DNA of 50,290 bases, from the NCBI GenBank assembly GCA_902631405.1, contig CACOYI010000009.1, positions 1 through 50,290 of the forward strand, written 5' to 3'. Source of the DNA: K189A clade bacterium (GTDB lineage: Bacteria > Pseudomonadota > Gammaproteobacteria > Pseudomonadales > Azotimanducaceae). The notes below the pieces were generated by a model. That model ran no database searches. It was not told the DNA's origin and was given only the letters and a program-made list of their open reading frames with translations. Below, one piece after another: positions 1 through 50,290 of the stretch (positions are counted from its first letter, which is position 1; the number at the start of each line of letters is the position of its first letter). Made by a program: the position numbers and the translations under genes.

Positions 1-2
1 TG

Positions 3-377
3 GACATCGTATTGCCTTACATTCATGAAAGAAAACAATTTGGTAGTCCCATTGGTGAATTCCAGTTGATGCAGGGAAAGCTCGCAGATTTGTATACTGA
101 GACTAATGCAGCGAGGGCATATGTCTATGCGGTGGCCAGGGCCTGTGATGAAGGTCGGACGACCCGGATTGACGCAGCGGGCTGTATTTTATACGCGGCC
201 GAGAGAGCGACACAGCATGCGTTGCAGGCTATTCAAGCGCTCGGTGGAAACGGCTACATAAATGACTACCAAACTGGACGACTATTGAGGGATGCGAAGC
301 TATATGAGATCGGCGCCGGCACGAGTGAAATCAGGCGAATGCTGATTGGAAGGGAGCTGTTCGACGTAACAAGTTAG
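3..377 (+). CDS. ivd: Isovaleryl-CoA dehydrogenase, C-terminal part (5' end outside window)
   Basis: Partial gene; the reading frame is open from base 3 and runs to a TAG at 375-377, giving about 124 visible residues. The text matches the C-terminal helical domain of leucine-pathway isovaleryl-CoA dehydrogenases: HERKQFG, the [10 protein letters not shown] helix, [10 protein letters not shown], and the FAD/CoA-binding tail [19 protein letters not shown]. The enzyme oxidises isovaleryl-CoA to 3-methylcrotonyl-CoA and passes electrons to ETF. The catalytic glutamate of this subfamily lies just before the HERKQFG segment and so is outside the window. A related short- or branched-chain acyl-CoA dehydrogenase cannot be excluded, but FQLMQGK and GGNGYIND favour IVD. 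Confidence 0.88.
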
Positions 378-432
378 TCGTTCTATAATCGCGCCGCGTC
401 AACGGCTTTTCGGGTCTTCACAGGAGTTCTTA

Positions 433-1029
433 GTGAGAAAGTTGGTTTCTATTTTCCAGTTTATATTCTTGACGGTTTTTCTATCTGGCTCAGGGTTTGC
501 CACACCTCCCGGAACGAATCAGGAGATGCGAGAGAGGCTTAAGCCAGCAGGCACGCTAGTTCGTGCCTCAAAATCCGATGCACAACAAGAGGTCGCTGGT
601 CAAAATACCGCGAGTCAACCGCTACCCAAAGTTGAACTCTCCATTGGTTCGGAACATGAAGTCAAAATGTTGAACTCTGGTTCTGGAGGGACCATGATCT
701 TCGAGCCTGCTGTAATTAAGATTTCCAAGGGCGACACCGTCCACTTCAAAGCGACTGACCTCGCTCATAATTCGGTCTCAATCAATGGGATGGTTCCCGA
801 GGGAGCTGAGACGTGGGCTGGTGCATTGAGCGAAGAGATCAGCGTCACGCTCAATACTGAAGGGGTTTATGTGTATCAATGTGACCCACATGTAGCAATG
901 GCGATGGTAGGAGTTATTCAAGTCGGTGAGGCGGTCAACATGTCGGATATAAAATCCGCGGCGAATGATCTCAAAGCTAATTTCGCGCTTAATAGTGATC
1001 GATTAGATCGGTATTTAGAGCAGCTCTAA
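433..1029 (+). CDS. Pseudoazurin-type blue copper protein with N-terminal extension
   Basis: 198 residues from a GTG start. A hydrophobic signal segment covers residues 5-23. The cupredoxin domain lies at about 70-165 and shows the pseudoazurin pattern: EHEVKMLN, FEPAVIKISKGD, then copper ligands His112 (AHNSV), Cys150, His153 and Met158 (CDPHVAMAM; Cys+3 and Cys+8 as in pseudoazurin). Pseudoazurins are periplasmic electron carriers, for example to nitrite or nitrous oxide reductases or cytochrome peroxidases; no partner is visible here. Residues 24-68 form an extra linker before the domain, containing QEMRERLKPAGTLVRAS, which resembles the segment preceding heme domains in some c5-type cytochromes. 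The tail after the domain resembles the C-terminal helices of pseudoazurin. The gene appears monocistronic, with a hairpin downstream. Confidence 0.88.
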   Translation: MRKLVSIFQFIFLTVFLSGSGFATPPGTNQEMRERLKPAGTLVRASKSDAQQEVAGQNTASQPLPKVELSIGSEHEVKMLNSGSGGTMIFEPAVIKISKGDTVHFKATDLAHNSVSINGMVPEGAETWAGALSEEISVTLNTEGVYVYQCDPHVAMAMVGVIQVGEAVNMSDIKSAANDLKANFALNSDRLDRYLEQL

Positions 1030-1040
1030 CCAGAGCGGTA

Positions 1041-1057
1041 CGCACTAATATCGTGCG
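1041..1057. promoter_or_regulatory. Candidate NtrC enhancer upstream of the porin gene
   Basis: Perfect interrupted palindrome CGCAC-N7-GTGCG. The classic NtrC site is TGCAC-N7-GTGCA (17 bp), so 8 of 10 defined bases match and the 7-base spacing is exact. Its centre lies about 95 bp upstream of the candidate sigma-54 -24 element at 1142, a normal enhancer distance. It begins 11 bp after the pseudoazurin stop, so it could also be a small RNA hairpin of that transcript. The call is inferred from motif and position. Confidence 0.5.
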
Positions 1058-1126
1058 GGCTTGCCTTTAATAGAGGCTCGCATTAGGTCACAAGCATTTC
1101 ACTTTCCTTGTAAGATGCTGTTTTAA

Positions 1127-1153
1127 AAGCCAATTAATAGTTGGCTTCTTTCT
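1127..1153 (+). terminator. Hairpin with T-rich tail after the pseudoazurin gene
   Basis: Inverted repeat AAGCCAA (1127-1133) and TTGGCTT (1141-1147) with a 7-base loop, followed by CTTTCTT. It may terminate the pseudoazurin transcript, although it is about 100 bp past the stop codon and the T tract is interrupted. Its right arm overlaps the -24 box of the candidate sigma-54 promoter at 1142-1157, so one or both readings may be correct. Confidence 0.4.
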
Positions 1154-1157
1154 TGCA
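1142..1157 (+). promoter_or_regulatory. Candidate sigma-54 (RpoN) promoter for the porin gene
   Basis: TGGCTTCTTTCTTGCA fits the -24/-12 consensus TGGCACG-N4-TTGCA, with both TGGC and TTGCA intact and exact GG-N10-GC spacing. Transcription would begin near 1168, giving a leader of about 48 nt before the ATG at 1216, which is preceded by a clear AGGAGAG ribosome site. The NtrC-like palindrome at 1041-1057 supports nitrogen control. The overlap with the hairpin at 1127-1153 lowers confidence. Confidence 0.55.
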
Positions 1158-1215
1158 AACCATGAAGGGCGAACCGATTAGTTAGGTTTGTCGTTAACAA
1201 ATCTTAGGAGAGATT

Positions 1216-1833
1216 ATGAAAACAATTGTCAGTTCATTAACTGCTTTAGCGGTTTTTGGCAGCTCGCTTTTGGCGCCTAGCCTAGCCACTGCAGAGATGT
1301 CGTATAACGTGGGATACGTTTCTGAATACTACTATCGTGGTTTCTTTCAAAAGAACTCGTCAGCAAGTGCTGGTGCAGACTACGAAAACGGCGGTTTCTA
1401 TGCAGGCGTCTGGTCAGCCGACGTGGGTGATGGTTTGGAAGTGGATGGCTACTTTGGATACGGTGCCGATGTGGGGGACCTCAGCGTAAGCGTTGGTTTT
1501 ACAGGTTATTACTACACCGGTGATTTTGACGACACTTATGAGGAAATCAATACCAATTTCGGGTACGGCCCGGTCAGCCTAGAGTACTCAGCTGGCACTT
1601 GGGATGGAGATGATAGTGACTACAGCTTTACCGCGCTGTCAGCCGACCTTGGTGCTGGTTTTTCAGCGACTTACGGAAGCTTTGGCCAGGACTTCGCGGG
1701 GAGCTACTTTGAACTTGGTTTCGGAACCACAGTTTCCGAAATCGATTTGGGAGTCAGCATGATCTTCCCGGATGATGACATCGTCGCAAGCAACGGCGAA
1801 GCCTTGGTTCTATCTATTGGAAAAAGCTTCTAG
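1216..1833 (+). CDS. TorF-family putative outer-membrane porin
   Basis: 205 residues starting at ATG 1216 behind AGGAGAG. Residues 1-26 are a signal peptide ending ATA-E. The mature part is rich in Gly, Tyr, Asp and alternating hydrophobic residues and ends in Phe, as expected of an outer-membrane beta-barrel. It starts MSYNVGYVSEYYYRGF, the typical opening of the TIGR02001/TorF family. In many gammaproteobacteria this family sits beside ubiK, glnK and amtB, as here. Transported solute is unknown; the sigma-54/NtrC-like upstream elements and the AmtB-PII neighbours suggest a small nitrogenous solute, which is inference. No copper or iron binding motifs are visible. Confidence 0.85.
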   Translation: MKTIVSSLTALAVFGSSLLAPSLATAEMSYNVGYVSEYYYRGFFQKNSSASAGADYENGGFYAGVWSADVGDGLEVDGYFGYGADVGDLSVSVGFTGYYYTGDFDDTYEEINTNFGYGPVSLEYSAGTWDGDDSDYSFTALSADLGAGFSATYGSFGQDFAGSYFELGFGTTVSEIDLGVSMIFPDDDIVASNGEALVLSIGKSF

Positions 1834-1901
1834 ATACATGATTTAGAGAGTTCGTAATCCTGGTACTCTCCCTTTGCACCCTCAAGAACCAGGAAAACTG
1901 G

Positions 1902-1928
1902 AAAGGCCTCCTTCGGGAGGCCTTTTTT
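1902..1928 (+). terminator. Rho-independent terminator of the porin gene
   Basis: A 10-bp perfect stem AAAGGCCTCC / GGAGGCCTTT closed by a UUCG tetraloop and followed by a T run. It lies 70 bp after the porin stop codon and just before the 3' end of the opposing ubiK gene. Textbook intrinsic terminator. Confidence 0.93.
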
Positions 1929-1958
1929 GTATTGGGCTCCTAGAAAGGGGCCATAAAT

Positions 1959-2240
1959 TCAAGCTCCTGAATCTTTTTCTAGTTCAGCAATCCGCTCCTC
2001 TAGCTCGTCAACTTGTTTTTTCAACACCTTTAACAACTCGACATTGGTCGCATATTCAGTCTTTTTGACAAGCTCGAAATCGCTAGCCAGGCGATCTTTT
2101 ATTTTACCGAGGCCACCCTCGACTGCTTTTTCAACCGTCCTGATATCCAACGGCGAAGTCTTTGCGACGAGCTCCACCGCGGATCTCACGGATTTACCGA
2201 GGTTATCTACTAGTTCGTCAATGGAGAAAGATTGACTCAT
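1959..2240 (-). CDS. ubiK: Ubiquinone biosynthesis accessory factor UbiK (YqiC/BMFP family)
   Basis: 93 residues. I place the start at the ATG at 2240 because the protein then begins MSQSFSIDELVDNLG, typical of the family, and AAGGAAA lies upstream; the frame extends further 5' but that part has no family character. The first half is amphipathic helices. The last 30 residues are a coiled coil (ELLKVLKKQVDELEERIAEL) that mediates trimer formation in this family. UbiK assists the Ubi enzyme complex making ubiquinone in aerobic proteobacteria. Location next to amtB and PII genes is conserved in gammaproteobacteria and does not itself imply a nitrogen role. Confidence 0.88.
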   Translation of the reverse strand: MSQSFSIDELVDNLGKSVRSAVELVAKTSPLDIRTVEKAVEGGLGKIKDRLASDFELVKKTEYATNVELLKVLKKQVDELEERIAELEKDSGA

Positions 2241-2360
2241 TGTTAAGGTTTCCTTGCGCCGCCAATAATCATTGGTGTTGCTTATAGAATACTCTTTGCT
2301 GGTTGATTTGCATGTAGTAAACGTCCTACAGATCCAGAGCGCCCTATAGCGTGACACAGT

Positions 2361-2377
2361 TGCACCACCAAAGTGCG
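2361..2377. promoter_or_regulatory. NtrC enhancer site upstream of amtB
   Basis: TGCACCACCAAAGTGCG matches the NtrC consensus TGCACC-N5-GGTGCA in spacing and in 9 of the 10 outer defined bases (TGCAC-N7-GTGCG). It sits 78 bp upstream of the sigma-54 -24 element of amtB, in the 304-bp ubiK-amtB gap. Apart from this site, the sigma-54 box and the amtB ribosome site, I see nothing else in that gap. Confidence 0.65.
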
Positions 2378-2438
2378 AAGAGGTATGGCTATAGACCCAA
2401 TAATTCCGTAACCCACTGTTTTTCAGAGATAAATAATC

Positions 2439-2454
2439 TGGCATATAAACTGCA
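2439..2454 (+). promoter_or_regulatory. Sigma-54 (RpoN) promoter of amtB
   Basis: TGGCATATAAACTGCA shows the invariant GG and GC with the required 10-base separation, TGGCA in the -24 box and CTGCA for the -12 box (consensus TTGCA). The start would be near 2466, leaving an 80-nt leader. Together with the NtrC site at 2361-2377 this is the classic arrangement of a nitrogen-regulated amtB. Confidence 0.62.
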
Positions 2455-2544
2455 AATAGGAGGAGGCGCGCTTAAGGCGTGGGTTAGACCCTTTCAAGGG
2501 CTTGGGATTGGCTCAACAAGCTAGATAAAAAACGGAGAAGAATT

Positions 2545-3756
2545 TTGGATGACTTAACACAATTAGCCTATGCGGTAGACACTTTCTACTTCCTAGTCAT
2601 GGGCGCGTTGGTTATGTTCATGGCACCAGGGTTTGCGATGTTAGAGGCGGGGATGGTTCGCGCGAAAAATACATCGGAGATCCTGACAAAGAACGTAGCC
2701 TTGTTCTCGATCGCGTGCATCATGTACATGTTGATCGGGTATGACCTAATGTATACGGGTGGGATGATGCTCGGGCCAGAAAACACAGTCGATGATGTCC
2801 TAGCATCCGGGGGCGACGTTTATTACTCGGCTCGCTCGGATTTCTTTTTTCAGGTGGTTTTCGTGGCCACGGCAATGTCAATCATTTCGGGCGCCGTAGC
2901 AGAGCGGATCAAGCTTTGGTCCTTCCTGCTGTTTGCGGTAGTAATGACGGCATTCATCTATCCTATCCAAGGTAGCTGGAGTTGGGGTGGCGGGTTCCTT
3001 TCCGAAGCCGGCTTCGTAGATTTTGCCGGTTCAGGGATTGTTCACATGTGTGGGGCTGCAGCAGCTTTGGCAGGAGTAATACTTTTGGGACCTCGAGCTG
3101 GGAAGTATAACGAAGATGGCTCAATCAACGCTATGCCCGGAGCCAATATGCCTTTGGCTACTTTGGGAACATTTATTCTTTGGTTTGGTTGGTTCGGTTT
3201 TAACGGTGGATCAGAGTTAAAACTATCCAACATAGACGAGGCAAATGCAGTCGCCCAAGTATTTGTGAACACAAATATGGCGGCGGCCTGTGGTGCGGTA
3301 GCAGCGCTAATCGTCTCTAGACTAGCCTTTGGCAAGGCTGATATCACAATGGCGTTGAACGGCGCCCTGGCTGGGTTGGTTTCAATAACAGCGGAACCTC
3401 TCTCTGGAACAAACGCGGAATCAATGATCATCGGAGCGATTGGCGGCGTGATCGTCGTCGGGTCCATTACTCTACTTGATAAATTGAAGTGCGATGATCC
3501 GGTTGGGGCTATCTCGGTGCACGGCACTGTCGGTATTTGGGGGCTACTCGCTGTATTGATCACTAGTGATGACGCCACTCTTATAGGACAGCTCACTGGA
3601 CTGGGCGCGATCTTCGTCTGGACTTTTGTAGCGTCTCTTGTTGCTTGGTCTATTTTGAAGTTCACGATCGGAATCAGACTAAGTCCTGAAGAAGAAGAGG
3701 TTGGGTCGGATTACACTGATATAGGTGTGGCGGCTTATCCAGAGTTCAAAGTTTGA
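2545..3756 (+). CDS. amtB: Ammonium transporter AmtB
   Basis: 403 residues from a TTG start with GGAG about 7 bases upstream. Eleven hydrophobic helices can be followed. Family marks are VVFVATAMSIISGAVAER, the FGWFGFNGGS segment after helix VI, and the twin pore histidines His167 (GIVHMCG) and His326 (SVHGTVGIWG). There is no cleavable signal peptide, unlike some enteric AmtB. It conducts ammonium across the inner membrane and is gated by PII. The PII gene follows 120 bp downstream, so gene order is amtB-glnK, the reverse of E. coli. Expression is probably NtrC/sigma-54 dependent, judging by the upstream sites at 2361 and 2439. Confidence 0.96.
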   Translation: MDDLTQLAYAVDTFYFLVMGALVMFMAPGFAMLEAGMVRAKNTSEILTKNVALFSIACIMYMLIGYDLMYTGGMMLGPENTVDDVLASGGDVYYSARSDFFFQVVFVATAMSIISGAVAERIKLWSFLLFAVVMTAFIYPIQGSWSWGGGFLSEAGFVDFAGSGIVHMCGAAAALAGVILLGPRAGKYNEDGSINAMPGANMPLATLGTFILWFGWFGFNGGSELKLSNIDEANAVAQVFVNTNMAAACGAVAALIVSRLAFGKADITMALNGALAGLVSITAEPLSGTNAESMIIGAIGGVIVVGSITLLDKLKCDDPVGAISVHGTVGIWGLLAVLITSDDATLIGQLTGLGAIFVWTFVASLVAWSILKFTIGIRLSPEEEEVGSDYTDIGVAAYPEFKV

Positions 3757-4215
<459 letters not shown>

Positions 4216-4279
4216 AGGATGTTAACTTTTTAGGATTTGGTCCTGACTCGCTCTAGTTAGTCTGCTAGTTTATCCACGT

Positions 4280-5644
4280 ATGAAATATCGTAGCACCCGC
4301 GGAGGCGTGTCGGGAATATCGTTTACTGATGCCCTGTTAATGGGCCTCGCTGATGATGGAGGACTCCTGATTCCGGATCACATACCGGATGTGTCATCTA
4401 GGCTTCAGGATTGGAGAAACCTAAATTTTGTTCAAGTCGCGCAAAGATTACTCAAGCTTTTTATTGATGATCTCGAACACGACGATTTGGATGCCTTGAC
4501 GTCAGAAGCTTTTTCTTCGTTCGATATTCCTGAAGTCGTCGCGTGGAAGCAATTGGATCAGTTGCATGTTCTAGAACTTTTCCATGGCCCTACTCTCGCT
4601 TTCAAAGATGTGGCGCTTCAACTCCTTGGAAAACTGTTTGAACATGTTTTGGCAGATCGCGGCGAGACATTGAATATATTGGGAGCAACCAGTGGGGACA
4701 CCGGCAGCGCGGCTATTGCTGGCATAGCTGGTATGGAAAACATAAAGATTTTCATACTCTATCCAAAAGGCCGAATCAGTTCGCTTCAAGAGCTGCAAAT
4801 GACCACTGTTCCTGATACGAATGTGCAGTGTATTTCCGTGAACGGGACTTTTGATGATTGCCAACGGATCATGAAATCAATTTTTTCTGATCTGGACTTT
4901 AAGGAAGCCTACAGCCTTGGCGCTATCAACTCAGTTAATTGGGCTAGGGTGTTGGCCCAGGTTATTTACTACGCTTACGCTAGCCTGCAAAAAGAAAATA
5001 CGTCGGTAGACTTTGTAGTCCCAACTGGAAACTTTGGAAACATCTTTGCCGGGTTCATAGCAAAGAAGATGGGATTTCCGGTTGGACGCTTACTGGTGGC
5101 CACGAATGAGAACGATATTCTTGATCGATTTTTCAAAACAGGAGAGTACTCTTTGGGCGAAGTTTTTAGAACAAACTCTCCGGCAATGGATATACAGGTT
5201 GCGAGTAATTTTGAGCGCTTCTTGTTTTACTATTTTGATGAAGACGCCGAAAGGCTTCGAGGTTTCATGGAGGAATTTGCGCGATCCGGCAAAGCGTCTG
5301 TAGTTGGTCCGCTATCGTCTGATATTTTTTTATCTTGCTCGATTTCCCAACCAGATACCGAAGAAACGATAGCGGAGATCAATTCGAAATATGACTATGT
5401 GATTGACCCGCACACTGCAGTCGGAATTCGAGCTGCTAGGAGCATCGTTACCGACAATCCAATTGTCTGCATTTCAACGGCTCATCCCGCCAAATTCCCT
5501 GACGCTCTCGGACGAGCCATCGGTCATAGGCCAACCCATGCTCGGTTGTCTGGTTTGAGTGATTTGCAGGAAAGAAAACAGGAAGTGTCGGCTGATGAGT
5601 CGGAGGTGAAAAAAATAATACAAAATTCTTCTGCTTCTATTTAA
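4280..5644 (+). CDS. thrC: Threonine synthase
   Basis: 454 residues, in the range of the longer gammaproteobacterial ThrC class. Starts MKYRSTRGG. The PLP lysine is Lys109 in FHGPTLAFKDVALQ, and the phosphate-binding loop follows as GATSGDTGSAAI. Later family marks are SVNWARVLAQ, VPTGNFGN and ISTAHPAKFP. It converts O-phosphohomoserine to threonine in the cytoplasm. It stands 64 bp after the PII gene without an obvious own promoter or terminator in between, and converges on yigB with a 10-bp gap. Confidence 0.96.
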   Translation: MKYRSTRGGVSGISFTDALLMGLADDGGLLIPDHIPDVSSRLQDWRNLNFVQVAQRLLKLFIDDLEHDDLDALTSEAFSSFDIPEVVAWKQLDQLHVLELFHGPTLAFKDVALQLLGKLFEHVLADRGETLNILGATSGDTGSAAIAGIAGMENIKIFILYPKGRISSLQELQMTTVPDTNVQCISVNGTFDDCQRIMKSIFSDLDFKEAYSLGAINSVNWARVLAQVIYYAYASLQKENTSVDFVVPTGNFGNIFAGFIAKKMGFPVGRLLVATNENDILDRFFKTGEYSLGEVFRTNSPAMDIQVASNFERFLFYYFDEDAERLRGFMEEFARSGKASVVGPLSSDIFLSCSISQPDTEETIAEINSKYDYVIDPHTAVGIRAARSIVTDNPIVCISTAHPAKFPDALGRAIGHRPTHARLSGLSDLQERKQEVSADESEVKKIIQNSSASI

Positions 5645-5654
5645 TCTCGGGAGT

Positions 5655-6359
5655 TCATCTAGTTTCCGTGATCAACTCTACCGCGTGGGGGATCTCCGTG
5701 ACCTTAGACACCACTTTTGTGGCTAAGTTCATGGCCGGGCAATTCTCTTGCTGATGATCTAACCAGATACTCGCCATACCGGCGTTATTAGCACCAACAA
5801 TATCATCCTCGTAGTCATCCCCAACATGGATGCAACTTGTGGCCTCTTCACCTGCCTTATTGAGAACGGCTTCAAATATTTCCGAGCTGGGTTTGCTAAC
5901 ACCAACGTCGGCACTCGAAACTGCCCCTGACAAGTATTTGTCGATCCCAATCATTTTTATATCGGCATTGCCATTTGTGAGTGCGTAGACTTTATATTTT
6001 TCGCTGAGAGCTGTTAGTACATCGACCGCGCCTTCAAAAAAAACCACTCTATTTCTAAACTTGAAGAAGGTGTCGAAGGCTGAGTCCGCCAATATCTTGG
6101 AATCTTGAATTGAATTGCCTGCTCTAAAAAATATCTCGCCCAAAAGTAACTTCCGAAATTCAGTAAGGTTGGACCGCAATTCCGGCTGCACTCTCAGGAG
6201 GTGGTTTCTAATTTCAGAGGCGGTCTCAGAACAGTAGATATCAAAAGCTTTATCTGAAACGGTTTTAAGATGCACTCTGAGCTCTTTCTCCGCTCTTTGC
6301 ATGGTTTTTTCGATATCCCAGAGAGTATTGTCAAGATCCAATGTTATGAGACGAATCAT
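5655..6359 (-). CDS. yigB: HAD-family phosphatase YigB-like (flavin pathway phosphatase)
   Basis: 234 residues. HAD motif I is DLDNTLWD with nucleophile Asp8 and acid/base Asp10; motif II ALTNGN; Lys in SKPSSEIF; motif IV HVGDDYEDDIVGA. The cap is the helical C1 type. The gene is last in dapF-DUF484-xerC-yigB, the same order as E. coli dapF-yigA-xerC-yigB, and starts 7 bases after the xerC stop. E. coli YigB dephosphorylates 5-amino-6-(5-phosphoribitylamino)uracil in riboflavin synthesis and also FMN. Function here is transferred by synteny and motifs. Confidence 0.82.
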   Translation of the reverse strand: MIRLITLDLDNTLWDIEKTMQRAEKELRVHLKTVSDKAFDIYCSETASEIRNHLLRVQPELRSNLTEFRKLLLGEIFFRAGNSIQDSKILADSAFDTFFKFRNRVVFFEGAVDVLTALSEKYKVYALTNGNADIKMIGIDKYLSGAVSSADVGVSKPSSEIFEAVLNKAGEEATSCIHVGDDYEDDIVGANNAGMASIWLDHQQENCPAMNLATKVVSKVTEIPHAVELITETR

Positions 6360-6366
6360 AGGAGAA

Positions 6367-7272
6367 TCACTTTAGAGGCCCTTTAGTGTCTTTGGAAGAC
6401 GCTCTTGGGTGGGCTCGATCGTATACCTCAGCAAGGTGCTGAAAATCTAAGTGAGTATAGATCTGAGTTGTAGATATATCGGAATGTCCTAAAAGTTCTT
6501 GAACAGACCGGAGATCGCCTGATGACTCCAACATATGCGTAGCAAAGCTATGTCTCAATGAATGTGGGTGGATGTCTTGGTTCTCTAACTGCCTATAGGC
6601 AAGAGCCTTTACTCTCAATTGTATGGCTCTGGGACTCAATGGTTTCCCCTTTCTACCCGGGAATAACCAAGCACTATTGCTAAAAGGTTGATACACGTCC
6701 AACCATCTTTTGAGTGCCTCGACAGATTTCCTGCCCAAAGGGACCAGTCGCTCTTTCTGCCGCTTCCCTAATACCTTGACATAATGGTCCCTTAGGTCGA
6801 GATCATTCAGAGTTAGGTTGCTCAGCTCCGATAATCTGAGACCGCTTCCATAGAAAAGCTCCAATATGGCTTTGTCTCGACAGAGTATGTGCTTCCCGTC
6901 ATCACTAAAATCGAGGAGTTTAGACACTTGATCGGTGTCAAGTGTTCTAGGGAGTAGCTTTTGCTTCCTGGGCGCGGCGATTAGTGCAGCGGGATTCGAA
7001 TTAATCTTGTTTTCTTTTTCTAGAGAGTCAAAAAATACTCTAAGTGAGGAAAGGCATCTCTGAATCGTTGCGCCAGCGCGTCCTTTTTTATTAAGCAGGC
7101 TTATAAAATCTCGAATGTTCTTCGGAGCTATAAGCTCAATATCCATGTCGTTCACGGAGGAGGCGAATAAGTTGAGGTCTCTCTGGTAGGCTTTGATAGT
7201 TGCATCCGAATACCTTTGTGATGCCCCTAACTCAGATATATACCTGCTTATTTCTCTTTGAATCCCGGTCAT
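6367..7272 (-). CDS. xerC: Site-specific tyrosine recombinase XerC
   Basis: 301 residues. The N-terminal SAM-like core-binding domain covers about 5-90 and the catalytic domain about 110-290. The full tyrosine-recombinase set is visible: Arg146 (GSGLRLSEL), Lys170, His237 and Arg240 (HPHSLRHSFATHML), His263 (LLGHSDI) and Tyr272 (TTQIYTHLD). With XerD it resolves chromosome dimers at dif under FtsK control. Identity as XerC rather than XerD or a phage integrase rests on its place between DUF484 and yigB. Its start codon overlaps the DUF484 stop by 4 bases (ATGA), implying coupled translation. Confidence 0.95.
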   Translation of the reverse strand: MTGIQREISRYISELGASQRYSDATIKAYQRDLNLFASSVNDMDIELIAPKNIRDFISLLNKKGRAGATIQRCLSSLRVFFDSLEKENKINSNPAALIAAPRKQKLLPRTLDTDQVSKLLDFSDDGKHILCRDKAILELFYGSGLRLSELSNLTLNDLDLRDHYVKVLGKRQKERLVPLGRKSVEALKRWLDVYQPFSNSAWLFPGRKGKPLSPRAIQLRVKALAYRQLENQDIHPHSLRHSFATHMLESSGDLRSVQELLGHSDISTTQIYTHLDFQHLAEVYDRAHPRASSKDTKGPLK

Positions 7273-7937
7273 AGCTCGATAAGCCTATTGATGACGCATG
7301 CAAGAACATCCGCCATATAACGTACAAACATCGTATCTATTTCCTGTGAGAACATAGTAGGTTCGTTACTGCCGATACATAATAATCCTCCGCCTCTTAC
7401 GAGCTTCATTTTGAGAAGCGCCGCGCTGCCAGCCTCATTATATTTGTCTATTGGGAATAGAGACTCCATTTCCTCTGCGCGCACGCTAGAACATTGTGTT
7501 ACTTGGTTGCCCAGCAGCGCTTCGCAAGGGAGTTTTTTATCATGGAAATGTATATGGTCTAGTCCATTGATGGTGTCTATTTCCTTCAAATGAATAGAAA
7601 CGAAGTCAGCGTCGAAATCGATAATCATTTGTGTGGCTAGTGTCTCATTTAATTCATTCCAGCTAGTTGAATTGATAACGGATAGATTTAAGGAGCGCGT
7701 CTTTTCGAAAATTTCGTCGTTTGTTTTTGCTCGTTTCACTAACAAAGCTATTTTTTTCCTCATTTCGGTGTTGCGTTCGTGGAGGATCTGGATTTGTTTT
7801 TGAGCCAAAGATATCGTGCCGTCTTTTGGGCGGTTATTAATTATCGAGTTTAGTAGGGGTTCGTTGTTTTCGAGAAAGCCGGGATTGCTCTCGAGATAGT
7901 CGAGAACCTCTCTTTCGCTTAGGTTGTTCTCCTTCAT
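7269..7937 (-). CDS. DUF484 family protein (YigA-like)
   Basis: 222 residues. Opens LSEREVLDYLESNPGFLENN, the family start, followed by a coiled coil (about 45-75: LAQKQIQILHERNTEMRKKI) and a GAF-like alpha/beta domain (about 80-220). DUF484 genes lie between dapF and xerC in many gammaproteobacteria, as here. The molecular role is not established. Structural similarity to GAF domains suggests ligand or signal sensing, which is inference. Gap to dapF is 48 bp; overlap with xerC is 4 bases. Confidence 0.85.
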   Translation of the reverse strand: MKENNLSEREVLDYLESNPGFLENNEPLLNSIINNRPKDGTISLAQKQIQILHERNTEMRKKIALLVKRAKTNDEIFEKTRSLNLSVINSTSWNELNETLATQMIIDFDADFVSIHLKEIDTINGLDHIHFHDKKLPCEALLGNQVTQCSSVRAEEMESLFPIDKYNEAGSAALLKMKLVRGGGLLCIGSNEPTMFSQEIDTMFVRYMADVLACVINRLIEL

Positions 7938-7985
7938 CGAATGCTCCTAAATAGCCCCATGCTCTAGCTCTCTTCAGTCGTTTTT

Positions 7986-8825
7986 TTAGATTTCGCCAGA
8001 GAAAACAAGGGTCGCAGGCCCCACCACTTTGAGTTCGGAATCGGCCTCCTCCCAGTCTAATGACAGTTCGCCGCCCGGCATTTTAACTCTAACCTGACTA
8101 GTCACCTTCTCTAATATCTTTGAAGCCGCGAAAGCGGCTGCCGCACCGCTGCCGCACGCCGCGGTCTCTCCAACACCCCGCTCATATATCCGTAACGCGA
8201 TTTCCCGTTCATTGACTATTTGGCAAAACTCCACATTTGTTTTATTCGCGAATTTTGAATGATGACTTATCTCTTCCCCTATCCCGACGACATCCTCCTC
8301 AGAAACGTTGTTTACAAAAATCACAGCATGAGGATTGCCAATTGATATAGGGAAAACACTCATTCCTCCAGAGCTCACTTCGATTTCTGTTTGTCCCCGT
8401 CCATCGCGTTGATCGAAAGGTATCTCTGGCCATTCTATTAAGGGTGGTTGCATATGTGTTTCGACGGTCACTTCGCGGTTTGCAGGATAAAGAACCGTTT
8501 TTGTTAGGCCCCGTGTTGTTTGCCATTTAAGTGTCTCTTTGTGGCTTAGTCCAAGCTTATTTACTAAAAGGGCCACGCAGCGGGAGCCATTGCCGCATTG
8601 TTCAGCCTCTGAGCCGTCGGCGTTAAATATTCGATATCGGAAGTCTACCTCGGGATCGGTTGGGGGCTCTATCAGTAGCAATTGATCAAAGCCAACGCCT
8701 CTAGATCGATTTGCCCAAGCCTTTATTTGAGAGGGTTTCAACGAAATTTCTTTGGTTATGGACTCAACCACCATAAAGTCGTTACCAAGACTCTGCATTT
8801 TGTGGAATTTAAGCTTCTCTCTCAT
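7986..8825 (-). CDS. dapF: Diaminopimelate epimerase
   Basis: 279 residues with the two catalytic cysteines in their signatures: Cys77 in AEQCGNGSRC and Cys224 in GETAACGSGAAA. N-terminal KFHKMQSLGNDFMVV and GFDQLL are standard. It interconverts LL- and meso-diaminopimelate, feeding both peptidoglycan and the lysine made by LysA directly upstream. Start overlaps the lysA stop by 4 bases, so the two are translationally coupled. Confidence 0.97.
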   Translation of the reverse strand: MREKLKFHKMQSLGNDFMVVESITKEISLKPSQIKAWANRSRGVGFDQLLLIEPPTDPEVDFRYRIFNADGSEAEQCGNGSRCVALLVNKLGLSHKETLKWQTTRGLTKTVLYPANREVTVETHMQPPLIEWPEIPFDQRDGRGQTEIEVSSGGMSVFPISIGNPHAVIFVNNVSEEDVVGIGEEISHHSKFANKTNVEFCQIVNEREIALRIYERGVGETAACGSGAAAAFAASKILEKVTSQVRVKMPGGELSLDWEEADSELKVVGPATLVFSGEI

Positions 8826-10174
8826 TCTTGTATGATCTCTAGTGCGAGTTGATCCTCGATCGTTTCTCGGCGTCTAATAAGCCTCGCAGTCCCATTCTCA
8901 ATTAGAACCTCGGCAGCCCGATTGCGGGAGTTATAATTCGAAGCCAAAGACATGCCATATGCTCCGGCCGACAATACCGCTAAAAGTCCACCCTCAGAGA
9001 TAGATAAATTTCGATTCTTTGCTAAAAAATCCGCTGACTCACAAATAGGCCCTACGATATCCCAGTCTTCGGTCACTGATTCCGCTTGTGGATTCACAGG
9101 CCAAATCTGATGCCATGCGTTGTACAAAGCGGGTCGAATAAGATCATTCATTGCTGCATCGGCAATTGCAAAATGTTTTCCGTTGTTATCTTTTTTTAAA
9201 TACTCCAATCTGGTAAGAAGCAGGCCGGCGTTAGCCGTTAAGTATCTCCCGGGTTCAATTCTCAGCTGCTTGCCAGTGCCATTCATAATCTTCTCGGCCG
9301 CCGTTGCAAATTTCCGCAACGGAAATATTTTTTCGCCCTTGTAGGGAACCCCAAAACCGCCACCAATATTGAGGTGCTTTAGTTGAATGCCTTGAGCCTC
9401 AATCTCCTTTGCGTATTGAAGTAATCTCAATAAAGAGTCGATTAATGGCTTTTCAGAACCCATCTGAGAGCCGATATGAGCGTCAATGCCTACTAACTCG
9501 ACGTACTTCGAATCTTGCGCACTTTTAAAAAGCTTAAGCGCACTCGCCCTATCAACACCAAATTTATTTTCCTTAAGCCCAGTTGAAATGTATGGGTGAG
9601 TTAAAGCGTCTATATCTGGGTTGATTCGGACCGAAATGTCTGGCTTTTTCCCGAATACTCTCGAACGCTCAATTATGCGATCCAGCTCTGGGGCGCTCTC
9701 AATGTTAAAGCAATCTATTCCCGCCTTCAGCGCAAGGTCAATTTCTGACACTGATTTTCCTACGCCGGAGAAAATTGTCGCCTTTGGGTCTGCACCTGCT
9801 GCTATCACCCGGTGTAGCTCTCCGCCTGAAACAATGTCAAATCCGCTACCGAGTTGATTGAAGAGCGAGATAATGTTCACATTAGAGTTCGCTTTTACGG
9901 AGTAAAAGATCTTTGAGTCGACTCCCTTGAAAGCCTTTTCCAGTTCTCGAAACTGTTTTTTGAAACTTTTTGCAGAATAAATATAAGTAGGAGTTCCAAC
10001 CTCATTTGCGATTTTTTCTAGGGGCACACCATCGAAAAATGTCTCTCCCTCACTCTCCTCGAGTGTTCTGCTTGGCTCTTCGCTGAGCTCATTGCGATTT
10101 GCGGGTTCTTCGATCACTTTACAAGCTTTGTAGCAGTTAGAGCGACAACCTAGCCCGGGCCTCTTTGATGGCAT
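8822..10174 (-). CDS. lysA: Diaminopimelate decarboxylase
   Basis: Up to 450 residues. The PLP lysine is Lys94 in FYSVKANSNVN; other marks are DAHIGSQ, NIGGGFGVPY, RIEPGRY and the CESADFLA motif at the dimer active site. It makes lysine from meso-diaminopimelate. The start is uncertain. ATG 10174 has AGGTG upstream and overlaps argH by 38 bases. GTG 10117 lies 20 bases past the argH stop but has no clear ribosome site. Either way 30-45 polar, Glu-rich residues precede the usual family start (FFDGVPLEKIA). The small lipoprotein gene (lptM) found before lysA in relatives is absent. Confidence 0.94.
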   Translation of the reverse strand: MPSKRPGLGCRSNCYKACKVIEEPANRNELSEEPSRTLEESEGETFFDGVPLEKIANEVGTPTYIYSAKSFKKQFRELEKAFKGVDSKIFYSVKANSNVNIISLFNQLGSGFDIVSGGELHRVIAAGADPKATIFSGVGKSVSEIDLALKAGIDCFNIESAPELDRIIERSRVFGKKPDISVRINPDIDALTHPYISTGLKENKFGVDRASALKLFKSAQDSKYVELVGIDAHIGSQMGSEKPLIDSLLRLLQYAKEIEAQGIQLKHLNIGGGFGVPYKGEKIFPLRKFATAAEKIMNGTGKQLRIEPGRYLTANAGLLLTRLEYLKKDNNGKHFAIADAAMNDLIRPALYNAWHQIWPVNPQAESVTEDWDIVGPICESADFLAKNRNLSISEGGLLAVLSAGAYGMSLASNYNSRNRAAEVLIENGTARLIRRRETIEDQLALEIIQE

Positions 10175-11549
10175 TCTTCACCTGTTGAGGCGCCGTACCG
10201 CCATAATGATCCCTGCTAGCTACTGAACCCTCTGCTGTCAGAACTTTATAGATATCCTCTCCTATCAAGTCGGTGTCCGCACTCAGTTCGGAAAGACTCA
10301 TTTCGTCCAACCTTTTACCCATTGTTATGGCTCTTTTAACAATACTTCCAACCAGATCATGTGCGGTCCTAAAAGGCAGGCCCTTTTTTACAAGATAATC
10401 GGCTAAGTCCGTAGCCGTGGAGAAACCTGACTCCGCAGCTTTTCTCATATTTTCGGGCTTAGCGGCGATATTGGGAATTAGGCCGCTGAGCGCATCAACA
10501 CAATTTCTTAAAGTATCTATGCTATCGAACAACGGCTCTTTGTCCTCTTGATTATCCTTATTGTATGCGAGAGGTTGTGCCTTCATCAGGGTGAGCAAAG
10601 AAATAAGATTCCCAGTAGCCCGGCCCGTTTTTCCTCGTATCAATTCAGGCACGTCCGGATTTTTTTTCTGCGGCATTATACTTGACCCCGTACAAAACCG
10701 ATCTGGCAGCTCGACAAAGTCGAACTGATCGCTACTCCATAGTATTAACTCCTCGCACCATCTTGAAAAATGCGTCATCGTAATTGCGGCCACAGAACAA
10801 AACTCTATTGCAAAGTCTCGATCACTGACTGCATCGAGAGAGTTATCACACACCCCCTGAAATCCCATCTTTTCCGCGGAAAAAACTCTGTCAGGGTGGA
10901 ATGTCGAGCCAGCTAAAGCGGCAGAGCCCATTGGGGAGAAGGATGTCCTCTTCTTACAATCTGTTAGTCTGCCTAAGTCCCTTTCCAGCATCGAGAACCA
11001 AGCCATTAAATGATGGCCAAAAGTGATCGGTTGAGCCACTTGCAAATGCGTAAAGCCTGGCATGATAGTCGCAGCATTCTCATCCGCGAGTTTGGCTATT
11101 TCTCTTAGAAGTTGCCGGATCTTGATTGTTATCTGGTCGATTTCTGCGATTAAAAAGAGCCGCAAATCTGTCGCTATCTGATCATTCCTAGAGCGACCCG
11201 TATGTACCTTCTTCCCGGCCTCTCCGATGAGTTCGGTGAGCCGGCTTTCGATGTTCATATGGACGTCTTCAAGGTCTACTCGCCAGTTGAATTCACCTTG
11301 TGCGATCTCAGCTCTTATCTTTTCGAGGCCTTTAACTATGCTGCTCGCTTCCTGCTGCGTTATGACCCCCGTCTCCGACAACATTTTTGCCTGAACCATT
11401 GAGTTAGTGATGTCTTGCTCGAACAATCTTTTGTCAAAATCAACTGAGGCAGTGAACCCTTGAGCGAAGCGGTCTATAGAATCCTGCAAGCGGCCTTGGA
11501 TTAGTGCTCTCTCAGGTTCCGTGGCATCAGGTATGTTTTCGTCTTTCAT
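10137..11549 (-). CDS. argH: Argininosuccinate lyase
   Basis: 470 residues. The mobile catalytic loop signature GSSIMPQKKNPD is at 288-299; HTGRSRNDQIATD and PGFTHLQVAQP are also intact. It splits argininosuccinate to arginine and fumarate, the last step of arginine synthesis. It heads the minus-strand run argH-lysA-dapF-DUF484-xerC-yigB and is divergent from hemC across 154 bp, the same layout as in pseudomonads. I found no convincing sigma-70 boxes in that gap. Confidence 0.96.
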   Translation of the reverse strand: MKDENIPDATEPERALIQGRLQDSIDRFAQGFTASVDFDKRLFEQDITNSMVQAKMLSETGVITQQEASSIVKGLEKIRAEIAQGEFNWRVDLEDVHMNIESRLTELIGEAGKKVHTGRSRNDQIATDLRLFLIAEIDQITIKIRQLLREIAKLADENAATIMPGFTHLQVAQPITFGHHLMAWFSMLERDLGRLTDCKKRTSFSPMGSAALAGSTFHPDRVFSAEKMGFQGVCDNSLDAVSDRDFAIEFCSVAAITMTHFSRWCEELILWSSDQFDFVELPDRFCTGSSIMPQKKNPDVPELIRGKTGRATGNLISLLTLMKAQPLAYNKDNQEDKEPLFDSIDTLRNCVDALSGLIPNIAAKPENMRKAAESGFSTATDLADYLVKKGLPFRTAHDLVGSIVKRAITMGKRLDEMSLSELSADTDLIGEDIYKVLTAEGSVASRDHYGGTAPQQVKNAIKEARARLSL

Positions 11550-11703
11550 TTGATAGCCTTATTCAAATCTGTCAAAGAGAGCCTTTTGAGACTAGTTCTT
11601 GACAGTATAACAATTTATACAGAGCTTCCTGCCGATAACTTTTAATGTTTTAGATCAAGTTCAATAACTTTAAAATAAACCAGGTGAGGCCAACTTTTAA
11701 ATC

Positions 11704-12609
11704 ATGAATTCAATTAGAATAGCCACGCGAAAAAGTCCCCTAGCGCTCGAGCAGGCAAAATTAATAAAAGAAAAGCTGTTGCAAGCCCACTCGGGTATTA
11801 GTGTCGAGCTGGTTGAGATTACTACAAAGGGCGACTTAATCCTGGATAAACCACTTCAAGCGATAGGTGGTAAGGGTCTGTTTATTAAGGAATTGGAGTT
11901 GGCCTTACTTGAAGGCAGAGCCGATATCGCGGTTCACTCTGTCAAAGATCTGCCATATCAACTCGCTGACGGTTTCTGCCTCCCAGTAATCGCTTATCGC
12001 GAAGATCCTCGGGACGTTTTGGTAACAGATGTGTGCGCCAGCTTTGAAGATTTGCCTAAAGGAGCGAGAGTTGGCTCAACCAGCCTCCGGAGAAAGGCTC
12101 AGTTGCAGGGCAAAAGACCGGACTTGGAATTCGTTCCCATTAGAGGAAATGTGGGAACTCGTTTGGGAAGATTAGATGCCGGTGATTGTGGAGCGGTGGT
12201 CTTGGCCTACGCCGGCTTATATAGACTTAATCTGCTGGGGAGAAATTTCATCCCTCTATCCACCGGTTTGTGCTTGCCCGCTGCCGGTCAAGGGGCATTG
12301 GGCGTTGAATGTCTCAGTGGAAGTCAAGTCATTGACCTCTTAGAGCCGCTTTCGGATCCAATTGTAGAGGCTGCCGTGCTAAGCGAAAGATATTTGGTTG
12401 AGTCACTGCAGGCTGATTGCTCAAGCCCGGTTGGAGCCCACGCTTTTCACTTGGAAGACGGCCAGATTAGTTTGACTGGTGTGGTTGGCAGCGAGACCGG
12501 TGACACGTTAATCCGGAGTTCGGCTGTTGCGAAAACACCTCGTGAGGTCTCGGATGAGGTGTTCGCAGAACTATGCTCCATGGGTTCGCAAGATCTCCTG
12601 GGCCATTGA
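11704..12609 (+). CDS. hemC: Hydroxymethylbilane synthase (porphobilinogen deaminase)
   Basis: 301 residues from ATG 11704. Catalytic Asp82 is in HSVKDLP and the dipyrromethane-cofactor cysteine is Cys239 in LQADCSSPVGAHA. RIATRKSPLALEQA and GSTSLRRKAQL are standard. It polymerises four porphobilinogens to hydroxymethylbilane. Stop and hemD start share bases (TGATG). Confidence 0.97.
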   Translation: MNSIRIATRKSPLALEQAKLIKEKLLQAHSGISVELVEITTKGDLILDKPLQAIGGKGLFIKELELALLEGRADIAVHSVKDLPYQLADGFCLPVIAYREDPRDVLVTDVCASFEDLPKGARVGSTSLRRKAQLQGKRPDLEFVPIRGNVGTRLGRLDAGDCGAVVLAYAGLYRLNLLGRNFIPLSTGLCLPAAGQGALGVECLSGSQVIDLLEPLSDPIVEAAVLSERYLVESLQADCSSPVGAHAFHLEDGQISLTGVVGSETGDTLIRSSAVAKTPREVSDEVFAELCSMGSQDLLGH

Positions 12610-13373
12610 TGATCGAGGGCGATCAAGGCGATAGTGAGTTTTCTGCCAGAATATGGCTGACTTTGACTAAGCCTTCTTCTGACGGGATCGCCGCACGTCT
12701 GCGAAAAAGAAATTTCGACGTTCTAAATCGTCCAGTCACACGAATCGAAGAACTGCCAAGGTCACAGATTTCTTCTGAGATTTCTTTAGCAGATAAAAAC
12801 GTGTTCCTATCGCAGCACGCCGCTCGAATAGTGTTGTCCATTTGCGAGGAGGATGGGATTCCATTAACCGGAAGATTCTTCGCCATCGGGAAGTCCACAG
12901 CGGCAGCGATAGAACGCAAGAACCCCGGGTTACTGGTTGAAGTTCCAAAAATACAGAACTCGACGGGTTTATTGAACCTCCCCGAGCTCCTCCCAAAGAG
13001 TTCAGGTGGTGAATTGAAGCCAGATGAGACGGTAACGACTTTTTGTGGAGAGGATGGCAAAGATCAAGTGGCGAGAGCGCTGGAGCAGAACTGTATTTTT
13101 CGAGAAACCTATGTTTATCGAAGAAAGAACGCTAAATACGAAGAAGTAAACATTTCTGAAATAGACGTAATCATTTGCGGATCTTTGCATGCTTTGAGAG
13201 CAATTCACGACAATCATGAAGCTCAGTTGAAAGCCAAGGATCTGCCGATGGTGGTAGTCTCGGCTAGAATAGCAGTTTTAGCTTGTAAGTTCGGTTACAG
13301 AAGAATTATATGTTCGCGGGGAACTAATATTGAGTCTATTGTTACAAGCGTAACTGGCCTCAATATTAGGTAG
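12609..13373 (+). CDS. hemD: Uroporphyrinogen-III synthase
   Basis: 254 residues from the ATG overlapping the hemC stop; an earlier in-frame ATG at 12573 lies inside hemC and is less likely. Sequence is poorly conserved, as usual for HemD, but two Rossmann-like halves can be followed: LTLTKPSSDGIAARLRK at the start, FLSQHAARIV, GRFFAIGKSTAAAI, TFCGEDGKDQVARAL, ETYVYRR, and DVIICGSLHALRAI. It closes hydroxymethylbilane with inversion of ring D. Position between hemC and hemX makes the assignment secure. Confidence 0.88.
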   Translation: MIEGDQGDSEFSARIWLTLTKPSSDGIAARLRKRNFDVLNRPVTRIEELPRSQISSEISLADKNVFLSQHAARIVLSICEEDGIPLTGRFFAIGKSTAAAIERKNPGLLVEVPKIQNSTGLLNLPELLPKSSGGELKPDETVTTFCGEDGKDQVARALEQNCIFRETYVYRRKNAKYEEVNISEIDVIICGSLHALRAIHDNHEAQLKAKDLPMVVVSARIAVLACKFGYRRIICSRGTNIESIVTSVTGLNIR

Positions 13374-13401
13374 GCTCGCTTGCTCTAGCTGGAGTTAAAT
13401 A

Positions 13402-14445
13402 TTGACTCAAACATCAGGAGAGATTGCAGAAATCACGGTCCAGGAGGAAAACAGAAAAAAAAGATTTTTCTCGCTATCACTCCTCAATTCGATCTTCTTG
13501 CTTTTGATTATTGCTTTTATCGGCTGGATGTATTTTTCCATTGGTCCTCATCTGCTTTCCTTGAACAATTATTTGGACAATAGATTGGTCGGAATAGAGT
13601 CGGAGATGGATAGGATTTCCCAAGAAATCGATAACACTCGCGAAGATTATCTCTCAAGCAGTTTTTATGAGGAGTCGTTAGGCGCTTTGAGTGTGGTCAA
13701 TGAGAGGGTTAATCTTTTAGAGTCGAAGGTATCCGAATTGTCGAATCTGACAAACGATGGGACCGAAGGGAAAGACGAGCAACTAGAAGTATTAATCGTA
13801 TTTGCTCTGCTTCAGAGCGCAGAAGCTGAGTTCAATTTCTTTGGTCGAAGCGAACAAAGTTTATTCTTGATACGCCAGGCGATGGAGAGCCTAAAGCGGA
13901 CGGGGTTGCCAAAAAACAGCCCAGCTTTCAGAGAATTAGATCGCATTGAGGAATTGATTAAATCGACGGGGACTCCTGCCGTTTCGGCAATATACAAGCA
14001 ATTATCTAAAATTACGGAAGCTCTTGTAGAAGAGATAAGAAAGAAACAGGGCGCTTTGGCAAGGGCTTTGAAACCTGAGATGCATACGAAAAGTATTTCA
14101 GAGGCGGTCTTTGATGAACTCAAACTACTTGCGTCGGTAAGGGTTGTCCCTGGCAAGTCCTCTAAGGAACTTCTAGCCGAATCGGGATTGATGGGAGAAT
14201 TCTTTCAGACCAAAGAACTAGTATTCTTAGTGTCAAAAATTCAGAGAGAGGTTGCTGAGAATAGAATACATGAAGCTGGAAAGACGATTGATACCTTGTT
14301 AGTCATGCTAGAGGATTATCCAGGTGATCTATCAACAATTATCGAGCAAGTGAGGGAAGTTGAGAATCTCTTGTCGAACAATGAAAAAGTCAACTTTGGT
14401 CGGGCCCTCACTTTTATCAGCGAATTACTAACGAGAGGTCGATAA
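13402..14445 (+). CDS. hemX: HemX-like membrane protein
   Basis: 347 residues from a TTG start. Short cytoplasmic N-terminus, one transmembrane helix at about 25-47 (LLNSIFLLLIIAFIGWMYF), then a long, largely helical periplasmic part with coiled-coil stretches (60-120). LQSAEAEFNFFGRSEQSLFLIRQA parallels the conserved helix of HemX. HemX lies downstream of hemCD in gammaproteobacteria; it is annotated as a uroporphyrinogen methyltransferase-like protein but no methyltransferase motif is seen here and its biochemical role is unclear. The next reading frame is a shortened hemY. Confidence 0.8.
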   Translation: MTQTSGEIAEITVQEENRKKRFFSLSLLNSIFLLLIIAFIGWMYFSIGPHLLSLNNYLDNRLVGIESEMDRISQEIDNTREDYLSSSFYEESLGALSVVNERVNLLESKVSELSNLTNDGTEGKDEQLEVLIVFALLQSAEAEFNFFGRSEQSLFLIRQAMESLKRTGLPKNSPAFRELDRIEELIKSTGTPAVSAIYKQLSKITEALVEEIRKKQGALARALKPEMHTKSISEAVFDELKLLASVRVVPGKSSKELLAESGLMGEFFQTKELVFLVSKIQREVAENRIHEAGKTIDTLLVMLEDYPGDLSTIIEQVREVENLLSNNEKVNFGRALTFISELLTRGR

Positions 14446-14446
14446 G

Positions 14447-14647
14447 ATAAAAATTTATCTTCTGATTCTGTCTGTGGTGTTTGGCGCCTTTCTCGGCTCG
14501 ATCGCCTTGAAAGACCCCGGAGTTGTTTTTATCGCTTTTGGCGGACTAAGTGTAACAACGAGTTTCGTTTTCTTCAGCGTCTTGATGTCTGCGATACTCT
14601 TTACGGTTTATTCTCTTTATAAAGTAATAAAGCGAATATTTCCTTAG
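14447..14647 (+). pseudogene. hemY: HemY reduced to its N-terminal membrane domain, no standard start codon
   Basis: After the hemX TAA a frame of about 66 codons reads LLILSVVFGAFLGSIALKD, then PGVVFIAFGG, LSVTTSF and a second hydrophobic helix ending VIKRIFP-stop. This matches HemY from its first residues: helix, [D/H]xGYVLI, xVETS, second helix, basic end. All of the HemY TPR domain (about 300 residues) is missing and rho follows at once on the other strand. The natural start position has ATA (14447), 8 bases after AGAGG; the first standard start in frame is GTG at 14474, inside helix 1. It may be a decaying remnant or a functional small membrane protein. The likeness is clear; the state of the gene is inferred. 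Confidence 0.7.
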
Positions 14648-14677
14648 TGGCTTTATATTTGAGGGTGGATAAGAGTT

Positions 14678-15940
14678 TTATTTCCGCATGGAATCGAAAA
14701 ACTCGTTGTTTGTCTTAGTCTCTTTCAGCTTATCCAAAATAAACTCGATAGCAGCAATGTCGTCCATATCATGCAGAAGCTTTCGCAGAATCCAGACCCT
14801 CTGAAGCTCGTCTTCAGACATTAGAAGCTCTTCTCTTCGCGTTGCCGATCTTCTTATGTTAATCGCTGGGTATACCCTCTTTTCTGCTATTTTTCTCTCC
14901 AAATGGAGTTCCTGGTTACCAGTACCTTTGAACTCCTCATAGATAACTTCATCCATTTTTGAACCCGTATCTATGAGAGATGTGGCAACTATTGTCAGGC
15001 TGCCACCTTCTTCTATGTTTCGTGCAGCCCCAAAGAAACGTTTGGGTCTCTCCAGAGCATTGGCATCGACCCCTCCGGTAAGCACCTTTCCTGATGAGGG
15101 AACAATCGTATTATACGCGCGAGCGAGTCGGGTCATCGAGTCTAAAAGGATGACCACATCTTTTTTGTGCTCGACGAGTCTTTTAGCTTTCTCAATGACC
15201 ATTTCTGCAACTTGCACATGCCTCGCGGGCGGTTCATCAAAGGTAGATGCGACTACCTCTCCCCTCACTGAGCGTTGCATTTCTGTAACTTCCTCTGGTC
15301 TCTCATCAATGAGCAAAACAATTAGAACTGTTTCCGGATTATTCACAGAAATTGACTGAGCGATATTTTGTAGGACGAGAGTTTTACCTGCTTTTGGTGG
15401 GGAAACGATTATTGCTCTCTGTCCTTTTCCGATTGGTGCCACAAGATCAATAATTCTCGCCGTTAAATCTTCTGTGCTCCCGTTGCCTCTTTCAAGTTGA
15501 AGCCTATCGTCTGGAAATAAAGGAGTAAGATTCTCAAAAAGCACTTTATTGGTCTTGTTGTTAGCCTCGCTAGAGTTGATCTCATCAACCTTTAATAGGG
15601 CAAAGTATCGCTCTCCGTCTTTTGGCGGCCTTATTTTTCCGGCAATTGAATCACCAGTCCTTAAGTTGAATCGCCTAACTTGACTTGGCGACACATAAAT
15701 GTCGTCGGGACCAGCGAGATAAGAGCTGTCGGGTGATCTAAGAAAGCCAAACCCATCCTGTAGAATCTCCAAAGTGCCCTCTCCGTAGATATCCTCGCCG
15801 CTTTTAGCTTGTTTTCTAACAATCGCAGCGATTACCTCTTGTTTTCTGGATCTTCCAACATTGTCTATCGACATTTCGCGTGCCATATCCATTAACTCGG
15901 AGACTGGCTTTTGTTTTAGCTCTGTGAGATGCATCGTCAT
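14678..15940 (-). CDS. rho: Transcription termination factor Rho
   Basis: 420 residues. N-terminal helical domain [16 protein letters not shown]; cold-shock-like RNA-binding domain with GFGFLRSP and [14 protein letters not shown]; Walker A SPPKAGKT at 180-187; Walker [19 protein letters not shown]-loop region [28 protein letters not shown]. Hexameric ATP-dependent RNA helicase terminating transcription. An in-frame ATG at residue 3 (MHLTEL) would match E. coli even better. The 207-bp leader upstream fits the known autoregulation of rho but no specific element is proven. Confidence 0.98.
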
Positions 15941-16088
15941 ACACTTTGACCTGAATTGGCTTATTGCTCGGGAGCCCAGAGCTGCGAAGGCTAGCCTTTT
16001 AAAAAGACTCTCTTGGTAGCAAGGGGTGAAAGATTATCGTCTGAAACCCCTCGACTCAAAAATTTATCGAGGAGAGCGAAAGATTTTA

Positions 16089-16116
16089 GAGAAAACAGGG
16101 CTTTCGTCAAGCCCCG
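16089..16116 (-). terminator. Hairpin after trxA
   Basis: On the minus strand GGGCTT and AAGCCC flank a 5-base loop and are followed by TGTTTTCT, about 34 bp after the trxA stop. Probable terminator or attenuating structure between trxA and rho; the stem is short. Confidence 0.5.
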
Positions 16117-16147
16117 TAGAGATCAGTAATAAACGGAAAGAAAATAC

Positions 16148-16474
16148 CTAAATATTGTCATCAAGGAATGACTGCAACTGAGTCTTTGACAGTGCACCAA
16201 CTTTGGTGGCCTCTACCTCGCCGTTTTTGAAGAGTATCAGTGTAGGTATACCTCTTATTCCATAGCGAGGGGGCGTCTCCTGGTTTTCGTCGATGTTCAT
16301 TTTGCAAACTTTTATTTTCCCACCGTATTCTGATGCAACCTCTTCAAGAATAGGTGCGATCATTTTGCAAGGGCCGCACCATTCTGCCCAGTAGTCGACC
16401 AGAACGGGTTTATCAGATTGAAGGACATCTGTGTCAAAGCCCTCATCGCTTGTGTGTAATATGTTTTCGGCCAT
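16148..16474 (-). CDS. trxA: Thioredoxin 1
   Basis: 108 residues, the usual size. Active site WCGPC at 32-36, cis-proline in [12 protein letters not shown]. General cytoplasmic disulfide reductant. Lies directly upstream of rho, as in E. coli and most gammaproteobacteria. Confidence 0.98.
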
Positions 16475-16559
16475 TTTGCGTCGCCTCTAGATATTTGTTG
16501 AAAGGTAATAATCACTGGGATATCGAGATATTAAAGGGCTACGCGGCCTAGTGAAAGCC

Positions 16560-17555
16560 CTACCTCGAGTTTTTATGCCGCAATAACCAGTCTTTTGCAA
16601 AATAAGTCAGAATGCCGTCAGCTCCTGCCCTTTTGAAACATAAAAGCGACTCGTCAATAACCTCAGGCGGTATATACGATTTTGAGATCGCAAGCTTTAA
16701 CATGGAATACTCGCCGCTGACCTGATAGGCGAAAGTGGGGACTTTGAATTTATTCTTTACCTCTCTTATTACATCTAGATAAGGCATACCTGGTTTTACC
16801 ATGACCATATCGGATCCTTCTTCGAGGTCCAATGCCACCTCATGCAAAGCCTCCATCATGTTGGCCGGATCCATTTGATAAGTTTTTTTATCCCCGCTAC
16901 CAAGCTTCTTCATTGATCCTACGGCCTCTCGAAACGGGCCGTAATATGCCGAGGCGTATTTTGCTGAATAGGACATAATGCGCGTATTGATAAAGCTGCT
17001 CTCATCTAGAGCTGCTCTAATTGCGCCCACTCGCCCATCCATCATATCGGAGGGTGCAATAATATCTGAGCCAGCTTCCGCACAAACCTCGGCTTGCTTG
17101 CATAATGAGATGATTGTCTCATCATTAGCCACATATCCTGAAGAGTCCAAAACGCCATCCTGCCCATGGGTGGTATATGGATCTAAGGCAGCATCTGTAA
17201 TTATACCCAGTTGCGGAAGCTTCTTTTTGATCTCTCTTACGGCTCTTGGGATTAGTCCTCTTGAATTGAATGCTTCCTCGCCATTCTCTGACCGCAAATT
17301 TTTTTCGACATTCGGGAACAATGCAACACAGACTAATCCGACCTCGCAGAGCTTCGAAAGTTCTTTTGTCGCTTCGTCTGTTGTCATCCTCTCGATGCCC
17401 GGCATGGAAGAGATGCGCTGCTTCCTCTTTTTCCCCTCAATCAAGAAAATAGGGTAGATTAAATCGGAGCTGATTAAATGGTTTTCAGAGACCATTTTCC
17501 TGATGAATGGCAGCTCTCTATTTCGTCTCAATCGTGTGCTTGGGAATTTCCTCAC
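16560..17555 (-). CDS. hemB: Delta-aminolevulinic acid dehydratase (porphobilinogen synthase)
   Basis: 331 residues. Schiff-base lysines Lys199 (SYSAKYASAYYGPFR) and Lys254 (MVMVKPGMPYLD) are present. The metal segment at 121-134 reads DAALDPYTTHGQDG: aspartates replace the zinc cysteines, as in Pseudomonas-type Mg-dependent enzymes. It condenses two 5-aminolevulinates to porphobilinogen, the substrate of HemC encoded 4 kb away. Confidence 0.97.
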   Translation of the reverse strand: MRKFPSTRLRRNRELPFIRKMVSENHLISSDLIYPIFLIEGKKRKQRISSMPGIERMTTDEATKELSKLCEVGLVCVALFPNVEKNLRSENGEEAFNSRGLIPRAVREIKKKLPQLGIITDAALDPYTTHGQDGVLDSSGYVANDETIISLCKQAEVCAEAGSDIIAPSDMMDGRVGAIRAALDESSFINTRIMSYSAKYASAYYGPFREAVGSMKKLGSGDKKTYQMDPANMMEALHEVALDLEEGSDMVMVKPGMPYLDVIREVKNKFKVPTFAYQVSGEYSMLKLAISKSYIPPEVIDESLLCFKRAGADGILTYFAKDWLLRHKNSR

Positions 17556-17680
17556 TGTGAACTCCAGATTACTTTTTTCAGAGAGGTCTGATTTAAGTCT
17601 CTAACAAAGCTAACTTATTTCCTTCGATCGACCCTTTTAAACTTTTTCTTAAGTTCGCCAATATTGCTTTTACGGGAAAT

Positions 17681-18454
17681 CTAGCCTGCTTCGCTCTTTG
17701 TCAGCACTATCTCTGAGGAGGACGCACTGCCGGGCACACGGGGGGCCTTTCTCGGCGGCTTGCGTGATTCTTCTGTACCTCGGTTTTCTACCCAGGCTAA
17801 GACTTTCTTCCAGGACTTGTATTCCCTTTGTGCCGCTCTGGTATCTCCCATTTCAGCGATCCCGAGTCCGGCGTCCGCGGCTTCTTGGTAAATGGGGGAG
17901 TCTTTTAGTTCGGCAATTTTAGGGATATCAATGCATGCTAGAAAGTTCAGAAATCCATCTGAGGTATCGCGTCCCCCTATGTTTCTATTTTCCAGCAGGC
18001 CAACCGGTCTTGGTCTGGATCTATATAGTCGATGCGTTAACAGGCCCGTCAAAAATCTCTCAGTTGCTTTGATATCGAAAGATGAGCTCATTGCGGGGAC
18101 GATAAACATGTCTGAAATCCGAATCAATCTTTCCAATTCACCGTCAGGTATCTTTCCAGCGGTAGCATCAATTATGATGAAAGGCGCCGATTCATACTTA
18201 TATCTTTGAAAGGAAAGAGTTTCCTTTCCTGGCTTGTTGGAATTGCAGGCAACCGCCTTCAGTGGCTTGATTCGCGAGTTTTCCTCGCTGGCCGCCATTC
18301 TATTATGCGACCAGAGAATAGAGCTGCCTTGTATATCATAATCCCAGAGCACGACCTCCTCGCCTCGTACCTGCAGACTAACGGCAAGATTTGTGGCCAC
18401 CGTCGTTTTACCGCAACCACCTTTGCTATTCGTGACTAGAATATGTGTACTCAT
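17681..18454 (-). CDS. ParA/MinD-type P-loop ATPase without a ParB partner
   Basis: 257 residues from ATG 18454; an earlier in-frame ATG (18490) adds 12 residues. Deviant Walker A SKGGCGKTTVATNLA at the N-terminus, DYDIQGSS as Walker A', and IIIDATAG as Walker B. The C-terminal 35 residues are basic and Pro/Ser-rich. ParA-type ATPases position chromosomes, plasmids or protein clusters. No parB, parS or cargo gene adjoins it; neighbours are hemB and dsbB, so the cargo is unknown. It differs from the chromosomal ParA beside gidB and could be a small orphan Soj-like family. No clear ribosome site precedes either start. Confidence 0.8.
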   Translation of the reverse strand: MSTHILVTNSKGGCGKTTVATNLAVSLQVRGEEVVLWDYDIQGSSILWSHNRMAASEENSRIKPLKAVACNSNKPGKETLSFQRYKYESAPFIIIDATAGKIPDGELERLIRISDMFIVPAMSSSFDIKATERFLTGLLTHRLYRSRPRPVGLLENRNIGGRDTSDGFLNFLACIDIPKIAELKDSPIYQEAADAGLGIAEMGDTRAAQREYKSWKKVLAWVENRGTEESRKPPRKAPRVPGSASSSEIVLTKSEAG

Positions 18455-18463
18455 GCTAATAAG

Positions 18464-18481
18464 AAACGCCCCAAGGCGTTT
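18464..18481. other. Short hairpin directly before the ParA-like gene
   Basis: AAACGCC-CCAA-GGCGTTT, a 7-bp stem with 4-base loop. On the minus strand it ends 9 bases before ATG 18454 where a ribosome site should be; on the plus strand it is followed by TTCC and resembles a weak terminator. It could modulate translation start choice of the ATPase. Function unproven. The rest of 18482-18664 holds no recognisable gene. Confidence 0.4.
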
Positions 18482-18664
18482 TTCCTGCATACGAACATCG
18501 TTCCCAAGGAGCTCATAAAGAGGTCATTTGGGGAAACGATAATAAATAACAGTCCCACTCGAACCAAGTACAAGCAGGGTCCTTCCTGGATGAAGCCTAT
18601 CAGCAGAGGTGAGTTTGGACCACCGATATTTTGTTTGTCGGAATAGTTTCGGAAGACTAGTTCT

Positions 18665-19165
18665 CTACGATAACCCTTTCCGAATCTGCAAGACAGATAT
18701 AAATAGTATCGCTGCAAAAAAAACACCCAACCAAGCAGGGATGCTTAGTCCAATGAAAGACCAGCTCACTTCAGCACAATTACCTGAGCCTGAAGTCATC
18801 GCAACAATCAGGTCCCAAACGGGGAAATTCTCCGCCATGTAGGTGAAGCCAGGTCCACAAGCCGGCACTTGATCAGCCGGTAGAGTTTGTAGCCAGAGTT
18901 GTCGCAGAGAAAAGCCTGTTCCAATGATCGCGCAAGCAGCGGTGAGGAGAGGATATATGCCCCAATTCGGATTGTGCATGATCCCCGCTAGTGCCACGAC
19001 CCCACACGCGAATAGCCAGAACCTCTGCATCATGCACAACGCGCAGGGCTCCAGAGACAGCGCATGTTCCATAAATATCCCTACAGACAAAAGGGTGCCG
19101 GACAAAAAGAGCACCGATATTGCTAGGTCCATTGACGAGAAATCTCGCATCTTCAAGTTAAACAC
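18665..19165 (-). CDS. dsbB: Disulfide bond formation protein B
   Basis: 166 residues, four membrane helices. Redox pair 1 Cys41-Ala-Leu-Cys44 and redox pair 2 Cys103/Cys130 fall at almost the same residue numbers as in E. coli DsbB, which supports the start. It reoxidises periplasmic DsbA and passes electrons to ubiquinone. Begins 1 base after the stop of the quinone oxidoreductase gene. Confidence 0.95.
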   Translation of the reverse strand: MFNLKMRDFSSMDLAISVLFLSGTLLSVGIFMEHALSLEPCALCMMQRFWLFACGVVALAGIMHNPNWGIYPLLTAACAIIGTGFSLRQLWLQTLPADQVPACGPGFTYMAENFPVWDLIVAMTSGSGNCAEVSWSFIGLSIPAWLGVFFAAILFISVLQIRKGLS

Positions 19166-19166
19166 A

Positions 19167-20144
19167 TTAGTTAATGTTGACTATTATTTTCCCAGTCGCA
19201 GTTCTCTTTGCAAGACAATTCAACGCATCGGAAAACTCTTCTAGCCGGAACTCTGCTCCAATCAGGGGGCTTATTTCCCCAGCCTTGTGCAAGTTTAGGA
19301 TTTCTTCAAAATTATTAGAATTCTCCTTCGGGTATCTTGCACTGAAGGAGCCATAGAATACGCCAATGACCTGGCAGCTTTTTAGCAGGATGAGATTAGT
19401 TGGAACTTTGGGTATATCTCCACCTACGAAGCCGACGACGAGAACGCGACCGTACCAATTGATGCATCTCATGCATTGATCGAAGAGTTCTCCGCCAACG
19501 GGATCGTAAATAACATCCGCGCCTTTACCGTTCGTTATGTCCCTGACCTTGTCCTTTAGCTCCCCGTCTGCGTAATTGATTAGATGATCCGCCCCGGCGT
19601 CCTTAGCAACTTGAAGCTTCGTTTCGGTTGATGCAGCCGCTATGACTGTTGCCCCCATTGCCTTACCTAATTCGACAGCTGCCAGTCCCACCCCGCCCGC
19701 AGCGCCAAGGACTAACAGTGTCTCACCAGCTTTTAGATTGGCCCTCTGTTTTAACGCATAGTAAGAAGTGCCATAGGTGGTGCTAATTCCGGCGGCTGTT
19801 TGAAAATCTAAGTGATCTGGCTTTTTTTTCAGAACTTGATTCGGGACAGATATTTTTTCGGCAAAGCAACCATGACCAATGCTGCCAAACACCTCTTCTC
19901 CAACCTTGTAGTCTGAGACCTCGTCTCCGATTTTCTCTACGAGGCCGGAGAATTCACCACCAGGTGAAAAAGGAAATTCAGGCTTGAATTGATATTTTCC
20001 CTCGATCATAAGTATGTCAGGAAAGTTGATCGCACTAGCTATAACCTTCACTAAAACATCTGTGGGGCCAACCATGGGCTCATCTATTTCCTCAAGGCTA
20101 AGGGTCTCCGGTGTGCCAAAGTCTTTGCATAAGACAGCTTTCAT
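19167..20144 (-). CDS. NADPH:quinone oxidoreductase family protein (zinc-free MDR)
   Basis: 325 residues of the medium-chain dehydrogenase/reductase superfamily. GroES-like N-terminal half with PFSPGGEFSG, and Rossmann half with the nucleotide loop GAAGGVG at 147-153. The structural-zinc cysteine cluster of alcohol dehydrogenases is absent, which points to the quinone oxidoreductase/enoyl reductase branch. Substrate not determinable. Followed within 1 base by dsbB, so probably co-transcribed. Confidence 0.85.
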   Translation of the reverse strand: MKAVLCKDFGTPETLSLEEIDEPMVGPTDVLVKVIASAINFPDILMIEGKYQFKPEFPFSPGGEFSGLVEKIGDEVSDYKVGEEVFGSIGHGCFAEKISVPNQVLKKKPDHLDFQTAAGISTTYGTSYYALKQRANLKAGETLLVLGAAGGVGLAAVELGKAMGATVIAAASTETKLQVAKDAGADHLINYADGELKDKVRDITNGKGADVIYDPVGGELFDQCMRCINWYGRVLVVGFVGGDIPKVPTNLILLKSCQVIGVFYGSFSARYPKENSNNFEEILNLHKAGEISPLIGAEFRLEEFSDALNCLAKRTATGKIIVNIN

Positions 20145-20215
20145 TTCATTTTTAACCTCATCTCTTCGATCCAGGATATTAACGCGACCATAGCGCGCGT
20201 GACAGTTCCTTATAG

Positions 20216-20845
20216 TCAGTCACTAAAGGAGTCAAAAGCGTTCCAGTCAGCTGTGTGAACTATCATTTCATTAAGACAGCTTCGAAACGAAATGTCGCAT
20301 TTTTTCATAGCGAAACTCATTGATTGGATCGAGGGATCAGAAAGTTCAGGCCTCCCCAACCTTCTCATGACACCAGAAATAGCGAGCTCAATATTGCCCC
20401 AATGCTGATATCCGGCTAAAAGATCTTTTTTTCGCATGAATGAAACTAATTCCTGATTTCTGTTAGGAATATAGGCATCAAATTTTGAAAGAGCACGGTA
20501 CGAGTCGCTAGTGAGATCTTTTAAAGCTCTTTTTGACCAACACGCCCAGTTATTCGCCAAGAAGTGATCCGCCAAGATATCAAAATAGATTGGGGCGAAA
20601 CGCCGAAGTTCCTTGGGATAAAAACCCCTAGTGGGCTTCACAGACTCGCTCTTGTTAGAGAGCGCGTCAATTCGTCTATGAAGAGTGATCCCGGCAACTA
20701 ATTCTTTGGGCCAGGCCTGGTTAACTCTTCCTTTGTGAAAGTCACCTACTATTGCCCCTGCCAAGAGCCCGTCACGTTGCTCCGAACTGCATTTCCATTG
20801 GAAAGAAGCTCTGTCGGCCAGCATACAATGAGCCAAGAAATTCAT
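20216..20845 (-). CDS. acpH: Acyl carrier protein phosphodiesterase (DUF479)
   Basis: 209 residues from ATG 20845, chosen because family members begin MNFLAH and it stands 7 bases after the gshA stop. Conserved GAIVGDFHKG, GITLHRRIDAL, RRFAPIYFDILADHFL are intact. AcpH removes the 4'-phosphopantetheine group from holo-ACP. A frame extending 66 bases further upstream overlaps gshA and is not favoured. Likely co-transcribed with gshA. Confidence 0.88.
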   Translation of the reverse strand: MNFLAHCMLADRASFQWKCSSEQRDGLLAGAIVGDFHKGRVNQAWPKELVAGITLHRRIDALSNKSESVKPTRGFYPKELRRFAPIYFDILADHFLANNWACWSKRALKDLTSDSYRALSKFDAYIPNRNQELVSFMRKKDLLAGYQHWGNIELAISGVMRRLGRPELSDPSIQSMSFAMKKCDISFRSCLNEMIVHTADWNAFDSFSD

Positions 20846-20852
20846 CAGCGAG

Positions 20853-22391
20853 TCAGACAGCCACGTAGTCTGCGAGAAATTTATCAAAGGGAACTTCGGG
20901 TGACTGCTCAAGGTCTGTTTGAGTATTTAACGATCTCTTGACCTCTTTGTCGTAGATCTCTTGTTGTTTTTTTGAGAGCGGACTAGCCCTAAGTGTCTGA
21001 AGATGTTGGCTGGCCAAATCCAATGAAAAGTCGATAAAGGACCCATTCTTTCTTACGGAGTCGAGAAGCTGCGCAGAAAGTGTAATTTCGGGCTCCCTCG
21101 TTTGTGCGAATCTCTTTTGAAAAGAGCGACTATAAGCTCGAGTTTTATTTGCGCTGTCTAATATTTCTGCGGCTGCCGAACAGGCATCTAAAACATCCTT
21201 GGCGTACTCTTTAAGAAGGCAGGGCCTTCCGTCTTTACTAAGTCGTAGTTGTTCGTCTCTTCCCGTCTCCGCTACAAGCTTTTGGTTCTTATCGATTGAA
21301 GAACGTTCTTTGGGGCTATCTACAGGACTTTTAGAAATAGCGCAGGCTAGCAAAAACGTATCTATGAAGTAACAGGCCTCAGCGGAAATACCGCCGGCTT
21401 CAAAGGGATCAAGATCAATACATCGAACTTCGAGATACTCAATACCATTTTCGCGCAAAGCGTGTATAGGTCGTCGATTAGAGCTTGAAGTTCGTTTAGG
21501 TCTGATATTTGAGTAGAACTCGTTTTCAATTTGTAGGATCGCATCATTGAGTTGCTGATAATTTCCGTCGACTGATTTGAACCGTTGATAGGGCCCGTAG
21601 GTTTCTTTAAGTCCAGGAGTAAGGGCCTCACAGTAGGCTTCAATGGAGTTGTATGAAATATCAAGATTCTCTTGGGCTACACTAACATAGCCAACATCGC
21701 TCATACGAAGACATGTCGCGAATGGAAGCCCGAGTAACCCCCCGGCCATCTCCACCAGGGAAGAGGATTCTTTGTGATTAAAGGATAAGTCAGCTACGGG
21801 AGAGCCGCCGAATAAGTAGATAAGAAGCCACGAATATCTGCGGAAGTTTCTCATCATGCCTAGGTAAATCGAAGTTTTTGCAGGTTCGTCTATTATACCC
21901 AGTGTTTGCCAAAAACTTTCAGGAAAGGAGAAGTTGTAGTGAATGCCAGACACCATTTGCATGGTTTTCCCATATCGGTTGCCCAACCCCCGGCGATACA
22001 CGGTTTTGGCAATGCCGGCATTTGATGAACCGTAAAGGCCTATAGGTATGTCCTCTGGATCCTTTGGAAGTATGCAGGGCATGCTGCAAGGCCAAATTGC
22101 TTCACCTGTAGCTAAGTTTTCCCAAACAAAACGGTGTATGTCATTTAACTCGTCCAGACATTCGACGGCTTTTGGGTAGACAGATGTAATGAGCTCGAGT
22201 TGCGCCTCGCTAAAATCGGTGGTGATCCAAGAGTGGGTTAAGGCCGAACCGAGGCCGGCTGGATGTGGCGTAAGCGAAAGATCACCGGAGCCGTTACAGC
22301 GCAGACTTTCCTTTTCAATGCCGCGATTGAGTTCGGCGACGCAGGATGGGTTGGCCTCTACTCTTGAAAAGATTTTCTTGTCTATTTTCAA
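20853..22391 (-). CDS. gshA: Glutamate-cysteine ligase (type 1)
   Basis: 512 residues, typical of proteobacterial GshA. Begins with GIEKESLRC; TDFSEAQLELIT, GLYGSSNAG, GIHYNFSFPE and YLEVRCIDLDPF are family hallmarks. Catalyses the first step of glutathione synthesis. Relevant to the window because GFA-family and glutathione transferase genes lie at 31.9-33 kb. Confidence 0.96.
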   Translation of the reverse strand: MKIDKKIFSRVEANPSCVAELNRGIEKESLRCNGSGDLSLTPHPAGLGSALTHSWITTDFSEAQLELITSVYPKAVECLDELNDIHRFVWENLATGEAIWPCSMPCILPKDPEDIPIGLYGSSNAGIAKTVYRRGLGNRYGKTMQMVSGIHYNFSFPESFWQTLGIIDEPAKTSIYLGMMRNFRRYSWLLIYLFGGSPVADLSFNHKESSSLVEMAGGLLGLPFATCLRMSDVGYVSVAQENLDISYNSIEAYCEALTPGLKETYGPYQRFKSVDGNYQQLNDAILQIENEFYSNIRPKRTSSSNRRPIHALRENGIEYLEVRCIDLDPFEAGGISAEACYFIDTFLLACAISKSPVDSPKERSSIDKNQKLVAETGRDEQLRLSKDGRPCLLKEYAKDVLDACSAAAEILDSANKTRAYSRSFQKRFAQTREPEITLSAQLLDSVRKNGSFIDFSLDLASQHLQTLRASPLSKKQQEIYDKEVKRSLNTQTDLEQSPEVPFDKFLADYVAV

Positions 22392-22466
22392 TTAAATAGA
22401 AGCCTGGTGATATGGCTATTCTGAATTTTCACGCCTGATTGGTATCCTTGCTGCAATCTAGGTTTA

Positions 22467-23354
22467 TCAATGAGATATGTCTGCTTTTCTCGCAAATATT
22501 TTTGTTATTTGTTCACGATCATATTCATAACGTTTGTTGCAGAAAGAACAGTCTACTGAAAGTGTGCCTTCTTCCTCAATAATTTGGATGGCCTCTTTGT
22601 AACCGACCAGGATGACAGCGTCCTGACTCTTTTCACTTGAGCATCTGCAGCCGAATTTGATTTCTTTGGGCTCAAAGATTCTGTGTTGATGTTCATGGAA
22701 CAATCTTCTGACTACTTCTGGGGCTGAAAGGGAAGTAAGCTCGTCATGCGTCACCGTTCCAGCCAATATGTTGAGGGTATTCCAAGTATCGTCAAAGTCA
22801 TCATTAAGCGAACTTGTGTCTTCGTTGGTTGGTAATTTTTGTAAAAACAGACCCGCGCTTTTCCCGTTTGAACATGTAAGAACAAAGCTTGTGAGTAACT
22901 GCTCAGAAGACTTGAAATACGAACTAAGACTTTGGGCAAGGCCTTCTTTTTTGAGCTCAATTATTCCTTGGTAAGGCTGCATTTGCTTATCACTTTTGGG
23001 TAAAAGCGATATTGCTAGCTGATTGCCTGAAATCAAAGAAATACCAACTGACTCTCCCTCAGATGATTTGACCTTTTCATTATCTATAGCCAAACCCCTT
23101 ATGAAATTGCCTCCATGACATTCGGCAACGAGTTTAGAAATTTTCCCTTGGCCCTGAGCCTGAAGAGTAACTGATCCATCGAATTTTAAACTGTCTGCCA
23201 CCAAAGATACGGCAGCCAGAGCCTCGCCCAAAAGATTTAATCCCTCGACCGTGAGATCTTGATATTGCACGGCTTCCGCGTAGCTTCTAGTTAGTTGCAC
23301 GATTCGTCCCCGGATCGGGGTATTGGAGAAAACAAACTGGTGCAACAGATCCAT
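22467..23354 (-). CDS. hslO: Redox-regulated chaperone Hsp33
   Basis: 295 residues. Redox zinc switch Cys236-x-Cys238 and Cys269-x-x-Cys272 at the C-terminus (FGCRCSS, DCSFCNKRY). N-terminal GRIVQLTRSYAEA is standard. Cytoplasmic holdase activated by oxidative unfolding. Directly follows hslR, as in E. coli. Confidence 0.96.
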   Translation of the reverse strand: MDLLHQFVFSNTPIRGRIVQLTRSYAEAVQYQDLTVEGLNLLGEALAAVSLVADSLKFDGSVTLQAQGQGKISKLVAECHGGNFIRGLAIDNEKVKSSEGESVGISLISGNQLAISLLPKSDKQMQPYQGIIELKKEGLAQSLSSYFKSSEQLLTSFVLTCSNGKSAGLFLQKLPTNEDTSSLNDDFDDTWNTLNILAGTVTHDELTSLSAPEVVRRLFHEHQHRIFEPKEIKFGCRCSSEKSQDAVILVGYKEAIQIIEEEGTLSVDCSFCNKRYEYDREQITKIFARKADISH

Positions 23355-23369
23355 ATTTTCCAGCTCGAC

Positions 23370-23789
23370 TCAGAAGGAATCTTCAGATGGGAGATAGCTA
23401 GTCTTCTTTAGATCTCGTAGCGCCTGTCTATCGTGCTTTCCCGGCCTTCTATTTGGTATTTTCAAGCCAGCCCTTTCCATCTTGCGTTGGGCAACAATTT
23501 TTTCTCGGAGCTCTACACTTTCGTCAGTCTCCCGGTAAAGTCCCTGGGCTATGGAGGCTGATTCGCGTCTAGACGATAGAGCATTAACAATTACAGACAC
23601 TTGAGAGTTCGACTGACTGATCTTTATTTCGTCACCAAGACTGACAAATTTAGAAGGCTTAGTCTTGTTGCCATTGAGTCTGATTTTGCCGCCATCGATG
23701 GCTGTTTTAGCAAGACTTCTTGTCTTGAAGAAACGAGCGGCCCACAACCACAGGTCTAATCTCGTATCCTGACTTCCTTTATTCTTCAC
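23370..23789 (-). CDS. hslR: Ribosome-associated heat shock protein Hsp15 (S4 domain)
   Basis: 139 residues. S4 RNA-binding motif at about 9-65: RLDLWLWAARFFKTRSLAK, GGKIRLNG, GDEIKIS; basic C-terminal tail. Hsp15 binds 50S subunits carrying stalled nascent chains. Start overlaps the yrfG stop by 4 bases; hslO follows after 15. Confidence 0.95.
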   Translation of the reverse strand: MKNKGSQDTRLDLWLWAARFFKTRSLAKTAIDGGKIRLNGNKTKPSKFVSLGDEIKISQSNSQVSVIVNALSSRRESASIAQGLYRETDESVELREKIVAQRKMERAGLKIPNRRPGKHDRQALRDLKKTSYLPSEDSF

Positions 23790-24442
23790 GTGAAAAGTTC
23801 AGCGAAGTTATTAATTCCAATGAACTTCGATGAACGACGAGGTTTTTTTTGAGAGTCTGGCGTTTCAACGAATCTAAGATGCTCAATACCATACGAGGCT
23901 GCCGCTTCGAGAACTTTCTCGTTATCGTCGACCATCAAAGTGCTTGATCCCTCAAAACCAGTAGCGCTTTGAACTGCTGACCAGAAAGCTCGTTCCTCCT
24001 TCGGGGCTTGAAAGTCCTGACTGGAGAAAACCCCTTTCACTTTGCTAGTCAGCTTAAGTTTCCTGTCTTTTATCCCAAACGATTTTCGGTCCGCGTTGGT
24101 CGCTATAAAGGTGGCTTTCTTAGCGCTGATTTCGGACAAAAACCACTCGGCATCTTTTCTAAAAGCAATTTTTCCTTGCTGCAGTTTATGGAGTTTTTCG
24201 ATATCTATTTTGGTGAACGAAGACCAATAGTCAAAGCTGTAAAACTCTATTTTGGCCCTTACTTTTCGCATGTGGGCGTGTAAATTTGAGCGCGACTCGC
24301 TCAACGAGAGGTTATGTTTTGTAGCGAATGCCTCTGGAAGAGAGTTATCCCAAACTGAATTGTCGAAGTGAAGATCGAGTAGTGTTCCATCAACATCCAG
24401 CAATACAGTTTTTATATCGTTCCACCTGCAAATCGCAGACAT
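23786..24442 (-). CDS. yrfG: HAD-family nucleotidase YrfG-like (GMP/IMP 5'-nucleotidase)
   Basis: 218 residues. HAD motif I LLDVDGTLLDLHFDN with Asp16 and Asp18; motif II ATNAD; PKEERAFW; motif IV MVDDNEKVLEAAASYG. The LHFDN continuation and FYSFDYWS match E. coli YrfG. Order yrfG-hslR-hslO is the E. coli order and the gene is divergent from nudE, also as in E. coli. Confidence 0.87.
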   Translation of the reverse strand: MSAICRWNDIKTVLLDVDGTLLDLHFDNSVWDNSLPEAFATKHNLSLSESRSNLHAHMRKVRAKIEFYSFDYWSSFTKIDIEKLHKLQQGKIAFRKDAEWFLSEISAKKATFIATNADRKSFGIKDRKLKLTSKVKGVFSSQDFQAPKEERAFWSAVQSATGFEGSSTLMVDDNEKVLEAAASYGIEHLRFVETPDSQKKPRRSSKFIGINNFAELFT

Positions 24443-24567
24443 TTTGTTCCCAACCTTTTATCTTGTAAAAAATATTGAAATTGGCTCTCGTTCGAACACA
24501 GATGGAGCCGTCTTCAGAATTTTATCAAAGACGCTAGTATTGGACGATATCTAGCGAGAAACTTATT

Positions 24568-25128
24568 TTGAAATTACCAGAAATTCTAAACAGGAAGACC
24601 GTCGCCCGCTCCAGGCTTTTCAAGATAGAAACGCTTGATCTGTTATTCAGTAATGGGGTGGAGCGGACCTACGAAAGGTTACCTGCAGGATCAAGGCAAG
24701 GCGTAATTGTAGTCGCGGTCAACGACAAAGATGAGCTTCTATTGACGAGAGAGTATGCGGCTGGCTTTCATGAATATCAGTTGTCGTTACCCAAAGGCGC
24801 TATTGATGATAGCGAAAGTGCTATGGCGGCAGGAGCGAGAGAACTTGCAGAAGAGGTCGGTTTTGGGGCAAATAATGTAGAGTTCGTTAAGACGCTGACG
24901 GTCGCACCGGGCCACATGGGTTATGAAATTAGCGTTGTGTTTGCAACGGACTTATACCCAAATGAACTAGAGGGAGACGAGCCAGAGCCCATCGAACTCA
25001 TTAAGTGGCCAATTAGCGAGCTGGATACCCTGATTGAGTCTGATGATTTTAGGGAGGGGAGAGCGATAGCTGCACTTGCTCTCTGCAAGTCGCGCATCGA
25101 GCGCATCCAATCGAGAAGCCCAGGTTAA
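24568..25128 (+). CDS. nudE: ADP compounds hydrolase NudE
   Basis: 186 residues from a TTG start. Complete Nudix box at about 71-93: G-x5-E-x7-REL-x-EE-x-GF (GAIDDSE...RELAEEVGFGA). Preceding YAAGFHEYQLSLPKG and following TVAPGHMGYE are typical of NudE, which hydrolyses ADP-ribose, NADH and Ap3A. Adjacent cysQ and divergent yrfG agree with known synteny. Confidence 0.92.
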   Translation: MKLPEILNRKTVARSRLFKIETLDLLFSNGVERTYERLPAGSRQGVIVVAVNDKDELLLTREYAAGFHEYQLSLPKGAIDDSESAMAAGARELAEEVGFGANNVEFVKTLTVAPGHMGYEISVVFATDLYPNELEGDEPEPIELIKWPISELDTLIESDDFREGRAIAALALCKSRIERIQSRSPG

Positions 25129-25142
25129 GCAGAGGATTTATT

Positions 25143-25982
25143 ATGGATAATTTCGTGCTCCCAACTAATTTGGAGGAAAGACTAATCACCCTTGCAAGAG
25201 ACGCTAGTTCGGCCATCTTGGATATATACAATACGGATTTCGATGTAGAAACAAAAACAGATTCTTCTCCTCTAACCTTAGCTGACATGGCCGCTCATCA
25301 GATCATAGTCAAGGGCTTAAGCGAATTAACACCGGATATTCCAATTATTTCTGAGGAATCTGTCTTGCCGGAATTCTCAGAGCGCTCGAAATGGCCGACC
25401 TACTGGTTAGTGGACCCCTTAGACGGAACAAAAGAATTCGTTAATCGAAATGGAGAGTTCACAGTAAACATTGCCTTGATAAACGGAAATGCACCTCATG
25501 TTGGTGTTGTATGTGTGCCCGTACAGGGTCGGACCTATGTAGGAAATACGTCGACAATGGAAGCGAGGATATATAGCGCCGATGATGAAAGACACGCTAA
25601 GTCTCGGAGATTTTCAGAGAAGCCCAACGAGATAAAGGTGGTAGCGAGCCGAAGTCACGTTAGTGATGAATTACGCGCTTATTTGGCATCGCTAGACGAG
25701 GTCTTCTCGGGTGTAGAGACGATTTCTATGGGAAGTTCATTGAAATTATGCGCTCTAGCAGATGCCGAGGCAGATCTTTATCCTCGTCTTGGGCCGACTA
25801 GTGAGTGGGACATTGCAGCGGCTCATGCAGTTTTGGTTGCCGCGGGAGGGCAAATTTATGTTAGGGACGGTTCACCGCTTTCATACAATATGAAAGAAAA
25901 TATACTTAACCCCGATTTCATTGCGGTTGGTGATGCCTCTTTCCCGTGGGCGGCAAATCTACCAGTTTTCCCTGAGGGCTAA
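25143..25982 (+). CDS. cysQ: 3'(2'),5'-bisphosphate nucleotidase CysQ
   Basis: 279 residues of the inositol monophosphatase superfamily. Metal ligands in ISEES (70-74) and DPLDGT (91-96), plus GPTSEWDIAAAHAVL near the C-terminus. It removes PAP, the by-product of sulfate assimilation. Starts 14 bases after nudE. Confidence 0.94.
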   Translation: MDNFVLPTNLEERLITLARDASSAILDIYNTDFDVETKTDSSPLTLADMAAHQIIVKGLSELTPDIPIISEESVLPEFSERSKWPTYWLVDPLDGTKEFVNRNGEFTVNIALINGNAPHVGVVCVPVQGRTYVGNTSTMEARIYSADDERHAKSRRFSEKPNEIKVVASRSHVSDELRAYLASLDEVFSGVETISMGSSLKLCALADAEADLYPRLGPTSEWDIAAAHAVLVAAGGQIYVRDGSPLSYNMKENILNPDFIAVGDASFPWAANLPVFPEG

Positions 25983-26245
25983 GAAGTGTTTCTTAAGAGG
26001 AAAGTTGGCCTCGCTAGCCGGCCTGTATTCTGTGCAAATTGCCCTGCCGAGGAAATTAACACCAAGGTGTCCAGCTCCGGCCAGCGAGGTGAAGAAGCAT
26101 ACGGAAAACGAAAGACAAAAAGAAGTGGTTTTCGTCTCGGACGAACTTTTGTCTTACATAATTCTATCAATGTCAGTAAGTTAGCTTGCCAGGTTCCATT
26201 ATATTTTCATTTTGTTGCTATTTTCATAGAAATTCGGAAGAAGTT

Positions 26246-27388
26246 ATGAAAGAAACACTCGAAACATTAATTTCCGGTGTGGCCACCGTTTCATCCGATA
26301 TTGAGCAGTATTCAGATTGGGCGGAATATAACAGGAGATTACACCAGGATTCATTTTCAGCCATTGTCAGAGCCAAAGTACCTCGACTCTTTCTCCCAGA
26401 GAGCCTGGGAGGACTGGAGGTGGATCCCGTTACTTGTGCGAGGGTGTGTGAGGAAATCGCCTTGATCGACAGCGCAGCTGCTTGGCATGTCATGGTGTTC
26501 AATGCAGCGAAATTGATGGCATCTACCTGGCCGACTGAGTTGGTAGAAAGCCTATGGTTAGGCAATCCTGATCAGTTGGTCGCGGCCAGTGGCTACGTGC
26601 CTTTGACTCTCCAGGCAACAAACGGTGGCTACTCAGTAAGTGGTACCCAGCGTTTTGTCAGCGGAGGGCACTTTGCTCAGTTCCTGCTTTCGCCCGCCTT
26701 TTTAGGAGGTGAGTTGGGCATGGTGGTTGTTCCGGTGGATCACTGCGAGATCGAAGATAACTGGCACACCCTTGGTATGAGGGGTTCTGGAAGTGTAGAT
26801 GTTCACGTGAGAGACGTTGAGATACCCGCCCTGAACTTCATAAGGACTACAAGCCAGCCTATCGCGAACGAGCACTGCGAAGGAGACCTGTACCGTTGTC
26901 CCTCGAGAATCGTTTTTGCAACCTATGTGCCGGTAGCCCTCGCGCTCGCGAAAAAGGCGATTGGATTTCTGAGTGAGCTTGTTGAAGACAAAATATCGGT
27001 TGGTTCTGGCGCGAAAGTAAGAGATAAAAATGTCGCTCAGATCCACTTTGGAAGGGCGATGGCAAAGCATCGCGCCAGCTATTCTCTTTTTTACGAGGAA
27101 TTGGAGAAAACATGGGCAAGAGCTAAAGAGGGACTTACCGCCACTGATTCGGAACGAGCAGACCTTTATCTGGCTGGAACTCATGCGGTACAGGAGTCTG
27201 CGGAGGTTGTGCGTCACCTGGAAAGCATCGCGGCAACAACGGTCACCATGAGAAGCCATCCACTTGAACGAATTCATCGAGATATTGAAACACTACGACA
27301 TCATGGTTTCGTTAACGAATCTCGGTACGCGAGCGTTGCTCAAATATATTGGGGGGCGGAATTGGACTATCCCCCCTTATTAAGATGA
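26246..27388 (+). CDS. Acyl-CoA dehydrogenase-fold flavoprotein, probably group D monooxygenase-like
   Basis: 380 residues from ATG 26246, preceded by GGAAG. N-terminal helical domain, central beta domain containing WHTLGMRGSGSVDVHV at 173-188, C-terminal four-helix domain. The WxTLGMRGSGS pattern and the lack of the acyl-CoA dehydrogenase glutamate/tail signatures resemble flavin-dependent hydroxylases of the HsaA/DszC type rather than true beta-oxidation dehydrogenases. Such enzymes need a flavin reductase; none is nearby. First gene of a plus-strand run with a frameshifted gene, a methyltransferase and a 2OG-Fe(II) oxygenase. The 263 bp before it show no gene I trust. Confidence 0.75.
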   Translation: MKETLETLISGVATVSSDIEQYSDWAEYNRRLHQDSFSAIVRAKVPRLFLPESLGGLEVDPVTCARVCEEIALIDSAAAWHVMVFNAAKLMASTWPTELVESLWLGNPDQLVAASGYVPLTLQATNGGYSVSGTQRFVSGGHFAQFLLSPAFLGGELGMVVVPVDHCEIEDNWHTLGMRGSGSVDVHVRDVEIPALNFIRTTSQPIANEHCEGDLYRCPSRIVFATYVPVALALAKKAIGFLSELVEDKISVGSGAKVRDKNVAQIHFGRAMAKHRASYSLFYEELEKTWARAKEGLTATDSERADLYLAGTHAVQESAEVVRHLESIAATTVTMRSHPLERIHRDIETLRHHGFVNESRYASVAQIYWGAELDYPPLLR

Positions 27389-27414
27389 ATTTCGTCAATC
27401 CGGTTGTTTAGTTC

Positions 27415-27974
27415 ATGCTGCGATTTGTTCTTCACCATATTCGTTTTCAAAACTGGGATGCTTCCTGGAATTTTTTGGTGGAATTGAAAAAAGAGCGAAT
27501 ATTTGGGGGGTTTGGAGGGGAGTATTTGGCCTTTCCTCTCGGGAGTGCATAGTAATTTGCCCCGAGGGAGATTCCGACCAATCTTTTGTTGCGCCGGATG
27601 GAACAGAAATTATAAAAAGCGTAAATCTCTCTTCAACCGCTAGGCCGCAGAGCTCAGCGCCACTCACCCAATCTGGCCTTTATGTATTCCGCACATTTGA
27701 AATCGACAGAGAAAATATTGAAGCGGCGGTCGATTTATCGACGCGAGGTTGGTTATATTTCGAAGACCAACCCGATTTTGCCGCTCAGCCTATTGCTTTG
27801 TTCGAAGTTGCTTTAAAAACTTCGTGCTACTTGCTGTTGATTACATGGTACCGGGATTTCAGGTCATGGGAGCGATCTAGAGAACCGGATCCCGAAGCCA
27901 CCAAAAATTTTGTGGCCAGACAAAAACTAACGCATTCGACCCTCGCAATTGCTACAAGATTATGGGAAGAATAA
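27415..27974 (+). pseudogene. Conserved-looking protein split by a -1 frameshift at an A6 run
   Basis: No single frame from a normal start covers this 0.56 kb, yet two frames join into one sensible protein. From ATG 27415 the frame reads MLRFVLHHIRFQNWDASWNF then LVELKK up to the run AAAAAA. In the next frame the text continues RANIWGVWRGVFGLSSREC, later GLYVFRTFEIDRENIEAAV, TRGWLYFE, LLLITWYRDFRSWERSRE and RQKLTHSTLAIATRLWEE to TAA at 27972. One extra A in the run would restore about 186 codons. The first frame alone stops after 46 codons; the second has no standard start until 27.8 kb. It may be a small alpha/beta-barrel enzyme of the NIPSNAP/monooxygenase type, which is only a guess. Sequencing error, true mutation and programmed shifting are all possible. 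Confidence 0.6.
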
Positions 27975-27978
27975 TCGC

Positions 27979-28617
27979 GTGGATTCCAATTTAAGCGATC
28001 GAGAGAAATGGGATAAACGATACTTAGGTGGGTCATACGCTGATCGATCTTGGCCAAGCGCCTACCTCGAGGCGCTGCTGTCCCTGAGCGACTCATTGCC
28101 CAAAGGAGGAAGGGCCCTGGACTTAGCCTGTGGTAGGGGCCGAAATTCCATTTTCTTAGCTCGCAATAATTTTCTTGTAGATGCGATAGACATATCTCCA
28201 GTAGCCCTCAGATATGCTGTTCAAGAGTCGATTAAATCTAATCTCTCGATTAACTGGGTGCTAGCCGATTTGATGGAAAAGAAGCCGCCAATGCGAGGGC
28301 AAATAACTGCATCCTACGATCTGATTGTCATGTTTCGATTTGTGTCGAACGATTTGTTGGAATCACTGGTTAGTATGCTTGCTCCCAACGGAGTGCTGAT
28401 TTCGGAGCAGCACTTGGTCAAGTCTCAAAAAGACGAAACAGACCGAATTGTTGGCCCGAGTAGCAATCGATTTAGAGTCGAGAAGGGTTCTTTAAAGCAC
28501 ACCATCTTGAAAGCATGCCCTTCGGTTGACATTGTTGATGAATTTGAGGGTTTGGTTCAGGATCCAGATAGAGAGGTTGCACAAGTCTCGCGTATTTGTG
28601 TAGCGAGGAGGGTTTAA
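27979..28617 (+). CDS. Class I SAM-dependent methyltransferase (TehB-like)
   Basis: 212 residues from GTG 27979, four bases after the preceding stop and behind GGGAAGA. Motif I ALDLACGRGRNSIFLA (46-61) binds SAM; DAIDISP follows as motif II. Overall layout resembles TehB/thiol-type small-molecule methyltransferases. Substrate unknown. Stop overlaps the start of the next gene (TAATG). Confidence 0.85.
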   Translation: MDSNLSDREKWDKRYLGGSYADRSWPSAYLEALLSLSDSLPKGGRALDLACGRGRNSIFLARNNFLVDAIDISPVALRYAVQESIKSNLSINWVLADLMEKKPPMRGQITASYDLIVMFRFVSNDLLESLVSMLAPNGVLISEQHLVKSQKDETDRIVGPSSNRFRVEKGSLKHTILKACPSVDIVDEFEGLVQDPDREVAQVSRICVARRV

Positions 28618-29597
28618 TGAATTCGATTCCAGTAATTAGCTTGCATGACTATCACACGAGAGGATTATCGGGTGTCGATTGCGATGCACTCGCGCACGCC
28701 TGCAAGGATCATGGGTTCTTTATTGTCGAGCAGCATGGCGGTGAAAGTGCCGTCGATAATGCACTCAAACAAGCTAGAGAATTTTTTGCCTTACCTAAAG
28801 CCCAGAAAAAAGAAGTGCAGAGAGGCGAGAAAAATCCGCTCGGTTATTTTGACAGGGAACTAACTAAACGTAGAAGGGATCAAAAGGAAGTGTTTGATTT
28901 TAAGACGTCTGGAAAGTTGTCTGCAGATCCAATGAGACTGACACCCTGGCCGACATCTTTGCCCGGCTTCAAGCCAGCGCTGACAGATTTTTTTTCAACG
29001 TTTGAGGGTTTAGCTGAAGAAATTATGCGTCTTATGCTTGTCTCTCTTGGTTTTTCAGTTGAGGCGAGTCGGGTAATGTCAGAGGAGAATTTTGGAGAAT
29101 TACACACGAGTGCTGCACGACTTAACTACTATCCAATTAACGATCCACTTTCTGAGGACGAAGTAGAGGGCGTGACGCCGCTTGGGGACATGGCGTTGCA
29201 CCATCACACCGATCCTGGCGCCATAACGCTATTGATTCAGGACGACGCCGGTGGCTTGCAAGCCTTCTCAAATTCGTTGGGTTGGGTTGATGTGCCCCCC
29301 AGCGAGAACTCGATCGTAGTAAATGTAGGAGACGTGATGCAGGTTTGGACGAACGACGAATGCGTTGCCGGGGTCCACCGGGTAGTCCCTGTTGAACGAG
29401 ACAAGGGTCGATACAGCTTGCCCTTTTTTTATCAACCAAGAATAGATTCAGTAGTGGAGCCGTGGCCTATGAAAGATAAAAAGGCTTTGTATACGTCCTT
29501 CACTTGGAGAGACTATATAACGGGTCGAGTAACAGATAACTTTGCGGACTACGGGGTTGATGACATACAAATATCTAAATATCGGATCAATAGTTAG
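28617..29597 (+). CDS. 2OG-Fe(II) oxygenase of the isopenicillin N synthase family
   Basis: 326 residues. N-terminal non-haem dioxygenase domain (IPVISL..., DHGFFIVEQHG) and C-terminal jelly roll with iron ligands His197, Asp199 and His254 (HHHTDPGAITLLIQD; VAGVHRVV) and the 2-oxoglutarate-binding R265-Y-S267. Family covers oxidations from gibberellin-type hydroxylations to ethylene formation; substrate not predictable. Translationally coupled to the methyltransferase. Confidence 0.9.
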   Translation: MNSIPVISLHDYHTRGLSGVDCDALAHACKDHGFFIVEQHGGESAVDNALKQAREFFALPKAQKKEVQRGEKNPLGYFDRELTKRRRDQKEVFDFKTSGKLSADPMRLTPWPTSLPGFKPALTDFFSTFEGLAEEIMRLMLVSLGFSVEASRVMSEENFGELHTSAARLNYYPINDPLSEDEVEGVTPLGDMALHHHTDPGAITLLIQDDAGGLQAFSNSLGWVDVPPSENSIVVNVGDVMQVWTNDECVAGVHRVVPVERDKGRYSLPFFYQPRIDSVVEPWPMKDKKALYTSFTWRDYITGRVTDNFADYGVDDIQISKYRINS

Positions 29598-29666
29598 AAC
29601 CTATGCGTAGAAGCTAGTTCAGTTGCGAAGCGCATAAAAAGGAAATCTACGAAAAGGAGTAAAACG

Positions 29667-30254
29667 ATGAAAAGTTATTTTTTCAATCAGCTTGGTGCAT
29701 TTGTTCTGTTATTAAGCGCTACGGGTTATCTCAGCGCTGAATTAGAAACCTTTGATATAGACCCAACCCACACTTATCCAACGTTCGAGGCAGATCATAT
29801 GGGTGGTTTGTCTCTCTGGCGAGGCAAGATAAATTCCTCAACAGGAGTAATCAAGTTTGATGGCGAGGCTCAATCGGGGTCAGTAGATGTTCTTATGGAC
29901 ATGACTACCATCGACTTTGGTCTAGACGAGATGAATGAGCATGCGATGAGCGACGATATGTTTGATGTCGAGAATTATCCGACAGCTCGCTACGTGGGAG
30001 ACTTAGTGTTTGAAAATGGAGAGCCTAGCGAAGTGTCAGGCAAGCTAACCCTTCATGGTGTGACCAAACCGGTTTCTCTAAAAATAAACAGCTTTAAGTG
30101 TATGTTTCACCCCATGAAGCTCAAAAAAGCCTGCGGGGCCGATGCAGAAGGTAATCTTAAGCGAGACGATTTCGGCGTCGATTATGCAAAGACGTTTGGC
30201 TTCAATATGGATGTGAAACTTAGAATAAGTGTCGAAGGCTTGAAATCTAATTGA
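29667..30254 (+). CDS. yceI: YceI-family periplasmic lipid-binding protein
   Basis: 195 residues; signal peptide 1-24 (LLLSATGYLSA). The mature part starts FDIDPTHTYPTFEADHMGG and contains FDVENYPTARYVG and LTLHGVTKPVSL, hallmarks of the YceI lipocalin-like beta-barrel that holds polyisoprenoids or similar amphiphiles. A two-cysteine insert (KCMFHPMKLKKACGADAEG) occurs in the subgroup. A good AAAAGGAG ribosome site precedes ATG. Converges on the thiolase gene. Confidence 0.92.
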   Translation: MKSYFFNQLGAFVLLLSATGYLSAELETFDIDPTHTYPTFEADHMGGLSLWRGKINSSTGVIKFDGEAQSGSVDVLMDMTTIDFGLDEMNEHAMSDDMFDVENYPTARYVGDLVFENGEPSEVSGKLTLHGVTKPVSLKINSFKCMFHPMKLKKACGADAEGNLKRDDFGVDYAKTFGFNMDVKLRISVEGLKSN

Positions 30255-30286
30255 CTACTCTCGAGGACGCACGCTTCATAGGCTCT

Positions 30287-31423
30287 TCAATCGGTAGCGT
30301 TTGAAAATACAATACAACCAGACGCACCGAACATACCGCCTACGCCGAGACAAACTGAGACCTCAGCATTGCTGACTTGTGCGGGAGCTGTTCCTCTCAT
30401 TTGCCTTACGCTTTCTTGGAGGGCATACATCCCGTACATGCCAGAGTGCATGTAGGACAATCCTCCTCCGTTGGTATTCATTGGCAATTTGCCACCGGGA
30501 GCCGTGTTTTGCTCCCAAATAAAATCTGGCGCCTCTCCGGGTTTACAGAATCCAAGGTCTTCCAGGCCATAAATTGGCAGATGAGCGAAAGCATCGTACA
30601 CCATTAAGTGATCAACATCCGAGTGTTTCACACCGGCCTGCTGCATTGCAGCCGGTCCAGCTACTCTAAATGCCCTCGAGCTCGTGAGGTCTTCCATCTG
30701 GCTGATCATCGGTGTTTCAACGCTCTCGCCACAACCCAGAATGAAGACAGGCTTTTGTGGAAAATCCTTTGCCCGATTATTCAAGGTAAGAATTAGAGCC
30801 CCGCCGCCGTCAGTCACTAAGCAGCACTCCAAGAGGTGAAATGGATAAGCAATGAGCTTTGATTCGAGTACATCATCCACCGTTATCAGGTCTCGAAAGC
30901 TAGCCCTTGGATTTTTAGAGGCCCACTCGCGTTGAACAACTGCCACCATGGCTAGCTGCTCATGACTCATTCCATAGGTCTTCATGTATCGCAGTACAGG
31001 AAGTGTAAATAATGTTGGAGGGCCCATAGGACCAAAAGGAGCCTCGAATTGTCCTTGAAGCGAGGCTGGTGCGCGACCAAAGCCATCTCTCCCAATACCA
31101 GATCGACCGCTCTCTCCGTGCGTAATCAGAACGGTTGTGCACTGACCTGTGACAAGAGCAGCAACAGCATGCCTCACGTGAAGCATGAAGGAGCAACCGC
31201 CTACTGCAGTGCCGTCGACCCAAGTCGGTGTAATTCCTAGATAATGTGCGAGATCTGTCGGGCGGCTCCCCGCGGTCGCCAGCCCATCAATATCCTTTGC
31301 TGAAATTCCAGCATCCTGGAGAGCGTTGAGCGCGGCGTCTGCGTGCAGCTGTATTTGACTCATACCCGGAACTTTTCCAAGCTCGGTCGTTTCAGCGGCG
31401 CCTACAACAGCAACGCCGGTCAT
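30287..31423 (-). CDS. Thiolase-family acyltransferase (SCP-x/lipid-transfer type)
   Basis: 378 residues. The thiolase fold is recognisable, with a complete triad: Cys77 in AVGGCSFM, His326 in GGGLSYMHSG and Cys358 in VCLGVGGMFGASG. This is the nondecarboxylating SCP-x subgroup; its Ltp2-type aldolase cousins have lost these cysteines, so real thiolysis or Claisen chemistry is likely. It is paired by a 4-base overlap with a DUF35 gene, the usual obligate partner of this subgroup. In actinobacteria such pairs shorten steroid side chains; the substrate here is unknown. Confidence 0.86.
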   Translation of the reverse strand: MTGVAVVGAAETTELGKVPGMSQIQLHADAALNALQDAGISAKDIDGLATAGSRPTDLAHYLGITPTWVDGTAVGGCSFMLHVRHAVAALVTGQCTTVLITHGESGRSGIGRDGFGRAPASLQGQFEAPFGPMGPPTLFTLPVLRYMKTYGMSHEQLAMVAVVQREWASKNPRASFRDLITVDDVLESKLIAYPFHLLECCLVTDGGGALILTLNNRAKDFPQKPVFILGCGESVETPMISQMEDLTSSRAFRVAGPAAMQQAGVKHSDVDHLMVYDAFAHLPIYGLEDLGFCKPGEAPDFIWEQNTAPGGKLPMNTNGGGLSYMHSGMYGMYALQESVRQMRGTAPAQVSNAEVSVCLGVGGMFGASGCIVFSNATD

Positions 31424-31845
31424 ATTTTGTCTCTCTCGCGCCTGAAAAATGGCAGCGTAATCTCGTCATTAATCTTTTGAAAAACGACCTCGAGGGCCAT
31501 GTCCAAGTCAAGTTGCTCGGGTGTTTGTTCGCACTCCACTATGTTAGTCATCATCCTTGGTCCCTCCTCAAGTTTGACTAACGCTATAGCGTAGGGTCCA
31601 TTAAAGGCTGGATGGGGGCGGTGGCTGATTACGTAGCTATCGAGAGTAGCTTTCCCTGATGCCTGAAATACACCGATATTGCGGGAGCTACAGCAGGGGC
31701 AGAATGGACGTGGTGGGAAATAGACCTCAGCACATTCATTGCATCGCTGCAGCCTGAGTTCGTTCTCCCTCGTGCCATCCCAGAAATGTTGTGTCTCCGG
31801 TGTAGGGACCGGTAGCTGGCGAATGTTACCTGACAAAGAATACAC
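31420..31845 (-). CDS. DUF35 OB-fold/zinc-ribbon protein, thiolase partner
   Basis: 141 residues, apparent GTG start. N-terminal helix with PETQHFWDGT, rubredoxin-like zinc ribbon Cys35-x2-Cys38 and Cys49-x2-Cys52, then an OB-fold (SYVISHRPHPAFNGPYAIALVKLEEG). DUF35 proteins bind acyl-CoA and stabilise thiolase or aldolase partners (ChsH2-type). Overlaps the thiolase gene. Divergent from the GFA gene. Confidence 0.9.
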   Translation of the reverse strand: MYSLSGNIRQLPVPTPETQHFWDGTRENELRLQRCNECAEVYFPPRPFCPCCSSRNIGVFQASGKATLDSYVISHRPHPAFNGPYAIALVKLEEGPRMMTNIVECEQTPEQLDLDMALEVVFQKINDEITLPFFRRERDKI

Positions 31846-31913
31846 TTAAAAAAAAAGCAGTATGAATGATAGAGTTTCGAAGTCCAGTATCCGCGTGATT
31901 GGAGAGGTCGATT

Positions 31914-32327
31914 ATGGAAGTTCACGGCAGATGTCATTGTGGTCAGATTGAGTTTGTTACGCAGTCGGAACCTCGTTCCGTAATATGTCATTGCACCGAT
32001 TGCCAGATCATGTCTGGAGGACCCTATCGCGCCATTACTCAGACCTCAGAGGATGACTTTCGATTAACGAAAGGTGTCCTCAAGAAGTACTACAAGACTG
32101 GTGACAGCGGTAACAAGAGGGAATTGGCTTTTTGTGGGGATTGCGGGTCCCATATTTATGCTACGTCAGCTCTTGAAGATGGATCATCAGCGCCGAGATT
32201 TTTTGGAATTCGGGTTGGAGTTTTACGAGAAATGGAAAAGTTAAAACCGATAGCTCAGGTTTGGACTGACTCAAAGGTGAGTTGGATAAACGAATTCGAT
32301 ACTTTGCCCGGCACGCCGCAACAATAG
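31914..32327 (+). CDS. GFA-family (glutathione-dependent formaldehyde-activating-like) zinc protein
   Basis: 137 residues from ATG 31914 behind GGAGAGG. Zinc cysteines Cys7-x-Cys9, Cys25-x-Cys27-x2-Cys30 and Cys74-x2-Cys77 form the mss4-like GFA fold (GRCHCG, ICHCTDCQ, CGDCGSH). Most members are not true formaldehyde-activating enzymes; a glutathione-adduct role is plausible given the GST gene 10 bases downstream. Confidence 0.9.
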   Translation: MEVHGRCHCGQIEFVTQSEPRSVICHCTDCQIMSGGPYRAITQTSEDDFRLTKGVLKKYYKTGDSGNKRELAFCGDCGSHIYATSALEDGSSAPRFFGIRVGVLREMEKLKPIAQVWTDSKVSWINEFDTLPGTPQQ

Positions 32328-32337
32328 GAGGAGCAGG

Positions 32338-32982
32338 ATGCCGATCCTTTTTAGTTTTAGACGTTGTCCCTACGCAATAAGAGCGAGACTGGCTCTAGCG
32401 GAGTGCAGAATACCCGTAACCTTGAGGGAAGTATCTCTCAAGAACAAGCCTCCCGAATTATTGCGGTGCTCGAAGAAAGGAACGGTTCCGGTATTAGTTA
32501 CCGATTTAGGTCAGGTTATCGACGAAAGTACTGACATCATGATTTGGGCTGTCGAGCAAAAGTTCGGTCGGGGTAGTTCTCTTGTGGAAGAGAGAGCGGG
32601 TAGTCTGGCCTGGGTGGGTCGCTTCGACGATGAGTTCAAGCCTTCGCTTGATAAGTACAAATACCATCGCACTACTGATGAAAAGTCGAGAGAATACTAT
32701 AGAGACAGGAATCTTGGATGGTTGTCTGCTATCAATGATCGAATTCCCGCGTGGGTCGATCGTCGATCAGATTCCTTGAGCCTTGAAGAAATGGCTCTTT
32801 TGCCTTTTATTCGTCAGTACGCCGCAGTTGATCCGCTATGGTTTCAGTCGTTACCGTATTCTTGGCTTTCGGATTGGCTGGATCAGTGGATAAGAGATCC
32901 TATGTTTATGGGAGTTATGAAAAAATATCCCTTCTGGGACGAAGGGAGCGAGGGAATTGATTGGCGGCCCTGGGCTGCCTGA
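32338..32982 (+). CDS. Glutathione S-transferase family protein
   Basis: 214 residues, strong AGGAGGAG ribosome site. Thioredoxin-like N-domain with RRCPYAIRARLAL (Cys10 in the position of the glutaredoxin-type cysteine), cis-proline GTVPVLV and DESTDIMIW; helical C-domain follows. The CPYA start resembles glutaredoxin-2/omega-like GSTs that act by thiol chemistry. Start of the next gene is 11 bases after its stop. Confidence 0.85.
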   Translation: MPILFSFRRCPYAIRARLALAECRIPVTLREVSLKNKPPELLRCSKKGTVPVLVTDLGQVIDESTDIMIWAVEQKFGRGSSLVEERAGSLAWVGRFDDEFKPSLDKYKYHRTTDEKSREYYRDRNLGWLSAINDRIPAWVDRRSDSLSLEEMALLPFIRQYAAVDPLWFQSLPYSWLSDWLDQWIRDPMFMGVMKKYPFWDEGSEGIDWRPWAA

Positions 32983-32993
32983 GGAGAGAAGAA

Positions 32994-33866
32994 ATGCAAC
33001 AATGGCTGATAGGAGTTGTGGTGAGTCTGTTTATTGTGACAGTCTCGGCAGGCGTCGCTCTGTTGGGCGGCGATGGAGGGCAACAATTCAGAGGGTTATC
33101 TGTATTTGTTTGGTGTGGGATTTTTGCGTTTGCAGTTCAGTGGATATTATTCATTCACGCTTGGTCCATTCGCAGTGAAAAGTATTTTGATCTAGCAGGT
33201 AGTTTGACTTACGTCACCGTCTTTCTTTCGGCACTGCTCCTAGTTGGTCGCTTGGACCTTCGCTCAGTATTAATCGTACTGCTCGTTCTAGTTTGGGCTT
33301 TACGATTGGGCCCCTTTTTATACTCTCGTATCAGGGCAGCGGGACACGATAAACGTTTCGTTTCGATACGTAATTCTTTCCCTACTTTTTTCATGACTTG
33401 GACTTTGCAGGGCGGTTGGGTCTATCTCACTGGATGCGCCGGCTTGGCGGCAGTGACTTCGGGTGTTTCTGTGGGTCCGGACTGGACATTATATTTAGGC
33501 TTTAGCCTCTGGTGTTTTGGTTTCATCGTTGAGGTTGTTTCTGATCGCCAAAAGACCGCATTTCGAGCAATAGAAGAGAATTCAGATCGGTTCATATCGA
33601 CCGGACTTTGGGCGTGGTCCCGTCATCCAAATTATTTTGGTGAGATCGTGCTGTGGTTGGGGATCGCGATAATAGCTTTTCCTGTGCTTCAGGGTTTACA
33701 GATCTTCACCATGTTGGCTCCGCTATGGGTCATTCTACAGATGACGGTGATTAGCGGCACACGGATGTTAGAGCCCCGCGCAGACAAAAAATGGGGTAAA
33801 GACGAAGATTATCAGACCTACAAGAAAAGAACCCCATTACTGATGTTGTGGCCACCCAGACGATGA
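32994..33866 (+). CDS. DUF1295 membrane protein (steroid 5-alpha-reductase-like C-terminus)
   Basis: 290 residues from ATG 32994 (GAGGAG upstream); about seven membrane helices. C-terminal signature GLWAWSRHPNYFGEIVLWLG and the terminal LEPRADKKWGKDEDYQTYKKRTP are typical of DUF1295 and of sterol reductases/ICMT. NAD(P)H-dependent reduction of an enone is plausible by homology but untested in most members. Overlaps the downstream SMP-30 gene by 4 bases. Confidence 0.9.
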   Translation: MQQWLIGVVVSLFIVTVSAGVALLGGDGGQQFRGLSVFVWCGIFAFAVQWILFIHAWSIRSEKYFDLAGSLTYVTVFLSALLLVGRLDLRSVLIVLLVLVWALRLGPFLYSRIRAAGHDKRFVSIRNSFPTFFMTWTLQGGWVYLTGCAGLAAVTSGVSVGPDWTLYLGFSLWCFGFIVEVVSDRQKTAFRAIEENSDRFISTGLWAWSRHPNYFGEIVLWLGIAIIAFPVLQGLQIFTMLAPLWVILQMTVISGTRMLEPRADKKWGKDEDYQTYKKRTPLLMLWPPRR

Positions 33867-34843
33867 GCGATTTCGATAGGAAGTTGGACAGAGACTGGTC
33901 CGCGCCGATCAGGTACCCCGATCCAGCTGTTGAGGTGTTAGACAAACGGTTTGCTGAGTGTCTCGTCGGTAATGCTTCTCTGGAGCGGCTTTGGACTGGC
34001 GGTAGGTGGAACGAGGGACCAGTTTGGTTTGGAGACCAGCGTTCTTTGATATGGAGCGATATACCTAATAATCGAATGCTTTGCTGGAGCGAATCAGACG
34101 AAAGCGTGAGGGTTTTTCGGAGTCCATCTGAGTTCTCAAATGGCAACACGAGAGATCGCGAGGGGCGATTAATTACTTGCGAACACGGCACTCGTCGGGT
34201 CACGAGGACGGAGCGCAGCGGTGTGATAACGACGCTGATAGATAAATTTGAAGATAAAAGACTAAACGCGCCCAATGACGTTGTTGTGCATCCTGATGGG
34301 GGAGTTTGGTTCACAGATCCCGGATATGGGGCACTTGGACACTATGAAGGACACCTGGGGGATTTAGAACTGCCGACACGAGTCTACCGATTGGATCCTG
34401 AGAAAGGCTCTGCTTCGGTTGTTGATGAGTCTTTAGAGAAGCCTAACGGTCTAGCATTTTCCCCCGACTTCAAGACACTTTACGTTAGTGATACAGGTGC
34501 CTCCCACAAAGACGGGCACCCCAGGCAGATTCATGCATTTGATGTTTCTACTAAAAATGAAGTGTCGGGGCATCGGGTTTTTTGTGATCTTGGGCCAGCT
34601 ATGCCTGATGGTTTTCGACTGGACCTTGCTGGAAACGTTTGGACTAGTGCAGGTTGGGCAGGACCGGAGCATGATGGCGTTCAGATTTTTGCTTCGGACG
34701 GCACCAAGATCGGAGCAATACATTTGCCTGAAGGAGTATCTAACCTGTGCTTCGGTGGAATTAAACGGAACAGATTGTTCATCACTGGTGGGCAATCTAT
34801 TTTTAGTCTTTATGTTGCTGTCCAGGGTATGCCTTACCTTTAG
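33863..34843 (+). CDS. SMP-30/gluconolactonase family hydrolase
   Basis: 326 residues from ATG 33863. Six-bladed propeller with the metal-site residues in their motifs: Glu51 (NEGPVWFG), Asn138 (LNAPNDVVVHPDGG), Asn195 (EKPNGLAFS) and Asp210 (LYVSDTG). No signal peptide, so cytoplasmic. Family hydrolyses sugar or other lactones. Last gene of the GFA-GST-DUF1295 operon, converging on the cyclase gene, itself a possible lactone or amide hydrolase. Confidence 0.9.
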   Translation: MSDFDRKLDRDWSAPIRYPDPAVEVLDKRFAECLVGNASLERLWTGGRWNEGPVWFGDQRSLIWSDIPNNRMLCWSESDESVRVFRSPSEFSNGNTRDREGRLITCEHGTRRVTRTERSGVITTLIDKFEDKRLNAPNDVVVHPDGGVWFTDPGYGALGHYEGHLGDLELPTRVYRLDPEKGSASVVDESLEKPNGLAFSPDFKTLYVSDTGASHKDGHPRQIHAFDVSTKNEVSGHRVFCDLGPAMPDGFRLDLAGNVWTSAGWAGPEHDGVQIFASDGTKIGAIHLPEGVSNLCFGGIKRNRLFITGGQSIFSLYVAVQGMPYL

Positions 34844-34859
34844 ATAAAGCTGCCGCTCC

Positions 34860-35633
34860 TTAATTTATTATTGCCACGCAGCGTGTCCAACCGGCCGAAG
34901 CTCCCTCTATCTTGACGGGAAAACAGGCCACGATAAAACCGTCTGCTGGGATTTTCTCCAGATTGTGGAGTTTTTCCATCTGCCAATACGGAATTTCTCT
35001 GCCGGCTTTGTGTCCTTCCCATATGATCGACGGATCTTTTGTCTCGAGCCATTTTTTTGCCGTCAGATTAAATGGAGGGTCCCAAGACCAGCCATCGGTT
35101 CCAACCACCTTGACGCCCCGGCTTGTGAGATAGAGGGTTGCCTCTCTCCCCATCCCGCAACCCGCGTCTACATATCCTGGTTCACCGAAGATAGAACCAG
35201 CCCTTGTGTTCACCAAAATAATGTCTAGGGGTTTCAGTTTATGGTCAATTCTGTCGAGCTCTCTTTCGATGTCCTCCGCGGTAACGAGATAGCCGTCCTC
35301 AAAATGTCGGAAGTCCAACTTGACGCCCGGTTGAAAGCAATATTCAAGCGGCGTCTCATCAATGGTGGGTGATTTGTCCCTCCCATAGTTGGTTGTTGAA
35401 TGGAAATGCCATGGGGCGTCCATATGAGTGCCATTGTGGGTAGACAGCTTTACGCTCTCTACGGCCCAGCCTTCTTCGTCTGGTAAATCTTCTGGCTTTA
35501 GTCCAGGAAAGAAATGTTCGAGCCCTGAGGCCGTTGCCGAGTGATCAATGTAAGTCACCTCCGGACTGCCGCCGGGGTGGTCCGTGTGAACGTTGTTTTT
35601 TATGGAGACCGATAAATCAATGAATGTAGGCAT
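34860..35633 (-). CDS. Cyclase/kynurenine formamidase-like metal hydrolase
   Basis: 257 residues. Metal motif H66-NGT-H70-x-D72-xPx-H76 (STHNGTHMDAPWHFH), later VNTRAGS and GVKVVGTDGWSWD. Family includes kynurenine formamidase, isatin hydrolase and polyketide cyclases; all use a binuclear metal centre to hydrolyse or cyclise small carbonyl compounds. Downstream of DUF1080 by 12 bases, in the crotonase-CoA transferase operon. Confidence 0.9.
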   Translation of the reverse strand: MPTFIDLSVSIKNNVHTDHPGGSPEVTYIDHSATASGLEHFFPGLKPEDLPDEEGWAVESVKLSTHNGTHMDAPWHFHSTTNYGRDKSPTIDETPLEYCFQPGVKLDFRHFEDGYLVTAEDIERELDRIDHKLKPLDIILVNTRAGSIFGEPGYVDAGCGMGREATLYLTSRGVKVVGTDGWSWDPPFNLTAKKWLETKDPSIIWEGHKAGREIPYWQMEKLHNLEKIPADGFIVACFPVKIEGASAGWTRCVAIIN

Positions 35634-35645
35634 ATTCTTTTCTAA

Positions 35646-36461
35646 TCAGTTAGGGATTTGGAACCGGCGAATTGCAATACGACGGAAATCAATTGGGTGC
35701 GATTCGCTTTGAATTGCTATAAAGCCCTGTGAAATGTTTTTATTATCTTTCTTATAGTTGGTAAGAAATGGGTTCTTATAGCGCATCACCAATTTATTTC
35801 TTAACCAGTGTTGGATTTCTTCGCCCGCATTCACTTTGACTAGAACTTGGACCCACTGATCTTCAAGGTAAGTCTCGCTCAGGGAGTAGGTACAATGCGT
35901 TGCTAACTTTTTATTCTGATATATGACCTCTGTCCCAGGAGTACAAAGGTTCGCTGTGGGACGGGGTTGGTCAGGTTTGATACCCCCAAGAAGCTGTACC
36001 TCAAGTGAGTCTGGAAAGTCTTGCTCTATCTGCATGCTCTGTGGAGATTGCGAATGAATCATGACACCACTGTTTCTCACAGCCCATTGGGGGCCACCTT
36101 CGAGCTGCTTCCCGACGAATCGATATTCAATCAACAGATCGTATTTACTTACAGGGGTTGAGAAAAAAAGGTGTCCAAATTGATTGTTAAAAGCTGAATA
36201 ACCGTCGTATCGAACTTTTAGTAGCCCCTCCTCTACGCGGAAAGTCTCTCTCTCATCTGCGCCCAGAGGGTAGCCTTTTATTTTTGGTTTCCAACCGTCA
36301 AGATTTCTGCCGTTGAAGAGTTCTACCCATTCACTGGTCATCTCCCATTTTCGTAGGTTTTCAGCGTGACCGTCTGCGGCTTCTGTAAGCGCAAAAAAAA
36401 AGGGTAAGACGGAGACGAGAAATAGTTGCATACCTTTCAATTTGAAAAGGTTCCTAGCCAT
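35646..36461 (-). CDS. DUF1080 (3-keto-disaccharide hydrolase-like) secreted protein
   Basis: 271 residues. Signal peptide about 10-28 (MQLFLVSVLPFFFALTEA), then a concanavalin-like beta-sandwich with WVELFNGRNLDGWKPK and RNSGVMIHSQSPQ, DSLEVQLLGG, the core DUF1080 motifs. Some members hydrolyse 3-keto-glycosides. A secreted glycoside-type enzyme within an operon of cytoplasmic CoA enzymes is unusual. Stop of CoA transferase is 3 bases upstream. Confidence 0.88.
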   Translation of the reverse strand: MARNLFKLKGMQLFLVSVLPFFFALTEAADGHAENLRKWEMTSEWVELFNGRNLDGWKPKIKGYPLGADERETFRVEEGLLKVRYDGYSAFNNQFGHLFFSTPVSKYDLLIEYRFVGKQLEGGPQWAVRNSGVMIHSQSPQSMQIEQDFPDSLEVQLLGGIKPDQPRPTANLCTPGTEVIYQNKKLATHCTYSLSETYLEDQWVQVLVKVNAGEEIQHWLRNKLVMRYKNPFLTNYKKDNKNISQGFIAIQSESHPIDFRRIAIRRFQIPN

Positions 36462-36464
36462 TAT

Positions 36465-37676
36465 TTATTGCACTGCGCCTTTTTTCTGGAGGCGAGCTAT
36501 TTCCTCTTGAGAGTATCCTATCTCCTCCAATATTTCCTGAGTGTGCTCACCAAGGCTTGGCGCTCTGCGATGCGGAGCTCTTGGCAAACCCTCGATATTA
36601 AGCGGGTGCTTAATGAGGTTTTTCATCCCCATAGTGGCGTCGCTTGGAGTCTCTATCATCCCGTTTGCGACCAGCTGCTCATCACTTTCGAGGTCCTCTA
36701 CCCTAACGATGAGATAAGCGGGAACATCATGTTCTTCAAAAATTCGAATCCAATCTGTAGCGTCTTTTTGGCCAATTCTCTCTTGTATTTCATCCCCCAG
36801 GGCCTCTCGATTGGGCCATAGGTCTTCCATTGTTGCGAAGCGGGAATCGGACAGAAGTTCTGTGGCATCGATGGCTACAAGCAGCATCGCTAGGAGCTCC
36901 TCGTTTCTTATCATGTTGAGTTGAAGCCATCTATTGTCTCGCGTTCTGTAGGGCCTGAATGTCGCGCTATAAATCAGGCTATTTTCTCGATAGGTTTTCA
37001 TGTCACCGCCGGTTAAGGCACCCTGAGCCACGCCTGCGGCGGACCACAGGCCATTTGCTAAAAGCGAAGTATGAACTAAGCCTCCCTTGCCCGTTCTCTC
37101 TCTTCTTAAGAGTGCCGTGACAATCGAGGCGTACAAGGCTACCCCGGTAGGGTGATCCCCCATCCCAGGGAGTCCTTGGGAGGGCATCTTGTCTGGATTA
37201 CGCATCAGGTCCATGAGCCCGCTTCTACCCCAATACGCCACCTGATCAAAACCCTTTGTCGCCCTATCTGGACCTTTTTCGCCGTATGCGGAAAGTGAGG
37301 CGTAGATCATTTTTGGATTCAGTGCCGACAATTGCTCGTACGTGATTTTGAGAGAGGAGCGAACTTGAAAAGGCTGATTGGTAATGAAGACATCGCAACC
37401 GACGACTAAATCTCGAAGAATTTTTAGAGCTTCCTCATCTTTCAGATTTAGGGATAGAACCCTCTTGTTTCTCCCATCGAGATTCCAAAACCAATCGCTC
37501 CCAGCTTCTGGAGCGGTTGGTACGTGGGAGAGCATCCGCAGCATATCACCCTCGCCGGGCTGTTCGACCTTTATGACATCGGCTCCAAAATCGGCCAGCA
37601 TCATGGCGGCGGTCGGAGCGGCTATCACCGTCGCACAATCGATGACTCGCAGACCTTTAAAGAGATAGTCGTCCAT
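36465..37676 (-). CDS. CaiB/BaiF family (class III) CoA transferase
   Basis: 403 residues. Opens LFKGLRVIDCATVIAAPTAA; GADVIKVEQPGEGD; the catalytic aspartate is Asp174 in GMGDHPTGVALYAS. Moves CoA between carboxylic acids through an aspartyl anhydride, commonly to activate an acid for degradation. Lies between the crotonase and DUF1080 genes on the same strand with small gaps. Confidence 0.93.
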   Translation of the reverse strand: MDDYLFKGLRVIDCATVIAAPTAAMMLADFGADVIKVEQPGEGDMLRMLSHVPTAPEAGSDWFWNLDGRNKRVLSLNLKDEEALKILRDLVVGCDVFITNQPFQVRSSLKITYEQLSALNPKMIYASLSAYGEKGPDRATKGFDQVAYWGRSGLMDLMRNPDKMPSQGLPGMGDHPTGVALYASIVTALLRRERTGKGGLVHTSLLANGLWSAAGVAQGALTGGDMKTYRENSLIYSATFRPYRTRDNRWLQLNMIRNEELLAMLLVAIDATELLSDSRFATMEDLWPNREALGDEIQERIGQKDATDWIRIFEEHDVPAYLIVRVEDLESDEQLVANGMIETPSDATMGMKNLIKHPLNIEGLPRAPHRRAPSLGEHTQEILEEIGYSQEEIARLQKKGAVQ

Positions 37677-37715
37677 AATTCTAACTAACTGTTAAGAAGT
37701 ATTTTTGTACGAAGC

Positions 37716-38498
37716 TCATCTGCCATCAAAGTTCGGTTTTCTGCGCTCTATAAAGGATCTCATACCCTCCTTGGCATCTTCTGAACCGAGAGTCGTCTCT
37801 CTCATTGTCGGTATCTCTTTGAATGCCGCTTCCTCCCCGTCCTCCAAAAATACTTGCGCTGCTCTTTTTATCTCTTTTAATGCCAGTGGAGAGCATTCGC
37901 ATATTTCTTCGGCAATCTCCAATGCTCTCGACAATTGATGTCCAACCGGTACAACTTCTTGGACAAACCCAAGATCCTTTGCACGTGTCGCGTCGAATTC
38001 ATCCGCTCTAAGGAGGTGATACATCGCGTTTCCCCATCCCGCTCGTTGCACGTAACGCACATGGGCGCCCCCAAAAACCGCAAGACCTCGCTTGGGTTCG
38101 AGTTGACAAAATCGACAATCTTCGGAGGCAACGACTATATCTGAGGCGAGCATCATTTCGATACCTATCGTATAGGTAATACCTTGGACCGCCATGATCA
38201 ACGGCTTGCTGCACTTTTTTCTGATCCCAAAAACGTCCGGGTGTTCGTCCGAATTTTTAGTTGGCTTAGCATCTGGACCGAAAAATTTGGGCAGGTCCAG
38301 GCCAGCAGTAGTGTGCTCACCCTTGAAGGCTATGATGCCTACCCACAAATCTTCCTGTCGTTCTAACTCAAATAGAGCGTTTTCAATGCTCTTGAACATT
38401 GTTGGTGTGAAACCGTTCATTTTCGCAGACCTGTCTACTTCAATTAGCAGTGCATGCCCTTCAATTTGGCTAGATACATCGCCTTCGTCGTTCAGCAT
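37716..38498 (-). CDS. Enoyl-CoA hydratase/isomerase family protein
   Basis: 260 residues from ATG 38498, preceded by AGGAG. Crotonase fold: oxyanion-hole region IIAFKGEHTTAGLDL, and Glu114 (IGIEMMLASD) and Glu134 (QLEPKRGLAVFGG) at the two catalytic glutamate positions of hydratases. First gene of the minus-strand operon crotonase-CoA transferase-DUF1080-cyclase. Exact reaction unknown. Confidence 0.9.
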   Translation of the reverse strand: MLNDEGDVSSQIEGHALLIEVDRSAKMNGFTPTMFKSIENALFELERQEDLWVGIIAFKGEHTTAGLDLPKFFGPDAKPTKNSDEHPDVFGIRKKCSKPLIMAVQGITYTIGIEMMLASDIVVASEDCRFCQLEPKRGLAVFGGAHVRYVQRAGWGNAMYHLLRADEFDATRAKDLGFVQEVVPVGHQLSRALEIAEEICECSPLALKEIKRAAQVFLEDGEEAAFKEIPTMRETTLGSEDAKEGMRSFIERRKPNFDGR

Positions 38499-39326
38499 AC
38501 TCACTCCTGGAAAAAGGAACATCCCCTAGCATAACGAACTTGTTGCTTTATTTAATATCTAGAACTGTGTTTTATTGCTCTTTATTGGAAGTCGTCTTTC
38601 GGAGATTGTTAGCTGTAGTTACATTTTCTCCTGCCAGCGGGCTTTGGTAGTGCGCATATCTGAGTGGTCACGAGCGTTTTAAGGTGAAATACATTAGGAG
38701 ATGGAACATAGGTATTTACTGTAAAGGCTCTCTTTTTTTCAAAATAAAATGGAAGAGCGCTTTCCAAGGGGGCTTTGGGGTGCCTTTTAAAGAAGTTTGA
38801 AATAAAAGAAGCATTCCCAGCGAAGCTAGCTCGGCAACAGATGCTCTGTCGCCGTAACAACCCTTAAAAGGCCGTCTTCGAAGAGAAAGCTAGAGCCTAA
38901 ACGAGCCTCTATACATTGGATGCTTTTCGGACTCTTTATTTTCTCCAAAAAGGTTCGGTAGCAGTTTTCTCGTTAGCTACTCGAGCCGAACGATTTAAAG
39001 CTAGTAACGCCCACATACCAGGAAAGCTAAACGACTGGTAAAAAGCCTACAGAATATACTTGGGTTTTGGAACCTTTTAGCTACATGCGAAACCAACAAA
39101 TCATTCGAAGGCATCCTCTTTCGACTTCGTAAAGATCAATGCCTAACTTATGATCCAAAAGTTACCCAAGCGCGAAGCAATCGCAATCTTGGATTATAGA
39201 AAGAGTTCTAGTCTGTCTAATACCTTTCACTCTTCATGCTCCTCAGTATAAGAGATAGAACTTGGTTGCGGAGGGCCAAACTAGGGCTCGGAGAATTTAT
39301 ATATTGGATATTGACCAAAAGGCGGA
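38499..39326. other. 828-bp stretch without a convincing gene
   Basis: Frames here are short (the longest with a start is about 83 codons at 38609-38860, minus) and show no family features. I see no repeats, CRISPR units or insertion-sequence ends. One structured segment stands out: GTTCGG-TAGC at 38953-38962 can pair with GCTA (38976) and CCGAAC (38986-38991). The stretch lies beyond the 3' end of tRNA-Phe, where integrases often act, but no integrase remnant could be read. Confidence 0.6.
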
Positions 39327-39402
39327 TGGTGGCCAGAGGCAGAATCGAACTGCCGACACGAGGATTTTCAGTCCACTGCTCTACCGACTGAGCTATCTGG
39401 CC
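39327..39402 (-). tRNA. tRNA-Phe (anticodon GAA)
   Basis: 76 nt with encoded CCA. Acceptor stem GGCCAGA/TCTGGCC; D arm AGCTCAGTCGGTAGAGC; anticodon loop CTGAAAA with GAA; T arm with TTCGATT. Discriminator A. Reads almost like E. coli tRNA-Phe. Confidence 0.97.
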
Positions 39403-39461
39403 AAGTTTAAGTGTCTAGGACAACGGCGTTATTAGAGCCCTGCTGTCTACGACAGTCAAAT

Positions 39462-39740
39462 TTAATTGTCGATGCCAGGGGGAGTATAACCCTCCGCTCT
39501 GTCGATGGGTAAGTTGTTGAAGAACCTTTCTCGCTGTTCATGCAGATATTCGCGAGCTTCCTTTTGTATCAAACTGAGATGCTTTTCATTGATAAGCATA
39601 GTCTGTATCGCCAGCCATTCATTCCATGCTTTCTTTGAAACTTCTTGTTGCAACTTCTCTCCAATTGGACCAGGTATCGGTGGTTGCTCTAGAGCTTCAA
39701 GTTCTTCGCCATATTTCTTGCAAATAATGGTCTTTTGCAT
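39462..39740 (-). CDS. yggX: Fe(2+)-trafficking/oxidative damage protection protein YggX
   Basis: 92 residues. MQKTIICKKYGEELEAL keeps the reactive Cys7 of the family; SKKAWNEWLAIQTMLINEK and the ending EGYTPPG are diagnostic. Protects Fe-S clusters. Five bases after mutY, itself an Fe-S enzyme, as in E. coli. Confidence 0.96.
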   Translation of the reverse strand: MQKTIICKKYGEELEALEQPPIPGPIGEKLQQEVSKKAWNEWLAIQTMLINEKHLSLIQKEAREYLHEQRERFFNNLPIDRAEGYTPPGIDN

Positions 39741-39745
39741 AGGAG

Positions 39746-40807
39746 CTATCCTAGCGGCCCGTCATTAATAAGTTTAAGAGCTAGCGCCGACATTCCTATA
39801 TCAACTTTCTCTTTTTTGATCATATCCGAATTTATCCAGCGAAACCTTGCCCCTTGTCTAGAACAGTCTGTACTCCTGACTCGAACATAAATTGGTGTAG
39901 CCTGAATTTGAAAATGAGTGAAAGAGTGTTTGATCGGTCTCTCAGTGGTTTTGTGCAGAACAGTGTCCTCATGGAGATTCAGCTCCCCTAAAATCTTACC
40001 TAGCGAATAATCTTTGCATCTCTCCGGCGGGCTCCATAATCCCGCCCATACTCCTGATTCTTCTCTCTTTTCTACTATCACCTCGTTGTCTTCATTACAG
40101 ATTATAAAAAAGAGGCTGTCCTTAACGGGTTTTTTTCTCTTCGGTTTTCTTCGGGGTATCTGCGTAGCCACATTACGCAAGTGCGCACCGCATCGATCTA
40201 TTAAAGGACATTCTGAACACGCCGGAGCAGATCTCGTGCAGATTGTCGCGCCGAGATCCATGATTCCCTGAGCATACACGTTCGTCTCGATGGCTGGCGT
40301 ATGGCGGTCAGCGTGCCGCCAAAGCTCATCCGTTGTTGCCCTCTCCTCAAGGTATCCCTCTATGAAATGGAATCTTGAAAGTACTCTTTTTACGTTGCCG
40401 TCGAGGATAACGCCTCTCTTTCCCATCGAGAGAGCGAGAATAGCTCCAGCTGTTGATCTACCAATTCCCGGCAGCTCAGTGAGTCTATGGAGGCAGCTAG
40501 GAAAGGCTCCTTGATAGTCCTTATGAATGATTATCGATGTTTTATGGAGGTTTCTAGCTCTATTGTAGTAACCAAGACCGGTCCAAAGGGCTAGCACGTC
40601 GTCTGTAGAGGCGCGGGCCAGATTACTGATTTTGGGATACTTTTCCAGGAATCTAAGGAAGTAGGGCTTAACTGTCTCGACTTGTGTTTGTTGAAGCATG
40701 ATTTCGCTTAACCACACTCGATAGGCCGAGATGTTTTGTTGCCAGGGAAGATCATGCCGCCCATGTGCTTTCTGCCACGTGTTGATTTTTCTCGCGAACC
40801 AGTCCAA
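39746..40807 (-). CDS. mutY: A/G-specific adenine glycosylase MutY
   Basis: 353 residues from TTG 40807, my preferred start: it yields DWFARKINTWQK just before HGRHDLPWQ as in other MutY and leaves room for a divergent promoter. The frame is open to a TTG at 40921, almost touching the opposing gene. HhH motif LPGIGRSTAGAI, catalytic Asp in VILDGNVKRVLSR, Fe-S cluster C-x6-C-x2-C-x5-C (CTRSAPACSECPLIDRC), and a C-terminal NUDIX-like 8-oxoG recognition domain. Removes A opposite 8-oxoG. Confidence 0.95.
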   Translation of the reverse strand: MDWFARKINTWQKAHGRHDLPWQQNISAYRVWLSEIMLQQTQVETVKPYFLRFLEKYPKISNLARASTDDVLALWTGLGYYNRARNLHKTSIIIHKDYQGAFPSCLHRLTELPGIGRSTAGAILALSMGKRGVILDGNVKRVLSRFHFIEGYLEERATTDELWRHADRHTPAIETNVYAQGIMDLGATICTRSAPACSECPLIDRCGAHLRNVATQIPRRKPKRKKPVKDSLFFIICNEDNEVIVEKREESGVWAGLWSPPERCKDYSLGKILGELNLHEDTVLHKTTERPIKHSFTHFQIQATPIYVRVRSTDCSRQGARFRWINSDMIKKEKVDIGMSALALKLINDGPLG

Positions 40808-40923
40808 ATAACCACCCGTTTTTAAATCGATCCAGTGTAGATCCTCCGGCACCTTGAGTGAAGTGAGTGAAAAGGGATGTGTTATGCTTGGCAACTCTAA
40901 TTTTCTGAAGGGGGTAATCAAGC

Positions 40924-41328
40924 TTGAGCGTTGATGTTTTTGACCCTTCTATGACTGACGGCGATTTAGTGTCTGATGAGTTTGAACTTTGGTCCCGGTT
41001 AGCCGATGAGTTCCAGCGAGCGGAGAACCCCAGCGAGCTAGATTTTTCTTCTGAAGATATACTTATTTGTTCTTCATCGATAGCCAAGCCTGGATGGGGT
41101 AAGTTCGCGGAATCGTTGAGCGCCGACGAGGTGATAAGGTTGATCCGTTTGGCGACACTAGCGGAGATGCGATACGCCTCGATGCAGTGCGGCGCAAAGT
41201 CTCCAGTTATTAAATTAGTAAAGATATTGAAGTCGAAATCCGCATTTTCAGACGGGCTTCAGAAATGGATTAAATCGGTCACCACTAATCGCTATTTGCC
41301 GCATGGGGATTTGATGGACATGTTATAG
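40924..41328 (+). CDS. Conserved hypothetical protein upstream of hisB
   Basis: 134 residues from a TTG start with AGGGGG ten bases upstream. Helical, no signal peptide or membrane segment. The second half has a pattern I have seen in proteobacterial proteins of unknown function: RLIRLATLAEMRY, GAKSPVIKLVKILK, LQKWIKSVTTNRYLPHGDLMDML. Function unknown. It is divergent from mutY and 80 bp before hisB. Confidence 0.75.
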   Translation: MSVDVFDPSMTDGDLVSDEFELWSRLADEFQRAENPSELDFSSEDILICSSSIAKPGWGKFAESLSADEVIRLIRLATLAEMRYASMQCGAKSPVIKLVKILKSKSAFSDGLQKWIKSVTTNRYLPHGDLMDML

Positions 41329-41408
41329 AAGTGGAACTCTATCCAGACTTTTTTGAGTTAGACTAACACCGATTGATACCAGCTCCAGGGGGGTTGAAAA
41401 CATTCGAG

Positions 41409-41996
41409 ATGCGAACGGCGACTATTCAACGAGATACGGCCGAGACCCAAATCAAACTGATTTTGTCTCTCGATGGGTCTGGAGAGTGCAAACTATCAAC
41501 AGGCTTGCCTTTTTTCGAGCACATGCTGAGTCAAGTTGCTCGTCATGGGATGTTTGACCTCGAGATTGATGCAATTGGGGATCTGGAGGTCGATGCTCAT
41601 CACATGGTCGAAGATGTTGGGATTGTATTTGGACGAGCACTAAACGATTCGATAGGAGACAAATCAGGTCTCGTTCGATACGGCTCTGCCTATGTTCCAT
41701 TAGATGAATCTCTATCCAGGGTGGTTGTCGATCTGTCGGGTCGACCGGGTCTTTTTTACGACGTCTCCTACACTAGAGCGAGAGTGGGAAATTTCGATTT
41801 GGATTTGCTCAGAGAATTCTTTCAAGGCTTTGTGAATCATGGAATGCTCACTCTCCACTTGGATAATTTAAAAGGAGAAAATGCGCATCACCAGGCAGAG
41901 ACACTCTTTAAGGCTTTTGGGAGAGCTTTACGTGTTGCTGTCAGTGAAGACTCCAGAATGATAGGACGGATCCCCTCCACGAAAGGTAGTCTTTAG
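41409..41996 (+). CDS. hisB: Imidazoleglycerol-phosphate dehydratase
   Basis: 195 residues from ATG 41409, giving [15 protein letters not shown] as in monofunctional HisB; an earlier TTG (41373) adds 12 atypical residues. Metal motifs [10 protein letters not shown] and NAHHQAET are intact; no phosphatase domain is fused. Dehydrates IGP in histidine synthesis. hisA follows after 2 bases. Confidence 0.95.
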
Positions 41997-41998
41997 GT

Positions 41999-42748
41999 TT
42001 GTTGTTAATTCCAGCGATTGATTTGAAGAACGGCTGTTGCGTTCGTCTCCTTCAGGGAGATATGAATGCTTCAACAATTTTCTCGGAAGACCCTGTTTCT
42101 ATGGCGAAACATTGGATTGAAGAAGGGGGAAGAAGGCTTCATGTTGTCGATTTAGACGGCGCGTTTGCTGGGCGCCCTAAAAATGAGCGCCTGATATCTG
42201 AGATTGTTGAGGCGGCTGGCGAGGTTCCGGTTCAAGTGGGTGGTGGAATCAGAACCAGAGCTATTGCCGAAGCGTATTTAGCTGCGGGGGTTGCCTCTTT
42301 GATAATAGGTACAAAGGCGGTGGCGGACATGAGTTTCTTTGAGGCCCTCGTGAAGGATTACCCGGGGCGGATTATTTTGGGCCTGGACGCTCGAGGAGAG
42401 CAGATAGCGACTGAGGGGTGGGTAACAGATGTCGGGATTTCTATAGCCCAATACCTTTCTAAGGTAAAGCATTGGCCCATACAGGCTATTGTTTATACCG
42501 ACATTACAAGAGATGGAATGATGAAAGGCATCAACTTCGATGCGACCAAAAAGGTTGTAGCTCTGTCAGGTATTCCTGTTATCGCATCTGGAGGCGTAAA
42601 GTCGATCGACGATTTACGAGCCTTGAAAGAGTCCTTCCGAGACGAGACAGAGAATTTCTTTGGCGTCATCTCAGGGAGAGCGCTTTATGAGCGTGAACTC
42701 TCCATTGCCGAGGGCCAGGCACTGCTGGACTCGAACAAAAAGGTGTGA
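41999..42748 (+). CDS. hisA: ProFAR isomerase HisA
   Basis: 249 residues, TTG start. (beta-alpha)8 barrel with catalytic Asp8 (PAIDLKNG), Asp130 (GLDARG) and YTDITRDGMM; phosphate loops VQVGGGIR and IASGGVKSIDDL. Isomerises ProFAR to PRFAR, the substrate of HisH-HisF. Neither hisH nor hisF is present before or after it. Confidence 0.95.
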   Translation: MLLIPAIDLKNGCCVRLLQGDMNASTIFSEDPVSMAKHWIEEGGRRLHVVDLDGAFAGRPKNERLISEIVEAAGEVPVQVGGGIRTRAIAEAYLAAGVASLIIGTKAVADMSFFEALVKDYPGRIILGLDARGEQIATEGWVTDVGISIAQYLSKVKHWPIQAIVYTDITRDGMMKGINFDATKKVVALSGIPVIASGGVKSIDDLRALKESFRDETENFFGVISGRALYERELSIAEGQALLDSNKKV

Positions 42749-42754
42749 GTAATT

Positions 42755-43927
42755 TCAGTCTCTGAACCAGCCGGTTAAATCAATCGGCAAGCCGCCTTTT
42801 CTGATTTCGAAGTAGATTCCGGAAGTGGATTGTCCATCGGTATTACCAGCAATAGCTATAACCTCCCCCGATTCCACTCTCTCGAAGGGCTGCCTCAAGA
42901 GTTGATCCGTGTTTGCGTATAGCGAAAGATATCCTCCCCCGTGATCTACTAGGATCATTAATCCATAGCCCCGAAGCCAATCGGAAAAAACCACCGTGCC
43001 GTCGTAGATGTTTTTGACCTCGGCATCTTTGGCACCATGAATGAATCGCCCTTTCGAGAACAAATCGTTTTGAAATGATATAGGGAGCTTTTTGGGAAGA
43101 CCTGAAATTTGGAATATGGGCTGATCAATGGCCCCCTTTGCGTTCTCAAAGCGTCGGTCCTTGGGGCCGTTGGCCAGGTTGTCTAGCCTTTTAATGAGTT
43201 CCACAAGTCTCTCTTGGTCGGCGAGTAGATTTTCTCTCTTGGTAACCTCTGATGATTGCTGCTCTCTTAACGCCTCAATAGATTGTTCACGTTTGTCATA
43301 GAGAATATTTAGTTTGCGTCTCTCCTGACCAAGGATTATCGCGTTGTCCTGTAGAATTCTTTTTTGTTCAGTTAACTGACTCTCTCTCTCCTTTAGGGCA
43401 CGTAGGGCCTGCTTGTATTTATCTCTGAGGCTTATGAAGTGTTTCATCAAATATTTTTGATATTCGAACAGAGAAGAAAAATCCTCCAGGGACTCTGACC
43501 TCAGCAATATTTGGAGAAGATTTGGCGACTGAACTTTTTGCATAGCCCTAATGAGTTGGACCAACTTCAGTTTGTTCTCGTCTGCCGAGCTTTGTTGGAT
43601 TTCGACAGATTTAGATGTTTCTAAAATAGAGTCTTCTATACTATCTTTTCTCGTATCTAGATCATCGATGTTAGAGTTAGTCTCATTGATAGAGTAGCTC
43701 AATTGCCTCAAATCCTCTTCTAATTTAGATTCGCTTGCTCTTGCAGAAGTTAGCCATGATTCGAGGATTATCAATTTCTGATTTACGTTATCGAGTTCGA
43801 TTTTCAGTTTTTCGTCATCCGATGCCACGCTCGGATTAAAAGATAGGGTCCCTGCAATGAGGACGTAAAAGGATAATATTTTCCTCCCTTTTTTTGAGCA
43901 AGGCTCGTCGTTTTCTATGGTCAGCAC
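42755..43927 (-). CDS. envC: EnvC-like murein hydrolase activator
   Basis: 390 residues. Signal segment at about 18-36 (ILSFYVLIAGTLSFNPSVAS), long coiled coil 40-255, and a C-terminal LytM domain (about 270-388). The LytM metal histidines are missing (HGAKDAEV; no HxH), as in EnvC, which activates amidases instead of cutting peptidoglycan. Helps cell separation. Divergent from the rhodanese gene; gpmI, the usual neighbour in pseudomonads, is not here. Confidence 0.9.
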   Translation of the reverse strand: MLTIENDEPCSKKGRKILSFYVLIAGTLSFNPSVASDDEKLKIELDNVNQKLIILESWLTSARASESKLEEDLRQLSYSINETNSNIDDLDTRKDSIEDSILETSKSVEIQQSSADENKLKLVQLIRAMQKVQSPNLLQILLRSESLEDFSSLFEYQKYLMKHFISLRDKYKQALRALKERESQLTEQKRILQDNAIILGQERRKLNILYDKREQSIEALREQQSSEVTKRENLLADQERLVELIKRLDNLANGPKDRRFENAKGAIDQPIFQISGLPKKLPISFQNDLFSKGRFIHGAKDAEVKNIYDGTVVFSDWLRGYGLMILVDHGGGYLSLYANTDQLLRQPFERVESGEVIAIAGNTDGQSTSGIYFEIRKGGLPIDLTGWFRD

Positions 43928-44090
43928 GTGTGCTCACTAAGTTTAATTGTTTTGGTCTTCTTTCCGAAGTGACAGAAAATTAGCATTAACGGTGCCACTT
44001 TCTAAGTATAAAGATTAAAGTTCACAAAAAGCGGGTCACCAAACCATGAGAACTAAGTGTAGAATTGCGGACTAGTTTAAGGCGTAGCAG

Positions 44091-44504
44091 ATGGATCAAT
44101 TTTTCAACTTTGTCTATTCAAACCTGATTTTAGTCTCAGTGTTCGTGGTTTTCTTAGTTCTTTTCATACGTAACGAAGTATCTCGGGGAGGCCAAGGTAT
44201 AACCTCTCAGAAGTTGACCGAATTGATGAACAAAGAAGCAGCTTTGGTGGTAGACGTTAGGGATAAGAGTGAATTTTCTCAAGGACATATAGCCGGCGCG
44301 ATCAATATTCCGTTCTCAGATTTCCAAACAAGATGCAGCGAATTAACGGATAAGACAAAATCTGTGATTGTCGCTTGCAAAATGGGCCAACATTCAGGCC
44401 CCGCCGGAGTCATTCTTCGCAAAAATGGTTTTAGCTCTGTCTATAGGCTGACGGGTGGAATGTCCGAATGGAGAGGCCAAAATCTTCCGGTGGTAAAGAA
44501 ATAA
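44091..44504 (+). CDS. Membrane-anchored rhodanese-like protein (YibN type)
   Basis: 137 residues. N-terminal membrane helix (10-27), then one rhodanese domain with VVDVRDKSEFSQGHIAGAINIP and the active cysteine Cys96 in VACKMGQHS. YibN-type proteins lie upstream of secB in many gammaproteobacteria, as here. Role in sulfur transfer or membrane protein quality is not settled. Confidence 0.9.
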   Translation: MDQFFNFVYSNLILVSVFVVFLVLFIRNEVSRGGQGITSQKLTELMNKEAALVVDVRDKSEFSQGHIAGAINIPFSDFQTRCSELTDKTKSVIVACKMGQHSGPAGVILRKNGFSSVYRLTGGMSEWRGQNLPVVKK

Positions 44505-44520
44505 TAGAGGTAATTCAAAT

Positions 44521-45003
44521 TTGTCGAATCTCTCAGTATCTTTAAAAATTGAACGAATATATCTGAAGGACGCTTCCTTCGAATCACCTGCGAGCCCAGA
44601 GATATTTCGTGGAGAATGGCACCCTGAACTCGGTGTCGATATCAATACCAGGGGTTCACGACTAGAGGGAGACGTACATGAGGTCGTGCTAAGTGCAACG
44701 GTGACGTCGAAATTAGAGGATGGAAAAAACGGCTTTCTAGTGGAAATTAAGCAAGCAGGGATTTTTAGCATTGAAGGCGCGAACGAAGAGCAACTGTCGA
44801 ATATTATGGGAGTTGTTTGTCCCAATGTTTTGTTCCCGTATTTGAGAGAGACATTAGATTCCTTATTGGTGAAAGGAGGTTTTCCCGCTGTGCAGTTGGC
44901 ACCAATAAACTTTGATGCCTTATATAGTGAGGCGATAAAGAGTAAGGCGGATTCAGCTTCCGGCCCCAGTGAACCAGCGGGACCAAAGACCACAACCCAT
45001 TGA
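44521..45003 (+). CDS. secB: Protein-export chaperone SecB
   Basis: 160 residues from a TTG start. IERIYLKDASFESPASP, VLSATVTSKLEDGKNGFLVEIKQAGIF and CPNVLFPYLRETLDSLLVKGGFPAVQLAPINFDALY are diagnostic segments. Tetrameric chaperone that hands preproteins to SecA. Located between the rhodanese gene and opposing trmL. Confidence 0.96.
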   Translation: MSNLSVSLKIERIYLKDASFESPASPEIFRGEWHPELGVDINTRGSRLEGDVHEVVLSATVTSKLEDGKNGFLVEIKQAGIFSIEGANEEQLSNIMGVVCPNVLFPYLRETLDSLLVKGGFPAVQLAPINFDALYSEAIKSKADSASGPSEPAGPKTTTH

Positions 45004-45006
45004 AGC

Positions 45007-45471
45007 TTATTCCAAGCCGTTAAAATCAAGCTGTCTTAAGCACTCGTAAACTACAACGGAAACCGCATTGGCCAGGTTTAAACTTCGTTGAGATATCCTC
45101 ATCGGGATCCGCAACTTCCTTTCTTCGGGATGATTATCAAGAATCTCCATCGGAAGGCCTCTAGTTTCGGGACCGAATAAAAAGCAATCATCTGGCTCGA
45201 AACAGATGGAGTCGTATCTTTTATTCGCCTTTGTGGAAAACGCGAAAAGCCGGAATTGGCGAATCGCTCGCAAGCAGGAAGGGAGATCATTGTGAACTGT
45301 GATTCTCGCATGCTCGTGGTAATCAAGCCCTGCTCTACGAAGTTTTTTTTCTTCCATCGAGAACCCCAGGGGTTTAATTAGGTCTAAACCCACCCCTGTA
45401 TTGGCGCAAAGTCGAATTATATTACCAGTGTTTTGTGGTATCTCCGGTTGATAAAGGATCACCCTAGGCAT
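45007..45471 (-). CDS. trmL: tRNA (cytidine/uridine-34-2'-O)-methyltransferase TrmL
   Basis: 154 residues, SPOUT fold. QPEIPQNTGNIIRLCANTG, LFGPETRGLP and IPMRISQRSLNLANAVSVVVYE form the trefoil-knot SAM site. Methylates the wobble base of tRNA-Leu isoacceptors. Convergent with secB with a 3-bp gap. Confidence 0.95.
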   Translation of the reverse strand: MPRVILYQPEIPQNTGNIIRLCANTGVGLDLIKPLGFSMEEKKLRRAGLDYHEHARITVHNDLPSCLRAIRQFRLFAFSTKANKRYDSICFEPDDCFLFGPETRGLPMEILDNHPEERKLRIPMRISQRSLNLANAVSVVVYECLRQLDFNGLE

Positions 45472-45486
45472 GGTATTTTTTTAAGA

Positions 45487-46893
45487 CTACTCCCCATTAT
45501 CCTTAGAGAGGCTGATCTCTTGAAGCTTTCTAGTTAAGGTGTTTCTCCCCCAACCCAGAAGTTGAGCGGCGTCTTTTTTTCTCCCCTTGGTCTTACGAAG
45601 GGCCGCTTCAATAATGACCTTCTCAAATTTCGGCATTGCAATATCAAGCAAAGGTTTCGAGTTGGTTTTCTCAAGCATTTCGTTCGCCCACAGGCTTAGA
45701 TTTGATTCCCAGCTATCTCCTTGGGAGTTGCCGACAGTTTTAATAAGGTCTTTTGGAAGATCTTCCACAAGAATATTCGTTGAGCTCGACATTACGTGCA
45801 GCCATTGACACAGATTTTCTAGTTGTCGGACATTGCCTGGCCAGGGTAGGTTGCATAAATAGTCTTCCGTCGATTTTTCGAGTATTTTTCTCTCTTCCTG
45901 CGACTCTTCTGCGAGTTTTTTTAGAAAATGTGCAGCTAGTAGGGGAATATCCTCTCTTCTCTCCGATAAGGAAGGTACATTTATCCGAATAACGTTCAGT
46001 CTGTGAAAGAGGTCTTCTCGAAATTTTCCTTGTCTGACCAAAAGCTCAAGATCTTGATGTGTTGCAGCAAGTATTCTGACGTTGGTTTTTAAGCTTTCCC
46101 GCCCGCCAACTCTGTAGAAACTGTTATCCGCAATAACTCTTAACAAACGAGTTTGTGCCGAGATTGGCATGTCGCCTATTTCATCGAGGAACAAAGTCCC
46201 TCGATTGGCTTGTTCGAAGCGACCGACTCGAGCACTTGTGGCGCCAGTAAATGAGCCTTTTTCATGGCCGAAGAGCTCGCTTTCGATTAGCTCTCTTGGT
46301 ATTGCCGCTACATTCAAAGCAACGAAAACTTCATTTTTCCTCGGGCCGTGGGTGTGGAGCGCTCTAGCTACCAATTCTTTGCCTGAACCAGACTCTCCAT
46401 TTATCAAAACCGTAAAACTAGAGGAGGATAGCCTGCCTATAGCCTTGAAGACTTCCTGCATAGCTGGGGCTGAACCCAAAATTTCGCCGGAAGGAGTGAT
46501 TTGATTGGTGATTTGCGGATCTGACTCTGATCTACTGTTAATCGCCCTTTGAACAACGTTGACCACCTCATCAATATCAAATGGTTTCGCCAGATACTCG
46601 TAAGCTCCTAGCTCGAAGCTATTTACGGCGCTGTCGAGATCTGAATGCGCGGTCATTATTATCACTGGTATCTGAGGAAACTCAGTTTGTATTTTCTGAA
46701 GAAAATCTAACCCGCTCGAACCAGGCATTCTGATATCACTTAATACGGTAAGGGGTAGTTCATTTGGAAAAAGGTGCATCGCCTCGTCGGCGCTATCAAA
46801 TGCTTTGATGGGTATACCTGCTTGACCAAGAGCCTTGTCTAAAACCCATCGTATTGAGTCGTCATCGTCAATTACCCAAACGGTTTTTTTCAT
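45487..46893 (-). CDS. ntrC: Nitrogen response regulator NtrC (sigma-54 activator)
   Basis: 468 residues. Receiver domain with phosphoacceptor Asp53 (LSDIRMPG) and Lys103; AAA+ domain with Walker A GESGSGKE (166-173), sigma-54 contact loop GSFTGA (213-218; Ser replaces the usual Ala) and Walker B GTLFLDEIGD; C-terminal Fis-type helix-turn-helix (KGRKKDAAQLLGWGRNTLTRKL). Expected to act at the TGCAC-N7-GTGCA-like sites near 1041 and 2361. Overlaps ntrB by 4 bases. Confidence 0.97.
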   Translation of the reverse strand: MKKTVWVIDDDDSIRWVLDKALGQAGIPIKAFDSADEAMHLFPNELPLTVLSDIRMPGSSGLDFLQKIQTEFPQIPVIIMTAHSDLDSAVNSFELGAYEYLAKPFDIDEVVNVVQRAINSRSESDPQITNQITPSGEILGSAPAMQEVFKAIGRLSSSSFTVLINGESGSGKELVARALHTHGPRKNEVFVALNVAAIPRELIESELFGHEKGSFTGATSARVGRFEQANRGTLFLDEIGDMPISAQTRLLRVIADNSFYRVGGRESLKTNVRILAATHQDLELLVRQGKFREDLFHRLNVIRINVPSLSERREDIPLLAAHFLKKLAEESQEERKILEKSTEDYLCNLPWPGNVRQLENLCQWLHVMSSSTNILVEDLPKDLIKTVGNSQGDSWESNLSLWANEMLEKTNSKPLLDIAMPKFEKVIIEAALRKTKGRKKDAAQLLGWGRNTLTRKLQEISLSKDNGE

Positions 46894-48008
46894 CGCGATT
46901 CTTCTCTAGATGATTGGTCCCTAGCCATCTTAAACGGTAGGTTGATGGAAAAAGTGGTTGCTCCGAACTCGCTTTTTACGTTGAGAGAGCCTTTATGTTG
47001 GCTAATTATGGACTGCGCTACGGCGAGGCCGATCCCGGAACCACTCGGTTTCGTTGTTACCATGGGATAGAAGATTCTTTGAAGATCTTTCTTCATAATT
47101 CCTGGGCCGTTATCAGATATTTCGACTCGCAACACCCCTCGGTGTCTGACATCCCCGATCGTGAACTGGCCTACAAATCTTGATTTAAATTTGATCCTAG
47201 GAGAGTCAACGTTGATTAACGCTTCGCATGCATTTCTAGCTATATTTAAAATAGCCTGTATAAGTTGATCTCGGTCGCCATGTATCTCTGGTAGGCTGGG
47301 ATCGTAATCTCGCTCCCAGCATAATCTGCTGTCGAATTCTGAATTGAGTAAACTAATAGTGTTCTCACATACTTCCGTTATGTTGACATCCTCAATTCGC
47401 AAGGCCTTGCTCGGGCCGAGCATTCTGTCCACAAGGTTTCGGAGCCGATCAACCTCCGAAATAATTATTTCTGTGTGATCGACAAGATCGGTGTCACTCG
47501 GCAGCGCTTTTTGCATGAGTTGAGCAGCCCCTCTTATACCTCCCAACGGATTTTTTATTTCGTGCGCCATCCCTCTAATTAAGATCTGATTCGTTTGGTT
47601 TCTGTCGAAATCGGTTTTCTCTTGGGCAATATCGCTAAACCTACCGACGGGTTTTATCTCGAGCACTAAAGTGTTTGGTGAATTTCCAAGATTCGCTGTC
47701 ATATCTACCAGTTCGGTTTGGGAGTCAGGGATCTTTAGATTTATTTCACGTGCAGTGAAAGGTTGCTCGTTTTCGATAGAAAGCTTTAGGTTTTGCTTTA
47801 TCTCTTCTGGATAGATTGCTAACTGTTCAAGCTTCTTTCCTGTTGCTTGCGACAAAGAGCAATTGAAAAGGTTTTGTGCCGCCGTATTCATCAAAGATAC
47901 GCTGAGTTCACTATCTAGAATGACTACAGCAGTACTCAACTGATCTAGGATCTGACCAGGAGAGCGCGTTCTGCGGCTCCGGGTAGCTAAGTTTGCGACT
48001 TTGTTCAT
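46890..48008 (-). CDS. ntrB: Nitrogen sensor histidine kinase NtrB
   Basis: 372 residues, cytoplasmic (no membrane helices). PAS domain about 20-120, H-box with His149 in GMAHEIKNPLGGIRGAAQLM, N-box NIARNACEAL, G-boxes DNGPGI and SGIGLAVAQSI. Kinase/phosphatase for NtrC under PII control. 152 bp after the glutamine synthetase gene, with a hairpin in between. Confidence 0.96.
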   Translation of the reverse strand: MNKVANLATRSRRTRSPGQILDQLSTAVVILDSELSVSLMNTAAQNLFNCSLSQATGKKLEQLAIYPEEIKQNLKLSIENEQPFTAREINLKIPDSQTELVDMTANLGNSPNTLVLEIKPVGRFSDIAQEKTDFDRNQTNQILIRGMAHEIKNPLGGIRGAAQLMQKALPSDTDLVDHTEIIISEVDRLRNLVDRMLGPSKALRIEDVNITEVCENTISLLNSEFDSRLCWERDYDPSLPEIHGDRDQLIQAILNIARNACEALINVDSPRIKFKSRFVGQFTIGDVRHRGVLRVEISDNGPGIMKKDLQRIFYPMVTTKPSGSGIGLAVAQSIISQHKGSLNVKSEFGATTFSINLPFKMARDQSSREESR

Positions 48009-48108
48009 TTAAATTGGCATGTTCCGCAATTCCAGGGCTTGATATTACGATAGCCCCTAACGCCGTCAGCAACCTTTTTTCAAGAAACTATCGGCACGAT
48101 CGAAGGAA

Positions 48109-48142
48109 GAGCATCACTCTTTTTAGTCAAGGAGTGATGCTC
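48109..48142. terminator. Hairpin between glutamine synthetase and ntrB
   Basis: Perfect 11-bp inverted repeat GAGCATCACTC (48109-48119) / GAGTGATGCTC (48132-48142) with a 12-base loop, 18 bp past the glutamine synthetase stop. On the minus strand the tail TTCCTTC is only moderately T-rich. Probably a partial terminator lowering ntrBC expression relative to glutamine synthetase, as known for glnA-ntrBC in enterics. Confidence 0.6.
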
Positions 48143-48160
48143 AGCGTATGCGGGATGTTA

Positions 48161-49171
48161 TTATGCCAAGCTCTCTTTCGTTGTCTTGATTATTGCAGCA
48201 GCAACTTTATAAGGGTCGGCATTCGACGCGGGCCGTCTGTCTTCTAATCTCCCTTTCCACCCGTCTTCAACGGTTCCCACTGGTATACGAATAGACGCGC
48301 CTCTATCGGAAACGCCAAAACTGAACTCATTAATCGATTGTGTTTCGTGCTCACCTGTTAAACGCTTATCATTATCCGCGCCGTAGACAGAGATATGACG
48401 CTCAATATTCTTTCCGAAATGTTCGCAAATTTTTGTAAAGGTGCCCTCTTCCCCTGATTCTCTCATCAGCCCGTTAGAGAAGTTCGCATGCATCCCAGAA
48501 CCGTTCCAGTCCAAGGCTCCAAACGGTTTGGGGTGCCAGTTGATTGCATAACCATATTTTTCTCCCGTCCTCTCTAGCAGATAGCGGGCTAACCATGTTT
48601 GGTCTCCTGCATCGGCCGCGCCTTTCGCAAACACCTGGAATTCCCATTGGCCGGCTGCTACCTCTCCATTTATACCCTCGACATTAATGCCAGCCTCCAG
48701 GCAGAGATCTAGATGTTCGTCAACGCAATCTCTGCCAAAAGAATTCGACGCTCCGACTGAGCAATAATAAGGTCCCTGAGGTCCAGGAAATCCGTTTTGG
48801 GGGAATCCCGGTGGTAATTGTGTATCGACGTCCCATAAAAAATATTCCTGCTCGAAGCCGAACCAAAAGTCTGCATCGTCGTCATCAATCGTAGACCTTC
48901 CATTTGTGGGGTGAGGTGTGCCATCTGCATTGAGAACCTCAGTCATCACTAGGTAGGCACTTTGTCGATCTGGGTCAGGGATGATAGCAACAGGCTTTAG
49001 CAAACAGTCTGACGAGCTTCCATCCGCTTGCTGCGTAGAACTCCCATCAAAAGACCACATCGGACATTCTTCTAGTGTTCCTCCGAAGTTATCTCTGATT
49101 TGGGTTTTGCTCCTAAGGCTTTGAGTGGGCGAGTATCCGTCAAGCCATATATATTCTAGTTTTGATTTCAT
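48161..49171 (-). CDS. glnII: Glutamine synthetase type II (GSII, eukaryotic-like)
   Basis: 336 residues, far shorter than GSI (about 470). Sequence is of the GSII class: LEYIWLDGYSPTQSLRSKT, MWSFDGSSTQQADG, GQWEFQVF, NGSGMHANFS, ADNDKRLTGEHETQSINEFS, GVSDRGASIRIP. It makes glutamine from glutamate, ammonium and ATP. GSII lacks the adenylylation tyrosine of GSI, so GlnE control cannot apply. It occupies the position next to ntrBC normally held by glnA. Good AAGGAGAAGGAC-type ribosome site upstream of ATG 49171. Confidence 0.95.
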   Translation of the reverse strand: MKSKLEYIWLDGYSPTQSLRSKTQIRDNFGGTLEECPMWSFDGSSTQQADGSSSDCLLKPVAIIPDPDRQSAYLVMTEVLNADGTPHPTNGRSTIDDDDADFWFGFEQEYFLWDVDTQLPPGFPQNGFPGPQGPYYCSVGASNSFGRDCVDEHLDLCLEAGINVEGINGEVAAGQWEFQVFAKGAADAGDQTWLARYLLERTGEKYGYAINWHPKPFGALDWNGSGMHANFSNGLMRESGEEGTFTKICEHFGKNIERHISVYGADNDKRLTGEHETQSINEFSFGVSDRGASIRIPVGTVEDGWKGRLEDRRPASNADPYKVAAAIIKTTKESLA

Positions 49172-49328
49172 ATGTCCTTCTCCTTTGTTATGAAATTCTT
49201 CAGCATCTTGTATTGGCTAAACACTCTCTCAAATGACTCGTTATTCCCTTCGCCTGATTTTGGCTGCCAGTTAACGGGCTCCCAATCAGTGTTTGATTAG
49301 AGCGTTTCTTACAGTATCCATTATTTTT

Positions 49329-49345
49329 CGCACTAATAAAATGCA
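49329..49345. promoter_or_regulatory. Possible NtrC half-conserved site near glnII
   Basis: CGCACTAATAAAATGCA matches TGCAC-N7-GTGCA at 8 of 10 positions with exact spacing, 158 bp upstream of glnII. Could be chance in AT-rich DNA. Confidence 0.3.
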
Positions 49346-49388
49346 TAAAATAAAAAAATTAGCATGTTATTGAATTATCAAATTAATA

Positions 49389-49405
49389 TGCCCTAAATAT
49401 GTGCG
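49389..49405. promoter_or_regulatory. Second possible NtrC site near glnII
   Basis: TGCCCTAAATATGTGCG matches TGCAC-N7-GTGCA at 8 of 10 positions, 60 bp (about six helical turns) from the first candidate. Weak on its own; the pair is more suggestive. Confidence 0.3.
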
Positions 49406-49576
49406 ATTTTCGACTTTCCCTTGGCCTCTTTATAGTCAGGCATTAGTGATTTTGTGCATGTGTCGGCTAAAAAATAGAAGGCTAAGTGTCTGGATTTATG
49501 CGACTGGACCTTGACCAATGTACCGATATCGAGAGAATGCGTTTCCTAACGGAGACTTGAATAATCGGGAAGTCCT

Positions 49577-50290
49577 TTGACAGTTACTAATATCAGAAAT
49601 ATAGCGATTGTAGCGCATGTGGACCACGGGAAGACCACACTCGTTGATTGTCTATTATCCCAAACTGGAGCGTTAGAGGGAGATCTGCAAAGAGCCATGG
49701 ACAGTAACGACCTGGAGAGAGAGCGAGGCATCACGATACTGTCAAAAAATACCAGCATTGAGCATAACGGGATTAAGATTAATATTGTAGATACGCCCGG
49801 CCATGCAGACTTCGGCGGAGAGGTTGAGAGAATTCTATCAATGGTGGACGCTGTTTTGCTGGTTGTGGATGCGGTGGAGGGGCCAATGCCTCAAACTCGT
49901 TTCGTGACGAGCAAAGCTTTTGAATACGGGCTTAAGCCGCTGGTGGTACTAAATAAAATCGATAGGGATGGCGTTCGGATAGACAACGTTATCGAAGAGG
50001 TTTTTGATCTATTTGATGACCTGGGTGCGAATGATGAACAGTTAGACTTTGAAGTAGTTTACTGTTCTGCGATGGAGGGTACCTCCGGCCTAGATATCGA
50101 GCACATAACTCCAAATATGGACCCACTCCTGGATAAAATTATAGAAACCGTAAACGCCCCAAACGTGGACTTAGAAGCGCCGTTTCAAATGCAAATTAGT
50201 TCTTTAGATTATTCTGAATACGAAGGCGTTATCGGGCTTGGCCTAATCAAACGAGGTGCTATAGAAAAAGGAAGGCCGATCACTCTTATT
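49577..50290 (+). CDS. typA: Ribosome-associated GTPase TypA/BipA, N-terminal part
   Basis: Partial gene running off the right edge: 238 codons from TTG 49577, with GGGAAG upstream. P-loop AHVDHGKT (13-20), switch I RERGITI, DTPGH (72-76), and NKID (126-129) mark a translational GTPase; the spacing and VTNIRNIAIVAH start are those of TypA. Functions in 50S assembly and stress adaptation. Position after glutamine synthetase and divergent from it is conserved in gammaproteobacteria. Confidence 0.95.
   Translation, partial: MTVTNIRNIAIVAHVDHGKTTLVDCLLSQTGALEGDLQRAMDSNDLERERGITILSKNTSIEHNGIKINIVDTPGHADFGGEVERILSMVDAVLLVVDAVEGPMPQTRFVTSKAFEYGLKPLVVLNKIDRDGVRIDNVIEEVFDLFDDLGANDEQLDFEVVYCSAMEGTSGLDIEHITPNMDPLLDKIIETVNAPNVDLEAPFQMQISSLDYSEYEGVIGLGLIKRGAIEKGRPITLI

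Follow-up and report, generated by a model that had tools for sequence, protein, structure and literature searches.

A type II glutamine synthetase in the glnA position beside ntrBC, and the joint absence of GSI and GlnE in marine gammaproteobacteria

Introduction

Among the standard cases of enzyme control in bacteria is the adenylylation of type I glutamine synthetase (GSI) by GlnE. The enterobacterial glnA-ntrBC locus comes with the GlnB-GlnD-GlnE-GSI cascade. In rhizobia, Streptomyces and Frankia, the bacterial type II enzyme (GSII) called GlnII accompanies GSI, and in rhizobia it acts within the nitrogen-stress response.

Gammaproteobacterial GSII has been described as well. In the parts consulted of Ghoshroy et al. 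(2010, PMC2978018), gammaproteobacterial GSIIB forms a clade of bacterial GSII whose sister group is the GSIIB of green plants; neither glnA nor adenylyl appears as a word in the main text of that article, so that the glnA slot and GlnE loss are untreated under those names. The passages on glutamine synthetase in the Global Ocean Sampling protein study of 2007 (PMC1821046) report 1,021 type II sequences, more than 90% of them on bacterial scaffolds, with a histidine kinase, PII and an A/G-specific adenine glycosylase among the neighbours, and 19 adjacent type I-type II pairs. They mention the GSI-GSII linkage of Frankia, describe it as unclear why type II enzymes are so numerous, and name neither the glnA slot nor glnE loss (PMC1821046). 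Papers of 2007 and 2010 had already covered GSII in bacteria, how common it is in seawater, and paired GSI and GSII genes. In the titles and abstract openings listed, with most subscription papers and all bioRxiv preprints outside the search, we found nothing on a glnA replacement at ntrBC or on glnE loss with GSII, and no link between such a swap and GlnE loss.

Here we analysed a stretch of 50,290 nucleotides (the window) from a metagenome-assembled genome (MAG) of a K189A clade bacterium. The window shares with the enterobacterial glnA-ntrBC locus the gene order, a PII protein and NtrBC, and its relatives also have GlnD, but its glutamine synthetase belongs to a different class and no GlnE was found in the MAG, which is 73% complete. 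Unlike the GlnII of rhizobia, Streptomyces and Frankia, which accompanies GSI, the GSII of the window occupies the glnA slot by itself, with a score below the GlnII cut-off. A mutY-like open reading frame at 39746-40921, as we read the list of reading frames, resembles the adenine glycosylase neighbour in the passages on seawater type II enzymes (PMC1821046). We put the probability at roughly 85% that this GSII serves as the ammonium-assimilating enzyme in the place of glnA, and that GSI and GlnE are gone from the lineage while PII, GlnD and NtrBC stay.

Enzyme class and locus

The genes of the locus are as follows.

48161..49171, minus strand: type II glutamine synthetase of 336 aa (GSII/GlnII class) occupying the glnA slot, assigned by profile and PDB comparison
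46890..48008, minus strand: ntrB, nitrogen regulation protein NR(II) (NF008293, 303.7 bits, cut-off 240)
45487..46893, minus strand: ntrC, NR(I) (TIGR01818, 670.3 bits, cut-off 558.6)
49577..50290, plus strand: typA/bipA GTPase, divergent and cut by the window end (best match TIGR01394)

An earlier note on this DNA had called the first of these genes a 336-residue GSII and not a GSI. The profile searches confirm a type II enzyme, with the predicted activity of a glutamine synthetase. The protein matches the NCBIfam GlnII model over its entire length (379.6 bits, E 1.2e-113), exceeds the cut-offs of both Pfam domains, Gln-synt_N and Gln-synt_C, and reaches 56.8 bits with the type I GlnA model TIGR00653, whose cut-off is 429. 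Since 379.6 bits lies under the curated cut-off of the GlnII equivalog (500 bits), we place the gene in the GSII class without counting it among the orthologues that the equivalog covers. The best PDB relatives are likewise GSII-sized: the top 16 sequences score 282.9-321.5 bits with chains of 344-423 aa, and the next sequence scores 48.2 bits with 443 aa. The table labels mostly say just 'glutamine synthetase'; going by the entry codes, we take the 16 to be the type II enzymes of Streptomyces, plants, yeast and animals, and the one that follows to be GSI. The reading frame starts with ATG, immediately 5' of which we read AAAGGAGAAGG by eye. The label 'eukaryotic-type' in the earlier note stands for the enzyme class only and not for the origin, because gammaproteobacterial GSII is described in the consulted parts of PMC2978018 as a bacterial branch.

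The GSII genes found in the family also score under the 500-bit cut-off, all but one. The exception (G036:C174:411-1415; locus L114) is a different GSII type with 556 bits and 47% identity to the protein of the window. Its genome, G036, has no GlnD match and no GlnE match.

The GSII gene occupies the slot between typA and ntrBC that GSI (glnA) holds in relatives, which bears out the position given in the earlier note: NtrB lies within the short flank of GSI in 22 of the 30 GSI loci fetched for the family. The gap between GSII and ntrB is 152 bp, and 405 bp separate GSII from the first possible start of the typA frame. The TypA match to TIGR01394 (359.4 bits over positions 1-235 of 594) is that of a fragment and lies under the full-length cut-off. 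The order typA-GSII-ntrB-ntrC recurs, followed by trmL, in two genomes of the same genus, G021 (L215) and G070 (L234); in a third, G050, the contig stops 632 bp behind GSII.

GSI, GSII, GlnE and GlnD in the family and order

We then investigated 81 genomes drawn from the larger family, 66 of which are at least 90% complete, with thresholds of E<1e-105 for GSI (PF00120), E<1e-50 for GSII (NF041605), E<1e-30 for GlnE and E<1e-20 for GlnD. G029 was entered as GSI-positive by hand, its match (240 of 344 positions, E 6.5e-92) falling short of the GSI threshold. Among the 66 more complete genomes, 45 have GSI, 41 of these with GlnE and four (G013, G014, G024 and G045) without a GlnE match. The other 21 lack GSI; GlnE is found in none of the 21, GSII in 20 and GlnD in 20 (in G018 as a fragment and in G051 in two pieces). 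The one GSI-less genome without GSII is G071, although the same-genus G022 and G051 carry GSII. Fisher's exact test gives p 1.4e-13 for the association of GSI and GlnE in these 66 genomes, with kinship ignored. The pattern persists among the 63 with contamination of at most 5% (39 with both GSI and GlnE, four with GSI alone, 20 with neither, none with GlnE alone). Over all 81 genomes, GlnE is present in 46 and absent in seven of those with GSI, and present in three and absent in 25 of those without. The three (G048, G066 and G068, below 90% complete) probably miss sequence, since they have no GSII either. Two GSII-only genomes give weak PF03710 matches, G060 within a frame of 1189 aa (E 8.4e-16) and G007 (E 2.8e-5); we set them aside as other proteins because similar weak matches sit in long frames of genomes with a strong GlnE, and scoring them as GlnE would give 2/21.

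An RpoB tree could be made for 65 of the 81 genomes, the window's own genome and G070 being among those without a usable rpoB match. On its 56 genomes that are at least 90% complete, the minimum number of changes is 9 for GSI, 13 for GSII, 12 for GlnE and 1 for GlnD. In five independent pairs on well-supported branches, GlnE goes with GSI in 4.5 on average and never the opposite way (sign test p 0.0625, the pairs being too few for significance by themselves).

The same pattern is seen outside the family. In a sample of 245 genomes of the order, searched for GSII with the protein of the window and not with an HMM, GSII occurs in 20, of which 13 lie outside the family, and PF03710 matches in 227, the weak G007 match being one of them. 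The search for GSI covered 28 genomes outside the family: the 13 with GSII, five others without a GlnE match, and 10 GSII-less mates of the 15 in the families f11, f22 and f41. GSII is the sole match of the glutamine synthetase superfamily in six genomes (G148 and G175 of f22, G162 and G210 of f41, G234 and G253 of f11), and all six lack GlnE. GlnE is present in all seven genomes with both GSI and GSII and in all 10 GSII-less mates, which have GSI. The contrast between GSII-only and GSI genomes lies, for f11 and f22, within one genus code. Two f4 genomes, G095 and G163, have no GSI, GSII or GlnE match and carry a 724-aa type III enzyme (GSIII; L238:678-2852 and L239:1045-3219; GSIII_N 222 and 224 bits, cut-off 25). 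Because these GSIII-only genomes also lack GlnE, it seems that as a rule a genome without GSI has no GlnE, regardless of which enzyme has taken over. In G122, G138 and G192 of the order sample, GSI occurs without a GlnE match, the GSI of G122 and G192 being matched only in part.

GlnE loss might instead be a by-product of oceanic genome streamlining that is not tied to the enzyme swap. Small size is indeed seen in some of the GlnE-less genomes, such as G024 with 2.1 Mb and G175 with 1.9 Mb, and three genomes that have GSI and no GSII (G013, G024 and G045) lack GlnE. We regard this explanation as unlikely, since GlnE is also missing from GSII-only genomes as large as 5.1 Mb (G078), searches for GSII and GlnE in the small genomes G104 (1.9 Mb) and G129 (1.3 Mb) gave GlnE and no GSII, and GlnD is not lost along with GlnE.

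The genome of the window

The MAG to which the window belongs comprises 1.6 Mb in 82 contigs. At its completeness of 73%, searches of the MAG for GSI and for GlnE found neither, and the absence of a GlnD match means little; absences therefore rest on the sister genomes. Three nearly complete genomes of the same genus (G021, G050 and G070, 97-99% complete) all carry GSII and a full-length GlnD match and lack GSI and GlnE. Replacement of GSI, as suggested in the earlier note, and loss of GlnE are supported by these genomes. The case that the note gave as refuting, GSI and GlnE elsewhere in the genome, did not turn up in the 73%-complete MAG. The swap is not peculiar to this genome and is widespread in marine gammaproteobacteria.

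It is very improbable that GSII is an extra isoenzyme, with GSI and GlnE hidden in the missing 27% of the MAG. The incompleteness of the MAG leaves room for this, and both enzymes do occur together in six sampled genomes of the family and seven others. However, all three nearly complete same-genus genomes in the family sample lack GSI and GlnE, and the own slot of glnA in the window is filled by GSII.

Two Gln-synt_C genes are found in the MAG, the GSII of the window and a gene on contig C29 encoding a 454-aa protein, directly followed by what reads in sequence as a class-I glutamine amidotransferase (L001:1165-3281). The protein is under every curated cut-off (GlnA 195.9 bits against 429; GGputSyn 167.2 against 650), and we rejected it as a GSI on the GlnA score. 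A class-I glutamine amidotransferase occurs as a neighbour of gamma-glutamylation genes. Because of the missed cut-offs and this neighbour, the protein is probably a gamma-glutamylation enzyme paired with the amidotransferase. The best Gln-synt_C matches of G021, G050 and G070 (E 1e-87 to 1e-88) are at the level of this protein. That it is a real glutamine synthetase, with GSII as the accessory, is hardly credible: although it is a full-length Gln-synt_C protein, its scores and neighbour speak against it, as do ten GSII-only genomes (G007, G036, G040 and G054, by E-value, and the six outside the family) with a single weak match of the glutamine synthetase superfamily, such as GSII gives.

Genomes with both enzymes

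The preferred reading, replacement of GSI by GSII, would proceed through a stage with both genes. GSII would arrive by transfer, often beside glnA at ntrBC; the two enzymes would coexist, and GSI and GlnE would then be lost. In all seven genomes with both enzymes outside the family, GSII lies within about 7 kb of GSI on the same contig. Among the six in the family, G014 and G016 have both enzymes on one contig, and the other four have them on separate contigs. GSII adjoins GSI at ntrBC in loci labelled Halieaceae/Luminiphilus (L043, L057 and L059) and Parahaliea (L109). GlnE matches are retained in all 12 of the genomes with both enzymes other than G014 (five in the family and seven outside), in G009 only in part. 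In G014 (L212), which has no GlnE, GSI and GSII are direct neighbours, and this lineage would fit the order GSII in, GlnE out, GSI out.

We also compared a GSI stretch that we take to be the surroundings of the adenylylation tyrosine, read in 37 of 38 loci. In genomes with GlnE, it is mostly DKDLYDLPPEEL or a near variant. In G014 it reads DKDLYNLESSEL, in G013 and G045 (L023 and L025; GSI without GlnE) EADYYSLS, and in G024, also without GlnE, it is little altered, DKDLYDTPEEEL. GSI is thus altered near this tyrosine in three of the four GlnE-less genomes that are at least 90% complete, as if a constraint had been released. The stretch is unaltered in G074 (89% complete, no GlnE match), which may just miss the GlnE gene.

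Control of the GSII gene

With GSI and GlnE gone, adenylylation control of glutamine synthetase would be lost. The remaining PII/GlnD/NtrBC cascade would control transcription and whatever else PII binds. The earlier note expected regulation through NtrC transcription or other means, and we investigated the candidate promoters in the window.

2545..3756, plus strand: amtB, ammonium transporter, marine subtype (TIGR03644, 639 bits, cut-off 514)
3877..4215, plus strand: PII protein of the GlnK/GlnB type (Pfam P-II over cut-off; under two NCBIfam equivalog cut-offs)
2361..2377, plus strand: NtrC box before amtB-glnK, one mismatch, by motif scan
2439..2454, plus strand: sigma-54 site before amtB-glnK, one mismatch, 78 bp from the NtrC box
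49329..49345, minus strand: NtrC-like box with two mismatches to TGCACY-N5-RGTGCA, by motif scan upstream of GSII
49389..49405, minus strand: weaker NtrC-like box, three mismatches, by motif scan
49252..49269, minus strand: candidate sigma-54 promoter remnant with TGGCA (the -24 half) and no -12 TTGC, placed by its spacing from the box

The one PII gene found stands behind the ammonium transporter in the window, and its T-loop stretch is identical to that of a solved PII protein. RpoN is present in the own genome; further genomes of the same genus (G081-G092) were searched for RpoN only. The NtrC of the window has GSFTGA, which we take to be a variant of the sigma-54 contact motif, and several relatives have the same variant.

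When the 450 bp upstream were shuffled, the box at 49329-49345 was equalled once in 100 rounds, and in 3 of 100 in two repeats on the same DNA. The TGGCA at 49252-49269 is the only one in these 450 bp and lies exactly 76 bp from the box. A search for GG-N10-GC in the 420 bp upstream of the GSII of the window found none. In the three same-genus genomes, the spacing from box to promoter is 76-77 bp; among 54 loci with a good site and a box, it is 74-80 bp in only 19, and 128 in four close loci, so that the spacing is a guide for the three same-genus genomes and not in general. A MAFFT alignment of the upstream regions put TGGATACTG... under the sigma-54 column, and we set this candidate aside in favour of the argument from the 76-bp spacing, itself an inference. 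Sigma-54 sites of the quality of that before amtB-glnK number six across the window against 2.9 expected, and over the whole 50 kb neither the NtrC box nor the sigma-54 motif is clearly above chance; the promoter argument therefore rests on place and spacing. A scan for sigma-70 sites gave three against 2.8 in shuffles, none on the minus strand upstream of GSII.

In relatives with GSII next to ntrB, the motifs are frequent: of 40 loci, 38 have a sigma-54 site that shows no more than one mismatch, 36 have an NtrC box with no more than two, and 34 have both (each with at most two mismatches, 20-200 bp apart). Some genomes are counted twice among these 40 loci, and the controls were 100 shuffles per locus and a crude reversed sequence. 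Box and site are also found at 8 of the 9 loci that have GSI close by and at 24 of 55 other loci, so the GSII gene seems to be tied to NtrC control elsewhere too. NtrC-dependent transcription of GSII is thus likely in relatives, as the earlier note had expected, but the window itself is without the -12 half of a sigma-54 promoter. We read the upstream region of the window GSII as a decaying or altered sigma-54 promoter in this species; it is possible that the missing half is an assembly error or that an unrecognised second promoter drives the gene. The target of the cascade would be the GSII gene in most ntrB-adjacent relatives, and amtB-glnK in this species. More tentatively, and with some doubt, a mobile GSII may be spreading among marine gammaproteobacteria and often dock beside glnA at ntrBC, with GlnE lost and GlnD, PII and NtrBC kept each time GSII is the sole enzyme and, in this species, nitrogen control left to ammonium transport rather than glutamine synthesis as the promoter decays.

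Distribution of GSII

The GSII loci named here are the best 80 of at least 587 relatives. Their contigs are labelled K189A, SAR92/Porticoccaceae, Pseudohongiella, Halieaceae and other gammaproteobacteria, and some Planctomycetes, Acidimicrobiales, Myxococcota and Rhodospirillaceae. In 41 of these best 80, ntrB follows GSII within 2.5 kb on the same strand and the locus has no GSI. GSI is near in eight, one of which (L064) is a Planctomycetes-labelled contig with a distant GSI; ntrB is absent downstream despite room in 26, and five loci are cut. The 26 loci away from ntrBC indicate that replacement in place is frequent, not universal.

In the GSII tree, families and phyla are intermixed and placement at ntrBC occurs on several branches. 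Docking of GSII at ntrBC therefore looks repeated, with the caution that MAG labels can be wrong. The tree was built by a quick method, 37 of its 104 forks are open and its backbone is poorly resolved; it contains no plant or algal GSIIB sequences and has no supported set around the row of the window, and we name no donor. As judged from gene content, GSII appears to have repeatedly replaced GSI, often in place, with the adenylylation arm lost and GlnD and ntrBC kept.

An ordinary enzyme of a known class is thus found in an unusual, recurrent role with a clean pattern of co-loss, and this is more general than the earlier note held. Several times over, marine lineages appear to have swapped the enzyme class and to manage without GSI adenylylation, with loss of the same partner gene. 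Annotation is affected too: where glnA is counted by GSI models only, such ammonium assimilators would be scored as enzyme-less. The swap also offers a possible answer to the question of the many marine type II enzymes, as worded in the 2007 passages (PMC1821046).

Four Planctomycetes-labelled contigs (L064, L068, L073 and L075) carry a GSII that is 82-83% identical to that of the window, which may reflect either transfer across phyla or mislabelled MAGs.
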